Shown piece by piece: positions 1 through 64,000 of a DNA stretch of 64,000 nt (the stretch's first letter is position 1; each line of letters starts with the position of its first letter). The notes below the pieces were generated by a model. That model made no database searches and had not been told where the DNA came from. It was given only the letters and a program-made list of their open reading frames with translations. The DNA comes from Lasiodiplodia sp. COLG20. Its lineage: Eukaryota > Ascomycota > Dothideomycetes > Botryosphaeriales > Botryosphaeriaceae. Both the position numbers and the translations under genes were made by a program. The stretch covers positions 186,001 through 250,000 of the forward strand of contig VNWV01000002.1 in the NCBI GenBank assembly GCA_009801085.1, in the 5' to 3' direction.

Positions 1-1812
1 CAGGGTGAAGACTACGTCCTAATTGATGGCTTGGTAGTGGACATCAAAAGAGGGAAGATCGGTTTCAGAAACCACACATTACCAGCCCCTTCTGATTACG
101 GATTAACATGGACAGAAAGGCTACTATTTGTTGAGCCTCGGACCGAGTGTGTCAACACAAACTTGTCGATTGAATACACTATCGCAGAATACGACGACTA
201 CTTTACCTATACGGAAAATGCTGCGCTTGTCGCAGAACGAGGGACCACTGGGATATCTCCCGAAATCCCAACTGAGGAATTCCCCAACCCACAAAGCGAC
301 CCTGCTCTTTTTGACCGCGCCCACCGAGCGGCTTTACTTAACAACTTCTTTACCATGCAATGGATGAACATCAGCAACATCTCTTCCTCATCGTCTTCAG
401 TACTAGAATCTTGGAATATTGTAAAACCCTATACAATTCAAACAACAACTTATGGATCATATTTATCCCAAGAGAACCATATTTCTCATCAAGCGCAGGG
501 AGATATGCTTGAAGCTATAGGTGGGACAATCTAATGTGTACCCATCTTCCATATACTAATTTTTGCAGGCAGAACTTGTTCCACCATCACCAGATACAAC
601 GTGAGAGATATAAACAGCGTCTACATTCGATGTGGCCTGTTATTTGGAGCACCCATATCTCTCGAAGGGCGAGATCCTTTCGACACTGCATTCAAATCTC
701 GCTGGAAAATACCATTGTACTCGTGCTCTTCGGCAACCCGGGCTTCTCTCAAAGATGTTACATTCACCCACAACGGTAGTGCCAGCCTTTCAGCTGTACG
801 GATAACTGGCATTGAAGATCCTAAGATTCCGGACTCGTCAGCCCAGCCGCTTTGGGGCGTTGAACATGTTGACTTTAATAAGAGTCAACTGTTTCCCCCA
901 GATTGGTACTTGATGGAGGCATCTGAGGCCCTCGAAAGCACTAGCTATCCATTCCCTCCATTGTGGGGCTTGGTTAATGGAGAACCACGCGGTTTGAATA
1001 TATCTACTCTACGCTCCGATGCTTTGTGGCTTCCTGGAGATCTAAACTATACCGATCGTACCTTCGGTACGCCATATCATCAAAACCTAGCTGGAGTCGA
1101 ATTCCACATCTATTCTCTGGACAGAGCCTACGACATTGATTGGGAACGAGGAGACTATTACACATCAATGTACAGCGGCTTAGCTCAGCCGGCAATATAT
1201 GCAAAATGGTATTCGCTTTCAAGAGGAGCTACATCAGCTGCACAGATCATCAACCTCATATGGACAGACATTGCTGCCAATGCCGTGGTCGGAACGAGAG
1301 GCTGGTTGACTCCTGAAAATGCTACGCCAAACTTCGACGTCTCGGGAAACTCAACACAACGTGGTCCTGAACCATTGTACTCGGCGCAAGTACCAGTCAC
1401 GCTCTACGAAAAGCGAATCAGGTATCATATCGTCTACGCTATACCCGCTATGATCGTTGGTGTGTTCATCATCATCGTGACAATAGCTACAGCAATTTTT
1501 GGTGTTCGAGGACACGTCAAAATCGCCAAAATGAGAAGATACCTGAATGCCACCTCACCTGGAAGACTCATCACATCATTTCTTTATCAGGACTCGCCAT
1601 ATTCTCCACTGTTGATGGCGTCGGCAAGTGTTTGGATCAGTGCGATGGGTAGCAGAGACGTCATTCTAGGTACCGAACAGCCATTGAAGGTGTTTGTCCT
1701 CACGGATGAGCATTCTGACAATGAAACTGAAGAGGACATAGTGGGAAAGCCGGCAGCACGTATCAGCAGTGAACGTCCTCACTTTCGCCTTGTGCGATCT
1801 AAGACAATTTAA
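1..1812 (+). CDS. Fungal single-pass membrane protein, 5' partial (join 1..520, 569..1812)
   Basis: The frame is open from base 1, so the start lies upstream of the window. Exon 1 ends at 520 and a 48-bp intron (521-568, TACTAAT branch, TTTTGCAG acceptor) joins in phase 1 to a second exon ending in TAA at 1810-1812. The visible product is about 587 residues: a long extracellular-type region with several N-x-S/T sites and Cys residues, one strong hydrophobic helix (codons near 1423-1506, beginning YHIVYAIPAM), then a short basic and acidic tail. It resembles a lineage-specific family of large uncharacterised fungal membrane proteins; I do not know its function. A decayed relative lies at 5296-5605. 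The splice model is well supported because the joined reading continues smoothly (EAIG then RTCSTITRYN). Confidence 0.75.
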
Positions 1813-3168
1813 CGCGTTTATTACAAGGAGGCTCGAGTCTAATTACTCTATATATAGAATTTCTCTTAGACATTGATGTTCTAATAATATAACACGGTAA
1901 CACCACTGTCAAAATAATTGGAGAGGTAATAATAAGTTATTCCTAGTTTTGTGCTTTCGTTTTTCTCAGGCCAAGGCCAACAATATTATATATCATTCCA
2001 ATCATGCGATGGATCCTTACACGTTCTTGATGACTCGCTACTGGGTACTACAAATCCTAAGAGGCTATACCCGTACAATCCGCGCCACTCTGAGCTTCGG
2101 ATAGAGGTGACGAGGCTGTCTTTAGGCCTGCTATGAATGAAAGCCTCTAGGCCTGATGACATGCTACTGCTGTGTCTCATGTATTGTCGTACAGGCTGAA
2201 GGCTGCGCCAGAAACTGGGGATGAGCTCGGAAATACAAAGTAATGAGAGGAGTAAGATAGATCGGCACGACTGGATCGCACTTATCAATGCAGGATACAA
2301 AAGTCTCAGGTTCCGTAACCATACGATTTGCCTTTCCGACAGAGCCTGCGAGGTAGCTTAGCTGCTGAAGATCAAAGATAGAGCCCTGCAAGCAGGGTGG
2401 TCCATCATCCGTCCCTGCTCAATCGTACGTGTGATTGAGCCAGGACGAAATCACGTAAACCAATCGCACGCGCAACTGAGACGCGGTGGCGGATTGATTG
2501 AATTGCCAAAAAAAGGTAGTAGGGTGGAGAAAAAGAGGGGGTGTTGGCAAATAGGGGCAAAGCGGGCAACACCATGGCCAGTGCTTATTTAGACCCCACA
2601 CGATATTTGGCCAATATCTGACCAGTGCTGTCTGTGCATTGAACCCAGTTGGATTGGCCCGCGCGATTGGCTGTAAAGCATCAATCGAATCCCGCGCGCC
2701 GAAATGGACGTACGATGGACCACCCTGCCTGTATGGTTGCGTTTCTCTCCATGCACCGAAAACTCTGATATGAGAAAGAGCTCCGTTTCTAGGGATCTTA
2801 TCTCAATCTTGACTGTTACTAAAATCAACGCAGCGAGGTCGGCGTTTGGCGATTCTATATGCATCTTACCATCAGTTTGATCTCCGGCATTACTGCCGCT
2901 GGAGTTTTCCTGGGTAGGCCCTCTGTGAAAGAAGTACTAAGTCAAGTCATCTACTACAATGTCCAATAGCTTTCGGATCTTAGCTTTCGGCCTTTTACAG
3001 GAACAGGGCGGTACAATCATCGAAAATGCAGTGACATGGTACGTGTTTTCCCATCATCCAAGTGAAATACATTCAACCACGTTCTATATACATTACTAAG
3101 GAGGTAAGACATCTAAATACAGGAAACTGTTGAGTAGACATGCAGAGTGCGTTAAGGTAAACCATGGA
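1813..3168. other. Intergenic, no supported gene
   Basis: About 1.35 kb between the membrane-protein gene and the 3' end of the GH16 gene. It holds only short overlapping frames in several phases with no recognisable domain, signal peptide or consistent splice signals. The first 150 bases are AT-rich, as expected for a 3' flank. Confidence 0.5.
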
Positions 3169-4073
3169 CTAGTTGCACTGTTTACCGGTCTTGGCGATAC
3201 TGCTCGAGTCGCCAGTAGTATCGGTATACTTGTAGTGCTCGGCGGGGTTGTAGTTCGTAATCTCGACATCCTTGACAGTCATGGTCCACGGCATACCAGC
3301 CTCCTCGGTGTAGGTAGTGTTGCCGCCAGCCCAAAGGCGGGTCCAGTAGGACTTGTCGGGGTCACCGCCAGCCCAGGTGCCCATCCTAACCTTCATAGGC
3401 GTTTGCGGGAAGTTGTGCCCATCAAGAGCGTCGGCGTAGTGCATGGTCCGGACGGTGACGTCGTCGATGAGCCAATCGATCTTTTCCTCAGTCCAGTCGA
3501 TAGTGTAGGTGTGCCAAGAATCGTGCGGGGTCGCCACGTCGTGGTCTCCTTCACGATCAGACACGGTTCCGTTGCCCTTTCCGAAATAGTCTGAATGAAC
3601 CATGGTGTTGTTGCCACCGAGGAATTCCTACAAGTATGTAAGCATCTGTTCCTGTAATACATATGGGGCCATCTTACCCAATCAATCTCATCCAAATCGT
3701 CGCTCGCCAGCGTAACAGAGCTGATAATACCCACTCCCGGGGACGACTTCATGGCAACAGAGACGCGGCCGTAGAAGATGTAGAAATCCGTCTCAATAGT
3801 CGGAGCTTGGTATCTTCCCGAAATCGTGAAGTCGGCACCATCACTCGTGTACTTGAGATCAGTGCCATCCGCTACCACCCAACGGCTATCAGCACCCTTG
3901 GAAAAATCCGTGACATGAGGGGCCGACTGGCACAGTCCAGCATTCTCCGGGCAGGGAGCCTGAGTGGTGTCCATTGGGTTACAGGCCGTCGTAAGTTGCG
4001 CAGAGGAAGTAGAAATAAGGGCAGCAAGTGCGGCGGCCATCGCGCCACGCGAGAAGTTGTTGAAGGAAGACAT
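3169..4073 (-). CDS. GH16 Crh-like transglycosylase (complement join 3169..3627, 3678..4073)
   Basis: Predicted 284-residue secreted enzyme of the Crh branch of glycoside hydrolase family 16, which in known members links chitin to beta-glucan in the cell wall. A signal peptide precedes AQLTTACNPM. The catalytic motif DEIDWE is split exactly by a 50-bp phase-0 intron (3628-3677, GTAAGA...TTGTAG): DEIDW is on exon 1 and EFLGGNNTM on exon 2. Further GH16 features are YFGKGN, the HDSWHTYTIDW strand and WAGGD. The start at 4073 is chosen because it directly precedes the signal peptide and lies about 70 bp after a TATA box. Unlike many Crh proteins, no Ser/Thr-rich GPI tail follows; the protein ends at GKQCN, so it is probably freely secreted or shortened. 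Confidence 0.88.
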
Positions 4074-4142
4074 GTTGTCGAATTGATGTCGAATTGAAGT
4101 GCGTTGAGTGATGCAAAAAAAAGAGCCTCTGTAGGCCACTGC

Positions 4143-4153
4143 AATATATATAG
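4143..4153 (-). promoter_or_regulatory. TATA box of the GH16 gene
   Basis: On the minus strand the sequence reads CCTATATATATT, 70-80 bp upstream of the chosen ATG at 4073. Distance and orientation fit a core promoter. Confidence 0.5.
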
Positions 4154-4199
4154 GCCCGTTGGTTGCTCTTCGAGAGTATTGAGCTAGCACGAATGCGCG

Positions 4200-5295
4200 A
4201 GGCGCTGTGACTCTCGGCTAATAATAAATCACCTGCTATTGCGCCGATCTTCCAGAAAAGGAGACCGCAAATAATGATTTTGTAGAGAGAGCTAACGCGG
4301 CTTAAGCACGGCCATTTTTTATAGGGGTAATTACTGAATCCTACCCGAAAAGCCCAGACCAACCCCCCTATAGACTAAACCCAACCCTTAAACCGTGCGG
4401 GTTGGAACTTTCGCTGCAAGGTATTTGTTTTTTATTGTAATAGACGTCTACTAACCCAGCTACTACTATAGCAATAGAGAAAACACTTGAAAATTGGTTT
4501 TATTACGGTTCTACTAAGTGATAAAAGGGTGGATTTGGTAGAGAGTTGGGTTTAATTTATTGGGGTTTGATTTGGTAACTACTCCTTTGATATAGGGGGA
4601 ATCGCTGAAAACACGTTTTAAAGCCAGGGCGGCGATGGAGAAGTAATCAGTGAAAATAGCAACGGAGAAGAGATGGAGGGAGGTAGTGGTAGCCCATCCA
4701 AGATTTTGGACGCTGTCAACCTGTACTCCTCTATAGTGAGAGTAAAATGGTTGGCTCTGCCATAAGAGGAAAGAAGGCGGATATATCAACAGTGCGAGGC
4801 CTATCGCCGGGTACCATGCGAATTCGCCCAGGGCCTACCCTTTCGCACACCAGGCAGCCGCTGAGCGGGCAAGCCACTTTTCACCGGTGACCCCTCACAC
4901 CGGACATCTAGTATGCTCTTTGACGGGGCGATCGCCAGGTTAGTGGGGCTGCGGGAATTCGACTGAGGGGCCAGCCCGCTCTAGAGGGGGGGCCGCCTAC
5001 CTACGGCTCGCCTACTGGCCGAGGCTCCAGAGCTCGAAGCTCGACTGCACCACGACTGTACCACCACGGAAAAGACCTCTGCGGCATTGCTGTCTAAATT
5101 CAGACATACTCTGTGCCATCTCTCACTCCTGTTCATAAGATTCCCTCCGGGAACGGGGTCTCGGGAGTCAACGTTCGCCGAGATGAGGGATCACTTTCAA
5201 CTCGAATCAATTTCACTCTTAAAGCTATGGGATCACGGCTGCGGGGTTGCTCCTAGCGGGCGGGGTGTTCTAGACTTCTAGGACCTCCTTTTATC
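4200..5295. other. Intergenic, no supported gene
   Basis: The first part (about 4240-4800) is AT-rich with homopolymer runs and a minus-strand open frame of about 90 residues with no recognisable features. The second part (4800-5290) is more GC-rich and could include upstream remains of the pseudogene that follows, but I could not align it convincingly. No repeat ends or transposase were seen. Confidence 0.4.
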
Positions 5296-5605
5296 AACAT
5301 CCTCCGGGAAACGACTTCCGCGTCTATATCCTCAACTCTATCCCTTGGAGCGGCATTTGTACTAGCATCAACGACCCTACCTTTCACGCCAAATAGCGTT
5401 GGCTTTCCGGATATACCGAATCTGCTGCCAACATTATCAACTTTCTATCGACAAATAAAGCTGCTAATAGTTTTTTCGGAACAAAGAGTCGGCTGGTTGA
5501 CTCCCGACAATGCTCAGCCAAACTTGGATGTATTAGGAGACTGCCAAAACCGACCTTGATCCCCTTCAATCCGCCTTGGTGCCCATCAAACTCTACCAGA
5601 AGTGA
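5296..5605 (+). pseudogene. Decayed fragment related to the membrane-protein gene at 1-1812
   Basis: Translated pieces match the region before the transmembrane helix of the gene at 1-1812 in the same order: FRVYILNSIP versus FHIYSLDRAY, AANIINFLSTNKAANSFFGT versus AAQIINLIWTDIAANAVVGT, GWLTPDNAQPNLDV versus GWLTPENATPNFDV, and VPIKLYQK versus VPVTLYEK. An in-frame TAG and at least one frameshift (near 5490) separate these pieces, and no start or membrane helix can be followed. It is therefore a relic of a second family member about 4 kb from the first, from a local duplication or an old tandem array. Confidence 0.7.
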
Positions 5606-6268
5606 TACCTCCATTTCCTATCATTGAAAAGGAAAAAGAACAAGAAGTTTCACAGGTGTTGATACACGTGGCGGTATGTGATTTCGTTGCGAGAATCCCT
5701 AAACACATAGCCTACCCGGCGGAAGCTGTATGTATTCCGATTAGGGTACCCGTTCTATGATGTTCAAAGGGTTTACAGTGAATGTGATATACATATATGT
5801 GAGTCGATGATCTCACCGCAGCTGCATTCATGGCACCTGGCATGGGCGTTTGTCCAGTCCATATGCAGCCTGGTGCGGGGTTTCTCTGGCGCTCTACAGC
5901 CAGGGATCGGAACGTTCTGTTCATGGTTCCTGCTGTCAGTTGGCCCCAGTACTTGCTCTACCAAAGCAGCGGGGTACCAGGGACCGCTAGTTGGCTCACT
6001 TACGTCGAAGGCAATGGGATTGTCTGCGAGCCGTGCCTCATGCTCCTCTCGCTCGCTTTCCAGCTCGGCTACGAGAAGAAAAGCGCCGAGCACACCGCCA
6101 GATTCTCAAGCATCACGACCACAAGCACATGTCTATCAAATGGACCAAAAGGGGGAATGATTGAATTCGTCTACTCGGCCAATAACGAAGGTTCTGATGG
6201 TGCTAGTACTAACACTACCGGGTAGGCCAACTCGTTCCTGTCAATGTGCTCGAGGTGGCCGAAGTTAC
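5606..6268. other. Unassigned region with overlapping short ORFs
   Basis: Three overlapping open frames of 106-131 residues on both strands occupy 5773-6225. None shows a domain, signal peptide or splice pattern that I recognise, and they exclude one another. The segment may hold a small unrecognised gene, but the sequence does not decide which frame. Confidence 0.3.
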
Positions 6269-6715
6269 TCAGCAGCTGCAGCCGCAGGAGCCACAGTTAG
6301 TACCGGTTCCGCAAGCCATACCCTTGTTGCATTGCTCGTAGGTCTTGCACGTGTACCAGGGGCCGGAGCCGTCCGAGTTCGCAGCAGTCCAGCACCACTT
6401 GCCACTGCCAGCCTCGCCGCAGGACTTCCAGCAGTATCCGTCCGTGCAGCCGTACTCAGCGCCGTACCAGCATCTTTTCTCGAGGCTGGATTCGGAGTCG
6501 TCCCGAGGCGCCACGGATGCCCCTTCGACGTTGGGGCTCTTGGCGAGAGGATGCTCGACACACTTGCGGACGCTGGCGGGGTCGACGCCCTCGGCGACGC
6601 CGTCAAGCGACATGACGCCGAGATCGCCACATTCGGCGGCGGCATCGGAGACGGCGGCAGAGAAGACCGGGGCGAAGAACGCCGTGGCGAAGATGACGAT
6701 GGCGTTGAACTTCAT
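6269..6715 (-). CDS. Secreted cysteine-rich protein, IDI-2-like, with Kex2 pro-region
   Basis: A 148-residue preproprotein. It has a signal peptide (MKFNAIVIFATAFFAPVFSA), then a pro-region with two Cys and the phrases CGDLGVM and VRKCVEHP, a dibasic Lys-Arg processing site (SSLEKR), and a mature part of about 67 residues with 12 Cys beginning CWYGAEYGCTDGYCWKSCG and ending CGSCGCSC. This Cys pattern is one I associate with IDI-2-like fungal secreted proteins (IDI-2 of Podospora is induced during vegetative incompatibility). That name is from memory of the family, so treat it as probable. The methionine at 6715 is preferred over one ten codons upstream because it opens the signal peptide. An even Cys count suggests six disulfides. 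It is a candidate effector or self/non-self-response protein. Confidence 0.75.
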   Translation of the reverse strand: MKFNAIVIFATAFFAPVFSAAVSDAAAECGDLGVMSLDGVAEGVDPASVRKCVEHPLAKSPNVEGASVAPRDDSESSLEKRCWYGAEYGCTDGYCWKSCGEAGSGKWCWTAANSDGSGPWYTCKTYEQCNKGMACGTGTNCGSCGCSC

Positions 6716-6883
6716 GGTTGGGATCTGAACATGAATCAGTCTCACGCAAGAAGCTGAGGGAAGGGGCTCGTTGCTGACCTGAATTGGGTAATTGATGGAA
6801 CGGCTGGCGTATTGGCAATGGGATCTGTCGATGGTGTTCTTTCGAGAGTGCTCTGGATCTGGATGAAGTCTACAGCGGGTCAG

Positions 6884-6894
6884 CTTTTATACCC
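6884..6894 (-). promoter_or_regulatory. TATA box of the Cys-rich protein gene
   Basis: The minus strand reads GGGTATAAAAG about 170 bp upstream of the ATG at 6715, giving a 5' leader of roughly 140 nt, which is plausible for a fungal secreted-protein gene. Confidence 0.45.
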
Positions 6895-6899
6895 TTCAA

Positions 6900-8555
6900 A
6901 CGTGCTCTTGGCATTATCAGTCGATATCGGCCAAGGCATCAGTTGCCGTTCACTTCTCACCCCACAGAATCCTACGCCGACGGCTTGACCATCCCACAAC
7001 TGTGGCATACGGAAGCGCTAACTTGAAATAGTTGAGATTGGCCTAGAGGTTGCATTGCCATGTTGCTTACAATCAAGGTATGATCCAAATCCAACTAAAT
7101 GTCAGCGCGAGCACTTCACTGTGTGACCGCATCCTGTAGCCATGATGAGCTATGATCCATCCTACATATTTTTCTTTTTCCCGCTGTGTACCAATGTTCA
7201 CAACGGCTAGGCAAATGCCTTACCTCAGTGGTAGTATGGGGTGTTTGTCTTGATGTCGCCTAATGACAGTTGTATCTTACGATGGCTTTCATAGCATAGC
7301 AATATTGATGCCTACAATGCTTAGCTTGATACCTTAGACTACGTAACTTCAGCGTACTTACACAAAGGATTCACGCCTCTCAAAATTAGTGCGGGAAGCC
7401 TTATGTGAGTGGAAAATTCTTGTACAGTGGCTATGAAAAGTATGGCATTCTGCGGAGAACGCTCAGACAGTGGCTGGACTGAGGGCGGAGACGTCTTACT
7501 GTCACCGGAAGTACCATGCCGACTGTCTTCGTATCGAGCCTCAGCTCATGCGCATCGCCACTCGAAGCTTCACAGAAGATGTTTCCGGTCTACCTCTTTC
7601 GCCCAGAAACCCACATCGGGTACGAGTATGGACTGGATCTGGAATACCAACTAACTCGCTCGACTCATTATGCTTGGCAATCTCAGCCCTGATGTATCTC
7701 CTAAACCACGTCCAGCCTCCTGCATATTTCTGCAAGTCATAAGCAAAGCATCCAGCCGAAGAATCCAGCAAGTTCTTCCTAAATAGGCATGAAAAGCAGT
7801 GGACACGAAGGCGCAGCCAAGATCATTCCGCATTTGATGTGTCAGCGTCGTTCCTAATCGGGTCGGGAAGTTAATCAAGACAACCCTACCGAAGGCGGAC
7901 GAATCCAAGTACCACAATGCCTGAGATCACGTGATGTTCACAATCACTTCCAGGCTTAGACCCAGCCAATCACTTACACTGAGCAATCCGCTCAGCCAAT
8001 GCTGCGCAGCAAGCCAACAAAACATATGGGCGGCCCTACGTGTATGTGCAGTTCTCAGGTCGCCTAATCTGGGATTGGTTGTGCAACACCAGCCAGTGGC
8101 AAGATCCCTGCATTGTGCGGCTGAGTTTCTAAACGAGCAAGCAACTGAAGTGGGGTAGACTCTCGGATGCGAACGCGAACGATGATTGTTAAAATACGAG
8201 GTGCGTGCGGCGACCCAGGCTCTTGGGACACTCCTTGAGTTACAGACCTGCTCTTTGCGTCGCGGGTTTCGTCCTCCGCAAAGCATACCGTAGGACAATC
8301 ATAAACAATCATGATGACTTGCCCCAATCAGGCAACAGTACAACTAAGCGCGCGGCGGTCCGAGCCGCCGCAGGATCTGCCTAGCAATGCCCAGGATGCA
8401 CGCACAGCGTTCCGCGTATTCGAAAAAGCAACTATGAGATCATTATGGAGAGACGTTTCTCACCAACGTCTATGCAGGCCTTGCTAGTATGGTCTCTGTT
8501 ACCCGAAAAAAAAAAAAAAAAAAGCCCTGCAAGTAAGAGCTCAACGTACCACAAC
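6900..8555. other. Intergenic, no supported gene
   Basis: About 1.65 kb with only short mutually overlapping frames (the longest near 7927-8298 on the minus strand), none with a recognisable motif. A run of 19 A lies at about 8504-8522. No tRNA or terminal repeats were seen. Confidence 0.4.
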
Positions 8556-8558
8556 ACC

Positions 8559-9560
8559 TACGCAAACACTTTCAAACCCCGCCACCCGCCATCCACAATA
8601 TCCTTCACTGTCATCCAATAGCTACTCAGGTCCACAAAATAAAACCTACGCGCCACTGTCTTCCCATCGATATTATTCTCAAAACCCCACAAATGCGCCG
8701 TCTTAAACAAACTGGCTGCACATGGTCCATCACACAAGTCCAGCCACTTCGTCTCCGCCTCCAGCCTCGCCTCCACCACAGCCCCATCCTCCCCCTCCCC
8801 CTCTTTCCAACCCCGCTCCCACCACCTCTCGTCGTCCTCTTTTCCTCCTCCGTGACTCAATCGCCATCGTGATAAACTCAACCCCGCTCTCCACCGCCGG
8901 CGGAAAATTGCAAAACCGGCCCTGTGGGCTCCGGCTCCTCACCATGGACAGGTTCGGAAAGCCCGCCGCGCACATGCCGAGGCAGGAGACGGGCGCCACG
9001 CGGTCGGCAATGCGGGTGCGCGCGTAGCTGCCGTCGAAGGCGTTGGAAGCCTGTAGCGAGGACGATGATCAGATTGAGTTCGTGGACATGGCCTGGAGGG
9101 TGGGCGGACTGACGCTGGTCGGGAAGCACGGCGACGACGGGAGTTTCTTTCAGGTTGACAGGCTTGTTGCTGGTGGTGATGGAGTACTGCAGGCCGTGTT
9201 GGAAGCTGGTTAGGGACTTGACCTTCAGGGAGAGGGCTATGATGATCTAGACGCCAGTCGAGCCGCAGCCGACGATGCCGACCCACTTGCCTTTGGCTTC
9301 GATGTCTGGGGACCACTGTTGCGAGTGGACGACCTTGCCATTCTTGGAGCCGATGCGTCAGATGTTGGCGCTTTCGTCGTTAGTATTAGCCGAGACTATC
9401 TCTGCATTGAACTCCATGTATTTCCTGAAGTCATGCTTGTTCACGGCGCCGTGGAGATATGCGAGGACCTCTGGCTGGAAGAGATGGCGGTGCTGCCACT
9501 AATAGGTTTTCAGGTCTTTATTGTCCCAGAAGCTCCGTTTCTACCAGCTCCACGGTGGCC
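8559..9560 (-). pseudogene. Broken flavin-containing (Baeyer-Villiger-type) monooxygenase
   Basis: Read on the minus strand, pieces of a class B flavoprotein monooxygenase appear in correct order. First comes PEVLAYLHGAVNKHDFRKY, then the second Rossmann motif GKWVGIVGCGSTGV (about 9290-9245), then SLTSFQHGLQYS, LATGFQ, GMCAAGFPNLSM, PPAVESGVEFITMAI and the C-terminal FYFVDLSSYW...GWRGLKVF. An in-frame TAG follows GSTGV where the family normally has Gln, a frameshift lies near 9035, and another lies in a low-complexity stretch around 8760-8860. The N-terminal FAD site was not found, so the gene is also truncated or too decayed there. I judge it non-functional. Confidence 0.7.
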
Positions 9561-10052
9561 ATAGGTACTTCAGAATTGTATTTCTCTTTCCAGAATCTTC
9601 CCTGGAAATTCTCGATTGGTTGTGGCGAAAGGAGTTCCAGAAGGACGACACACAATGTCGAAAGTGGACTGTTGCTTGGGAAAGGCCTGAGATCTACCCG
9701 GGCATGAAATTCGAGACGACCATGAGCAAATAGAAGACCTAGCTGGAGTCGATGCATCTGTTTAATTTAATGTATTGCTCCTCTAAGGGTCTACACGATG
9801 AGCTACGTTTTATATGAGGAATAGGCCACGCTAAACCACTTCTATATCTTTTCCTTTCTCTTTCTTGGATAAGGTAACTATTTCTATAAGGGTGGAAGAT
9901 TAAGGGTTGATAATGAGCACAATAAAGGTTTAAAAGGACTCGCTAAAGAGTAGATTCGCCCAGGAAATATGCTATTTATATATCTGACTCTATGATATAT
10001 AAAGTAACTCTGAGTAGTGATACAGCTCTTAATAGCGTATTTCTCGGGTCAA
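9561..10052. other. AT-rich intergenic segment
   Basis: About 490 bp. The part from 9760 is AT-rich (runs such as TTTAATTTAATG, many short A/T tracts) with no open frame. It abuts the 3' end of the NLR gene, whose expected C-terminal repeats are missing. Confidence 0.4.
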
Positions 10053-12905
10053 TTAGTACTTTAACATTGAGCGTAGGGGTAAGGGAGTAATCTCCGTTCG
10101 AAATTTCAAGTGCCCAGAGTTCACAGAAAGCCTCCACGTCTGGTATTTACTTCTGCGACGACATGAAAAAAGCGGAGGCAAGTCCCTAAAAATGGTACCA
10201 TCGGTGGTGTTTTGGATACACGGGGGAGTATCCAAGATATTCTGTAGTTCGGTGTTGGTTTTGCAAAGATCATAATTCATGTAGTGGCCCATCAGGAACC
10301 GGCCAGCATAGTCTAAGAGGTGAAAGTCACCATCAGATGAGCGATTTTTACTCTTAGCTATCTCTTGAACATCAGAGAGGTATAGGTAGTTGAAACAAGA
10401 GTAGGAAATTTGGAAATGTGCCCTCAGGGGAACCAACTCGGGCGCTTCGTTTGAGAATGTCGCAAGGCCGCCTTCCTGTAGGTACTCCCGGACTGACTGA
10501 TGAATTAGAATGACTGTTCCGGAATCTGCAACATCAGCGAGCCCTCTAGAGATGTTGCGGACCACTATGTGCATGTCTTCAAGATGGTAGCCGTCTGCTT
10601 TGAGATTTGAATGAGAAGCATCTTTCGTTTTGGCATCGATCATTAGAGCATCCCGAACCTCGAAATACGACAACGGCCTCTTGGCGAAAAGTATCCATTG
10701 AAAGAGCTTGGTCGTCTGGTGTTTCCTCGGCTTACTTCCCAGTTCCGTGCAGAGAAGGCGTTTGTATAGACCCTTCAAGTCGGCTGGCACGCTGTTCATT
10801 TCCTCGAGAATGGTCTTGAATCGATGTCTCCGGGCCTTCATCCGCTGAGCTTCCTGAAGAACGAGACTAACCCATTGAAGAATTCCATCTGCTCTTTTCA
10901 TAATGAGATTCTTGATAGCCTCTTTTTCTGAACTGCTGAAACAGTCGAGACTCCTATGGCATTCCACCACTGCTTCAACGTCGCACTTGTTACTCCGCTC
11001 GACGTAAATCGATTGTTTGTCCTGCTCCATGAGGATGGGGTAATAACGGCTGGAAAAGCAGATCCTGAAGCGCCGGGTAACACGCGAATCATGCAGATTG
11101 GCCACACACACTCGCTCCTGATCGTGGGTGATTGCCTTGAATTCGTGGATGACCCGTTCCGCCAGCCGCTCCCCCATCTCGTCCAGAGCGTCCACGAATA
11201 AAGTCAATTGTGGGCCTTTTCCTGTGATGGAAGTTCTGATCACTTCGTGGAAACATTTCGAGAGGTCCTTTTCGATCCATGTCCAATTCCCCTGTCGGCT
11301 GCCTTTCAGCTCCAGATAGACCTTGGTAAGAGAAGCTAATTCGCGAGGAAAACGGGGAAGTACTTGGTGCAGTAGATAACGGTACATCCCAATGGGGGAC
11401 TTCTGGATATCACTACCGCCTCCGTATATAAAGAACGCAAGGACAAGATCTTCCTTTCCCGAGTCATGCTTCATCTTCTCTACGACATGCCTCATCAAGG
11501 TGGACTTGCCAGATCCAGGTGGACCTAAAATTGTCAGAAGGCTCGAGTCGCGAGCTTTCCAGGCACGATATGGTTCGCAATTGAATATCCAATCGCACGT
11601 CCCTTTAGCCGCCTCGATCTCCTCCATATTTTCGCGAAAGTCTTGTTCTTTGAATGACAAACTCTGCAGACACTCTTTCTCAGAAGTTGAAAGTCGATGA
11701 CGGCTACTTGATAGTCGTGCGAGAATGTCATAGTACACAGGGTCCGAATTTCCAGCAAATTTGACAAGATCACTGTGGCCACGGTTGACTGGGATTTGTT
11801 CATCACGATCTGGATTCAACCCGTGTGTTGCAGACTGCTTGCTCACAAAGAGCTTTGGGGGGCCGCTCATAGTCCAAAGCCTGGTTTTCTCATCCTATTA
11901 TTGGCGTGTCAGTGCATCTGAGACCAGTTCAAACCCGAATGCGACTACCCCGTATCCGCTCATGAAGATACAATCCCATTCACTGGCCACTCCAAAAGAA
12001 CGTACCTGCACTGGTGTAGGAGACTCCCTTGTTTCGTAATAATGGAAGATTTTGAATGCATTGGTAGATCGTACGGACTTGAATGAGCTGTCAAGCGTTT
12101 CGAGATGTGGTGAATTGACATTGTGCAATGGGTATACCAGAGAATATGTCGCGCTTTCATCCATCATGGGAATCAGAGAGTCGATGTGCATTCCGTAACT
12201 CGGAACTCCGAAGAGGAGAACCCCAGTTGTTGACGCCAGATTCTCCTTGTCGGTCTCGTTCGCGCTTTTTTCCATCAATGTCATGGCGGTCTTAACGATG
12301 AGGCCTCCCAGACTGTGTCCAATGAAGACCAATTTTCTTGGACTGGACGAAGCGTTCACTGAGCGTAGGTTTCGGAGTCGGTAGAGGAGCGTATGTGCCA
12401 GGTCATTGACATTCTGAATCGATGGGTCTCTCGTGTCATAGCCGTAAATGAACACTCGAGCATTTAGGAAGTCGTGGGGCAAGCTGTCCCGCACCCACAT
12501 GTAAGGCCCGCCTTTTGACTTGAAAGAGCCAAACGCGTGACCATTCAGCCCACTAAGGGCAATAATGTCCATGTCGCAGTCGGTTTCCTCGGAGATGTGA
12601 AAAGGCGTAAAATCCTCGAAATGTTTGTCGAAAGTGATGTGTTGATCCGACCGTTCCCTCGTCATATACTCCCTGGGTAGTGGAATATTTGACTCTCTTT
12701 CATCTTCGAGTAGTTTAGGAATCGAGGAGAAGCTAATGGTGGCTACTAGCTGGTCATGGCGAATCGGATGGTGGGTAAGCGACTTCAGCTGAAAGGCGGA
12801 GTTGTCCACCTCAAGCGTGCGCGCAATACAGCTTTGCACTTGGTCTTTCGTCAGATCAACAGACAGGCCTTGCACGCGATATGCTGTTTCGGAATTCGCG
12901 ACCAT
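10053..12905 (-). CDS. NLR-type protein: lipase-like (SesB-type) + NACHT (complement join 10053..11894, 12006..12905)
   Basis: A 913-residue NOD-like receptor of the kind that mediates fungal heterokaryon incompatibility. Residues 1-100 form the usual N-terminal extension. Residues about 110-300 are an alpha/beta-hydrolase of the SesB type: LSGLNGHAFGS, MWVRDSLPHDF, YGYDT and the nucleophile elbow GHSLGG at 196-201. A 111-bp phase-0 intron (11895-12005, GTACGT...AATAATAG) joins ESPTPVQ to DEKTRLWTMSGPPK, giving the standard linker to the NACHT domain. Walker A GPPGSGKST is at about 424-432 and Walker B LTLFVDALDE at about 530-539, followed by an arm with winged-helix features. The chain stops shortly after NACHT with no WD40, ankyrin or TPR repeats, so it is either a short architecture or has lost its sensor region. 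Confidence 0.85.
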
Positions 12906-13813
12906 ATTGGAGGTTCAGGTCACGAGGTAGTTCGATCGAAGCCTGGTTGAATCCAATACCCTCAGTCATGGCGTTCCAACTGCTGGCTGGGCAACCTGAT
13001 GAGTATCCGCAAATCAGTAGGGTCGTTGTAGGCAGAACGATTCTAGTATCCGATCATGGGGGGATGGAAACAGAAGAGAGTGTGTCTTTTGTTTCCAGGT
13101 AAAAGGTGGGGAGACAAAATGAGCGCTGCAGCTGCCTAGCACTCGCCACGTCATCACCTTGGCCGCCCCACACCCGCAATTTTCCATAATCTCGCACACC
13201 GGTCGAAGGCAAGAGTACGGGTTGCTACCTGACCACTAGGCTGATTGGCCCAAACTGATCGTATGGCGGTCGAGTAAGCCTGCCTGCGGCTGGCGGCGGA
13301 CAGAGCCGCTTGGACGGGACGGCGGAAAGCCTACATGGTGAGGTATGAGACAGGTGAGATGGAAAAGGACGGGGTGTTTGGTGCTCGAGCAACACGGACG
13401 GCACTGATGTCACTCAGCCTGGCTGATTCATTTCGTTCATCGTAATACTTCTGGTTTTCATACTCTTTGTTCTCATAGCCCTGAGAAAAATAGCACTTGC
13501 GCTTAGGGCGCTGAGGAACAGAAATCCTACACATGGGTGTCGCGGCCAAAGGACATTGTAAAGTTTCGCATTCCTCTCCACATGAAAGCTTCCATTACTA
13601 TTATTCGGCGTAAAGGAAATCGCCGGGTAGAATTACTCAATGTTCAGTACCCCGCTATTCTTCACGGTAGTCTTCGCCCGCAATACCCCTCTGTAGAAAT
13701 TGGCTCGGCATAACGCCCGGGTAGGGATCCATGAAGACCATCAATCGATTTCTCGTAAGGTATCTTCTGTAGGCAGCCCTGCCTTTCCCCTCAAATATTC
13801 CTATTGATAATCC
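12906..13813. other. Intergenic, no supported gene
   Basis: Upstream region of the NLR gene and 3' flank of the aldehyde dehydrogenase gene. Only short frames without recognisable domains. Confidence 0.4.
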
Positions 13814-15437
13814 TCAGAGCTTGCTTCCCATGTTAATGTGTACTGCCTTGACCTGCGTGTAGGCCTCCAATCCGGCCTCGCCTAATTCGCGACCTGCGCC
13901 GCTCTGCTTCACCCCACCAAACGGAATCCTGTAATGAGTGTTAGCTTGCTGTAGCCATGGAAAAATATGTTCAACTGACCTGTAATCGCAGTCGTTGCTG
14001 CTGTTCACCCAAACCGTTCCGCTTTCAATATCCCTCGCCACTCTGGTAGCTCTTTCCAAATCCTTCGTGAACACGGCGGCTCCGAGCCCATACGTCGTGT
14101 TGTTCGCTAGTCTTAGCGCCTCTTCCTCCGTCTTGAACTTCCCGATCACCACGAACGGCCCGAAAACCTCTTCCTGGTAAATAGCCATCTGCTCCGTGAC
14201 ATCCGTAAAGATCGTTGGGGCAACGAAGAAGCCCTTTCCATCCGCCGTCGCCTTCTCCCGCAACGGCTCGCCACCAGCCACCAGCGTCGCGCCCTCGCTC
14301 TTCCCCAACTCCACATACTTCAACACCCTCTCGTACTGCTGCTTCGTGACCTGCGGCCCCTGAAACGTCCTCTCATCAAACGGATCCCCCACCACGCTCA
14401 CCTCCCTCACCGTCTCCCTAAACCTCACCACAAAATCCTCATACGCCCCCTCCTCCACGAAAATCCGCGACGTCGCACTGCACACCTGCCCCTGATTCGC
14501 CATAATCCCCACATGCGTCCACTTCACCGCCTGCTCGACATCCGCATCCGCAAACACCAACGCCGGACTCTTCCCGCCCGTCTCTAGCGTAACATTCTTC
14601 AGCGTCCCCGCGGCCGCCCTCATAATCTCCCTCGCCGTCGCCGTCGACCCCGTAAATGCAACCTTATCCACATCGGGATGCTCCGCCAACGCCCTGCCCG
14701 CCTCCGCACCATACCCATTCACCACATTCACCACCCCCGGCGGGAACCCCGCCTCGCGCACCGCGTCCGCCAGCAGCAGCGCCGACAAAGGCGTCTGCTC
14801 CGCCGGCTTCAGCACGAAGGTGCAGCCGCACGCCAGCGCCGGCCCCAGCTTCCACGCGGCCATGGCGAGCGGGTAGTTCCACGGGATGATCTGCGCGACG
14901 ACGCCGACGGGCTGACGGAGCGTGTAGGCGAATTTGGTCGGCGCGGTGGCGATGGTCTGGCCGGCGAGCTTGTCGGCCCAGCCGGCGTAGTAGCGCAGCG
15001 TGTTGAAGGCTTCGGGCAGGTCGTCGTCGTGGGTGACGGTGTACGGCTTGCCGTTGTCCCACGTGTCGACGGTGGCGAAGAGGTGGCGGCGCGATTCGAG
15101 GAGCGTGGAGAGCTTGTGGAGCAGTTGCCCGCGCGTCGTCGGGTCCATGGCTTTCCAGGTGGGGCTGGTGAGGGCGGCGCGGGCGGCGGCGACGGCGGTG
15201 GAGATGTCGGTGGCGGAGGCGGCGTGGACGGTGGTGATTTCTTTTTCGGTTCTGGAGGGGTGGTGAGAAAGGGGGACGATGGTGGAGTTTTGAGGATGAG
15301 GAGGCTTACGCGGGGTCTATTGTGGTGATCTTCTTGCCGGACGTGGAGGGGACGAATTCGTTGTTGATGAACAGGCCCAGCGGCTGCGTGTACTTGAGCC
15401 CGTTGGGGGCTGTGAGCTCGGTGAAGAGGTCCGACAT
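13814..15437 (-). CDS. Aldehyde dehydrogenase, NAD(P)+ dependent (complement join 13814..13928, 13980..15251, 15310..15437)
   Basis: A 504-residue member of the ALDH superfamily, oxidising aldehydes to acids, probably in the cytosol (no targeting signal seen). The Rossmann part shows PWNYPLAMAAWKLGPALACG, KPAEQTPLSA and FTGST. The general base lies in LETGGKSP and the catalytic Cys in NQGQVCSATSR. EEVFGPF and IPFGGVKQSGAGRELGEAGL complete the family set. Three exons: intron 1 is 58 bp (15252-15309, GTAAGC...CTCCAG, DPA then TEKEI). Intron 2 is 51 bp (13929-13979, GTCAGT...TTACAG); its length is a multiple of three with no stop, so a naive reading frame runs through it, but removal restores the conserved spacing from DCDYR to IPFGG. 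The start at 15437 gives the usual length. Substrate is not determinable. Confidence 0.93.
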
Positions 15438-16261
15438 GGTGGGTTCCGGTGAGTGCTGCTTCGAGACTGTGTCTTCGGTAAAAGAGGCTTCTTCATTGAC
15501 TTCCAGCAATTTATATTCAGTTCTGCCAAAAGTGGAGGGGAGCTTGATGTCTGGAATATCAGACCGAAAGCGGAGAGGTCCGCTTGGACATGCCGCATCG
15601 AGACTGGCTTCTCCGGGGGTTGATTGCCCCGCAGTTTCTTATCTTTGCCCGGCGATGTTATCTGTCAGTGCAACACCAAAATTTCTGTGCATCGTTGCAC
15701 CGATTGCTGAAGACCGGATTCGTCCCCCTGAAGCCTGCTGAAACACGGTGTCGAAGTCGTGTTTCGCTGGCATCCTCGCCCCGCCGCCCGCTGTTTCTGC
15801 TTCCTCGAGTCCCACAGTCCTCACGGGCGGGCGGGATCGACAAAAAAAAAAGGAGTCAATGGAAGAATTTCGCGAGCTGTGACGTTAAGCAGCACTGCGG
15901 TACCAAAAGAGCGTGGAGATCAAGGGTGCAGCAGAAAAAAGCTTGCGATGGGATTATTGATAAAGGATGCTGACGAAGATAGGAAAAAGCCACGGGAGAA
16001 ATGCCGCTACGGAAACGAAATCCAGCAAAGCATGTCCTTCGACAAATTGCCAGTTTTCAGCCAACATACCAAAAAAAACATTACCCCCCTCGACGCTCGT
16101 TTCTTCATCACAGTCGTTACGGCATAGTGGTACAGCATGACGGTAACGAAATAAGGCCAAATTGACCGCTGAGAAGGGCGATCCCGGTTTTCCGCCATCC
16201 GTAGACGCCCGCTTTTCCTCCCAATGTTCAACCCAATTTTTGGTGGTGTTTCGGAAGCCGA
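15438..16261. other. Intergenic, no supported gene
   Basis: Upstream region of the aldehyde dehydrogenase and 3' flank of the next gene. It has overlapping short frames on both strands, a run of A near 15841 and no recognisable product. Confidence 0.4.
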
Positions 16262-16681
16262 TTAGGCGGTGGCGCTCCTCGCAGGGCTGGCGGTGCGCGA
16301 GACGCCTGTGCTGGAGAAGCCCCACGGGTCGCTCCTCTCGACTGTCTTGTCGCGCAGCCACTCGTGGTACCAATGAGCCTTGTGCTGGTCGGGGTTGCTA
16401 TCGTACGGCATGCCGTGCCAGGACTGTTGCATTTGCTCCTCGGAGGGGGAGGAGGACAAGTGCGAGTGCGACGACGACGCGAGGTCGGTGGCCGACAGCG
16501 AAGAGGAGGAGAGGTCCGCCGAGTTGGCGAGGTCTATTGCACGCTCAGCCTCATCTTCCTCCCACTCAATGACGACGTATTCGTCTTCGGTGTACGTATC
16601 TGAAGCCGCGTAGTCATGCTTCTCGGGCGGCGGGGTCGGAGGCGATTTGACGAGGGTCGGAGTATCTTTGCTTGCCTGCAT
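16262..16681 (-). CDS. Small acidic Ser-rich protein of unknown function
   Basis: A 139-residue product starting MQASKDTPTLVKSPP. The N-terminal part is Pro-rich, residues about 30-50 are strongly acidic (TEDEYVVIEWEEDEAERAIDLA), the middle is Ser-rich, and the C-terminal part carries an aromatic segment (HWYHEWLRDKTVERSDPWGFSS). No signal peptide or membrane helix. The start at 16681 is preferred over one 63 codons upstream because the upstream part overlaps a TATA box at 16777-16784. The composition suggests an intrinsically disordered protein. I do not recognise a family; it could be a conserved small fungal protein. Confidence 0.6.
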   Translation of the reverse strand: MQASKDTPTLVKSPPTPPPEKHDYAASDTYTEDEYVVIEWEEDEAERAIDLANSADLSSSSLSATDLASSSHSHLSSSPSEEQMQQSWHGMPYDSNPDQHKAHWYHEWLRDKTVERSDPWGFSSTGVSRTASPARSATA

Positions 16682-16776
16682 GACTGGCGAATGGACGAAG
16701 ATGAAACTTGCAGCTGTTGAGGGATTTGCAGCTGGGGGAATTCGCGAATAGCGCTCTGGGGAAGATCTCCCGGGGG

Positions 16777-16784
16777 TTTTATAG
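16777..16784 (-). promoter_or_regulatory. TATA box of the small acidic protein gene
   Basis: The minus strand reads CTATAAAAC about 96 bp upstream of the ATG at 16681, normal spacing for a fungal core promoter. Confidence 0.45.
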
Positions 16785-17014
16785 CTTGCTTGTGACGCCG
16801 CGGTGTGGTGATAAGCCCCAATCCACCCGGCCCCGCACACCCTGCATCTTGGTGGTCTCGCCATCCGCACATGCCGCTGCGGAGAACAAACTCACACCCT
16901 GCATCGCCCTGTTTGTTGGGATGCTCGTCGCGGGAAAAGCTCCGTGGGCCAATATCTCAACAGAGCTGCGCGGCCAATTGAAGCTGCAGCAGCGAGATAC
17001 GAGCGGCTTATCAA

Positions 17015-17571
17015 TTAGACTCGATCGTCTCCCACATGCGCGTCATCACGCAAGAGCTGCAGGACGAGCCGGTGGCAGAGCGGGCAGTAATAATGACCGC
17101 GCGACACCCAGCCGTCCAGGCAGCCCGTGTGAAATACATGAGAGCAAGGCAGATCCCTGACCTCGTCCTTTTTCTCTACCATGTCCAGACAGATGGCGCT
17201 GCGAAAAACAATCAGCGATGGCCGCACCCCCTTCGCGTGGACCACTTACCACACTGCGTTGTCAAAGATATGCGGTGAAGCTTTCTGACGTTGCAGCTCC
17301 AGCCAGGCTCCGTAGGGCATGGACGGCGCGTTGTCATCCAGCAAGACCATGACATCTTGTGGAGAGTGGAGATCCTCCGAGACCGACTGCACCACAGGCA
17401 CACTAGAGCGCAGCAACAGGCCGAGTAAGTAGGGGAAGCCGCAGGACGAGCAGAGAAAAGGCATGCTTGATGAGACACCCACAAAAGCACCGAAACGAAG
17501 AAGAGGAACACCAGCGCGGCGGGGATGACGGCCAGCAATATTCGAGCGAGAGGAAACTCGGCGTCCTCCAT
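17015..17571 (-). CDS. RING-H2 membrane E3 ligase (complement join 17015..17198, 17250..17386, 17479..17571)
   Basis: A predicted 137-residue protein with an N-terminal membrane helix (LLAVIPAALVFLFFVSVLLW) and a C-terminal RING-H2 domain: CAIC, then CSHVFHTGC, then CPLC. Such small anchored RING proteins act as ubiquitin ligases. The second intron (17199-17249, GTAAGT...TTCGCAG) is decisive because it splits the first RING cysteine codon and restores CAICLDM. The first intron (17387-17478) is a best guess between alternative sites; either choice keeps the downstream frame (SVSEDLHSPQDV...), so a few residues after the membrane helix are uncertain. Confidence 0.8.
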
Positions 17572-19357
17572 TTGCGACGTACACTTTCACCGAATGACGA
17601 GGGGAACAGGAGAACGAAGCCTGCTCACTCGCACAAGAATGCCGTCGCCACTTGTATAAGCAGCAAGACGCGCCCAACGGTCACGCGAACCGCGGATCAC
17701 GCTACCATCGTGTCACATTTCGCATGCCTCGCGCATGCGACGGGATTGCGAGCGATGCAGCTCGAAAGTCGATCAGCGAAAAGGTAGGCCCCTCTGTCGA
17801 GCGTGTTTTAGAGCTGCCGCCTGCTGTTAATATAAGCACGGAGACTGCCTCGAAATAGGTGCAGCCGTTCGTATTGAAACGCTCGAGCTGGCCTGCGACC
17901 GATCGCCAAACAGGGCGTTGAGAGACATCACCCCGCACAAGCCGGTTCCCCCCGTGAATCCTTCTTTCGACGACGCTCTCCTCACTTCCCTCGCAAACTG
18001 CGATGTCGGACCTCCAAGGCCTGGAACTCCCGCCAGCGACATCACCAGAGAAGGCATTGAGTCTTGTCTCTGAAGGCGTGCGACAGCTTGACGCCGGCTG
18101 CCGTGCATCAGTCGATCGCTTCGGAGGCACACACTGATTGGACGACCCCGCACATTGCTCGATGCAAAGCATAATTTACCAGCATCATCGTTCAGGTACT
18201 CCTTGCAATGACCTGCTGCTGCTGAGCGAATTTCCAGCCCGACCGACGCCTTTGCAGCCGAATTGAGGGGAATCGAACCATCCTCAGCTTACTACCATCG
18301 CTGCATCATGACTGCAGCCAGCCGCACCTAGCCGCTTGCGCGAGGCTCATCTCTGATCAACCCCTCACTGCAACATTCCAGACTCGTCTAATTCTCCAGA
18401 TACCTGCCGCTGGCTATTCCAGAATAAGAGCGATGCTTGCCAAAGCTCAACACCAAACGTGGAACGCAAATATACCTTCTCAATGCTTTCGTCTGAACGT
18501 TTGATCACCGTTAGGTAAGGCGTTGCTATATTGGGAATCCGGGTCACAGCCAAGAACGCCGCACATGTCTTGTACACCCTCACCCAATGTTTCGTATGAT
18601 TGGCCGCCTTACGCAGCTGCGTTCGCCTTCAGGGCTCACGGGCTCTGTATCCTTCAGCTGCCTCGTAAGGATCTCGATCAGGACGAAATCCATATGCGTT
18701 CCGCTCTGGAACCCCCGGAAACATTGCGCGCAGCCGTCACCCGGCGAGCGACTGGCATGAGCCTTCACGACTGGCCGATGGAATGTAACCGTTACCTAGC
18801 GCATGTTGTGTGCCGGACTGCAGGTACCAAGAGCCGTCTTACTTCAACTCCTTCCGCCTCGCCTTCAACCTTCGTACCGGTGGAGACCGTCCTGGAACGA
18901 CCTCATGCATCTCAGCCACCGTTTCGTGATGAGGGAAGTAAGGAACATACGACAACGGTGTTCAACCGTGAGATGTCTCAAGATATGGTGGTACTGTAAG
19001 CTCCAAATATGTGAGCCGTGATGACTCGTATTCAGAAGCATCCAAACTCCCCTCAGGAGCTGCCAAAGAACACGCCTGGACATGACTACAGAGACAACAA
19101 TCATCCCGGAACCATACGATAGCTTCCGCAAGGCGATGCTGCTCATCTACGAGATAATTACGAAGGGCTATTCTTGACTGCCGTAGTAGAAGGATGGAGG
19201 TTGCAGTTGATGGCTCAGTACGAGCCAAGATTTACGGCAAATCCGCCCACTTCCTGTTTCGCCCTACCTCAAGTGCTACTCTTACCAAATGGGAATGTCA
19301 ATGGCATCATCTCGCCATTCGTACTCTTCAAGTGCCATCATCAAGACAGAGAGAAAG
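17572..19357. other. Long intergenic region with unassigned ORFs
   Basis: About 1.8 kb. A plus-strand frame (18523-18999, 158 codons) and an opposing minus-strand frame (18962-19228, 88 codons) are open, but neither has a domain, signal sequence or splice signals I recognise. A short motif at 18268-18283 resembles a tRNA T-loop but does not fold as one. Confidence 0.3.
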
Positions 19358-19366
19358 GTATAAAAA
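19358..19366 (+). promoter_or_regulatory. TATA box of the PhiA-like gene
   Basis: GGTATAAAAAC lies about 105 bp before the ATG at 19468, followed by a C-rich, CAACCAAACC-type leader typical of strongly expressed fungal genes. Confidence 0.55.
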
Positions 19367-19467
19367 CGGATCCCAATCCACCACCACCATAACCCTCCCC
19401 TCCAACCAAACCAACTAATCCCAATCCCCACCCAACAGCTTTCCTTCCCTCACTCTTTTACCCCAAA

Positions 19468-20163
19468 ATGCAATTCACCGCCGCCCTCACCACCCTCCTC
19501 CTCTACGCCTCCACCTCCACCCTCGCCACCCCCCTCCTCCCCCGAGACTCTCCCCCGCCGCCTCCCGCCACCTGGACGCCCCCAGCCATGAACCTCACCA
19601 CCATCAGCATCACAGCCCTCAGCCCAGGCAACCCAATCGACAACACGTACCTCTCGGCCCACCACTCGGGCCTCTGGCTCAACTACACCGCCTCCTCCTC
19701 CTCCTCGGACACCTCCTGCGCCCTCGTCAACGGCGTCGCCACCGTCCCCGCCCGCCCCTGGGCCATCTTCCTGCACGACAACGACACGACAACCCTATCC
19801 CTCTACAACGGCCCCAACGAACCCGGCAGCAGCGGATCCTGGCAAACCGTCTACGACGACCGCAGCGCCGGAATCCTGCGCTACCGCGGGCTGCCGAACG
19901 AGGCGCCGCCGAGCGACGCGTGGCCGGACGCGGTGAGCGGGTGGACGCAGAGCACGCCGAGTGTCGGGGGCAATGTGGAGTTGTTGTGGCAGGGGGCGCG
20001 GTTGTGGGCGTGTGATGTCGGCGACGGCGCGTGGAGGGTGAGTACGCAGGAGTGGAAGGTTTACCCTATGGGGACGAGGGGGTGTGTGCAGTTTATCGCG
20101 CGGATTGTGCGCGAGGGTGGGGAGGAGCCGGCGTTGGAGTGTGTGTATTCGGCGAATTATTGA
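19468..20163 (+). CDS. Secreted cell-wall protein, PhiA-like
   Basis: A 231-residue single-exon product with a signal peptide (MQFTAALTTLLLYASTSTLA), a short Pro-rich linker after a Lex/Kex-like PRD and a globular domain. The domain phrases ITALSPGNPI, ALVNG, TTTLSLYNG, GILRYRG, LWACDV and GCVQFIARIV match the layout of PhiA-type fungal cell-wall proteins (surface proteins linked to phialide development in Aspergillus); this assignment is from family memory. Two N-glycosylation sites are visible (NLTT, NYTA). GC-rich codon use and the TATA/leader structure suggest good expression. Two Cys pairs could form disulfides. Confidence 0.75.
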   Translation: MQFTAALTTLLLYASTSTLATPLLPRDSPPPPPATWTPPAMNLTTISITALSPGNPIDNTYLSAHHSGLWLNYTASSSSSDTSCALVNGVATVPARPWAIFLHDNDTTTLSLYNGPNEPGSSGSWQTVYDDRSAGILRYRGLPNEAPPSDAWPDAVSGWTQSTPSVGGNVELLWQGARLWACDVGDGAWRVSTQEWKVYPMGTRGCVQFIARIVREGGEEPALECVYSANY

Positions 20164-20737
20164 GGTGGTGGTGGGGTGGGTGGATGGAGGTGTGAGGTGC
20201 GGGGACTGGTGGTGGTGGTGGTGGTCGGAGAAGGAATGGTGCTGGGTCCCTTGGCGGGTGACGGGGATTTGCCGTGGGGTACCTAGGGTCTGGGGTGGGT
20301 AGTGGAAGCAAGGAGGCGGTGCGGTTCCTTTCTTGGGTGGATGGATTGGTTTAGCTTGGTACAACTGGGTAAAGTCTGGTCTTTTTGCTTATTCTTGCTT
20401 GGCTGTTTTCATCTAGTCTACCGGGAGCTTGGATTTAGTTGTTCTAGTGATTATTCTCGAACGCTGATGTTGACTACTTCAGCTGTGCCTGATTTCAGCT
20501 CTGCTTGACGTTAGCCACGCTGAGCTTCAGTTGTTCTCGACTGTAGTTGTTACACTGGTAATCTAGTCGAAACTATTAATGCGCTACTGTCTTGACGTGC
20601 ACGTGTAAGAAACTAATGTCCGTATGAAGTAGTAGATAGGCGGTCATGTGGTGGAAGGTGGAAAACATAAAAGGATCCCCGGCCTACCACTATGACTTTT
20701 AACTCTCCTTTCAACAACAAGAGCAATCCTCAAACTT

Positions 20738-21053
20738 ATGCTCAGTAGCTGCTATTCTTTCTACTCTCACGAAACCATGCCGGCCACCATGGCGCTCGTC
20801 AACCGCCTCCTCAACGCACCCACTCAGTCTCCACCAGCGGCCCGCTCCAACAGGACCCCACTCCTTCGTTCCCCGACCTGGCCCTCACCTTCAGCCTCGC
20901 CGCCATCGCGCTCGACAGCAAATCAAACCTCGCCTTCAAGAAGCTATGGCTCAATGATGAGCCGCACTGCTTCAGCTCAATATCCCAAAGAGCAATAATC
21001 TGCCCACGCAGCGATATGAGCGGCGGCAGCAATATCCCGGGCTTCCTGCAATA
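20738..21053 (+). other. Possible short gene with a frame break
   Basis: A promoter-like stretch (CATAAAAGG near 20668, then a CAACAACAAG-type leader) precedes ATG codons at 20738 and 20789 (GCCACCATGG context). The ATG frame starts MALVNRLLNA, but the more protein-like reading downstream (GPLQQDPTPSF, LALTFSLAAIALDSKSNLAF, ending at TAA 21051-21053) is in another frame without its own ATG. No acceptable intron links them. It may be a frameshifted small gene or chance. Confidence 0.3.
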
Positions 21054-22189
21054 AATCCAGTACGCAATTGCTAGGCATCTGCACCGATGGTGGGGTGTGA
21101 ACGACGCATATGTATTTTAAATGGTTGAGATTGAATTACGATGTTTTGGTTCTTAAGGAGTGGTGGTAAAAGAGATTGAGAGGGAAATGATCTGATCTTT
21201 GATCTTTAGAAGTAGAATGTCTTCCTGTAATAGTTCTATGAGAGCTGCTGGTAACTACCACCAAGTGCAATATTCTTCTCAGCGATGTGAAGAAGAGCAT
21301 CTCCGGTTACGAATTAAGTGAAGTGGTTCCTGGAGGCTTACACGCAAATAACCTCGATTGTAGCAGCCATGAGCTTTCGCATCATTGCTCAAGTCTTTCG
21401 TGGCCGTAGAGAATGCTTTGAAAACCTGATCAGTGATATTCAATCACGCGCAGGACCAGGATCCAAGTTAGATAAAATCTATTAAGCAATACTAGGATCC
21501 AATCTCCATCCGACTGCGGGAAGAGGGTCCACGTTGACAATTGGCAGAGGTCAGGATCTTGGAAAGATACGTGGGTTTCGGAAGGATAGTCTGGACGGAT
21601 CATGAGGAAGTGTTACCTTACAAACAACCAACTCCGTCAGCCTCTCCAAAAGCTTTCGGGTCTCGATCTTTTGATTAACAGACCCACCCTTCCCGTCTAT
21701 AACCGGAAACAACCGGAATTAGTCGAAAGACTACGGGTCCCATTTTCAAACTTCTCCACCAGCAAACCCACATCGGCGAAAATTGCTGTAATACAACTCG
21801 ATGTGGATAACAAGGCGCGCCGGCTTAGACACCATGGGCATCTGAGGAAATTATTCAACGAACGCCTCCCTCATTGCAAAACAATCCGGATACGGATACG
21901 CGTAATCGTTGACACTAACCATGTACGGCTCATGTCTCATCTACGTCTACAAACTCTTCACTATGTGTTGCACTGTGAGAATGTCATAAGACTAATCTGG
22001 AAAATGCAAGATTTATGCCTCAGGAGAAGTTTCTATCCATGTAAAACTATGAAAGCGACTGCATCATGCTACTAATATTATTGCTGTATTTGTACAAGTT
22101 TATGCATGCTTGGACGGATGCTGGAATATCCGGAGGTCTGTGCTGACCCTTCGCATATTGGTAAGCAGGAGAAGACGGAGGCGCTCGAA
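21054..22189. other. Intergenic, no supported gene
   Basis: About 1.1 kb. One plus-strand frame at 21602-22075 (157 codons, starting with a rare-codon-rich basic sequence) has no recognisable domain and is probably fortuitous. Confidence 0.35.
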
Positions 22190-22454
22190 CTAGGTGAAGC
22201 TGGACGAGGTGATGTCGTGCACGGCGGCGCGGTACATGTTCGCGTTGCGCCCCCAGGTTCGCGATGACGTGCGAGGTGACCATATAGTCGTGCTCGTTGG
22301 GGGCGTGAAGGAAGGAAGCCAACCAGAATGACGACGATGAGCCATCGAGGTCCTGGGTATGCGACATGACAACGTCGAAGGGCGTGGGTAGCGTTGGCTT
22401 GTTGGGACAATCACCACTTGCCATGTACTCTGCGCTATGTTCGATACTTCCCAC
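22190..22454 (-). pseudogene. Fragment resembling AsqI/AttH (CrtC-like) family protein
   Basis: The minus strand reads LDGSSSSFWLASFLHAPNEHDYMVTSHVIANL in one frame and NMYRAAVHDITSSSFT in the next, then a TAG. The order (SSFW-SF...HV...YRA-V-DI) fits the N-terminal part of fungal hydroxyneurosporene-synthase/AttH-like proteins such as AsqI. Only about 90 residues are recoverable, with a frameshift near 22255, so it is a relic. The assignment is tentative. Confidence 0.35.
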
Positions 22455-22882
22455 GGAGGTAGCAAGCCCTTGGAGCTGGCTTCTGTCATATTTCCATGCT
22501 CGTTGGTGCTGGGGAACTTGATGCTTTGAAAAAGCCCTTAGGCCTGGTTACACGGCCAACTTTTCCCCTAGGCCTAAGCCGAGGTGGACCTTTGGTGTTG
22601 TGAGAGGCCACCGAGTGATTTTCACCGCCCATATCGGGTTTCTGTCTGTGAGCTTTCTCCACTAGTACAATAAGGGGGAACATTTGACCGCATCAATTGG
22701 TCTTTGCTCCACGCAGCTTCAGCATTCGTGTTCGCAATGCAGTGGTCATCAGAAATGTATCATCAATCACATTGAATGCACAATGGTCTCCATTACAGTT
22801 CTATGTACAGTTTCTTTCCATTAGGCCTCCTTCTTTGTCAAAACACCCAGCTACCTCCATGAGAAGCTTTTGGTACAGACGG

Positions 22883-23371
22883 TCAAAAGTATGCGAGCGG
22901 GTTGGTTGCGTTGGGGTACATGACTTGCTGCACATCCCAATGTTCGGTGATGCAGGTTCCGTTGAGCCGAAATATGTCGACAATAGCCTTGCCCAGAGTG
23001 CCCGGCTGCTGGCGGTGAACGTGGAGAGCAACGTAATCCAGATCCGAGATAGTGCGGGTCACGTTATTGACAAGGTTCGGTGTAGACAGAATTTGTTTTA
23101 AGCCTGTGGCGGCAATGGCTTTCCCGGAAGGGGCACCTGGGTTGTGTTGGATGTAAGGCTCCATGGTGTAGGCGAGGAGCGTGTCGACGTCTTTATCCGC
23201 ATACGCTTGCGCCCAAATTGCAGTCGTCTCGCGCTGTAGTTCCAAAAGGGCGCCGGGCGTCTTGGTGATTGCCGCAGAAAGGTCTGGCAGGGGAGTGCAC
23301 AAGAGGGAATCGCTCGTAGCTGTGGCCAGCAGACAGGCATCTGCGAGGACTAAGAGATGGGAGAAACGCAT
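22883..23371 (-). CDS. Secreted SnoaL/NTF2-like protein
   Basis: A 162-residue product. The signal peptide MRFSHLLVLADACLLATATS is followed by a cone-shaped NTF2/SnoaL fold: a helix with WAQAYADKDVDTLLAYTMEPYIQHNP (the YIQHNP motif is common in SnoaL-like cyclases), GLKQIL, the strand DYVALHVHRQ and the pair DIFRLNGTCITEHWDVQQVM. SnoaL relatives include polyketide cyclases and hydrolases, and many fungal secreted members are uncharacterised. Methionine 23371 is chosen because it begins the signal peptide; the frame extends 35 codons further upstream without support. Four Cys could pair. No biosynthetic cluster surrounds it. Confidence 0.78.
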   Translation of the reverse strand: MRFSHLLVLADACLLATATSDSLLCTPLPDLSAAITKTPGALLELQRETTAIWAQAYADKDVDTLLAYTMEPYIQHNPGAPSGKAIAATGLKQILSTPNLVNNVTRTISDLDYVALHVHRQQPGTLGKAIVDIFRLNGTCITEHWDVQQVMYPNATNPLAYF

Positions 23372-23988
23372 GGTAGAATAGATGAAGAATCTGGTGACTT
23401 GAGGATTGATGTCAAGGGACTGATAATGGGCGATCAAGTGGACATTATTACTAGCTGTACTTAAGTATTTTCTCACCTCTGATCAAAGTCAGGCTATACA
23501 CTGTTCGATGCTCGGAAGAATCATGCAATCCCCGCCTTAACTCCGCCAGCCGGTAGTTGGACACAATCTCGGGGGAAAACTTCCCCAAATAACGCTTGGC
23601 AATAACAAAAGCGGTGTCTTTGAATATTAGCGGCTGGCAGTGACCGGATCATTTAGCTTTGCAGTTCCGAGTTCCATTGCATAAGTCGACTGGCTCACTG
23701 AATGCAGACGTGATTTCTCATCAGAGACTGTGCCACCGCCCAACGCACAGATGTCGCCGCGCTCGTCCGGTGCTCTAGGGCTCGTCGACTTATCACCATG
23801 CATGAAGGGAGGCCAATGTCTCTACGATAGTTCTCTTAATCGGAGAGGTTGGCGTTTTACATAGCCAGGATTGTCACCGCACTAAGCATTGTTTCCTCGA
23901 AATTTCGGGGCTACCAGCCTGTAACCCCGTCTCGACCGTCACTAGCCTCTAGCTCTCTCCTTCCTCCCTCCAAGACAACCGGCATCAA

Positions 23989-24240
23989 CTAGAGACTATA
24001 GAAGCTACTCAAGAGTTTTCGCAACCAGCTTAGCTCAATAGGGGAGATGCCATGTGCAACGGCTTTGCTGTCAGGTGAAAACGCAATTGACGAATCCAGC
24101 CCATCGTTCCGCTTTCGATGTTTCACTTCCCGTGGTGCATCTTCGTCCACATCCCATATTATGACTGCTTCGTTGGATAGACAAGCCAATGAAGGACTAT
24201 TCCGGGAGAAAGAGATGTACTCAATCCATTCTTCGTAAGG
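23989..24240 (-). pseudogene. WD40-repeat relic
   Basis: The minus strand encodes about 80 residues typical of WD40 blades: EYISFSRNSPSLACLS, then AVIIWDVD, then SIAFSPDSKAVAHG. No NACHT or other upstream domain is connected, and no start is available. It probably derives from the sensor region of an NLR/STAND gene. The NLR at 10-13 kb lacks such repeats, but distance and lack of linking sequence argue against direct continuity. Confidence 0.55.
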
Positions 24241-24791
24241 TAGAAATGGAGTACAGTCAGCTTCTATAGTGCTACATATTACAGGTGCTTTTCTAGATAA
24301 TAAATAAACACGAGCCGGTCTATCTATATTAATATGTCTCTACTAGCGTTACCTAGTATTAATCGAAGCCCCTGGCTAATACAACGACAAGCCGACGATA
24401 AATAGTCAATGCCAGCTTTCTTGCGTTTTCATCAGTGCTGCTGGCACCCGCTCCGACGGCCGAAGCTTCCTCAATAGTTCTTAACACTGATAAAATCCAA
24501 CATAGAGGTAGATTCGTCGACCACGATAGGGAGGGCCGCATGCGGGCCTATGACCTGTCCCGGCTGACCGGTGCGTTGTTCCATATCAGGAGCTACGACC
24601 ACGGATTGACGGAGCTAGCGATTAGCACGTATAAATACTGTCATCAGCACATGTCAGGCCAGCTCAGTAGCACCGGCTTCATCGCCTATATGGGGCTCTG
24701 GATTGACCGTCGGGGTCCAAGTCGACTACTCGAACTCAATGGGGGACGAGCTTGTGAGAAAGGTATTAATCAGAAGGAAATATAAAGAGTA
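24241..24791. other. Intergenic, no supported gene
   Basis: An open plus-strand frame at 24435-24785 (116 codons) has no recognisable domain. The rest is AT-rich. Confidence 0.35.
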
Positions 24792-27080
24792 CTACAAAAG
24801 TGCTCCTTGCTTCATGCCCTTTGTCCATCGCTGTGGAGGCCTTGCCTGAGCTCCATATTCGTCACTAGTGATAGACTCCGTAGGAACCCAAACCGCAAAC
24901 ACGAAATAAGGTAGCAACTCTTCCCCATCGCCTACTGAGCCATCATCAACCTCCAAGCCCTCACCAGCCTCTGAAACTTCGTCAATACGAGAACCTTCAT
25001 CAGAATTTGAAATATTGTCAACGTCTACAATTTCGTCAACGTGTGGACCTTCATCAATTTCAAACCCTTCATGAACGTCTGAAACTTCATGAACGTCCGA
25101 ACCTTTGTCAACCTGTGGAAAAGGAAATGCCTCGTAAAGTAAAGTCCTATCAGGTCGGTTGCTGTCTGCCATAGAAATAGTGATATAATCACCTTTGTCG
25201 GCTTTTGCTCCGATTCCGATGCCTCCACTAGAGAATCCAACTCTTGGCTGCACATCATTGCCGTCACCTGGATGGAAGATCAGTTTAACACCCTTCTTCT
25301 CGCAGTATTCCACATCTAGCTCGAGCGCGGCGGCTACTATGCTATAGATAGCGTCGTGAATCTTATCTAAGTCAGAAGGGTCTATGTACGGCTCCAAGTG
25401 CTGGCGGTACGCATCCAGGATATTTCCGTCGACGCCATGGGTAACAAAGAAGTCCAAATACGGTCGAAGTGAGCGATACCGCCTTAGCTGACGTTTGGCG
25501 GTGGTGTCTTCCGGTGAGGTTTCGAACGTCAATGGGTCGGTCATAAACCTTTGCGTAAAGTCGGATCTGAATGCACCTAAAAGTGTTTGCCCTCTCCGAA
25601 TTTCCCAGTTCTTCATAGCCCCGTGCAATAGTTCGACCAATCGAGGGGTGATCTCCACGCCATATGATGCCCCCAAATATGAGTCATCGTTTTCGAGTTC
25701 GACCTCGTACATCTGAATTAGATCTTGGTAGTCAAATGCTTTCATGGAAAGAGCAGGTTGTTTGGTGTTGAAAATGCAAATTGGAACCAGGGTCGTGTTT
25801 TCCAACACATCGAATGTCCAGCCCTCACTTGCCAGAGTACGATAGACATCAATGTCAGCGGCTGGCACGACGCCAGATAGATAGTCTGCAGGCTTCCAAA
25901 GTGCTGATCCAAAACAAGGGGCACCAAAGAGACCTTGGGGGGCTGTAGTAGCGAATGCCATGTGGTGGTTCTTTTGAAATTGATCGATGGCGTCTTGTAG
26001 GAGGTCTGAAAACTCCATAGACTTGTAGTGATCCGGAATTTTGTATCCAGGGCAGGCAGTCCAAATCGAGATGACATAGTCCCTGGGTCGCGTCGCTTCA
26101 CGCCTGACTCGATAACGGTCTCGCATTATCCCTATTTCACCTTGTAGTCGGTGAATGAAATGAAAAACCTCTGTTAGGCTCTCAGTCGATTTTCCATTGC
26201 ATGCTTCCGCTCCCAGAAGGAAACGGAAGAAACTTTGTGTCATGCCCTGCAACCCCCCGTGATCTTGCGGCCCGAATAGGTAATAGATGTAATCTACCAA
26301 CATGACTGCTTCGGCCTGGTTCTTGTAATGCTCTGCACCCTTCTGAGCATAGGCCAAAGTATAATCCTCGTCCATGGAGCTATGACGTAGATGCTTATCG
26401 ATCATAAGCTTGCTGAAGGCAGGAACATCTTGCGGATCCCGAAATCCATCCTGGGTGGCGCATTTTCTCTTTTCCTTCGATGCCCAGACGCACCGGACTC
26501 TTTGAGAGAACATCAACTCCTGCCGAGGCCATAACCTTCGGACCCAAGAACTGACTCCCCAACCCAAGCATCCTTTCCGACCCGACGCGCACTCGTCGAG
26601 TTGTGTTTTGTATTTTGGATCGTCTGGTATCTTGCTAAGTTCGTCGAGGATTTCTGGAATGCAGCCGCAGGGGTTTCCGGGCATGAATATGACGACATCT
26701 AAGGTGCGGAAGATAGATGGGATGTCTGCAAGGGCCTTCGCAACCTGTTCCTCCTTTTGCGGCATACAAAGTTGGTCAATCCAGAGTGCCTTCTGATTTG
26801 ACAGCTCTGCTAGTCGTTCAACAACATCCTGTAGTGCCCATTCACTACCGAGCTCCATGCTGACTTCTCTTCCGTCGCAAAAATGTCCAATGAGTCTTCT
26901 TTGGCGATCGAACTCGCCCCACGCGTAGGATATGGCAATAGCATTATCTCGGTGTAGAGAGACATCATCGACACGAATGACCAGGTGCGGAGTTGTAGGA
27001 AAGGTGCAGGTGTCATCTTCACAGACTGTAAAGTGAGCAACGCGGGTGCTATTTACAAGGCTGGAAGCAATTTCTGCCAT
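24792..27080 (-). CDS. HET-domain protein with acidic C-terminal repeats
   Basis: A 762-residue, intron-free member of the heterokaryon-incompatibility (HET) family. The three HET blocks are present in the N-terminal 170 residues: AIAISYAWGEF, ALWIDQLCMPQKEEQ and the region of VVIFMPGNP...SWVRRLWPRQELMFSQ. HET domains are TIR-like death-inducing modules in fungal allorecognition. The middle (about 200-600) is unassigned. Residues about 655-720 form an acidic stretch of degenerate hexapeptide-like units (VDKGSDVHE, VSDVHEG, IDEGPHVDE, VDDGS). The start at 27080 matches the expected distance to the first HET block. No NACHT domain is linked in this gene. Confidence 0.88.
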   Translation of the reverse strand: MAEIASSLVNSTRVAHFTVCEDDTCTFPTTPHLVIRVDDVSLHRDNAIAISYAWGEFDRQRRLIGHFCDGREVSMELGSEWALQDVVERLAELSNQKALWIDQLCMPQKEEQVAKALADIPSIFRTLDVVIFMPGNPCGCIPEILDELSKIPDDPKYKTQLDECASGRKGCLGWGVSSWVRRLWPRQELMFSQRVRCVWASKEKRKCATQDGFRDPQDVPAFSKLMIDKHLRHSSMDEDYTLAYAQKGAEHYKNQAEAVMLVDYIYYLFGPQDHGGLQGMTQSFFRFLLGAEACNGKSTESLTEVFHFIHRLQGEIGIMRDRYRVRREATRPRDYVISIWTACPGYKIPDHYKSMEFSDLLQDAIDQFQKNHHMAFATTAPQGLFGAPCFGSALWKPADYLSGVVPAADIDVYRTLASEGWTFDVLENTTLVPICIFNTKQPALSMKAFDYQDLIQMYEVELENDDSYLGASYGVEITPRLVELLHGAMKNWEIRRGQTLLGAFRSDFTQRFMTDPLTFETSPEDTTAKRQLRRYRSLRPYLDFFVTHGVDGNILDAYRQHLEPYIDPSDLDKIHDAIYSIVAAALELDVEYCEKKGVKLIFHPGDGNDVQPRVGFSSGGIGIGAKADKGDYITISMADSNRPDRTLLYEAFPFPQVDKGSDVHEVSDVHEGFEIDEGPHVDEIVDVDNISNSDEGSRIDEVSEAGEGLEVDDGSVGDGEELLPYFVFAVWVPTESITSDEYGAQARPPQRWTKGMKQGALL
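24922..25116 (-). repeat. Degenerate in-frame repeats inside the HET gene
   Basis: Roughly 18-30-bp imperfect units of the type GTTGACGAAGGT/GATGAAG... encode alternating acidic phrases (DEGS, DVHE, IDE, VDEI). They look like decayed tandem duplications within the coding region and are a likely site of length variation between strains. Confidence 0.5.
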
Positions 27081-27690
27081 TTCAGAGAGGAGAGGGCGTA
27101 AAAAGCAATGTAGGAGTTGTTTTGATGAAGGTGGTTCTGGGTTTGCAACTATCAGGTTAATACTAATAGTGGTTCAGGCAGCAGCAACCCTTGTATGCGA
27201 ATACGTGTTCATGCATGATAGGAGCGCAAAAACTCAGCCTTAGGGCATGAAACTAGCTGCTGCCGCCTGGAGTAAGCCACAACTAGGAATACGAACGCGA
27301 GAGCGAGAACTCGCCCAGTTAAATTGTCTGCGCAGCATGAGATCCCCGCAACATACGAGGAGGGGCTTGTACGTCATGGGTCAGAGGCTGGTGCTACGTG
27401 TCAACCCCGCAGAGCCTTGACACTGTTTTGCACGTCGCAGTCGACAAGGCTTGCGGCTCTATCGAGGCTATTTCCGTACCCGAGAGTGGCAAAGTTGCAT
27501 GTTGAGATTTATATCCGTGAAAATGGTCATATACAGGTACTTAAGGAAGAGACAGCGCCTAGAGTGGTGCCTTTAAAATAGGGGATATGGGTAAAGCAAT
27601 GTATAATAAATATTTATTGTATGATATTGAGACCCTTTTGTTAATTAACAAATAGTATTAATCTCTACGGGATACATAACTAAGTATATT

Positions 27691-27755
27691 TGAATTCGAC
27701 TCTAATGAGCACGTCTTACGTCATGGCTGCGTTTCAGCTCTAGAATGCTGTAACT
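27691..27755 (+). repeat. Imperfect direct repeat, copy 1
   Basis: About 60 bp beginning ATTCGACTCTAATGAGCAC and continuing TCTTACGTCATGGCTGCGTT. It aligns with 36608-36669 at roughly 50 of 60 positions by eye, in the same orientation. The two copies bracket the segment with the RZ-finger relic, AAA_28, CYTH, kinase and viperin genes. Confidence 0.55.
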
Positions 27756-27779
27756 ACACGAATTTCGCAGGCAAGCAGT

Positions 27780-28240
27780 CCTCCGCAAATTTTCGAGGTC
27801 CTACTCTTCTACGCGCAGTATGCACAAAGCTGTCGAGCGTCTTTTCGTCTCCGTAGCTCAACATGGGCATCTTCGAGAAGAAGGCATGAGCAAAGTCGAC
27901 GCCGCTCGACGGATCTGCATAGGGAATCCAGGCTCTACAAACGGGATGATGGCCGAAGTCGAAGCTGTGGAGACCATGCTCCGAGCCTTAACCTTCTTCA
28001 GCGTTGTTACTTCAAAAGAAAGACGCGCAGTTCTGTCTGCAATGGTCTCTAGATTCAGTGGTACTGGTCATTGGTATTATTGTGAGAACGGGCACCCATT
28101 CACTATCGGAGAATGGCATGCCGACGTAAGAGACGATATGTCCTTAATGCGGAAGTGCGGCGAGAGGAACCACCAGCTTGGGTCAGGTGTGCAGAGGGCG
28201 GATGATCTGGACGGGGAGCCAAGAGATTTGAGTTTGTAGT
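27780..28240 (+). pseudogene. C-terminal relic of a ZNFX1/NFX1-type helicase (RZ zinc finger)
   Basis: About 140 residues read as the C-terminal end of a large SF1 helicase: AEVEAVETMLRALTFFSVVTSKERRAVLSAM, then the RZ-finger core GTGHWYYCENGHPFTIGE. After this the frame slips: the next finger parts appear in another frame as GMPT-stop-ETICP-stop-CGSA, where the family has Gln at both stop positions, then return as NHQLGSGVQRADDL. Thus one cysteine pair and the Gln codons are lost through a frameshift and CAA/CAG-to-stop changes. The helicase core is absent from the window. ZNFX1-type helicases act in small-RNA silencing and antiviral sensing in other eukaryotes. Confidence 0.75.
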
Positions 28241-29299
28241 CCATGAATGACTCTTTTTTGGAGGGGGTGCATGCTAAGCCCTTTGCAGGAATGTACGATT
28301 GCTTAACTCCGCGCTTATGATGCTTCTGTTTGGGAAGTTAAGCTTTTCGAATTCTGGAACTCACCACGGTGATTGGAAATTGACTCTGTGTTCTTCAAAG
28401 AAAGAGGAGCGGTAAAGCTGCCAAAGAACCACAAGTAAATGTTAATCTGAACCCGTTACAGTCCATTTGAAGGACTTGATAAGAGTTCCGGGAATGGAAG
28501 AGGTTGTCACGTGATAAGAACATGCTTGCCAAGAAAGCTAGTGTACGATGACTCCGCACTGAAAACGTAGCAAAGTTTTTGCGATTTGGGATCAATGTGA
28601 CACCGTGAGTAGCCGTCTTCGGGTAGCACTGGCACTCGCAGTGCGGCTATTGGTATGCTCGGATACACTGTATGTCAATGTACATACCTCTGAATCTACA
28701 CCCTTTTCTGCTCCTCTCCACTGACTACTAGAGGATTGACTGTATCCGCTAATATATTGCTATACTCCCAAGACAGTAATACTTATATCATATACGTCAT
28801 AGCCATTCTTAAATGACCGACCTTTTTTGGAAATTACGGTGCAAAACCGTTGCCGAAACGACGTTGAGATCAGACTATCTCTATATAAAATCTTATACGT
28901 AACCTAAGTACAATGGAAAACGTTCGTCACATGACTCCAGAACCAACTTTCCTTTTTCAATTAACACAAAAGCTAGGTTTTTTTTTGAAAAAAAAACAAA
29001 AAAGATCAAGAAAAGGAAACAAATGTACTTAAAAAAGAGCGTCGTTATAGCAAAAGGCTCCAGGTACGCCTCTCCATCGCATTAAGCTTACCAATCTAGG
29101 AAACAAAGGCTTAAACAGTCACAGAAAAAAAAGAAGAAACAACAAAAATGAAAGCCCATGAACGGTACTGATTTACTCGGGTTTCGACAAAATCACACGA
29201 GTGGAACAGTCCCCTTCGTTACACATACAGCGATTCGCTCACCGGACTGTATATGAACTCTCTTATGGTTGATATACAGGAACGTGAGTCGTTTCAATG
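28241..29299. other. AT-rich intergenic region
   Basis: About 1.06 kb with poly-A and poly-purine tracts (near 28980-29000 and 29125-29150), no frame longer than 66 codons, no repeat ends recognised. Confidence 0.4.
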
Positions 29300-31429
29300 T
29301 TACAGAGTGAATCTCGCATCCGGCGGTGATGGGGTGAACCATTCACCGAGGCGACCTTCATCGCGAAAAGCTTGGCTTAAGGTTTCACACTCTGTAAGGT
29401 TAAATGGTGTTGGGAATCCGATAGCGTTTGGGCGAGGTTGGTCTACCTCGTCATCAATCATACCGGGTCCGGAGAAACGACAAGTCGAATTGCTGTCGAG
29501 ATACGGATGTTCCCCTCGAAGATCCAGGGAACTCCCGACATTGGTGACGGGGAACGCTACATCTTCCATAAGATCAATTTCCACGACGTCGGACGTCGTG
29601 GCAACCTGATCCACCTCTAGTCATAGCCTGTCAGCTCCTAAACTAAATCTACCAGAAAACTTCCTACTTGCCGTGGCTTTGTGATAAGCCGGAGGGGGTG
29701 AGCATGTCAAAAGGCCTGACCGAACCATAATTTCCATGTACGGAGCCAGAGCTACCAGCATTAGGTCGCATTTGTAGATTCGAATTTTCCGAATGGGCAT
29801 GCCTGGTTTGAGAGGATGGATTTGGGTTCCATTAATCGACGCAGATGCCATAATTGCAGCTAGAACTGGTTTGAGGACTCGGTGGGGGGCATAACGGTTG
29901 TGCGATATCAGCTCGCTTATTCTGCTCCTCGACTGGCGTTGTCTATACAGGAGTACTGGCGCATGTGGTGGAAGCATCATCACCCCTGGAAAGTCCAGAT
30001 CTTGGACACCCATCCGTCGAAGAAACACGACAATTTTCAATGCAGACGCGCTTCGACGAGTAAATAGGGGGCTGGTTGAGTCTTGCTTTGTGGGTATTGT
30101 CAGAATTAGGAAGAATTGCTCCATGTTGCAGGTTCCTAAAGTCCACGTGTCTGCGTAGAAGTCTTGTTAGTCTCGTCTACGTGCTAGCGAGCTCTACCCT
30201 GCCCGTTCCACAGCTCTCCAAAACCTCAATTATAAGGCTCGCAGTTGAGAAGTCCCAACGCCGTCTTCTTGCATACTCTTGTGTGCCAAGGTTTATAAAC
30301 AACTCCACGCAGATCTTGTAGATGTCCTCTTTGTTAAGCTGGTTTTCCCACCTACATACATGTCTCGCCATCAGCGCAGTTCTCTAAGCTCCGTCGGACC
30401 AAGTATCATTAATTCTCACCGGCTCAAACAGTCGCCTTTCAGTTCAAGGAGACGTCCCATACCAGCTCCTTCGGCAAGCTGGAAGTACACGTTTGCGCCA
30501 TGGATAATACGTCCAAGGTCGTAGACAGTCTCGCCCGTAATCCTCGAGAGCTCTCGCAGTGCGTAAGTTCTAGCCCCACATCCCGTCTCTTTCTTCGCGC
30601 ATATGTGCGGTGTTTGCTGCAAGTAATCTGCACAATGCGAGAGAAGCAGGTAAGTGATACAGCTGACACATGCAATTGCGTATTTATCTTCTTTGTTTTT
30701 CTTGTAGATCTTGCTGACCACCTGCACCACCAGTGGCACCGGGATCGCTATGCATTCAGCATTGTAGGCTTTCTCGGGATTTTGTGGGGCTTCGAGATAG
30801 CGAGAAATGATTTCCCTAAGCTCTCGGATGGGCGGCTCCGGCTTCAAGAAAACACCTCGAAAATTTCTGAGGCCTTCTTTCACTCTCTTGCGGTTTACTT
30901 TGCCTCTCGATCGTGCCTGCCTCAGTGGCTGGCTTGGAGAATCACCTCGATCAGAAGGGGCCCTACCGCCACTCCCTACAAGTGTATTAGTTTTGAAGTC
31001 GCAAAATAGTGATGGGATAGAGACCACTCTGGATCAGCGGCGATAGATATGTGTTCTCTGGAGGAACCATCCACGAGATGAACCGCAACGGTCCGTGGCA
31101 CAGGTTTGTTCTTGCAGGCTCGTCTCTGTCTTCGCTACGTTGAGGCGTGGTCGGGAACGACCCGGCTTGGCGTATAGCCACCAGGAATGAAAGAAGTGAA
31201 AGACCGCAGGAGCCAGGAGAGTCTGATGTGGAACACAGGAACTCTTCAACAATTTCTTGTCCCAAAAAAGATTGGCAAACATTTTCAAGTCGCTTGTGGA
31301 TAGGTATTAGTTTCTACGATCACCATTCGATAGCAGAGCTGCTCAACGTACAGGATCCTCCGAGACCATACGAGGATAGATGGTATAAAGTTTGCCAAAC
31401 GCTCTTTCCAAATCTGCTGCTACAGCCAT
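29300..31429 (-). CDS. Unrecognised multi-exon locus, probably partly decayed
   Basis: A chain of minus-strand exons with good splice sites can be built: 31352-31429, 31025-31292, 30420-30975 and 30181-30351, with introns of 59, 49 and 68 bp and matching phases. The protein so far is about 357 residues, starts MAVAADLERAFGKLY and is rich in Arg/Lys and Ser (RSRGKVNRKRVKEGLRNF). I recognise no domain. The following stretch reads best as a Ser/Gln/Pro-rich tail (MRPNAGSSGSVHGNYG, FDMLTPSGLSQSHGK) but contains TAG and TAA. A different open frame (29621-30124) overlaps it, and a final acidic frame ends at 29300. Either introns were missed or the 3' half is inactivated. A DNA-binding or regulatory protein is possible, but that is a guess. 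Confidence 0.4.
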
Positions 31430-31827
31430 GAAGAAAGATCGTTTTTGTGATGGCTGTAGGTGAGTTCGGCAGCCATCAGGAATAAGGCGCCTGCTGTAGG
31501 TCTTAGAACGTTTTGCTGCCGAGACGTAGATAGGTAGTACAACCAAGGATGCTCCTTACTCTACACCGAAACTATAATAGGCGCATATAGACACCGTGAA
31601 AAGACTAGACTCGTTCGGGACAGAGCTTTACTTCACTTTTTGAAATGAAACTCAAGGTATGCAATTCACAGTAACGGCTTAAAGATAAGCGTTAAGGCCT
31701 GAAGAAACTGAACGTTTAGCTCCAAGTTTATTTAGTTTTTTTTCTTCCCTTCCTAGCATTTCCCTGACGTTGGCGATAGTATTCTAAGCCGTGTGACGGA
31801 ATGAAAAAAAACGCGATTCCTTTCGCA

Positions 31828-32523
31828 CTACCCACGGGTTTGGCTACTAAAACTAAAAGTATCTATGACGAACCCAACTCTCTCTTCCAAACTCGTCAGC
31901 CCTCCAGGTAAAACTGTAAACTCAATGGCTTGCTTCTCTAGCACCTTGGAGAACTCATAACTAAATCTTTCCCACTCTTCAGCCCCTCCGTACTTTAGTC
32001 TCACATCATCATCATTTAGCCACTCTTCATTTCCAGGCGTGCAAAGGATAACCGTCGATTTCCGCATCCATTCCCGCAAGCAAACCCATTCTAGTAATGA
32101 TAACAGCTTCTCTACTAAATAATTTCCCAAATAAACTTGTGCATACACGATAGAATCGATCCCGCTACGGTCGGATATGTACTAGCGATCGCGGAGGGTT
32201 TCCTCGGCCTTGTATTAGACCATCAGTATGCTTTTCTGAAGCGCAATGCCCCTCTCTAGATCCATGACGTCTGCCGAGTTGAAACCGTTGTCGTGCATGA
32301 CTTGTGTGGCTGCCTCTCGGATGAAGGCGGGTACGTCGGTATAGTAAGGGATTCCATCCCGTTCCTTAGCGTTCGAAAAGTATTCTTGTAGCGCTTCAAG
32401 CAGTGTTGTTTTTCCGGTACACTACGCCCCGACAAGGTAGATATTTGAAAGCTTCATGTATGGTTCGCTGGGGATGGCGTTTAGGTGTTTTAAGTGCTTC
32501 AGATTTCCTCGCGTCCTCTTCAT
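31828..32523 (-). pseudogene. AAA_28 (NadR/TTD14-like) P-loop ATPase with three nonsense codons
   Basis: One continuous 232-codon frame from ATG 32523 to the terminal stop at 31828 reads as a P-loop ATPase of the AAA_28 family. It has NIYLVGA-stop-CTGKTTLLEAL (Walker A; Gln expected at the stop), FIREAATQV, LERGIALQ, YISDRSGIDSIVYA (Walker-B-like/ISDR block) and VLPGGLTSLEERVGFV near the end. Internal stops are TAG at 32424-32422, TAA at 32217-32215 and TAG at 32184-32182. The first two stand where Gln is likely; the third precedes YISDR, where Trp is usual. No indel interrupts the frame. In animals the same domain is fused to CYTH in TTD14; here a CYTH gene lies immediately upstream in the same direction. 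Confidence 0.8.
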
Positions 32524-32636
32524 AAGATAAAGCGTGATCTCAATGCGGCTTTATATAGACAATTGTTTGCCTACAGAAACGGTAGAGATTAAAGATGAGT
32601 CTACTCCACTCCTATCCAGACGTACTCGCTGATAGT

Positions 32637-33278
32637 TCAACACAAGCTTATACGCCCAGCCTGCTCAAAAAATGCAGTCAACTTTCCTTTAGGAGTTTCA
32701 TTACAAAAAGCCCACGAGTAACGATCCATGAACTGGATGATTCTGCTATCCATCTCCTTCATCTCCACTTCTTTCAGTTAAGTGATGGTCGAATGAGCAT
32801 CAGGCTCAAACTAAATGGAACGCTGCAGCTCAACCTCGCCAACAGTGTGACCGAAATCTGTTTGATCAAGAACGATGCGGAACTCATCGTCTGCCAACCA
32901 GCTTTATCGAAAGGTTATAAGAGTAGCTAGCTCTTTGAGGCCGAAACAGTCGACTTGGTTCCCCTCTCCGCCTGCAAGTGCCCGGACATATCGCGCGATC
33001 TCGAGTGGGTCCGTAATTTCCTCAAATTTTGAGTTGCTGAAATCCCCTCCCTACCTGACTTTCGCTTGCCAAAGTCCGTTGCGCCGCCTTATCCAAACGC
33101 CATTGGTTGACAAGATGTTTAATTTGTCGTAGTATACATCCGTGAATTTTCGAGGACGTAGACGTTACAAAGTTCGAAATGGTGGATTTCCGGCATGTAA
33201 CGTGAGATCTTTAACCGCAATATTGCTGAATTTTCGCTCGACCTCTAGAATCGTACGGATGAGAAAGGATCCCACCAT
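32637..33278 (-). pseudogene. CYTH-domain triphosphatase (thiamine-triphosphatase-like) with five nonsense codons
   Basis: A single 214-codon frame from ATG 33278 to TGA 32637 holds a full-size CYTH/triphosphate-tunnel enzyme. It shows ILEVERKF (the ExExK signature), FTDVYYD, LSTNGVWIRRR, WQAKVR, FEEITDPLEIARYVRAL, CFGLKELATL, WLADDEFRIVLDQTDFGHTVGEVEL and GKLTAFFE. The family binds tripolyphosphate, ThTP or nucleotide triphosphates inside a tunnel of acidic and basic residues. Stops lie at 33167, 33053, 32906, 32813 and 32780 (first base on the minus strand): TAA, TAG, TAA, TAG, TAA. The second falls in VRQGG of the family. There is no frameshift. It sits 113 bp upstream of the AAA_28 pseudogene, same strand. 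Confidence 0.85.
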
Positions 33279-33820
33279 ATTCTTCTTTTTTTCACAGATG
33301 AACTGGATGGCGATAATTGATTCAGTCAAATCGAATCGTACTTCGAGAAAGAGGAGGTTTTAGATACGATGGAATGTTCTGAGCTAATTCGTCTTCGCAG
33401 GGAAGCTCGATTCACATATGCAAAAAGCGGGGTTGATCTCCCACCTTTTTTTTCAGGGATAATCCAACGCTACTTAACCTTAATTCGGAAATTCCTTTGT
33501 ACTTGCCAAGAAACAACCCCACCCCATCTCCCTTTCTCTCCTCCCTCCCTCTCTTGTCGGGGGCGCGCGCCTCGCAGAGGAGGTTCGCTTTACCTTTTTC
33601 TAGATATGCTTGACAAACCGAGCTTTCAGAGCATTGAGTGCTTTAGTAACTACCATGAAAGTGTATTCGCATGGCTTGTTTCCACACACCAGTTACATCT
33701 CCGTATGTTTAAGAGGTTGGGAGAAAGTGCACGTATGCTTTGGAGCGCGTACTATTTAACTCCATTAGAGAAAATTGGTATATGGAATCGGTGGTGTCTT
33801 CTTTTTCAAGCTAGCCGACA

Positions 33821-34586
33821 CTAGCCTTTCCAGCCGCCGAAGTGGTACAATGTTTCTGACAGCCTTTGATAGGAAACTTCGACCTCCCTGCTTGTATCCA
33901 GCTGCAAATCTGTTCAGCTGCAAAAAAAAACAAAGAAACCGAATGAGGTGCACACTGTAGCTACGAACCTTGAGTAGAATGCCCCTTGACTCATAGAACC
34001 CAACTATCTGAGGATTGAGTTCAGTAAACTCTTTGTATCTTCTGTCGAATAATTCTTTATTGTCCTCGCGACCGGGAATTTTCCTAACCAAAAATCTATT
34101 TTCCGCGACTTCTTTGCGGCAGTCGAAGAATAACACTAAACTGGGCGGACCCATCTGCATCTAGTGAGTAAAAAATAATAAATGGCTGTTTGAGGTATAT
34201 AGAGACTCACCAAAGCCTCAAATGCGACCGCCTGATCTACCCTTCTCGGGAAACCATCCAAAATAAACTTATGATTTCCTTGACTTCTGAATCCTTCTAT
34301 TTCTTTCATCATGATCGGCTGCAGTGCCTCCATTGATAAAAGTTCGTTCTTCCGGATGCTGTCGATGGTAGCCTGGTCCATAGCTGCGTGATCATCGGAC
34401 ATAACTTTTCTTAGAAGATCTCCAATAGACAAATGAACGAAGCCGTGATCTTGTGCTAGCCTTTCGCACAAGGTCCCCTTGCCAGAGGCCGGTGCACCTG
34501 TATCCGATGAATTAAAGACTAAACATCTAGGAAATTGACTTACCTATGACGTACACAAACGTACATGAGTCGCGTTCATTAGTCAT
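33821..34586 (-). CDS. UMP-CMP/adenylate-kinase-family NMP kinase (complement join 33821..33901, 33969..34160, 34211..34497, 34544..34586)
   Basis: A 200-residue kinase, normal length for eukaryotic UMP-CMP kinases. P-loop GAPASGKGT is split by the first intron (34498-34543). Then come HLSIGDLLR, the NMP-binding region, FILDGFPRR and FFDCRKEVAENRFLVR, a short LID with GREDNKELFDRRYKEF typical of the UMP-CMP group, and the C-terminal GILLKLDTSREVEVSYQRLSETL. Introns are 46, 50 and 67 bp. The last acceptor (TTTGCAG before CTGGATAC) is chosen because it yields the family ending; an earlier CAG gives an unrelated tail. It would phosphorylate CMP/UMP (possibly AMP). It is transcribed away from viperin with 172 bp between the two ATGs. 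All key motifs are intact. Confidence 0.9.
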
Positions 34587-34758
34587 TGAAATTGTTGATG
34601 AACTGTAGTGGCGATTTGGAAGAGGACTTTTAGAAAAGTGAACACGACCAAGCAGACTGCATATATATATATATATATATATACCCACACACACACAACG
34701 CAACATAACCTTCGTCTTCCCACCACTTCAATACTTGATCTATTACGTCTTGATAGTT
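34587..34758. promoter_or_regulatory. Shared divergent promoter of the NMP kinase and viperin genes
   Basis: Only 172 bp separate the two start codons, so both genes must use this short region. It contains a TA dinucleotide tract at 34661-34684, about 75-98 bp before the viperin ATG, that can serve as TATA element in both directions, followed by a CA-rich leader. Co-expression is an inference from the arrangement. Confidence 0.65.
34661..34684 (+). repeat. TA dinucleotide microsatellite in the viperin promoter
   Basis: About 11-12 consecutive AT/TA units. Being in the core promoter, length changes could alter expression of viperin and the kinase. Confidence 0.8.
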
Positions 34759-35724
34759 ATGGCTCTTGTTCTCTCCCTTCTTTTCTCATTGGCAGCCTTC
34801 CTCACTGTTCTGCTACGGAAAGTAGTGTCCAACCATCGCCACAAGCATCCCATATCCGTAAACTACCATTTCACCCGTCGATGCAACAAGTCGTGTGGAT
34901 TTTGCTTCCATACAGCTACGACTTCCTACAAAGAAAGTACAGAACGTGCCAAGGAGGGCCTTCGCTTGCTTCAGATCTCCGGGATGCGAAAGCTCAACTT
35001 TGCGGGTGGCGAGCCCTTTCTGTACCAGAAGTTTCTGGGCGAAATGGTCAAATTCTGTAAAGAGGAGCTCAAGCTTGAGTCTGTATCGATTGTCACGAAC
35101 GGCAGCCTCGTCACCGAACGATTTCTCGCGAAGTTTGGACAACACATCGACATTCTGGCTGTCTCTTGCGATTCTTTTAAGGAATCAACGAACATTGAGA
35201 TCGGCCGCGGCTCCGGAAATCAAGTAGGCCAGCTTTACCGAATCCGAAACTGGTGCTCCCGGTACAACATCAAGTTCAAAATCAACACGGTGGTTTGCAA
35301 GCTCAACTACACCGAAGATATGAACTCTCACATCGAGAAACTGAGGCCGTTCCGGTGGAAATGCTTCCAGGTTCTCTTGGTATCGGGGGAAAACGAATCG
35401 GCTGAAAGAATTCGCGATGTACGACGCTTTTTGATTACCGACGAGGAATTTCGGGTGTTTTGCGAGACGCACAAATGTCAAAAATGCTTTGTGCCGGAGT
35501 CGAACCAAGTCATGGCCAAATCATATCTCATTCTGGACGAATATCTCAGATTTTTGGACCGCGACGGCCGACAACCTTCTGCGTCTATTTTAGAGGTGGG
35601 TGTTGAGAAAGCGCTCGCTAGTGTCTACTGGGATGAGAAGAGTTTTCATGCACGAGGGGGGGTATATGACTGGAGTAGGGAGCTACAGCCGGCTTCACAA
35701 TCTATCGCTGCGATGGATTGGTAG
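34759..35724 (+). CDS. Viperin-like radical SAM enzyme (RSAD2 homologue)
   Basis: A 321-residue intron-free protein with the full viperin layout. Residues 1-22 are a hydrophobic/amphipathic N-terminal helix (MALVLSLLFSLAAFLTVLL), as in ER- and lipid-droplet-bound viperins. The radical SAM cluster motif CNKSCGFC has Cys at 42, 46 and 49. GGEP (83-86) binds SAM. Viperin-specific blocks follow: VSCDSF, IGRGSGNQV, FKINTVV, RPFRWKCFQVLLVSGEN, FVPESNQ, SYLILDEY and the C-terminal AMDW. Viperins convert CTP (or UTP/GTP in some lineages) to 3'-deoxy-3',4'-didehydro nucleotides that stop viral polymerases. The terminal MDW resembles the C-terminal tripeptide recognised by the cytosolic Fe-S targeting complex (CIAO1). 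ATG 34759 is the first in frame; upstream TTG is not a likely start. The NMP kinase is head to head with it. Confidence 0.95.
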   Translation: MALVLSLLFSLAAFLTVLLRKVVSNHRHKHPISVNYHFTRRCNKSCGFCFHTATTSYKESTERAKEGLRLLQISGMRKLNFAGGEPFLYQKFLGEMVKFCKEELKLESVSIVTNGSLVTERFLAKFGQHIDILAVSCDSFKESTNIEIGRGSGNQVGQLYRIRNWCSRYNIKFKINTVVCKLNYTEDMNSHIEKLRPFRWKCFQVLLVSGENESAERIRDVRRFLITDEEFRVFCETHKCQKCFVPESNQVMAKSYLILDEYLRFLDRDGRQPSASILEVGVEKALASVYWDEKSFHARGGVYDWSRELQPASQSIAAMDW

Positions 35725-36607
35725 TGGCTTAATTTCGGTCAAACAAAAGCTGCTGTTATCTGTCGCGATGAGGTTACTGGTTTTTTCATTGAAGTAGCAA
35801 ATCTTCACCTTTTCCATAAACGTAAATCAGTTCACTAACTACTCTTGCTTATGAACTATCCGCATGCAACTAACCGGTGTTGAAAACTATTCGGCAGTGC
35901 TCGCTGAAACCCCCTTACTAAGAATACTCTACTCCTAGACAGTCCTATCCGACCGGGCTATGCCAGTGACGGAGAACTTGCTGGTTGTGCTGAAATATAG
36001 AACACAACAAAACAAGACGGGTTTGTTGCAAGGAACGTACTTGTTCAAACCCACTAATGGTGTCTGCGAAACTCTCGGATCTTCAGAGTGGTGAGCCTAG
36101 AGTGAATAAATGAGCCAGAATATAGCCCTTTTATAGCAAAACATGAGACGAGAGTGGACTGGGTTGTCTCGTTAAACTGGCTATGGCAGTTTATAACGTG
36201 TTCGTCTCAGTGTGGACGAAACATCCCACAATAAAGGCTGCAATAACCTTGTCCTTCAACGATTGACGCAGTGTTCCGAGCCTTTGAGTAACATGGACAT
36301 CGACTTCGCTGATGCTGCCATCAACTTCACCAAATCAGCAGCGAACTCCACAGTTGTAAATTATTCACCAAATTTGATATTTCCATCAGCGAATCAATGT
36401 GCTTATGCGCCAACTGAGTGATGGAGCTTCGTAGAACATTATCGGTTGGAGGAGTTGAGCCGAATAGTCGTTGATCACGTGTGAAAAGTCGTCCATTGCC
36501 CAGGGGTGACAGGCGCCCATACTCATCGCCACTCCCATCGTAGTCTGACTGGTAAAGAATGTTAATCATGGCTTTGAAGTACAATTGATCTCTTTCTCCT
36601 ACTCTTC
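35725..36607. other. Intergenic, no supported gene
   Basis: AT-rich 3' flank of viperin and a region with one minus-strand frame (36327-36584, 85 codons: YDGSGDEYGRLSPLGNGRLF...) that I do not recognise. It could be an exon remnant. Confidence 0.35.
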
Positions 36608-36669
36608 AAATTCGACTCTAAAGAGCACTTCTTACGTTATGCTGCGTTCCAACTTCAGAGCGTTGTAGC
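36608..36669 (+). repeat. Imperfect direct repeat, copy 2
   Basis: Begins ATTCGACTCTAAAGAGCAC and continues TCTTACGTTATGCTGCGTT. It is the partner of 27691-27755, same orientation, about 8.9 kb apart, with one single-base gap and scattered, mostly transition, differences. Confidence 0.55.
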
Positions 36670-37084
36670 ATCGAATTGTGTCCTTGGACATGCAAGTACA
36701 CTTGCACGCAATGCAAGAACGCGAAAGTCCACGTCCTTTTGATTTCTGTCGGAGAGATAGTGGGGAGCGCATTCTGCTACCTTTTATAGTTGCGCTTTCT
36801 TCTACCTCTTACAGTTTAGCGCTTCCTTCCAAAACATCACCGGAACGGTAATCACGCAATCACCACACCCAATCAAAGTGACACAGGCACCTAATTGGCT
36901 GCGTCACTAACGCATACGTATCCGGTCTCGGTGCGCACCTCACCCTTAAGTACACAACTCACAACTCCATCACCATCCATCACCCTGACCTTTTCTCCGA
37001 CTCACCTCATTGGCCACCAACCCACCTTCCTCAACCAGGACCCCAACCAGCAGAAAATAAAAGAAAAAAGCAAAACCAGAAACC
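36670..37084. promoter_or_regulatory. Upstream region of the HAD/phosphomannomutase-like gene
   Basis: About 415 bp with an AC-rich leader (ACAACTCACAACTCCATCACCATCC) and a purine-rich stretch just before an ACCATGG start. No clear TATA was seen. The position and composition fit a promoter and 5' leader. Confidence 0.4.
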
Positions 37085-37855
37085 ATGGTCTCCCTCATCG
37101 CCTTCGACCTCGACGGCACGCTCGCGGAGAGCAAGCAGCCACTCAAAGACAACATGGGCGAGGCGCTCGCCTCCCTCCTCTCCGTCGCGCACGTCGCCGT
37201 CATCTCAGGCGGCGACTGGCCGCAGTTCGAGAAACAAGTCGCCTCGCGCCTCCCCGCGCACGCCGACCTCTCCAAGCTCTGGCTGCTGCCGACGACCGGC
37301 ACCAAGCTCTACACCTACCAGCCCTCGACCTCTTCCTGGCGCCCCGTCTACGCCGAGCTCTTCAGCGACGCCGAGCGCGCCGCCATCATCGCCGCCTTCG
37401 AGGCTTCTCTGGAGGCGACGGGTTTCAAACCGGAGCAGACGTGGGGCCCGCGCATCGAGGACCGCGGCAGCCAGATCACGTTTTCGGCGCTGGGCCAGCA
37501 GGCGCCCGTCGCGGCGAAGGAGGTCTGGGATCCGGACTTCGCGAAGCGCAGCGTCATCCGCGAGGATTTGCGGAAGCGGTTGCCCGAGCTGTCGATCAAC
37601 ATGGGCGGCGCGACGTCGATCGACATCACGCGGCAGGGCGTGGACAAGGGGTACGGGTTGAAGAAGCTGCGGGACGCGAGCGGGATACCGCTCGAGAAGA
37701 TGATGTTTATCGGCGATGCGATTTTTCCGGGCGGGAATGATTATCCGGCGAAGGAGCTGGGGTTGGAGACGGTGAGGGTGAAGGATCCGGAGGGGACGTT
37801 GGCGGCGATTGCGGCGATTGTGGGGTGCTTGAGGATTCAGAAGGTTGGGGCTTGA
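37085..37855 (+). CDS. HAD-superfamily IIB phosphatase/phosphomannomutase-like
   Basis: A 256-residue single-exon protein. Motif I is IAFDLDGTLAESKQPL, with the nucleophile Asp8 and Asp10. Motif II is in VISGGDW, a cap domain follows, and the later motifs are DKGYGLKKL (Lys) and FIGDAIFPGGNDYPAKE. GGND is shared with eukaryotic phosphomannomutases, but the AESKQPL start and spacing are more like bacterial-type HAD-IIB proteins of PMM fold. Substrate is probably a phosphosugar; that is inference. Strongly GC-rich third positions contrast with the AT-rich viperin block next door, which marks it as an ordinary, well-expressed chromosomal gene. Confidence 0.85.
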   Translation: MVSLIAFDLDGTLAESKQPLKDNMGEALASLLSVAHVAVISGGDWPQFEKQVASRLPAHADLSKLWLLPTTGTKLYTYQPSTSSWRPVYAELFSDAERAAIIAAFEASLEATGFKPEQTWGPRIEDRGSQITFSALGQQAPVAAKEVWDPDFAKRSVIREDLRKRLPELSINMGGATSIDITRQGVDKGYGLKKLRDASGIPLEKMMFIGDAIFPGGNDYPAKELGLETVRVKDPEGTLAAIAAIVGCLRIQKVGA

Positions 37856-38495
37856 AGGGTGGGTAACGGCAAGGGGTGAGAAAAGCATGAAGAGCGTCTT
37901 GGCGGGATTTCAAGATGGGCGAAGCGGGGCCGGATGACGAGTGTTACTGCGTCGGAGTCAAAAGAGTGAGCGGGTGCCTTTGAGGAACGCTGGGAGTTAC
38001 TTACAATTGACCTATGATGTCAAGCGGTTGCAGGGGGATGGCAAAATTGGCCCCAGTCAAAAGCATCAATTCCTTGATCTGCATTATGGATAGAGCCAAA
38101 GAGAAAACAATAGTGCAAAGAAACAAAATAAAATTCTAAAATTTCACTGGAAGACCGGTACTTATGCAGATGACTGTTTCCTTTATTTAATCATCAATGC
38201 TATCGTTGTGCTCCACATGATTATCCACTCATCGTCATATTACCCGAGAAACCCTTTCCCAAGTTCCCATTTTACGCCAGTCCCAGCCTGCGTGATTGGT
38301 CCCAAACTCCCAAAATGCTTGTTGCCATGCTAAACGCTCAAGAAAACCAAACACCAACAAATGAAAGAACCAAAAAGTAGGAAATCGACAGTTTTGCCAG
38401 CCAACAGGCTATCCTGATCCCACATGCATCCTTCTATGTTCCTCTTCTCTCAAAGCTGTTTCACCAATAGTCGTTTTGCCGTTGATCCGCAAACC
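37856..38495. other. Intergenic between convergent genes
   Basis: About 640 bp of 3' flanks of the HAD gene (plus) and the coiled-coil protein (minus). AT-rich in the middle, no gene seen. Confidence 0.5.
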
Positions 38496-40982
38496 TCACA
38501 CCCAGACCAACTGAACCGAGCAGGTCGGAGCAGCGCGATCGAAATACTCGACCTCGAGCTCGCGATTCGCACACGTCCTGGGCCTCGGGTCTTCCTCAAC
38601 CTGCTGCACATCGAATACTTCTTCGTCGACGGCGCACGTCGGATAAGCAAGCTCGGGAATTGTGCTGCATACATCCGTTCTCGGCAGCAGCCGAGTCTCG
38701 TCAGAAGCGTCCTCATCGTCGGCGGACTTCTCATAAGCCTCGACCAGGGCGGCGATGATGGCGTCCATCTTCTCGAAGGCGGAGGCGAGGATCTCGGTGG
38801 TAGCCGCGAAGACGGCGTCTTTGTACTCTTCGTCGGCGGCGGCGTCGGGGGTATCCGTTGGTTCGGAAAGGTCGGCGGCGGTTGTTGTAGAAGCGGACTG
38901 CTGCAAGGCCTGGGGAGCCAAGGTCTCGAGGATGAAAGCCGTAACGATAGCGGTCGACGTCTGCGTAGCGGTCGCGGTAGCAGTAACGGTCTCAGTGGTG
39001 CGCACGACGTCGAACTGCTGCTCGATCGTCGTGTTCTCAAAGAACGGGGACACAGCAGCATTCAAGAACACGCCGTTGACATCCAGCTCCGTCCCCACCG
39101 ACTGCTGCACAACAGCACCACTGCCGACCATCCACAGCCACGCCCCCAACACCGCAATAAGCACATTCCTCCAATCCACCGCCGCAACCCACAGCGCCCT
39201 CCGCACCAGCGTAGCAAGCGGGACCTCCCTCCGCGCCCTCTCCGCCTCCGCCACCCTGCGCGCCCTCTCCTCCCTCACCCTCTTCCGCTCCTCCCTGACC
39301 GCCTGCACCTTCGCCTCCTCGACCCTCTCCTCCGCCGCCTTCCTCTCCGCTGCCGCCGCCAGCGCTGAACTTCCAATCAACCGCAGCCGCTCTTGCTTCT
39401 CTTCCTCCAGCCTTTCCTCGGCGTTCATCCGCTCCGCCTCCAGCCTTTCCTCTGCCTCCATCCGCTCCGCCTCCAGTAGCTCCTCGGCCTCCTTCCTTGC
39501 CTCCTCCGCCTCCCTCTTCTCCACCTCCAGCCGCGCCTCGGCTTCCACCCTCTGCGCCTCCAACCGCGCCTCAGCCTCCTTCCGCTCCTGCTCCGCGCGT
39601 GCCTCCGCCTCCCTCCTCACCTCCTCCGCACGCGCCGCCGCTTCCACTTCCGCCTCCCGCCTGCCCTTCTCCTCCGCCTCACGAACCAACGCCTCGCGCT
39701 CCGCCGCCTCGCGCTCCGCAGCGTCAGCGACGGTCTGTTCTTCCTCGCGGACGGCAGCTTGCAGCGCGCGGTGCTGTGCGGGGCTGAGGTACGGCGTGAT
39801 AGCCACGTCGACGCGTTCCATCTCGCTCCAGGCGGCGGACCAAGCGCCGGGCCCGGCGAGGAGGCCGTTGGCGGCGTAGATCTTGATTGTCCAGCGTCCC
39901 CCAGTGGTGGTGGCTGGGGGCAGAGGGAGGTGGGCGTGGCATTCGGTGCAGGTGATTTCTTCCTCTTCCTCGGCCTCTTCGTCCTCGGCGGCGGCGGCGG
40001 CGGCGGCAGCGGCGGTCTCGACTTCAGCATCAGCCTCAACCCCACTATCCCTCCTCCTCCCCTTCCTCCCCTCGTCCTCATCGTCGTCAGCATGGTGATA
40101 AAAATGCCCACACTTCAACACCCTCGGCACCCTCAACTCCAACCCCTCTAGGACCCTTTCCTCCAGCACATCCATCTCCTCCCGCGGATGCGCGACCAGC
40201 AACCCCCGCGTCATCAGGACCGGGTCCGCCAGCCGCTCTTCCAGCTGTGCGTAAGCGCGCATAGTCGAGCGCGGGAGGACGCGCCGCAGGAGGTGCGGCG
40301 GGTAGGGCAGCGCTGGGCTGGGGAGTAGGGTGACGTGGAGGAGGATGAGGGGGGCGCGGTGGGAGGAGGAGGGAGAGCGGGAGTGCGAGGGGGTGTGGGA
40401 GTGGGAGTGGTGGGGGGAGTAGGTGGGCGGTGTGGGTTCGGGGTGGAAGCGGGTCGGGGTGTCGATGGCGGTGGTGGTGTGGTGGGTGCGGCGCGGGCGG
40501 GGGCGGTGCGATGACCGGGGTTTGTTTGAGGAGGAGGCGACGCCGTTGCGGTAGGCGGTGATGTCGCGGTGGGTGGTGGTGGGCGAGATGGCGGGGCTGC
40601 TCGTGCGCGGCATTGCCGCCATGACGGTGGCCGTCGTCGGCATTGCCTTCGCGATCGACAACCGCTTCTGCTTCTCCAGCGGGAAGCAGTCGGACGGCAT
40701 GTCGGAGATGGACGACGGCTCGGTCAGCTGCGTGTGGTTGGAGAAGCGGCGGCTGTCGCGTCCGCCCCCGCCACCGCCGCCGATGGAGCTGTGGGTGCGG
40801 GTGGTGTAGCGGCCGTCGGAGGATTGCGAGGGCGGGCCGAAGATGTAGTAGGACGAGTCGACGTCGCGCTCGATGCTGGGAACAGGCACGTCGGCGTCGG
40901 CGAGCGGGTCGTCGACGTCTTCGAAGGGCGTGATGACGGCCGGGTCCGTGGGCACCTGGAAGCGGTCGTGGATTGACGCCAT
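38496..40982 (-). CDS. Large coiled-coil, single-membrane-helix protein of unknown role
   Basis: An 828-residue single-exon product starting MASIHDRFQVPTDPAVITPFEDVDDP. The N-terminal third is disordered (poly-Gly, Ser/His/Pro-rich). The middle has two Cys-x2-Cys-type hints (KCGHFYHH and ITCTECHAHLPL, possible zinc ligands) and the segment GGRWTIKIYAANGLL. Residues about 450-620 are a long charged coiled coil of Glu/Arg/Ala heptads. A membrane helix follows (NVLIAVLGAWLWMVGSGAVV), then a C-terminal lumenal-type domain with five Cys. Automated fungal annotations sometimes call such proteins pathway-specific nitrogen regulators; nothing visible supports that role. The ATG at 40982 is preferred over one 29 codons upstream, whose extension is Thr-rich and unlike protein. 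Confidence 0.75.
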   Translation of the reverse strand: MASIHDRFQVPTDPAVITPFEDVDDPLADADVPVPSIERDVDSSYYIFGPPSQSSDGRYTTRTHSSIGGGGGGGRDSRRFSNHTQLTEPSSISDMPSDCFPLEKQKRLSIAKAMPTTATVMAAMPRTSSPAISPTTTHRDITAYRNGVASSSNKPRSSHRPRPRRTHHTTTAIDTPTRFHPEPTPPTYSPHHSHSHTPSHSRSPSSSHRAPLILLHVTLLPSPALPYPPHLLRRVLPRSTMRAYAQLEERLADPVLMTRGLLVAHPREEMDVLEERVLEGLELRVPRVLKCGHFYHHADDDEDEGRKGRRRDSGVEADAEVETAAAAAAAAAEDEEAEEEEEITCTECHAHLPLPPATTTGGRWTIKIYAANGLLAGPGAWSAAWSEMERVDVAITPYLSPAQHRALQAAVREEEQTVADAAEREAAEREALVREAEEKGRREAEVEAAARAEEVRREAEARAEQERKEAEARLEAQRVEAEARLEVEKREAEEARKEAEELLEAERMEAEERLEAERMNAEERLEEEKQERLRLIGSSALAAAAERKAAEERVEEAKVQAVREERKRVREERARRVAEAERARREVPLATLVRRALWVAAVDWRNVLIAVLGAWLWMVGSGAVVQQSVGTELDVNGVFLNAAVSPFFENTTIEQQFDVVRTTETVTATATATQTSTAIVTAFILETLAPQALQQSASTTTAADLSEPTDTPDAAADEEYKDAVFAATTEILASAFEKMDAIIAALVEAYEKSADDEDASDETRLLPRTDVCSTIPELAYPTCAVDEEVFDVQQVEEDPRPRTCANRELEVEYFDRAAPTCSVQLVWV

Positions 40983-42878
40983 GCTGGTGCGGAATGTGGA
41001 GGGAGGTATGTGCAATGGGCAGTTTGTGGTGGTGGTGGTGTTGGTCCGAATCGGGTAAACAAACAGCAATGTTCGCTACTGCAAGCACGAAACCCCCCGG
41101 GAAAGAAAGCAAACGCAGCTGGTAGAAGCGAAGGGAAAAAAGGAGAGTTTGATAGTAGTCGCAGAGACACAGCACGCAGAAGACCTAAAAGGAATTTATC
41201 TCAAGCGGGAAGGTCGGGATGGCTGGGCGTTGGCCGGGCGCGAATTGCTAGTCGGTGAGCCGGCGGCCCGGATTGACCCAATCATGAGTCGCCAGCGCAG
41301 TCCTGACCCGGCAACTCTCCACACACATCATCCCTTCCCCGGACCAGTCCACCAAGCACATCGCAACGCTCTTGTATCACATCCGCCTCGCCCAACCATG
41401 CACTAGCCGTTGCACTGCGCCATTGGAACGAGCACCAGCGGCAACAGCATCTCTGTGTGACAACGGCTGCGTTGCTGATGCGTTGCTGTTCCTGCTGCTG
41501 ACTGCTGTTCCTGCTTTGCGCCCCCCAGCCACCACCTTTTCTGCCTCGCCTACTATCAGGCGAACGCCCCATATTATTTACTCTCTCTCCCCCTTCGCTC
41601 GCTCCACCATCTGAATCGCCTCCGTCCTTGCCGAGACGGCCGATCGCCTCACTGCCCTCCCTTGCGCCATAGGGCCTTTGCCTCAGGCAATATCGCTCTC
41701 GTTTGGGCGGCCGGCCTTGGGCTGCACTGCGAGATGCAGCGCTTAGCTGTCGCCGCAGCGACCGGTGAGACAGATTCGTCTGCATAATCTTGCTGCAGCA
41801 ACAACGGGCACGCGAAGGGCATTGCTGGCTCCAAGAAAGCCCGTTCAATTTATCGGTTCTCTTCCGTCATCGCTGTCTGAGCTTTGCGCAGAAACGTCGT
41901 CATTGTACTACATGTGTAGGATCCGCCTGGTCTGTGTGTAGCGGTTGTGGGAGGCTGGGGACGCTCGGTCCCCTGTGCGGGCCCAATCCCGGGATCCCCC
42001 CGGCGATGATGCGCGCATCTGGAGATCCCGGGCTCCACCGCTTCTTTTTCAAGATGTGAGGCGCCGACCGCCGTCGTTCTAGAGGGCGGGTGGAAGGGTC
42101 GTGGAAGGGGTGGGCGCGGATCTGGATTCTGCGCCGTTGGTCGCGTTGCGGTTTGTTGATTGGTGGAGATAAATGGTGAAGCCTGTTGACTTGACCGGTG
42201 GGTAAAGGAAGGTTTAGCACTTCGATAGAACTCATTCTCCTGGAGTCTAACTTCTTCGCGCTATTGAAGGTAACAATGGTGATGCTGACTACATTGGCGT
42301 CATCGTCGGGTCAGCGTTCTGTTGGCCACCGCTCCGGGGTAACGCCCGATGATCGAGACTGTACTCAAAGACCGTAATAGTCTCTGTCACATCGGGATAC
42401 ACATATTACCCTGGTCTATTGGGAGCTGTGCCACGTAGCAAGCAACGGTTGCAACGAACCAAATATCTGTTGGTCCTGCAAAATGTCTCCCTTTCATTCA
42501 GCTTCTACAATATGAATCCTGATTGTTGCGCGATCGAGACATTTCTGCTTGAAGCAACGCTTTTCAAGGTCATATCAGTTTTCGATAAGCGCAGGTTCCT
42601 TCCAAACACGTTCCTTGCATTGTCACTGATTGCCGCGGTATGCTTCCGTTTTTTTCTCCAAGACGCAATAATTGGCTAAGAGGTGCGGGGGAGCACAAAT
42701 CATGACCAGACCAGGGCCATCCTGCACACGACGCGGTGGCTCCCCGCTGAGGGCGAGGAGACATCATCAACCGGGTCAGCGGTCCGGAAGTATGCCGACG
42801 TTTTTAGAAGTATTCTCGTATAAAAACGCGTTTTAGCGCTCACACATTTCGAATCAAATAAGACCAACGACCCGTGCA
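40983..42878. other. Intergenic, no supported gene
   Basis: About 1.9 kb. Several frames of 60-190 codons overlap on both strands in the GC-rich part (41150-41850), with no domain or signal. A CT-rich leader-like stretch lies near 41540-41610. Confidence 0.35.
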
Positions 42879-43597
42879 TTGCGGTTTCTGGAAAATTTCA
42901 AGAGCACCCGGCCTTGTGCCATTTTCATCCATAGAATATCTACCATCGAGCATCGACAACTTTTCGAGCGAGAGCCATCCATTCTGCCCGATCCAAACGA
43001 GAGCATCATCTTTCAACAGGAGTCTCAAAGTTCATCATTACTATCTGAAAATACAGATTCCGAAATGGGTTCGCATTCAGCATTGAGTTCTCAATTCGAA
43101 GAAGATGTGTCAGAGCTTTCAAGCCTCTCTGGTAACTCCTGTCCTCCAACAACTTCGAATTCCCAGTAACGATATCATCCACCGAAGATTCCTCTACAAC
43201 CTTGACCAAGATATCGAGTGCTCAGACAGTGGTATGCGTCGAAAGCCAGCCATATCAACTGCTCGCTGGTAAACCAATTTCTGTACTTCTATCTCAAGGT
43301 CTCTCGGTTCGCTTTCACAGTCGTCTCGTTCATGTCGAGCTGACCTACGAGGGTGCCTGCTCACTGGCCTCTGTTGCTTCTTCAACAAGTTCCGTGACCG
43401 AAGCTTTCCAACAAGACCTCATGGTCTATGCAGAGCTTGTTGATGTATCCAAACAGAAAGCGGCAACTGCTACCTTCGACCTAAGCAGCAATTGGACTCA
43501 GCTCAAGGTATCCAGAAAACTGCTCTTTGAGGCAACCGGGATAGCTCTGCAAAAGGGTAATGAAATGATTTTTCTTCGCATTTTACCTGAAGGTTAA
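42879..43597 (+). CDS. Unrecognised small protein; two frames joined by a very short intron or a frame slip
   Basis: Two open frames abut: 42879-43169 (MRFLENFKSTRP..., Ser/Glu-rich) and one running to TAA at 43597 (...TKISSAQTVVCVESQPYQLLAGKPISVLL..., mixed alpha/beta). Removing a 35-nt segment with GT-AG ends (GTAACT...CCCAG, near 43131-43165) fuses them smoothly as SSLS-VTISSTEDSS, about 227 residues. 35 nt is short even for fungi, so a frameshift in a decaying gene is an alternative. No signal peptide, no membrane helix, no family recognised. Confidence 0.45.
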
Positions 43598-44191
43598 ATT
43601 GTAGGACCGGCTCGAAATTAAGGCTATGAGGGACGGAGTTGTACGCGGTTAAGGTTGTACGTAGCCTAATGTCTATTCATTTATTTGCGTTAAGAAAGCA
43701 GCCGTGATACGTAGCATTGTGGAAGTTGACTGTGGTTGACTTCCACGTCGGTGCTTTGCGGCGGTCGGGATAACGCGCGCATGAGTGAACGATTTATTGC
43801 GCTGCATTATTGTGGCTGCGGGTGGCGTTGTTTCTGGGTAATGGCAGATCCTGTCACACTCGAATTCGGCGTGTCGGCGCAGCACGTATGGCGCTCGCTC
43901 AGCCAGCCACAGCGGCAAGGCAACAGCATTTTCCCCCGCTTTCATGCCTGTTCGGCTTGGTCACATGCTGCACAGAAAAGCTTATCTTTCTTTTGTACTG
44001 CTAAAATATCTTATTTCTCGCCGTTTAAGCTGCTTTATCACGACCTTTCATAAAACTTTTTTGGGCCTCAAATTATTACGTTAAGCAACCTTATCGTCCA
44101 TTCTTGGGCTGTGTGATCAACAATACCTGAGCGATGTTTAGTCTGGAAAGCTGAGGCCGATTTTAAGTTTCTCAAAACCATCGAAGCAGCC
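43598..44191. other. Intergenic, upstream of the second HET gene
   Basis: About 590 bp with short frames only. The last 150 bp are AT-rich and likely promoter. Confidence 0.4.
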
Positions 44192-46213
44192 ATGTCGACC
44201 TCACCAGCCTGTCCTGCTTTGCCAGGTACCATCCACACATCCGAGCAGGCCTACAAATATTCACACCTCAACCTTTCCCGCCGAGAGATACGGCTGCTTT
44301 TGCTCCTTCCCGGCCAGCTTTCCGACGAGATCATTTGCGAACTGGCTGAATTCTCGCTGTTCGAGGAGCCCAAGTACGAAGCACTGTCGTACGTTTGGGG
44401 AGACCTATCCAATCCCCACCACATCACCCTCGACAAGACCGACTTCTACGTCACAGCCAACCTCTACACAGCGCTTCAGTTTCTCCGGAAGCCCGACGCG
44501 GCGCGGACCCTGTGGATCGACGCGCTTTGCATTAATCAGGAATGCGTCCCGGAACGAGAGTACCAAGTCGGACTCATGCATTCCATATTCTCAGGTGCAG
44601 AGATGGTGCTGGCTTGGCTGGGACATCCGAGCGACGACGGCATCGTCAACCCGACAGGACACGCCATTGAGGTTGGCGATGCGTTAGACATAGCCACCCG
44701 TGAAGGGTCTAACCTGGATGCGGGATCGACGGAGTCTTATCCGCTGCATAGTCGCTTTAGTGGGCCCAAGAGATTGGAAGTAGAAAAGATTTTGGCATGC
44801 TTCGCTTTTCTCCGCTTGATGAAAGAGGGATGTCGGCATCCAGCTGATCTGCCATTCTTCGAGACGGAGGATGAAGCGAATTTCCAGAAGATCAGAGTAG
44901 ACCGCCGGTTGGAAGACGCGTTCTATGCATTCCAAACAATCGTGGAAAGCGCATGGTGGGACCGGATGTGGACTGTCCAAGAAGCACTGGTCGCCAAGAA
45001 GATGTGGTTGATCCATTTCCACCTGATAATACCCTTCGACAACCTTCTTAGGCAGGTGAATATTCTGAACAATCATGCGTTGACTTGCTGTTCACCTCAC
45101 CTTAATAGTCTTCCACGGGACCAGTTCTACGTGTTCTGGAGATTGCTCAGCAAGGTTATGCAGCTCAAGCAGGAATGGATGGGAAACAGGTGGGAATCGT
45201 TCACCCGGCCGAGTCTCGCCAATCTTCTCAAGAAGTTCCGTCTTCGGGAGGCAACCGACGAACGAGACAAGATAAATGCGCTCCTTGGGCTGAGCATATG
45301 GAACCAAGCTCAACCCATAGCACCCAGCTACTCCATTGGCTTCGCACAGACCTACATCAACGCGACGATGAAGTTGATTGAAGAAGAGAAGTCTCTCGAT
45401 GTCCTCGAGGGCCATTCTCGTCGTTCGCACTACCAAGAGCTATTACCATCCTGGGTTCCAGACTGGACGCGACCGGATAGGAATCACCTTGATATGCACG
45501 CCTATCTGTACAATGCCGGGGATGGCTTGTCCAAAGCCGAGCTTTGCTGCAATTCAGCCCTCATGGTCCGTGGGGTTGAATTCGACACAGTCACGTCTGT
45601 GGGAGAATCTTGCGACTGCGATGACGAGGAGCAGGTTTGGCTTGTCATCAGGGGGTGGGCAAGGATGCTTGTCGGCGACCCTTTCGCTTATGAAGCTTAC
45701 TCCACCGGCCAATCCCAATCAGATGCCTTCAAAAGCACCATGAGCGGTGATGTGGTCCGCCGAACCGCCAGTGAGGAGGATGGCCTGCCTTATGACTACG
45801 CCCGAGCTGGGGACATTTTCGACCGAAGATTACGTGGTGAGGAGGATGAGGGCGACGATGATTTTTGCTGGTACTACGACTCAACAGATGAGTCAAAAAC
45901 GGAGTGGATGCAGCACGTCTTCGATGTAGTTATACCAAAAATTGTTCAAACCCGGTTTTTCCTTACTAAGCATGGATTCATGGGCATTGGACCGTCGGAA
46001 ACCGCGGTCGGGGACAAGGTGTTCGTCCTACGTGGTGGGAGGATTCCATTCATTCTACGCCGTGGCGACGAACAAGAGCATCGGCAAAAAGACTGCTACC
46101 ATCCACCTGAACTCTGGTTTCGAGTGGTCGGGCGAAGCTATGTTCACGGCATTATGGATGGTCAAGCCCTGAAGTGTGACAAGAAGGTAGAGCAAGATGT
46201 CCATTTATATTAA
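44192..46213 (+). CDS. HET-domain protein
   Basis: A 673-residue intron-free protein of the canonical long HET family. After a start MSTSPACPALPG come REIRLLLLLPG, YEALSYVWGD (HET block 1), LWIDALCINQECVPEREYQVGLMHSIFSGAEMVLAWLG (block 2) and, after a spacer, WWDRMWTVQEALVAK (block 3). The C-terminal part has the usual HET-family features: LRLMKEG, FRLREATDERDKINALLGL, LPSWVPDW, and the closing GDKVFVLRGGRIPFILRR...WFRVVGRSYVHGIMDGQAL. HET proteins trigger cell death on recognition of non-self. All motifs and length are normal, so it appears functional. Confidence 0.93.
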   Translation: MSTSPACPALPGTIHTSEQAYKYSHLNLSRREIRLLLLLPGQLSDEIICELAEFSLFEEPKYEALSYVWGDLSNPHHITLDKTDFYVTANLYTALQFLRKPDAARTLWIDALCINQECVPEREYQVGLMHSIFSGAEMVLAWLGHPSDDGIVNPTGHAIEVGDALDIATREGSNLDAGSTESYPLHSRFSGPKRLEVEKILACFAFLRLMKEGCRHPADLPFFETEDEANFQKIRVDRRLEDAFYAFQTIVESAWWDRMWTVQEALVAKKMWLIHFHLIIPFDNLLRQVNILNNHALTCCSPHLNSLPRDQFYVFWRLLSKVMQLKQEWMGNRWESFTRPSLANLLKKFRLREATDERDKINALLGLSIWNQAQPIAPSYSIGFAQTYINATMKLIEEEKSLDVLEGHSRRSHYQELLPSWVPDWTRPDRNHLDMHAYLYNAGDGLSKAELCCNSALMVRGVEFDTVTSVGESCDCDDEEQVWLVIRGWARMLVGDPFAYEAYSTGQSQSDAFKSTMSGDVVRRTASEEDGLPYDYARAGDIFDRRLRGEEDEGDDDFCWYYDSTDESKTEWMQHVFDVVIPKIVQTRFFLTKHGFMGIGPSETAVGDKVFVLRGGRIPFILRRGDEQEHRQKDCYHPPELWFRVVGRSYVHGIMDGQALKCDKKVEQDVHLY

Positions 46214-46638
46214 GGGAAACAGGAGTCCTGCTTTAGTTAGACAATGCACCGCCCAGGATCATTTATTGGTTCGGTGAGACGGCTTTAGTATCTTGAGTGA
46301 AATGTATGTATGCGTGTATTATATGGAGTCTTCTCTGGCCATGGCACGAGCACCCCTACAGTAGGCCAAACTAAATACAACAGCCCGTTCCCCCTTTACA
46401 ACTAGTCACACTCGGAATAGCAACAGAACCTACCAAACTACCAATGTTATCAAACGTAGTGAATAAGAATTCAACTAGATTCACCTTACGAAAGAAGCCG
46501 TTAAAGAAGAGAAAATTCTGAGAAAAGGGAGTTGAAGTAGAAGGAGAAACGCGCTAAGTGTAAACGAGTAACTATACGAGTCGTTCGTAGGCTGAAGCTG
46601 TCATAACCAAAGGACCATACAATCACAATACCCTCCTT
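46214..46638. other. AT-rich intergenic between convergent genes
   Basis: About 425 bp of 3' flanks, no frame of note. Confidence 0.5.
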
Positions 46639-49600
46639 CTAATCCACCTGCGCAAACCCCCACATCACCCTAATCCCATTAATCCAATCCTTAATCGCCA
46701 GCACTTCGTCGCCCACCCGCACGAAACCCTCTGGCACACCTCCCGCCGCCTCATTGGCCGCCGCAATGTCAGTCCACTTGGGAACGTGCAGGAAAGTGTG
46801 GTCGCGGCCGCAGATCTGGCGCTCGAGTGTGCCGACCCGCAGCTTGTCGACGCAGCCAGCGCAGAACTGCACGTCGATGCAGTCCTTGCACACGTAGATG
46901 TCGTCCGCGTACGCTCACTGTTTGTTGCAATTCCCATCGCATGTATTTCCCAGTGGGTCGTTGAGGGGAGGTGATGATGGCTCTTCGTCGCCGGCGATGG
47001 CAGCGGCTGCTGTGCCATTTTCCGACGAGGTCGGTGTGGCTTGCTTTCCATCATCAGTGGAAGATTTTGGGCCAGCGACGTCCACATCGGAGGTGCTGAT
47101 GGACTGCAGCGGTTCAGTGCCGGCTGTTGCTTCCTCTGCCCCGTCGTTCTTGCTATCGCTTTGTCCCGCGTGCTCCTCAACGCCCTTATCTTGTTCAACT
47201 GTTTCCCCTCCCTGATCCCCTCTTTCCCCTCCACCCTTGTCCTTACCACTTCCCTCCTCGTCGCCCTTCTTCTCCTCCTCCACCACCGACGGCCTGATAA
47301 GCCCCCAAGCCGCCAGCGCATTCACGTCATCGTCCAGCGGTCCCAGCGTCTCGCCCAGCATCAGATAAGCGTACGCGTCGTTCCCCGGGTCGTCGTCATC
47401 CAGCAGATTAAGCACGACGCGCACATGGGCCCGCACCGCCTCGCGTGCCTCGCTCTCCCTGCCACCTAGGTGCAGGAGGCGGCCTAACACCAGGCTGGTC
47501 TCGATCAACCCCTCCCCATCACTGCTCGCCTGCGCATCGACGAGTGCGCGGAGCTTCTTCGTCCACTGGTCCAAGTCGGGGCTGCGGAAACCGGCAGATT
47601 TGGCATAGTGGAGGTAGAGGCTGGACAGGGCGCGGGCGCTCAAGCAGAGCGTCCAGGAGTAGGTGGCGGGCGACTTCAGCTTGTTGGGTAGGAGGTTGCA
47701 TTCGAGCAGTTCGACGGCCTTTTTGGTGTCTGCATCGTCGTCGCCGACGTTCTGGTGGCTGCCGTGGTGCAAAAGGGTGCGAGCGTAGTAGTAGCGTAGG
47801 GCGGTGAGTATGCTGAAGCGGGTAGTTTTGCCTTCGTTAGGTGAGGAAGAAGTGATGGTGGAGGAAGGGGATGGTAGTGCTTCGGTGGCGGCGATGGCGT
47901 CACAGAAGGCCTTGTGTACGACTACCGTACTATTGGTGGCGCGTGCAGCGCGCGCCACACGGCAGTGGAAGTCGAAGGAGGAGTTGAAGTCGTCGACTTC
48001 GTCGAAGCAGGCCAAGGCATGGTAGAGAGCGGTGAGCTTGGTGAGGCCGCCGCTCTCGTTGTCGTTGTCCTCTTCTTGCTCCTCCTCCACCTGACTTTTG
48101 TTGTTATTGTTGCCGTTTTGCTGCTTCTGCCTCTCTATAGGCCGTCGCGTACCCAGCCGCTCGAGCAGAGTGATGACGACACGGAAGTTGCCGCGCTCAT
48201 CGAGGCGCTCGACCATGGTCGTGATGAACTTGTAGTCGTTTGGGAACTCGCTAAGTAGCCCCCAAGATGCCTCAATACTTGCTTCATGGTTATCAAGGTA
48301 GTGATGCGCGTCCGCGATAGTGCGCAGTACCTCCCTCCATGAACAAGCGAACTCCTTTTTCAGACTCTTGCTAGCGCGGAAACGTGCTGCAAGGGCCAAC
48401 GCCGTCTGCAGGCAGGCCTCATACTCCTGCTGGCCCCGCTGAATCTTCGTGTGCAGCAAGTCGACCATCTAGTTGTCCGAGTCCATCGAGCGCGCGAGGC
48501 ACCATCTTTCGAGGGCTTCGGCCTGGTGGCCGAAGTGGCTCAGTGTCCACGCCACGCGGACGACCCACTGAATGTCTGGCTCATCGACGAAGAGCTCCTT
48601 CTTGGCCCACTTCTCGGCTGCGTAGATCATGCCGGTGGGTATCTTAAGATGTTCTATGTCCTCAGTAACCCGTTTCATGCTGCTGCTACGGTTCTCGATC
48701 TACCAAAAGTGTCAGTCATAGTTGGCATAAAAGGGGCAACAATTGACCTTACCTTGGTAACAAAGGCATATACCCAGTAGAAGTGGTTGAAAAATGGCCA
48801 CTTAAACGACTGCAGCCAGCTTCTAGCCATGACGCGCGTAATGCGCTTAAACAGGTCCTCCTCAGGCTTGGATTTGGACGAAAGGTCATTGATCCAGCGC
48901 TTGTCGCCGTCGGAGAGGTGTTCGACGACGACCGGGTCCTTGAACCACCTCAGTACGGCATCCTCGAAATCATTTCGGTAGCCCACGTAATAACGCATCC
49001 ACCTGCCAAGCTGCGCATCGGTCCACCACGTCTTGATACACGTCTCGTCAGTGAATAGTTGAAGCAACAGCGTTCCGATTTCCTGCTTGGCTTTGTGCTC
49101 GGCGTGCGCTAGGTCGACTTCGTTGAGGTGGTAATCCAAGGAGTAGATAACGTATCCATGCAGCGGCTTGGCTTTGTCCCTGTCGTCGCCGCAGACGGCC
49201 TTCAAGCTCGTGAGCAGAATCCTCACGTGCCCATTGGGCGCTTGAAAGTCTATTTTGGGTGCCTTTTTCCCCAGCTTGCGCTCGAAAAGGTCCTCGAAAC
49301 CGAATTTAGCAAAGAGCTTGTCGTCGCAGACTTGCTTGAGGAAACGCCTCACGATTTCCACCTCGGACTTATGCAGCTTTGTTGAGTCGCCCTCACTGTC
49401 CGCGTCCTCTTCCCCCGTCTCTTGCTGCTCGCTCTTCAAGTCCACGATAGACCACAGCGTGGAATTTGCCATAACAGAACTATTCTCGTCAATATACAGC
49501 AGCAAGGAGTATTTTTCATCAATCTGCTCTTTCAGTGTTACGAGAGAATCCTCGCGGCTTGCCGAATTCTTCAGGAACAGCACGGTCTCCATCTGCTTCA

Positions 49601-51577
49601 CTGAGAAGCGGCTGACGCCGAGAGTCACCCACACGAGCAGTTCGTTTAGGTCCTCAACATCCTGGTGGTCGAGCTGCGCGTTAAGCTCCTTGATCTGTGT
49701 GCGCAGCGCGTCTTTCGGGTCTTTGCTAGCGCTTTCCAGCGTCGCCTCGATCTCATTGCGTCGATGCTTCTTACCGATCTCTTCCAAGATCGATTTGAGC
49801 TTGAGGTAGTCGCCGCCCGCGATCTCGAGCAGCTTATCACGGATTTTGGCGCGCAAGTCGTTGTGCGTGTCCAGCGCCGACATCCCGTCTAGCTGTTTAT
49901 TGATGAATTGAACAATGTCGTCGCGGTTCACCTGTCCCAGCTCCACTCTATGGATGATAATTCCACTTTCTTTGGTCAGCTCGGAGAAGTCCTTTTCCCG
50001 GCCGGTGAGAAAGAGCCGGATGCGCAAGCGAGAACTGGCCTCCTTAGTCATAGTTGCGATGTCTTGCAGTATCTTGACAAGCGGCTCTGTCTTTCCCGCC
50101 TCATTCTTGGCTATGTCGATGCCGTCGAGGATGATGAAGAAGGTAGCGTTCGTCTTTGAATAGTCCCGGATTGTCTTCTGCCAAAGCTGCATCGTGTTGC
50201 TGCTGAAACTCTCGGAGCTCTCTCCCACGCCCGCCACGAACTTTTGGTACGCAGTGTCATTCTTGCTGAGCTGCCACACAATCTTTTGCAGTACGTTGTT
50301 CATCGAGAGATTATCTTCACGGGAGCTTCGGTCTTCTTTAAAGAAGAAAAAGGCGACGCACACCCGGTCAGTTTGATTTCCATCCTTAAAGGTGTCTTTC
50401 AGGTGCTCAATGACTTTGGCGCACAGTATACTTTTGCCGAAACCCTTGCCGGCTTCAAGAGCGAACACCGGGTTAGTGTCATGGGCCTCGTTGGTGGCTT
50501 TCCAGGCAGTGAACTGCTCATCCTCAAACAGCCACCTGCCCGTATTCTCCACGGCAGTCCTGAGAGAGTCATTCTGATGGTCACGCCAGGGTTCTTCGCC
50601 TTCCTTAATGTTGAGAAGCTCCTGAGCCTTCTTTCGGGTCTTCTTCATAAAGCTCTCCTCCTCCTTGCGCTTCTCGGCTTTGTGAAGTGCCTCAACTTTA
50701 GCTTCCGCATTCTGCAAGACCACATTGACCTTCTTCAAGCCGGACGTCATATCGATTCCGTTGCTCTGGGCAGTTTCGAGTGTGAGTGAAACAGTATGAT
50801 TGATGTTGTCGAGCTTGGCATCAGCGATGTGTGCAAAGCCCTTGAGCTCGGTGATTCCGGCTGCGGTCCTGGCTCCGCTGTTCTGGGTCTCTTCCAGAGT
50901 CAAAGCTATAGCCATTCTCGTCTCTTCCTCGACTAGAACCTGGAGACTGGCCATCGCAGCGCTCACTCCCTGATCGCTCCCGAAAGCAAATGCCGACAGG
51001 GCAGCCCGGATCTTTCCTTTTGTCGAAGCAAGCTTGGTGGAGATGGCGCAGATCTCGACAAATTTGCGTAGTAGCTTGTGGATAATGAGTTTGAGGTGTG
51101 TATCGATATTCATGCCGGTCGCCTTTGGCCGCGCGTACACCTCAAAGCGGTGTAGGAAGCCATAAATCTTCTCGAACAAATCGCCGAGCCCTGAGAAGAT
51201 CTTCTCGTACTTTTGCGCCGTGTCTATGAGGAAAGAAGCTGCGTTGAAGCACAGCTGCGCTGGCCCGAACGCCTGCATTTACCGTTAGTTAAAATCAGTC
51301 GCGGAAGGCTCAGCATTACACTAACCATTGTTACACCTTGGACGGCAATTGATCCCAGTGTCGAAATGCATTTCAAGCTGTTGCGGAGGTATTCCTTGGA
51401 TTTCTTCCATTTCTGTTTTTCCTTGTCGTCCACTTTGTCCTCTTTGATGTTCGCTAGAAGGTTTTCAGCTTCCAAAGACACATTTTCCTTGAGATCTCGC
51501 CCGGTTATCGTCGTGTACTCAGCCGCAGTTTCATTCCACATTCTCTGGAAGTCTTCGTCGACTCCCGCAGCTGCCAT
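46639..51577 (-). pseudogene. Goodbye-domain STAND NTPase with TPR-like region and Cys-rich C-terminus; two in-frame stops (complement join 46639..48699, 48753..51272, 51326..51577)
   Basis: Three exons joined by 53-bp introns (51273-51325 and 48700-48752) give one frame of 1611 codons. Exon 1 (84 codons) is a fungal STAND N-terminal Goodbye domain (DEDFQRMWNETAAEYTTITGRDL). Exon 2 has amphipathic helices, then the P-loop ALEAGKGFGKSILC (about residues 358-365 for GKGFGKS) and Walker B FFIILDGID, followed by the STAND arm. Exon 3 is helical and TPR-like, then a disordered acidic linker and a Cys-rich end: CDGNCNKQ-stop-AYADDIYVCKDCIDVQFCAGCVDKLR. Internal stops are TAG at 48471-48469 (after SMDSDN) and TGA at 46917-46915, where Trp is expected between NKQ and AYADD. 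With only these two transitions and no indel, the gene is either recently inactivated or rescued at RNA level. As read, the product ends at SMDSDN after about 994 residues. Confidence 0.8.
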
Positions 51578-53153
51578 GACTGTGATAGATTTTAGCAGAG
51601 GCTTTCACTGAAATGAATAAAGATTTGGGCCTAAAGACTGAAAAAAATACTCTGAATGGTCTTTTATAATCTCGATAACCGGTCAATCCCGCCAGCCTCT
51701 AAGGCTGAATATGATTAATTCGACAAATATAGGCGCTTCTGCCTGCTGGGATGCTAAGGAAAGAAAATCGCCACTCGAATGCGTGAGCTGAAGACTCGAC
51801 ACAGGCCGCTTGTCGTCATGATAGGGTCTTGCAGATGGTCGCACAACATGCTTGACCCAGCTACGAGCCCTTGCCCCAATGCCTGCTTGAGGCCGCCCGC
51901 GCCCGCTCTTGCCTGATTCGGCGCCAACCACCGGTCTAGAACGCCTTCACAGCCAGCCAGCCGCTCGCCATCAACGAGTGATTTTACAATTCGACCACAC
52001 GAAACATGTGAATTAGTGACACTCACTGCCGATTGGGGCGCACCTTGGGGCTTCGCCTGGCATGTTGTCAGCCTTGTATAGGAGCTTCTACCAGCTTCGG
52101 TGGTAGGGTGCAGGGTTCAGCAGCAGCTGAAAAATAACCGCAAATCTGTTCAGCACCATCAGCCTCAGTGAAGCAGAAAAGGTAGCTGCAGCAAGCCTTC
52201 ATGCAACTCTGTCACTCTATTCTCATGCCGGCGAATACACAGCCCTGTTGCAGCTGAAAACTACATAGTAGCAGTCTTTTAACGGAAAACCGGGCTTATC
52301 GAAACCTTGAAAAGAAGCACAGACCCTAGATTTTGACCTGTTATAGCACTAGAATAATTCGACATCCCTCGTGACAATTCTGACGCTAGCAATTTGCTAC
52401 AGCAGGTGGCTGTAGGCTGAATTGTGAGCGCCATGGACAGGTTGCATGTCCTGTAGCTTGGCACAAACATAGCCAATTGGGGGAGCGCAGAGCCTTTAGT
52501 ATCGTGGATGACTTGTCATATTGCTAAGACTTGCCACGGTCGATTCTGTAGCTGACAGTGGGAGTGTAGATTCTGGTTCTGCAAGAGATCATCCGGCAGC
52601 TGCCACATCGAATCATCCCATGCTATGCCCGCATCCGTGCGCATTTTTAAATTGTCATGGAAAAGGCATTTGAGAAATTCGAGTGCAAATCATCATGTTT
52701 GCGCGTAACATGCAGGAAGGGACGTTAAAAAGGAATCATATTTAAAGGCATCGAAAGCTTTACCACGTATTCTTGAATTTCCCTTCTAAACGAGTGAAAT
52801 TGTGCCTACTCGCTGGTATCAAAAGCTCCACACGTAGAGGGCGTACAACCGCATGATTCATTTCCAGTTCATCGACACATTTCAGCCGTACTGACAGAGC
52901 TTAAACCTGACGCCCCATGATAGTCCCTCATTATTGTTGATCCATCTTTAATAGCTCATTTCAGGGATAAGAAAATTTCCAGCGTTGACTATGCACTGCA
53001 ACAAGAGTTGCGGAAACGATTCGCCTCCACTTTGATAGGGACTCTCCCCAAATACCGAGTTTCCAACGCCTTATCCTACCGTAAGCGACCGACACAAGCC
53101 TTTTAATATCCATATAGACAATCATATACAATCATAAACTTTTGTTCTATAGC
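51578..53153. other. Intergenic, no supported gene
   Basis: About 1.6 kb. AT-rich with short frames only; several TGCAGCTGAA-like words recur near 52115-52260 but no ordered repeat was resolved. Confidence 0.4.
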
Positions 53154-53747
53154 TCACGAAGCAAACGCTACTTTTTTCCGCTTAGATTTCCTGCCTTCTT
53201 GCCCAGATGAGTCACCTGAAGGACTTCTCGGCCTCCGAATATGGCGAACATGAGTATATGAACCCTCACCTCTTGGCGGAATCCGATTCAGCCATCTGAG
53301 GATTTGGGAAGTCCGAATTTGCTCAGGGCTCCGGTCAGAGGATTCCACGTTGTCGACGGTCGAGCTTGAGGTTGATCCGCCTTCGGGTGGCGTGCGGACC
53401 TCATAGCCGTAGAGTTCCCGAGAGCTGGCGATGGTGAAGGAATCGCTAGTCATGCCTGAGAGCCGAGACTTCAAGGACGGAGAAGGGGGGTCGTCGGGTG
53501 GAACGTAAAGAGGGTCTCCCTCCGGGTCGGCTGAAAAGACGTTTTCTCTGTCTTCGCAATACTTTTCTAAGGTGTTTTTGAGGTGTGGATACAGATGGAT
53601 GTTTAGGATACGAAGGTCGGTTTCTGGTTTAAGAGGTCGAGGTCTGAAGTGGTAGCCGGATGGATGACAGGAACCGTCGCAGAACCGCTTCGTGCAGACC
53701 CGTTTCATGCAATGTTGGCATGGCATGGTCTGCAATTCACTTTTCAA
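53154..53747 (-). CDS. Small basic protein with Cys-rich N-terminus and C-terminal NLS, unknown function
   Basis: A 197-residue single-exon product. The N-terminus has a Cys cluster (PCQHCMKRVCTKRFCDGSCH) that could bind zinc. The middle is Pro/Ser-rich and disordered (PPDDPPSPSLKSRL, EGGSTSSSTVD). The C-terminus ends with a basic stretch GRKSKRKKVAFAS that looks like a nuclear localisation signal. I recognise no family. It lies 0.5 kb downstream of, and in the same direction as, the first GTPase gene. Confidence 0.5.
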   Translation of the reverse strand: MKSELQTMPCQHCMKRVCTKRFCDGSCHPSGYHFRPRPLKPETDLRILNIHLYPHLKNTLEKYCEDRENVFSADPEGDPLYVPPDDPPSPSLKSRLSGMTSDSFTIASSRELYGYEVRTPPEGGSTSSSTVDNVESSDRSPEQIRTSQILRWLNRIPPRGEGSYTHVRHIRRPRSPSGDSSGQEGRKSKRKKVAFAS

Positions 53748-54278
53748 CTTGTATACCAGGTATTCATTCCGTCACGTAGGTCTTATTGCTGGGACTATCT
53801 GTCTCGCGAGGACCCGGGGGTATCCGCGAGGATGCGTGTTGATTGAGGTGGAAACGCGGATCAAGAATCCACCGTGAGCCGATTTGAGATAAAGGTGAGG
53901 GGTAGCGAGCTGAGCCGTCCACGGGAAGCTTCTTTGCTTGGTTAAGCTACTCTTTTACCGGAAAAGTAGCATGTTACAGTGGGATAGAGCGTTATTACGT
54001 AAGCATCTCGTGACTGAAAGCATGATGAGGCTGCTGCTGGCAACAGAACACTTCAAGGTTGTGGAAATAATTTGCGCGCACAAGGGTCCTAGACGGCGTC
54101 GGTCGCTAAAATTCAGCCCTTAATGATGTTGAGATCATAGATCAAGAAATGGGCTAACTCCAAAGCAAGGATATTAAATATCCTCCGTGGACTGTGGAAA
54201 GGCCTCTTTGGACTCAACCATTGGTCTCTTCCTAATGCGGATGGGCTGCTAAAGAAGTGTTGGAATGACCTCACTTGA
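53748..54278. other. Intergenic, no supported gene
   Basis: About 530 bp between the small basic protein gene and the GTPase 3' end, with no supported frame. Confidence 0.4.
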
Positions 54279-56517
54279 CTATGGAATAACCTCTGTGAAT
54301 TCAGGTTTTGGGCTCTTCCTGGCAGAAATGGGCCGCTGAGTAACCTCCCGCATATGCTCCCTCGACTTTGGAGTAACTCTTCTGGTCTCAGGTTTTGAGC
54401 TTTCCGTCATAGGTATAGGCCACTGAATAGGGTCTGAAATGTCCTTTGAGAGCTCAGGCAGCTGCGGACAAGGTTCAATGTTTTCCGTGTGACGCGCCTC
54501 GAATTCAGCTGCTGCCGAGCGCACCCCACTACCAGCCCAGTGAACCTTCAGCCCTGCGGAGCTTTCAAACGCAGCAATGAACCGGCTGCTTGAGATCGGG
54601 TCTAAAGCAACAGCCTAAGCAATTTTAGTATCTGGAAAGGCGATCTGCGGGCTTTCTTACCTGGATTCTCCGATTTTCCTTCCTGTAGCTCCGAAGGAAC
54701 GGCTCGAGCTCACTGTAAATTCCACGGAGGTTCCAATAGAAGCGACCATCAGACATTACCATAATATACGCACCTCCCTTTCCGAGTGTCAGCTGGCTGA
54801 CTGTTTTGTGTGCGTATCGATTTAGTAACAAGGAAATCGTGCGACTTGATGAGTAAAGAGGATGAAGGTCCCACAAGCACCGATGTTCAAACCGGGCGAA
54901 ATACGTATAGTCAGGACCGAGAGAAAGATAACGGAGCTGGCCGTATCTTTGGAGTAGGATAACTGCCCAAAGCTCTGGGTTATAACCACTTTCATCAGCG
55001 ATCGAGCCACCTACTAAACAGTTAGACAACATATCCCATGCGAAGTTCAGGAGGATCGGAAACACCGGAATAATATCTTCGCCCTTGCCCTGTCCAAGCC
55101 GCAATCACCCAATGGTCATAAGGGCCAAGCGCAATTATTTTTAACATCCTCTTATCAAACGACGTCAGGCAGGCATCATTTTTGACCTTATTGCCTATCT
55201 CCCTTTTCACACGTTGATAAATTAGCATTGGCACTATCTGGATAGAAAAAAAAAAAGGAATCAGAAGCTTCAACTTACACCACAGCATCCCCTTTTCCTT
55301 TGAGAAATATGTTCGCTTTGCCACATACGGAAAAGAAAAAGCTCGTTGGCGGTGCGTCTTCGAAGGGAGAGACATATTGGGGCTCGTAAACCCTCACATG
55401 CCGCTTGTACCTTTCCAGGACCGGTCTCTCTAGCATTGACTCCATTGTTCTAGTAGCTTCTTTGAGGCGCTTTTCCAAGCGTGCGACCCGTTGCCAGTGA
55501 AGGTTTTCCATGTCGTCTTTCATCAATTGCCTTTCCGCTTCGATCTTTTCCAATCGTGTACCCTGCTCCTTTTTTAATGCTTCAATCTGTGCGGCAGTAG
55601 CATAGTCTTTATCTTTGAACGCTCTTAGCATCTGCTCTCGCATCTCTTCGACCGCCCTTCTCGTTTTTGCTTGCTCTTGCCTCAAGTCTTCGTTGATTGC
55701 TTGGCCTGCGTCTGTGTCCAGCAGGACTTTCTTCTCATCGACCATCTCCTGTTGCAGCTTAACCGTCATACGCGTCGAATTTCTTACGTACTTTCTGATC
55801 AAGGCTCTTGCTGATGTCGCAACATTGAGATATCTTGCTACGGTGCTCCCTCCTTTCACCATATCGCCCCAAAATTCAGGTGTCTCTTTCAACTCAGTCT
55901 CACGCGCTACTCCAGTTGTGAGATCAACCTTGTCCCACATTGACGTGGCCAAGGTCACTCCTTTTAGAGCTTCGGCGCCACATAGCTTGTAGAAAAGATG
56001 AAGATTCCGCTTTGCCGACCCTTGCATGCGGACACCAGTTATGGGATGCATGTAGATGAGTCCACTGAGCATGACGTGTTCCTGATCATATGAGCGTGCC
56101 AGCCAAGCGGCAATCTCTCGAAGAACGTCGGTATCTGTATAGTCGGCATCATCGAAACCCGGCGTATCGATAAGATAGACAGTGGTTGTAGGATTGTAGT
56201 CGAAGGCGAACGATTCGACGACGCGTGTGCCTGTGGTATGGAATGTTAGCCGCATTATCACAATGCCATCTCTGTCACTTACATGATTTTAGTGTATGCC
56301 CAACAATTGCACTTCCTCCACAACAATTTGCGATAAACGTGCTTTTTCCAGATCCAGTCATCCCCATGACGGCTATGAAGATGTCGGTTTCTCTGATCAA
56401 CTGTCAGCAAATTCTCCAACAACAGCGTGTTAGACCTTCTACAGACCTTGGCTTCCTCCCTTCCCTACACCAGGAATCATCGTTTGTGGCATTCGATCGA
56501 GCTGGAATGGGTTCCAT
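54279..56517 (-). CDS. GIMAP/AIG1-like GTPase with coiled coil and a C-terminal beta-rich repeat domain (six exons)
   Basis: Complement join 54279..54614, 54661..55010, 55066..55237, 55281..56230, 56283..56400, 56443..56517; 666 residues. G1 GMTGSGKST is at 38-46, G3 DTPGFDD begins at Asp86, and G4-like TSMWDKVD follows. The region about 200-310 is a coiled coil (EEMREQMLRAF...ALKKEQGTRLEKIEAERQLM). The C-terminal 250 residues repeat a fungal motif of the form LGPYDHWVIAAWTGQ / LGPDYTYFARFEH / LGKGGAYIMVMSDG, each followed by a Trp/Tyr-rich strand. Five introns of 42-55 bp all have GT-AG ends; the intron after LKSC is in the same position and phase as in the neighbouring plus-strand GTPase. 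The first intron (42 bp) and the GTGTAA donor at 55280 are less certain. Such septin/AIG-like GTPases assemble on membranes in immune contexts elsewhere; the role here is unknown. Confidence 0.82.
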
Positions 56518-57393
56518 GGCGCTGCGAGCTGCGTCAGACACGATGGGACCGTCGGCTGTCGTCTCAACCTCACTCTCGAAGCTTCCACAGGGTATTGACT
56601 TAGATCTGCTACGAGCTGATCTTCGACTGATGGAATGGTCGTAGATTGATGAGCCTAGCAGATTATGGAGAGATGCAGGCTCGCTTCTGCGTCAGCGTTT
56701 CTCAGCCTTGTGAGACGAGCGGGGTTGAAGCCGAGACTTGAACCTTTCAGTCATCATTGAATGACGCATCACACTGTTGCCTAGCTGCTGCAGGCTCTTC
56801 CATATCCAGTATGCCACGTCACAAACTGCACTATGTAATCCAGCTTGCTGCACAGAATGTAAGCCAAGGGCTGATCGGGATCGAACGCCATATGGCTGAT
56901 TGAAGAAAACCTGGCTTTTTGTATCCAGATATGGCGTCATTGATTGTGCTATAATAAATTAGCGCATTTCATATCATGCTTAAAAAAAGGAAAATCGAGC
57001 TTTGTAGCGAGCCCAGCGTGAATAGAGCACCCAGTTCGCTATTTAGGCTTACTTTTACCGTATTCTGATTGGCTTTAGCGGGTCTGACTAATAGATACGA
57101 CCCCGGACATCGTTTTCCAATTGGTTGGTGATACGAATTGTATCTCTCAGGCTACTGGTTGCCCGATATGTGGCTCGAAAGCACGCACCTGCTGACTACC
57201 GCTCATCGTGACGTGGCTGGACTTTTTGAGCTTATCACGAGTCTTAGCATATCTTCTGACGGCCCTAACAGTAGCACCTGTACGTTTTCCTCAGCCTGAA
57301 CCCCGCATCTTGAAAAGACATTCGCTATTTGTGTACCTTTGAATCATCAATTTCACCGCCCCACAGCCTTATTCTGCCAGACTGGAAGACAAC
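56518..57393. promoter_or_regulatory. Divergent intergenic region of the two GTPase genes
   Basis: 876 bp separating two oppositely oriented GTPase paralogues. No convincing gene lies within it. A single open frame continues about 45 codons upstream of the minus-strand ATG without a start codon, so an upstream exon cannot be excluded. It probably holds both promoters. Confidence 0.45.
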
Positions 57394-58819
57394 ATGCCAG
57401 CAAACTCGACCTTTGCCGATAGGAATGATCTGCTTGAACAGGAAACTAACCTTTTACGGTTCCTTGGCGCAGAGCCTCCCTTGCCAAATTCGATGTTCAT
57501 TATTGTGCTTGGAAACACAGGCACGGGAAAAAGCAGGTTGGTTTCGACTTGCTCCGGAAAGCACCTGAAAATCGGACATGACTTGAAATCTTGTAGGTGA
57601 CTTTTATCTCAGCCCGCTACTACTGAAAGTTGTTCCTGACTAAGTCCTTTTGGAATTCGTAGGCACTGAAGACATAGCTATTGTGGCTTTCGAATTATGC
57701 CAATTAAACGTCTACCTCATCGATACACCAGGCTTTGACGACACTTCGCGGCCGGACGTCGACACGCTCCGCACCATCTCAAGCTACCTTGCCATTTCCC
57801 ATGCCAACAACGTCTTCCTATCCGCGGTCGTAGTGCTGCACCGGATTTCCGATAACCGGATATCCCGGTCCGCTAAGCGCGGGATAGATATACTCAAAGC
57901 TCTCTGTGGCAATAAAGCATATTCTTCCGTGGCCTTGGTGACTACGATGTGGTCAAAGGAGGATCGACACCAGCAGAAAGACAGAGAAAGAGAACTATAC
58001 AGCGATCAGGCCCTTTTCGCGGAGTTCATCGCTGGGGGCGCGCAAACATTTCGACACAATGAATATGCAGGCGGTCCTGCGGAAGAGAAGGAATCTGCAC
58101 TCGGCATACTGTACAGGATCATCAGCAAAGCTCGAGGCGAGCGGATGACGCTGGAGATCCAGCGGGAACTCGCAATACAAGAATTGCCGCTCCACGAAAC
58201 AAAAGCCGGCGGCGTAATCGCGTCGCATCTCGCGCAAACCGAGGGATCTTTGAAGCGGGAGGGTGAGACGTTGGATCATGAGGCTTCTCAAATGTCGGCT
58301 CAAGAACTCGAGGAGACAGAAGTGCATGTTTTGGTCCGTGAGAATCTCCAACGGATGATGTCGTGCCGCAACCAGCAAGAAACCCTTCAGCGTTCCCTGA
58401 TGGACTTCCATGACGAGGAGCGGGCTAAGATACTCCGGCGCCTGGATGCCATGGATGAGAATCTCGATTCGATGCTCAATGAATGCCGTCAGAGACTGCA
58501 AGACATGGAAGCCAGCGCTGAATTTGACATCCAGCGAGGGGAGAGCGGCAACAGGCCGCGGGCTGGATCCGACACCGGGGACGATGATGAAATTTTTCTA
58601 CTCCACCAAAAGGTTCAAGAACTTGAGAAGCGGCAGCGACTCAAGAAGAAGAGTCGAAGAAAAATTAGAGATGCGGTATTTGCGGGCATGGCAAGCGGAA
58701 CACTATCTGCAGCCGCTGGAGCCGGTAAGTTCCCAACACCATGTGCAGGCATTCAAGCCTTAACTGACAATCTCTTTCCAGCGCTCACGGCAGCAGGTGT
58801 GGGGTGTGTAGTCTTTTAA
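57394..58819 (+). CDS. GIMAP/AIG1-like GTPase (join 57394..57592, 57663..58724, 58782..58819)
   Basis: A 432-residue paralogue of the GTPase at 54279-56517. G1 GNTGTGKSR is at 40-48; the SC...C intron (57593-57662) is at the same place and phase as in the partner; G3 DTPGFDD begins at Asp87; G4-like TTMWSKED follows. A long coiled coil follows (about 190-380: LAQTEGSLKREGETLDHEASQM, VQELEKRQRLKKKSRRK). The last 57-bp intron (58725-58781, GTAAGT...TTTCCAG) is a multiple of three and open, but splicing gives a small hydrophobic Ala/Gly C-terminus (SGTLSAAAGAALTAAGVGCVVF), a likely membrane-insertion tail. It lacks the beta-rich repeat domain of its partner. Key P-loop residues are intact. Confidence 0.87.
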
Positions 58820-59304
58820 AGGGCTCGCGTGGACTATTTTCACTGTTCTTCTTGTACGGTTGTGCTGCGGAGTCCACAAATGATTTCTACAGTTAGCGGC
58901 TGCATGTAGAAACCCGGCAGGCATGCTCCGCGAAAGACCAACTGCTTACCGTTTACTTGGTTTGCCCTAGTGATGCTGCCAAACAGTTGTTTCTTCCTGG
59001 TTGGGGTTAGCTTGGCTTGATTGACAATAGGACTACTACTATCACCTGCCGCATTTACTGATCGAGCATCCTTTTGCACTGTTGCAGATCTCATCCTCTC
59101 CCGCAACACCATCCATGCAGTCTTCCTCCATTCCTCCCGAGTTCTTACACCAGGAACGCTTGACAACCTCTTCCTTCCCACAGATGGCAGTGATATCATT
59201 GTATAACCAGGACGACTCCTTCCAGACGCCCGCTAATGCAAGATAGTACAGCAGCAGCAGTCCCACGCACCAAACCACTCCCTCTCAGCCAGAAGAGCCA
59301 TGCA
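58820..59304. other. Intergenic between convergent genes
   Basis: About 485 bp, 3' flanks of the GTPase and UCH genes. Short frames only. Confidence 0.5.
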
Positions 59305-60375
59305 CTAAACATCCATCTCATCGGCAGCAACGCCCTTCTTAGCGCGGTCGGCGACGCGCTGCCTCGTCTTCGCCTTCGCCTCATCGACCCACTGGTCGTA
59401 CTTGCCCTCCTGCACCTTCGCCTTCGTCACGCCCTTGACCAGCTCACCCACGAAACCCACAAAGTTATGCCTGCGCAGCGAATTCTCCCACATCCAGCCC
59501 TGGCGCTTCTGCTGCTCACGCTGCAGCCACTCGGTGTCGCCAATCTCGCGCGCGCGGATGCGCAGGTCGCGCACCATAGCCAGCAAATTGAAGCGGATCT
59601 CGGTCTGCGGGTAGCGCTCGATGCGGCGCTGGAGGACGGGGATGACCTTGTCGGGGAACTCGTCGGCGGAGCAGGGGCCATGGGAGATGGGGGCGGGCTG
59701 CAGGCCGTCGAGCTCGTACAGCTGGCCGTTGACGGGCGTGTAGGCGACGAAGTGGTAGACGTCGTCGTCGCCCGTCGCGGCGCGCTGCGTCTCGTCGACG
59801 AAGGGCGAGGAGCGCGCGAACGAGTTGTGCGTTTCGCGGATCAGGTCAGAGTTGGAGAGGGCTTCGCCGCGGAGCTGGGGAGCAAGCGCGCGCGCGTTAG
59901 TGGCGCGTTGAGAAAGAGTGAGACATGGGGAGCTGTGTACGTACGTCGGAAGGGAAGGCGGTGGTGAAGTCCTTGAACTCGCGCAGCTGGGGGCCGATGT
60001 CTATCTCGCCGTCCTTGTTCAGCAGCACCGACAGCAAGGCTTGGGTGCCGCAGGCGTTCTGGATGGTTTGGGCGGCGAAGAAGATGTTTTCGGCGGCATC
60101 GTGGTCGAAGGTGCCATCGCGGGGCGTAGCCGAGGGCTTCTCGTCGGTGGGGTATTTGAAGAGGAAGATGACGCCGTAGACGGGGCTGAGCTGGCGCAGG
60201 TAGTCGGAGTCGAGGGCAATCAGCTCCTCAAACTGCACGTCTTTGGTGCCGAGGTTCTGCAGCAGGTAGGTGAAGACACCCTGGGCGCGCGGAGGGTCAG
60301 CGACAGCGGTGGAGAGGCATGGAAAGGCAGCGCACAAACCGCGTCGGACTCGATGGTGTTCCAGCCTCCAGACAT
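59305..60375 (-). CDS. Ubiquitin C-terminal hydrolase, UCH37/UCHL5-type (complement join 59305..59874, 59945..60280, 60340..60375)
   Basis: A 313-residue deubiquitinase of peptidase family C12. It begins MSGGWNTIESDA, then a 59-bp intron (60281-60339), then GVFTYLLQNLGTKDVQFEEL. Catalytic residues are visible: Cys in IQNACGTQALLS, His in DVYHFVAYTPV and Asp in YELDGLQ. A second intron (59875-59944, GTACGT...CCCCAG) joins FPSD to LRGEALSNSDLIRETHNSF. The C-terminal helical tail (about 230-313) matches the UCH37-like domain that binds the proteasome receptor Rpn13 or INO80 in other species. Length fits UCHL5 (about 310-330). It is transcribed away from the CCCH gene, with 676 bp between the two start codons. 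Confidence 0.93.
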
Positions 60376-61051
60376 GGCTTGGTGAGAGGTGCGAAGGTTT
60401 GGAGTTGGAGAGGGTTTGGACGTGGAGCTATGGCGGTGATTGCCTCATCGCTCCGCGGGCCCGCGGTTTTGCCGTAAAATTGGCAGTCGTGACGCGCCAG
60501 GCCCATCGGCAGAGGTTCAGGCTTCAAACCATAGAAATTGTCCGAGCTCAGTCCGCAAAAGAAATACTGCCATCGCACAGTCAGGTCGTGCAAAATTCAA
60601 CGGCGCGCGGGCCGATCGGCTATCGCTCCTGCTGGACGGCTCTGAAGACTTGATTCGCCGATGCGCTCGAGGTTACACGGGATATCACGAATCATAGTTT
60701 CTATCACATTGCCAACGGCCCTTGCTTGGGTTCTGGAGGAAACGCGACTAGCGTGACGGTGCGACGCGGAGACGACGCGCGCCAAGCCCCGCACGTTATT
60801 TCTCCTCCGATCTACATTCCTCGCCAACGTTTTTACATCCCAAACTCCGGTCCTGCTGCTGGGCAACTCTTGCTCATGTCGTAGCCCGCTCCAGTTGCTC
60901 GTCATCACTGACGTCTACACCCGCCGACAGTTCGTTTTCGGCTCGGCATCGTCCGCCGCTGCGCTGCTGAAATTTCGCCACGCGTTTGATACGCCCACCT
61001 TGACCTGCATTCGTATCAAATCACTTCTACTTCCGCCGCAGCTCAGTCAAG
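60376..61051. promoter_or_regulatory. Divergent promoter region of UCH37 and CCCH genes
   Basis: 676 bp, GC-rich, no TATA recognised on either side. A pyrimidine-rich leader precedes the plus-strand start (CAGCTCAGTCAAGATGC). Confidence 0.4.
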
Positions 61052-63992
61052 ATGCTTGGAGACGCTCAATTGGACGCCTGCGAGTCTCAGCTCCGGTCGT
61101 TCCGCATGATGAACGGCCAGTACTACGAGACTCTGCAAGAAATCCTCCGCAAGTATGAGAGCCTGGTTGAGGACTACCGCATGCTCCGCAGCGACTACGA
61201 AGAGGAGAAAGAGAATCGCGAGAAGTACAAGCGCCAAGCTCGCGGCCAAGAGAAGAATCCTTTCGTCTTGGTGCTCGTCGACGGCGATGGCTACACCTTC
61301 AAAGACCCTCTGATCAAGAACAACCGCGAGGGAGGCGTCAGTGCTGCCCAGCTCATGAGCACCGAGATCCGCGAGCGTCTGCGGAAGCTGGGCCATCTTG
61401 ACCACTGCCGCCTGGTTGTCCGCATCTACAGCAACTTTGCTTCCATCTCCCGTGTTCTGAGCCACCACGGTCTCGTTGGCGCCCACGCTCGCTCAATTGC
61501 CCCTATCGCTGCCGCCTTCACAGGTGCCAAGGACCACTTCGATTATGTTGATGCTGGAGAGGCCAATGGTGCTGTTTTCACCAAGGTCGAAGGTTCGCCA
61601 TTTGTACAACCCTCGACAACGAATCACAGCTAACCCTTGGCCAGAAACCTTCCGCCTTTTTGCCGAGAGCGGCCAATGCAAGCACATATTCTTTGCTGGC
61701 TGCCACGATACCCGCTACATCCCTCTTCTCAGTCCCTACTTGGGAAAAGCTGACAAGATCACCCTCATCAAGTCTCCTGCTGACCAGTCAGAGTATCGTT
61801 CTCTCGGCCTCCCCGTCGAGAAATTCGCATCAGTCTTCCGTGATGTCCCATTTCCGGCTCAAAACCCCGGCAACACTACCACCAAGAGTGTGGCCACCAA
61901 GCAGGCCATACCTCAGCCAGAACCCGTCAAATCTGTCGTCGAGGAGCGCAATGACTTATCCAGACTGAACGGCGCGAGTTCCAGGAACGATAGCGAAGAC
62001 TACACCGATCCGAATGCTCCCAAGCCGTGCGCCATGTTCGTGCGCAAGGGAATATGCAAGTTTGGCAAAGGCTGCAGGTTCAGCCATCTCCCGAAGGGTT
62101 CCGACACCCCCCAGGTGCCTCAGATCAAGACGAAGACCAAGGAAAACTGGAGGGACGGCAATGCCTTCGCCGACGATTGGGGGAATAATGCCCCTGAAAC
62201 AGCCTATGGGGATGATTGGGGCGCCAGCTCCAAGAAGCCAGCCAGCTTTACCGATGACTGGGGAAAGGTTCCTAAACCAAGGCAAGGCTCCGCCATCCAG
62301 TCCAGGTTCGCCGATGACTGGAGGGAAAACTCGAGGCCTTCGACTGCCGGGTTTGCTGAGGATTGGGGCAATGGTCCTCAGCAAAATTCCAGGACCGGAT
62401 CCATCTCGAACAACAGTCTGTCTTCCCGTGCCCAGAAGCCAGGCTCAATTTCCGAACTTAGCATGGGCTCTCGTTATCAGGAAGAGATTAAGCCACATCC
62501 AACTGAGGCTCCCCATAGCAGGTGGGCGTCGGATACTCCGGAGTCGCCCAAGACGAAGGACCCTATGCCCCCTCCTGAACGGCCCCAGCCGAAGAAGTTC
62601 AACGGCGCCTTCACCACCGCCGCAGACCTGCCGCGCCCGACGCCCGAGACCGAAGGTATGATTCCCGTCAACAAGTACGGTGACCGTTTGGACTTCTATC
62701 TCCCGCGTCCCACGGCCGAAGAGTATGCCGCGTATAATTCTATGGCCAAGGAGCCTGGAAGGAAGCCCTGCAACGAATATCAGCTTCGCGGTCACTGCCC
62801 CGCTCTTGCCGCCGGCAATGACTGCGAATATGACCACAACCCGCTCAGCCCGGAACTTTTCCATGTTTTGAAGGTCATTGTGCAAGGCTACCCGTGTCCG
62901 AAGCAAGGCGCCTGCCGCAAGTCGGATTGCTACAACGGCCACGTCTGCCAGCGCCCGGGCTGTCGCGGCATATATCCCTGCAAGTTCAAGAACGACTACC
63001 GCGCGCACAACCTGGATCCCAAGGTCGCCGAGTGGGTTCCTGCCATTGACATAGCAGAACGCGAGCCGGACGACGCATCCAGTGTCACCATGGGCGACGC
63101 AGTGCCGGAAGTCGAACCGAAGAAAGCCCCTTCTGTAGCTAGTGACATCAAGCCGGAGGTGCCGGAATGGCACCCGGAGTCAGCGGCGTGGAATCCCGAC
63201 GCGTCGGATTGGAATCCTCAACCTGCCAACAGGAGCTGGAAGCCGACGGCAGCCGAGTGGAAGCCCGACACTACCACCACCACCACTGCCACCACCATTT
63301 CAGCCTTCGACCTAAACAACAGCACCTGGAAGCCGGCCGTCTCCAGCTGGAACCCCAACGCGACCGTCTGGAAGTCCAGCCAAGTCGACCGCAGCGACAT
63401 CGACAGTGATTCCGACAGCATCGCGCCGCAACCGGAAAAGGAGATTCTCGACCTCGGCGCCGACGACGGCGACAACAACGCCGTTAGTAGCATCTTCTCG
63501 CCCAAGGCCCGCGACGGCCGCCTCGACAGCGTCGTGCAGAACGCCGGTGCCGGCGCCTCGAAGCAACAAGAGCAGCAGGCCACCACCAAGGCGCCCCTTG
63601 TCGACACCACCGCCGCCGCCGCCCAAGCCAACGGAGGCGGCTCCCCCTCGAACGATGTCAGCAGCAGCCAGTCCCCGGCCCCGCAACAGCAGCATCCGGA
63701 ACCTGAGACCAACCTGATGGACGATGACTGGGGCAACCCGCCCGACGGCGCGGGCATGACGTTCGCCGAGACGGCCGAGCCCGTCAGCTTCGACGACGAC
63801 TGGGGCAGCGCGCCGCCGGGCGTCGACAACCCAGTCCTGGCCGAAGATCCTGTGGATTTCGCCGATGACTGGGGCCCGAGCACGAAGAAGGCTGCGCCGG
63901 CGAAGAAAGGAGGACAACAGGGATTTTCCCGCCAACAGAACCACGGAGGCCAGGCCAACCACGGTAGCAATCATTCCGGGCCGATGTGGTGA
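61052..63992 (+). CDS. CCCH zinc-finger protein with WG/DDWG repeats (join 61052..61592, 61645..63992)
   Basis: A 962-residue protein. Residues 10-65 are a coiled coil; residues about 70-270 form an alpha/beta domain (PFVLVLVDGDGYTFKDPLI, GGVSAAQLMSTEIRERL, HIFFAGCHDTRYIPLL) of the NYN/PIN-like kind found in fungal CCCH proteins. The 52-bp phase-1 intron 61593-61644 joins FTKVE to TFRLFAESGQC. Three CCCH-like fingers follow: CAMFVRKGICKFGKGCRFSH, CNEYQLRGHC...CEYDH and CPKQGACRKSDCYNGH. Five DDWG-like units lie before the second finger and three near the end, and a W-x-P array (SAAWNPDASDWNPQP...) in between. RNA binding is the likely role. The reading ends GPMW-stop at 63992, but GTGAGT overlaps this stop, so a further exon beyond the window cannot be excluded. 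Confidence 0.88.
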
Positions 63993-64000
63993 GTATGCTG

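Follow-up and report, generated by a model that had tools for sequence, protein, structure and literature searches.

A divergent viperin and nucleoside monophosphate kinase gene pair in Lasiodiplodia as a candidate two-gene antiviral module of filamentous ascomycetes

The window analyzed here, a stretch of 64,000 nucleotides from contig VNWV01000002.1 of Lasiodiplodia sp. COLG20, carries a viperin gene (34759..35724, + strand) and, divergent from it, a gene for a nucleoside monophosphate (NMP) kinase of the ADK family, referred to as K1 (33821..34586, − strand). The viperin gene is a single exon with an intact reading frame from the ATG at 34759 to the TAG at 35724, and it encodes a radical SAM protein of 321 amino acids with a hydrophobic N-terminus. 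The initial annotation had called this viperin complete, which is borne out by the presence of CNKSCGFC (the radical SAM CxxxCxxC motif), GGEP and the C-terminal MDW, and by a score above the cut-off of the NCBIfam model NF038283 'viperin family' (251 bits; cut-off 180). The protein does not reach the cut-off of TIGR04278 'viperin' (386.8 bits; cut-off 450). Its closest PDB relative is 6b4c (residues 30-308 aligned with 9-287 of 6b4c, E 2e-132), which we take to be the Trichoderma virens viperin; in the literature 6B4C is linked with either Trichoderma virens or mouse.

K1 has four exons with predicted splice sites (34586-34544, 34497-34211, 34160-33969 and 33901-33821, − strand), giving a protein of 200 amino acids. 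The last exon is backed by a Melanomma homolog (P0145), which matches at 49% over 192 aligned positions, tail included. The two start codons are separated by 172 bp (34587..34758) that include an AT/CA microsatellite, and this region presumably acts as the promoter. The divergent arrangement and its spacing had been annotated exactly to the base, down to the kinase stop at 33821. With PF00406 (ADK superfamily; cut-off 26.8) K1 scores 102 bits and its counterpart K2, described below, 67 bits, whereas neither matches PF02223, the family of thymidylate kinases that includes CMPK2, at E 0.001; some relatives of K1 carry a precomputed PF02223 tag alongside PF00406. The initial annotation was thus right to place the kinase outside the thymidylate-kinase family. 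It had also described a complete UMP-CMP-family kinase; the gene is indeed intact and its product belongs to the adenylate/UMP-CMP superfamily, but 'UMP-CMP kinase' is too narrow a label, because the K1 relative P0145 falls below the curated cut-offs both of TIGR01359 (UMP-CMP kinase; 141 bits, cut-off 207.6) and of TIGR01360 (AK1; 144.8 bits, cut-off 284.1). For the same reason, the fungal kinase family is best named as a separate subfamily.

A search of the 43.5-Mb genome returned two viperins, the window copy and one on another contig (C8) that is 52-58% identical to it (58% over the matched part). The C8 viperin is likewise divergent from an ADK-family kinase gene, K2, with 360 bp between the start codons; both viperins found in this genome are thus paired divergently with kinases of one and the same clade. 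K1 and K2 share only 30% identity, K2 being very divergent, and together with the 52% identity of the viperins this implies that a duplication of the pair, if it was a single event, is old. Two introns are common to K1 and K2, one in phase 1 within the P-loop glycine and one in phase 0 before the last strand, and K1 has one intron more. Three further ADK genes were found, encoding Ura6 (on C23) and adenylate kinases (on C1 and C88), and all three lie away from the eight radical SAM matches in the genome; the local Ura6 gene is uninterrupted at both of the common intron sites.

The initial annotation had proposed that related genomes with the two genes unlinked would speak against a functional pair. 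Because the searches carry no gene context, linkage was scored by whether the same length was printed for the longest contig of the viperin cluster and of the kinase cluster. The viperin list comprised the best 120 of 1944 matches (48 named species) and the kinase list included the best 120 of 7902 (53 species), with one row per species; the 28 and 33 species present in one list only carry no meaning, since the lists are the best 120 of much larger sets. Twenty species were common to both lists, and four of them (Parastagonospora nodorum, Ophidiomyces ophidiicola, Trichoderma viride and T. virens) were set aside on account of differing strains or pan-genome clusters. In 15 of the 16 assemblies compared, viperin and kinase lie on a contig of identical length; the lone exception is Phaeosphaeriaceae sp. 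PMI808, whose listed viperin and kinase are on different contigs. This result does not refute the proposed pairing. If position in a genome of an assumed 40 Mb is taken as random, each species has a chance between 0.0002 and 0.14 of showing a common contig; multiplied across all 15 species, this comes to about 10^-34, although the species are not independent. Given the second pair in the Lasiodiplodia genome and this linkage, the divergent viperin-kinase pair is confirmed as real and beyond chance. Among the rows without a species name that were compared, no contig of identical length joined a viperin and a kinase.

The closeness of the two genes varies among the linked species. The two genes bear consecutive locus tags in Xylographa trunciseda, X. 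pallens and Neofusicoccum ribis, and the contigs of Glonium and Periconia are just 8.4 and 8.3 kb long. The strongest case for tight linkage therefore comes from the Dothideomycetes (Glonium, Neofusicoccum) and the Lecanoromycetes (Xylographa). In Eurotiomycetes (Aspergillus, contigs of 103-374 kb) and in Podospora fimiseda, the only Sordariomycete among the linked species, the evidence for linkage is the common contig. In five of the 15 species with linkage, P. fimiseda included, that contig measures 0.76-5.4 Mb, which indicates co-location and not adjacency itself. Divergent orientation was seen in both Lasiodiplodia pairs, the other species being represented by contigs and locus tags only. 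Viperin and kinase distances correlate (r 0.86 over 17 pairs; 0.81 over 16 pairs without the C8 pair), and 0 of 5000 permutations gave a value as high, with or without C8. As species history alone would yield such co-divergence, the correlation shows common inheritance and not interaction.

A tree of 67 rows separates K1, K2 and 50 further proteins (47 from named fungi and three others) from all 15 remaining rows, which comprise Ura6, UMP-CMP-type proteins, human AK1 and adenylate kinases, with a support of 100/99; the split from rows of other named groups holds in 200 of 200 bootstrap trees. Within the clade, the Neofusicoccum kinase comes out as the sister of K1 (96/95), and K2 forms a long branch of unsure placement. 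The residue after GKGT is L in 50 family rows and I in one, as against Q or E in eight outgroup rows. Another difference concerns the position that follows the Ser of HLSxGD and presumably lines the base pocket: 50 of the 51 family rows carry V, I or L there, the two Ura6 rows A and adenylate kinases mostly T. The exceptions are P0238 in the family, with A, and P0013, a Ura6-like row of the outgroup, with I. Apart from a T in P0207 and an N at the lid GR position of K2, the NMP and lid arginines are retained throughout the family, and K1 keeps all its catalytic arginines. The Gln of Ura6 and AK1 is present in 51 of 51 family rows, so the sequence is compatible with a preference for UMP, CMP or AMP. 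A structure model of P0145 (pLDDT 93.4) has yeast Ura6 as its best match, tied with AK1-type chains.

About 1.4 kb downstream of K1 lies a decaying AAA_28 (PF13521) gene with three in-frame stop codons (31828..32457, −). AAA_28 is a P-loop family with nucleoside-kinase relatives, and the gene is, tentatively, a possible third component of the module. A viperin gene model of Alternaria panax (P0038) ends in an AAA_28 piece (residues about 317-405), which suggests that an AAA_28 gene probably adjoins viperin in that species as well. The other AAA_28 match of the Lasiodiplodia genome, on C19, is stop-free across the matched stretch. Also in the window are two genes with HET domains and two of the NPHP3_N/NACHT STAND type, one of the latter with a Goodbye domain (24795-27173, −; 44117-46210, +; 48678-51278, −; 10056-11894, −), and a HET gene is found near the C8 pair too. 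Such genes are very numerous genome-wide (150 scored HET matches of 429 candidates; 155 NPHP3_N matches from 222 candidates), and although the window exceeds the approximately 0.6 HET and 0.3 NPHP3_N candidates expected per 64 kb, the excess is too small to support a defense-island reading, which was set aside. Two GTPase-like open frames with the motif YLIDTPGFDD (55275-56288, −; 57644-58819, +) have no Pfam match at E 0.001.

The pair is probably best understood as a two-gene module conserved among filamentous ascomycetes, in which viperin produces ddh-nucleotides, a dedicated NMP kinase supplies the pyrimidine nucleotides and the outcome is antiviral. Viperin would make 3'-deoxy-3',4'-didehydro pyrimidine nucleotides (ddhCTP and perhaps ddhUTP), and these would terminate viral RNA chains. 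For one fungal viperin, UTP is reported besides CTP as a putative substrate (PMC8124187). The divergent gene would encode a fungal NMP kinase that is expressed together with viperin and simultaneously boosts the supply of pyrimidine diphosphates and triphosphates, in the way that CMPK2 does for RSAD2. We infer co-expression of the two genes, a pyrimidine preference of the kinase, a flow of product between the enzymes and a role of the pair against mycoviruses; the initial annotation had likewise proposed that the kinase supplies CTP/UTP for ddhNTP synthesis in an antiviral module.

The main rival to a supply of substrate is salvage, in which the kinase would act after viperin, either re-phosphorylating ddh-nucleoside monophosphates and so rebuilding the pool of terminators, or handling ddh-nucleotides in a way that protects the host. 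A presumed base pocket altered in nearly the whole family (V, I or L in place of the A of Ura6 and the usual T of adenylate kinases) would suit a modified nucleotide, and a neighboring AAA_28 gene would suit a salvage chain. However, the Ura6-like row P0013 has I at the same position while standing outside the family, the AAA_28 gene is broken in the window, and its linkage is seen in two genomes. Salvage by the kinase is considered unlikely. A module that is real yet serves another end, with ddh-nucleotides or ddh-nucleosides acting, for example, as a secreted antimicrobial or in the internal control of RNA polymerase or mitochondria, is less probable again. Alternate reactivities of fungal viperins have been reported, with isopentenyl pyrophosphate and UTP among the substrates tried (PMC8124187), no title or abstract in the literature searched ties a fungal viperin to a mycovirus, and in one mycovirus paper viperin is confined to the reference list. 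Against this, the literature presents viperins as proteins of innate immunity with a virus-restricting role (PMC10732462), and the absence of fungal data is no evidence against an antiviral role.

That a housekeeping UMP kinase came to lie beside viperin by chance is very improbable indeed. The ADK fold of the kinase is ordinary and one of the 16 assemblies has the genes unlinked, but this reading is contradicted by the separate Ura6 on C23, by the second pair on C8, by the linkage in the other 15 assemblies and by the 100/99 split of the kinase clade from Ura6. Returning to the antiviral module, a broader version of it is offered as a tentative possibility: an ascomycete system that evolved independently of those in animals and bacteria and relies on a novel kinase subfamily, the base pocket being specialized for the pathway (for pyrimidine or ddh-nucleotide monophosphates). 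Such a system would be old enough to span several classes, would occur as two copies in one genome and would, in some lineages, have gained an AAA_28 P-loop enzyme for combined supply and salvage of ddh-nucleosides. If so, viperin and nucleotide kinases have come together on at least two occasions, involving different kinase families, and the partnership would look like something that ddh-nucleotide immunity generally requires and not like an accident of vertebrate gene order. Moulds would then have a defined candidate for nucleotide-based antiviral immunity, and the substrate of the kinase would tell whether the partners of viperin feed its substrate or rescue its product. No earlier description of a fungal viperin-kinase pair was found among the papers listed from the mainly open-access literature searched, including passages of PMC10732462, PMC8124187, PMC5850085, PMC11249213, PMC8801973, PMC12926258, PMC10058120 and PMC10089162, and an earlier description is possible.

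Prokaryotic viperins (pVips) resemble the fungal pair in having nucleotide kinases as neighbors, and PADLOC holds models for viperins 'associated with kinases' and for fusions; the window viperin scores 231 bits with the model 'not associated with kinases' vs 211 bits with 'associated with kinases'. According to the literature, 15% of bacterial viperin genes adjoin a CMPK2-like kinase gene (PMC11249213). Our own scan used fungal motifs and so reaches few prokaryotic viperins: of 31 loci, the 16 that match over at least 200 residues (L023-L037 and L041) were kept, and open frames of at least 90 codons in flanks of up to 4 kb, some shortened by contig ends, were searched with the ADK profile and a P-loop pattern, which can miss kinases. 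An adjacent kinase was found at two of the 16, and both are of thymidylate-kinase type (Thymidylate_kin, PF02223), in Candidatus Uabimicrobium amorphum (L024:4838-5434) and Vibrio fujianensis (L033:5174-5791). No ADK-type kinase gene was found within these flanks at any of the 16 loci; at E ≤1, the ADK profile returned only one large NTPase (L024) and the thymidylate kinase of L033. With none of the 16 loci having an adjacent ADK-type gene and two having the thymidylate-kinase type, inheritance of the pairing from prokaryotes was rejected. Among IMG/VR contigs filed as viral, 11 viperin-type loci were seen, three of which (L054-L056, on short contigs) align with the window viperin over most of its length at 32-33% identity.

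The characterized fungal viperins of Trichoderma virens and Thielavia terrestris are like the window protein in the viperin itself, 6b4c being the closest solved structure, and differ in that the available passages describing them mention no kinase partner. Yeast Ura6 has the same fold and catalytic arginines as the kinase of the fungal pair, but reads GKGTQC and has A after the Ser of HLSxGD where the pair-kinase family reads GKGTLC and has V/I/L, and the local Ura6 lacks introns at two places where the window kinase has them. The nearest parallel in arrangement is the vertebrate RSAD2-CMPK2 pair, although CMPK2 belongs to the thymidylate-kinase family and the fungal kinase to the ADK family. 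In line with the initial annotation, the CMPK2 gene of animals lies next to RSAD2 in inverted orientation, a viperin gene thus adjoining and diverging from an NMP kinase gene as in the fungus, and CMPK2 raises ddhCTP (PMC10058120). The initial annotation had further suggested that the fungal pairing arose independently of the vertebrate one, and the match of its kinase to PF00406, with none to PF02223, supports this. The kinases at the two prokaryotic loci are of thymidylate-kinase type and those of the fungal clade are ADK, so fungi appear, judging from these sequences, to have assembled their viperin-kinase module from a kinase family other than that used by animals and bacteria.
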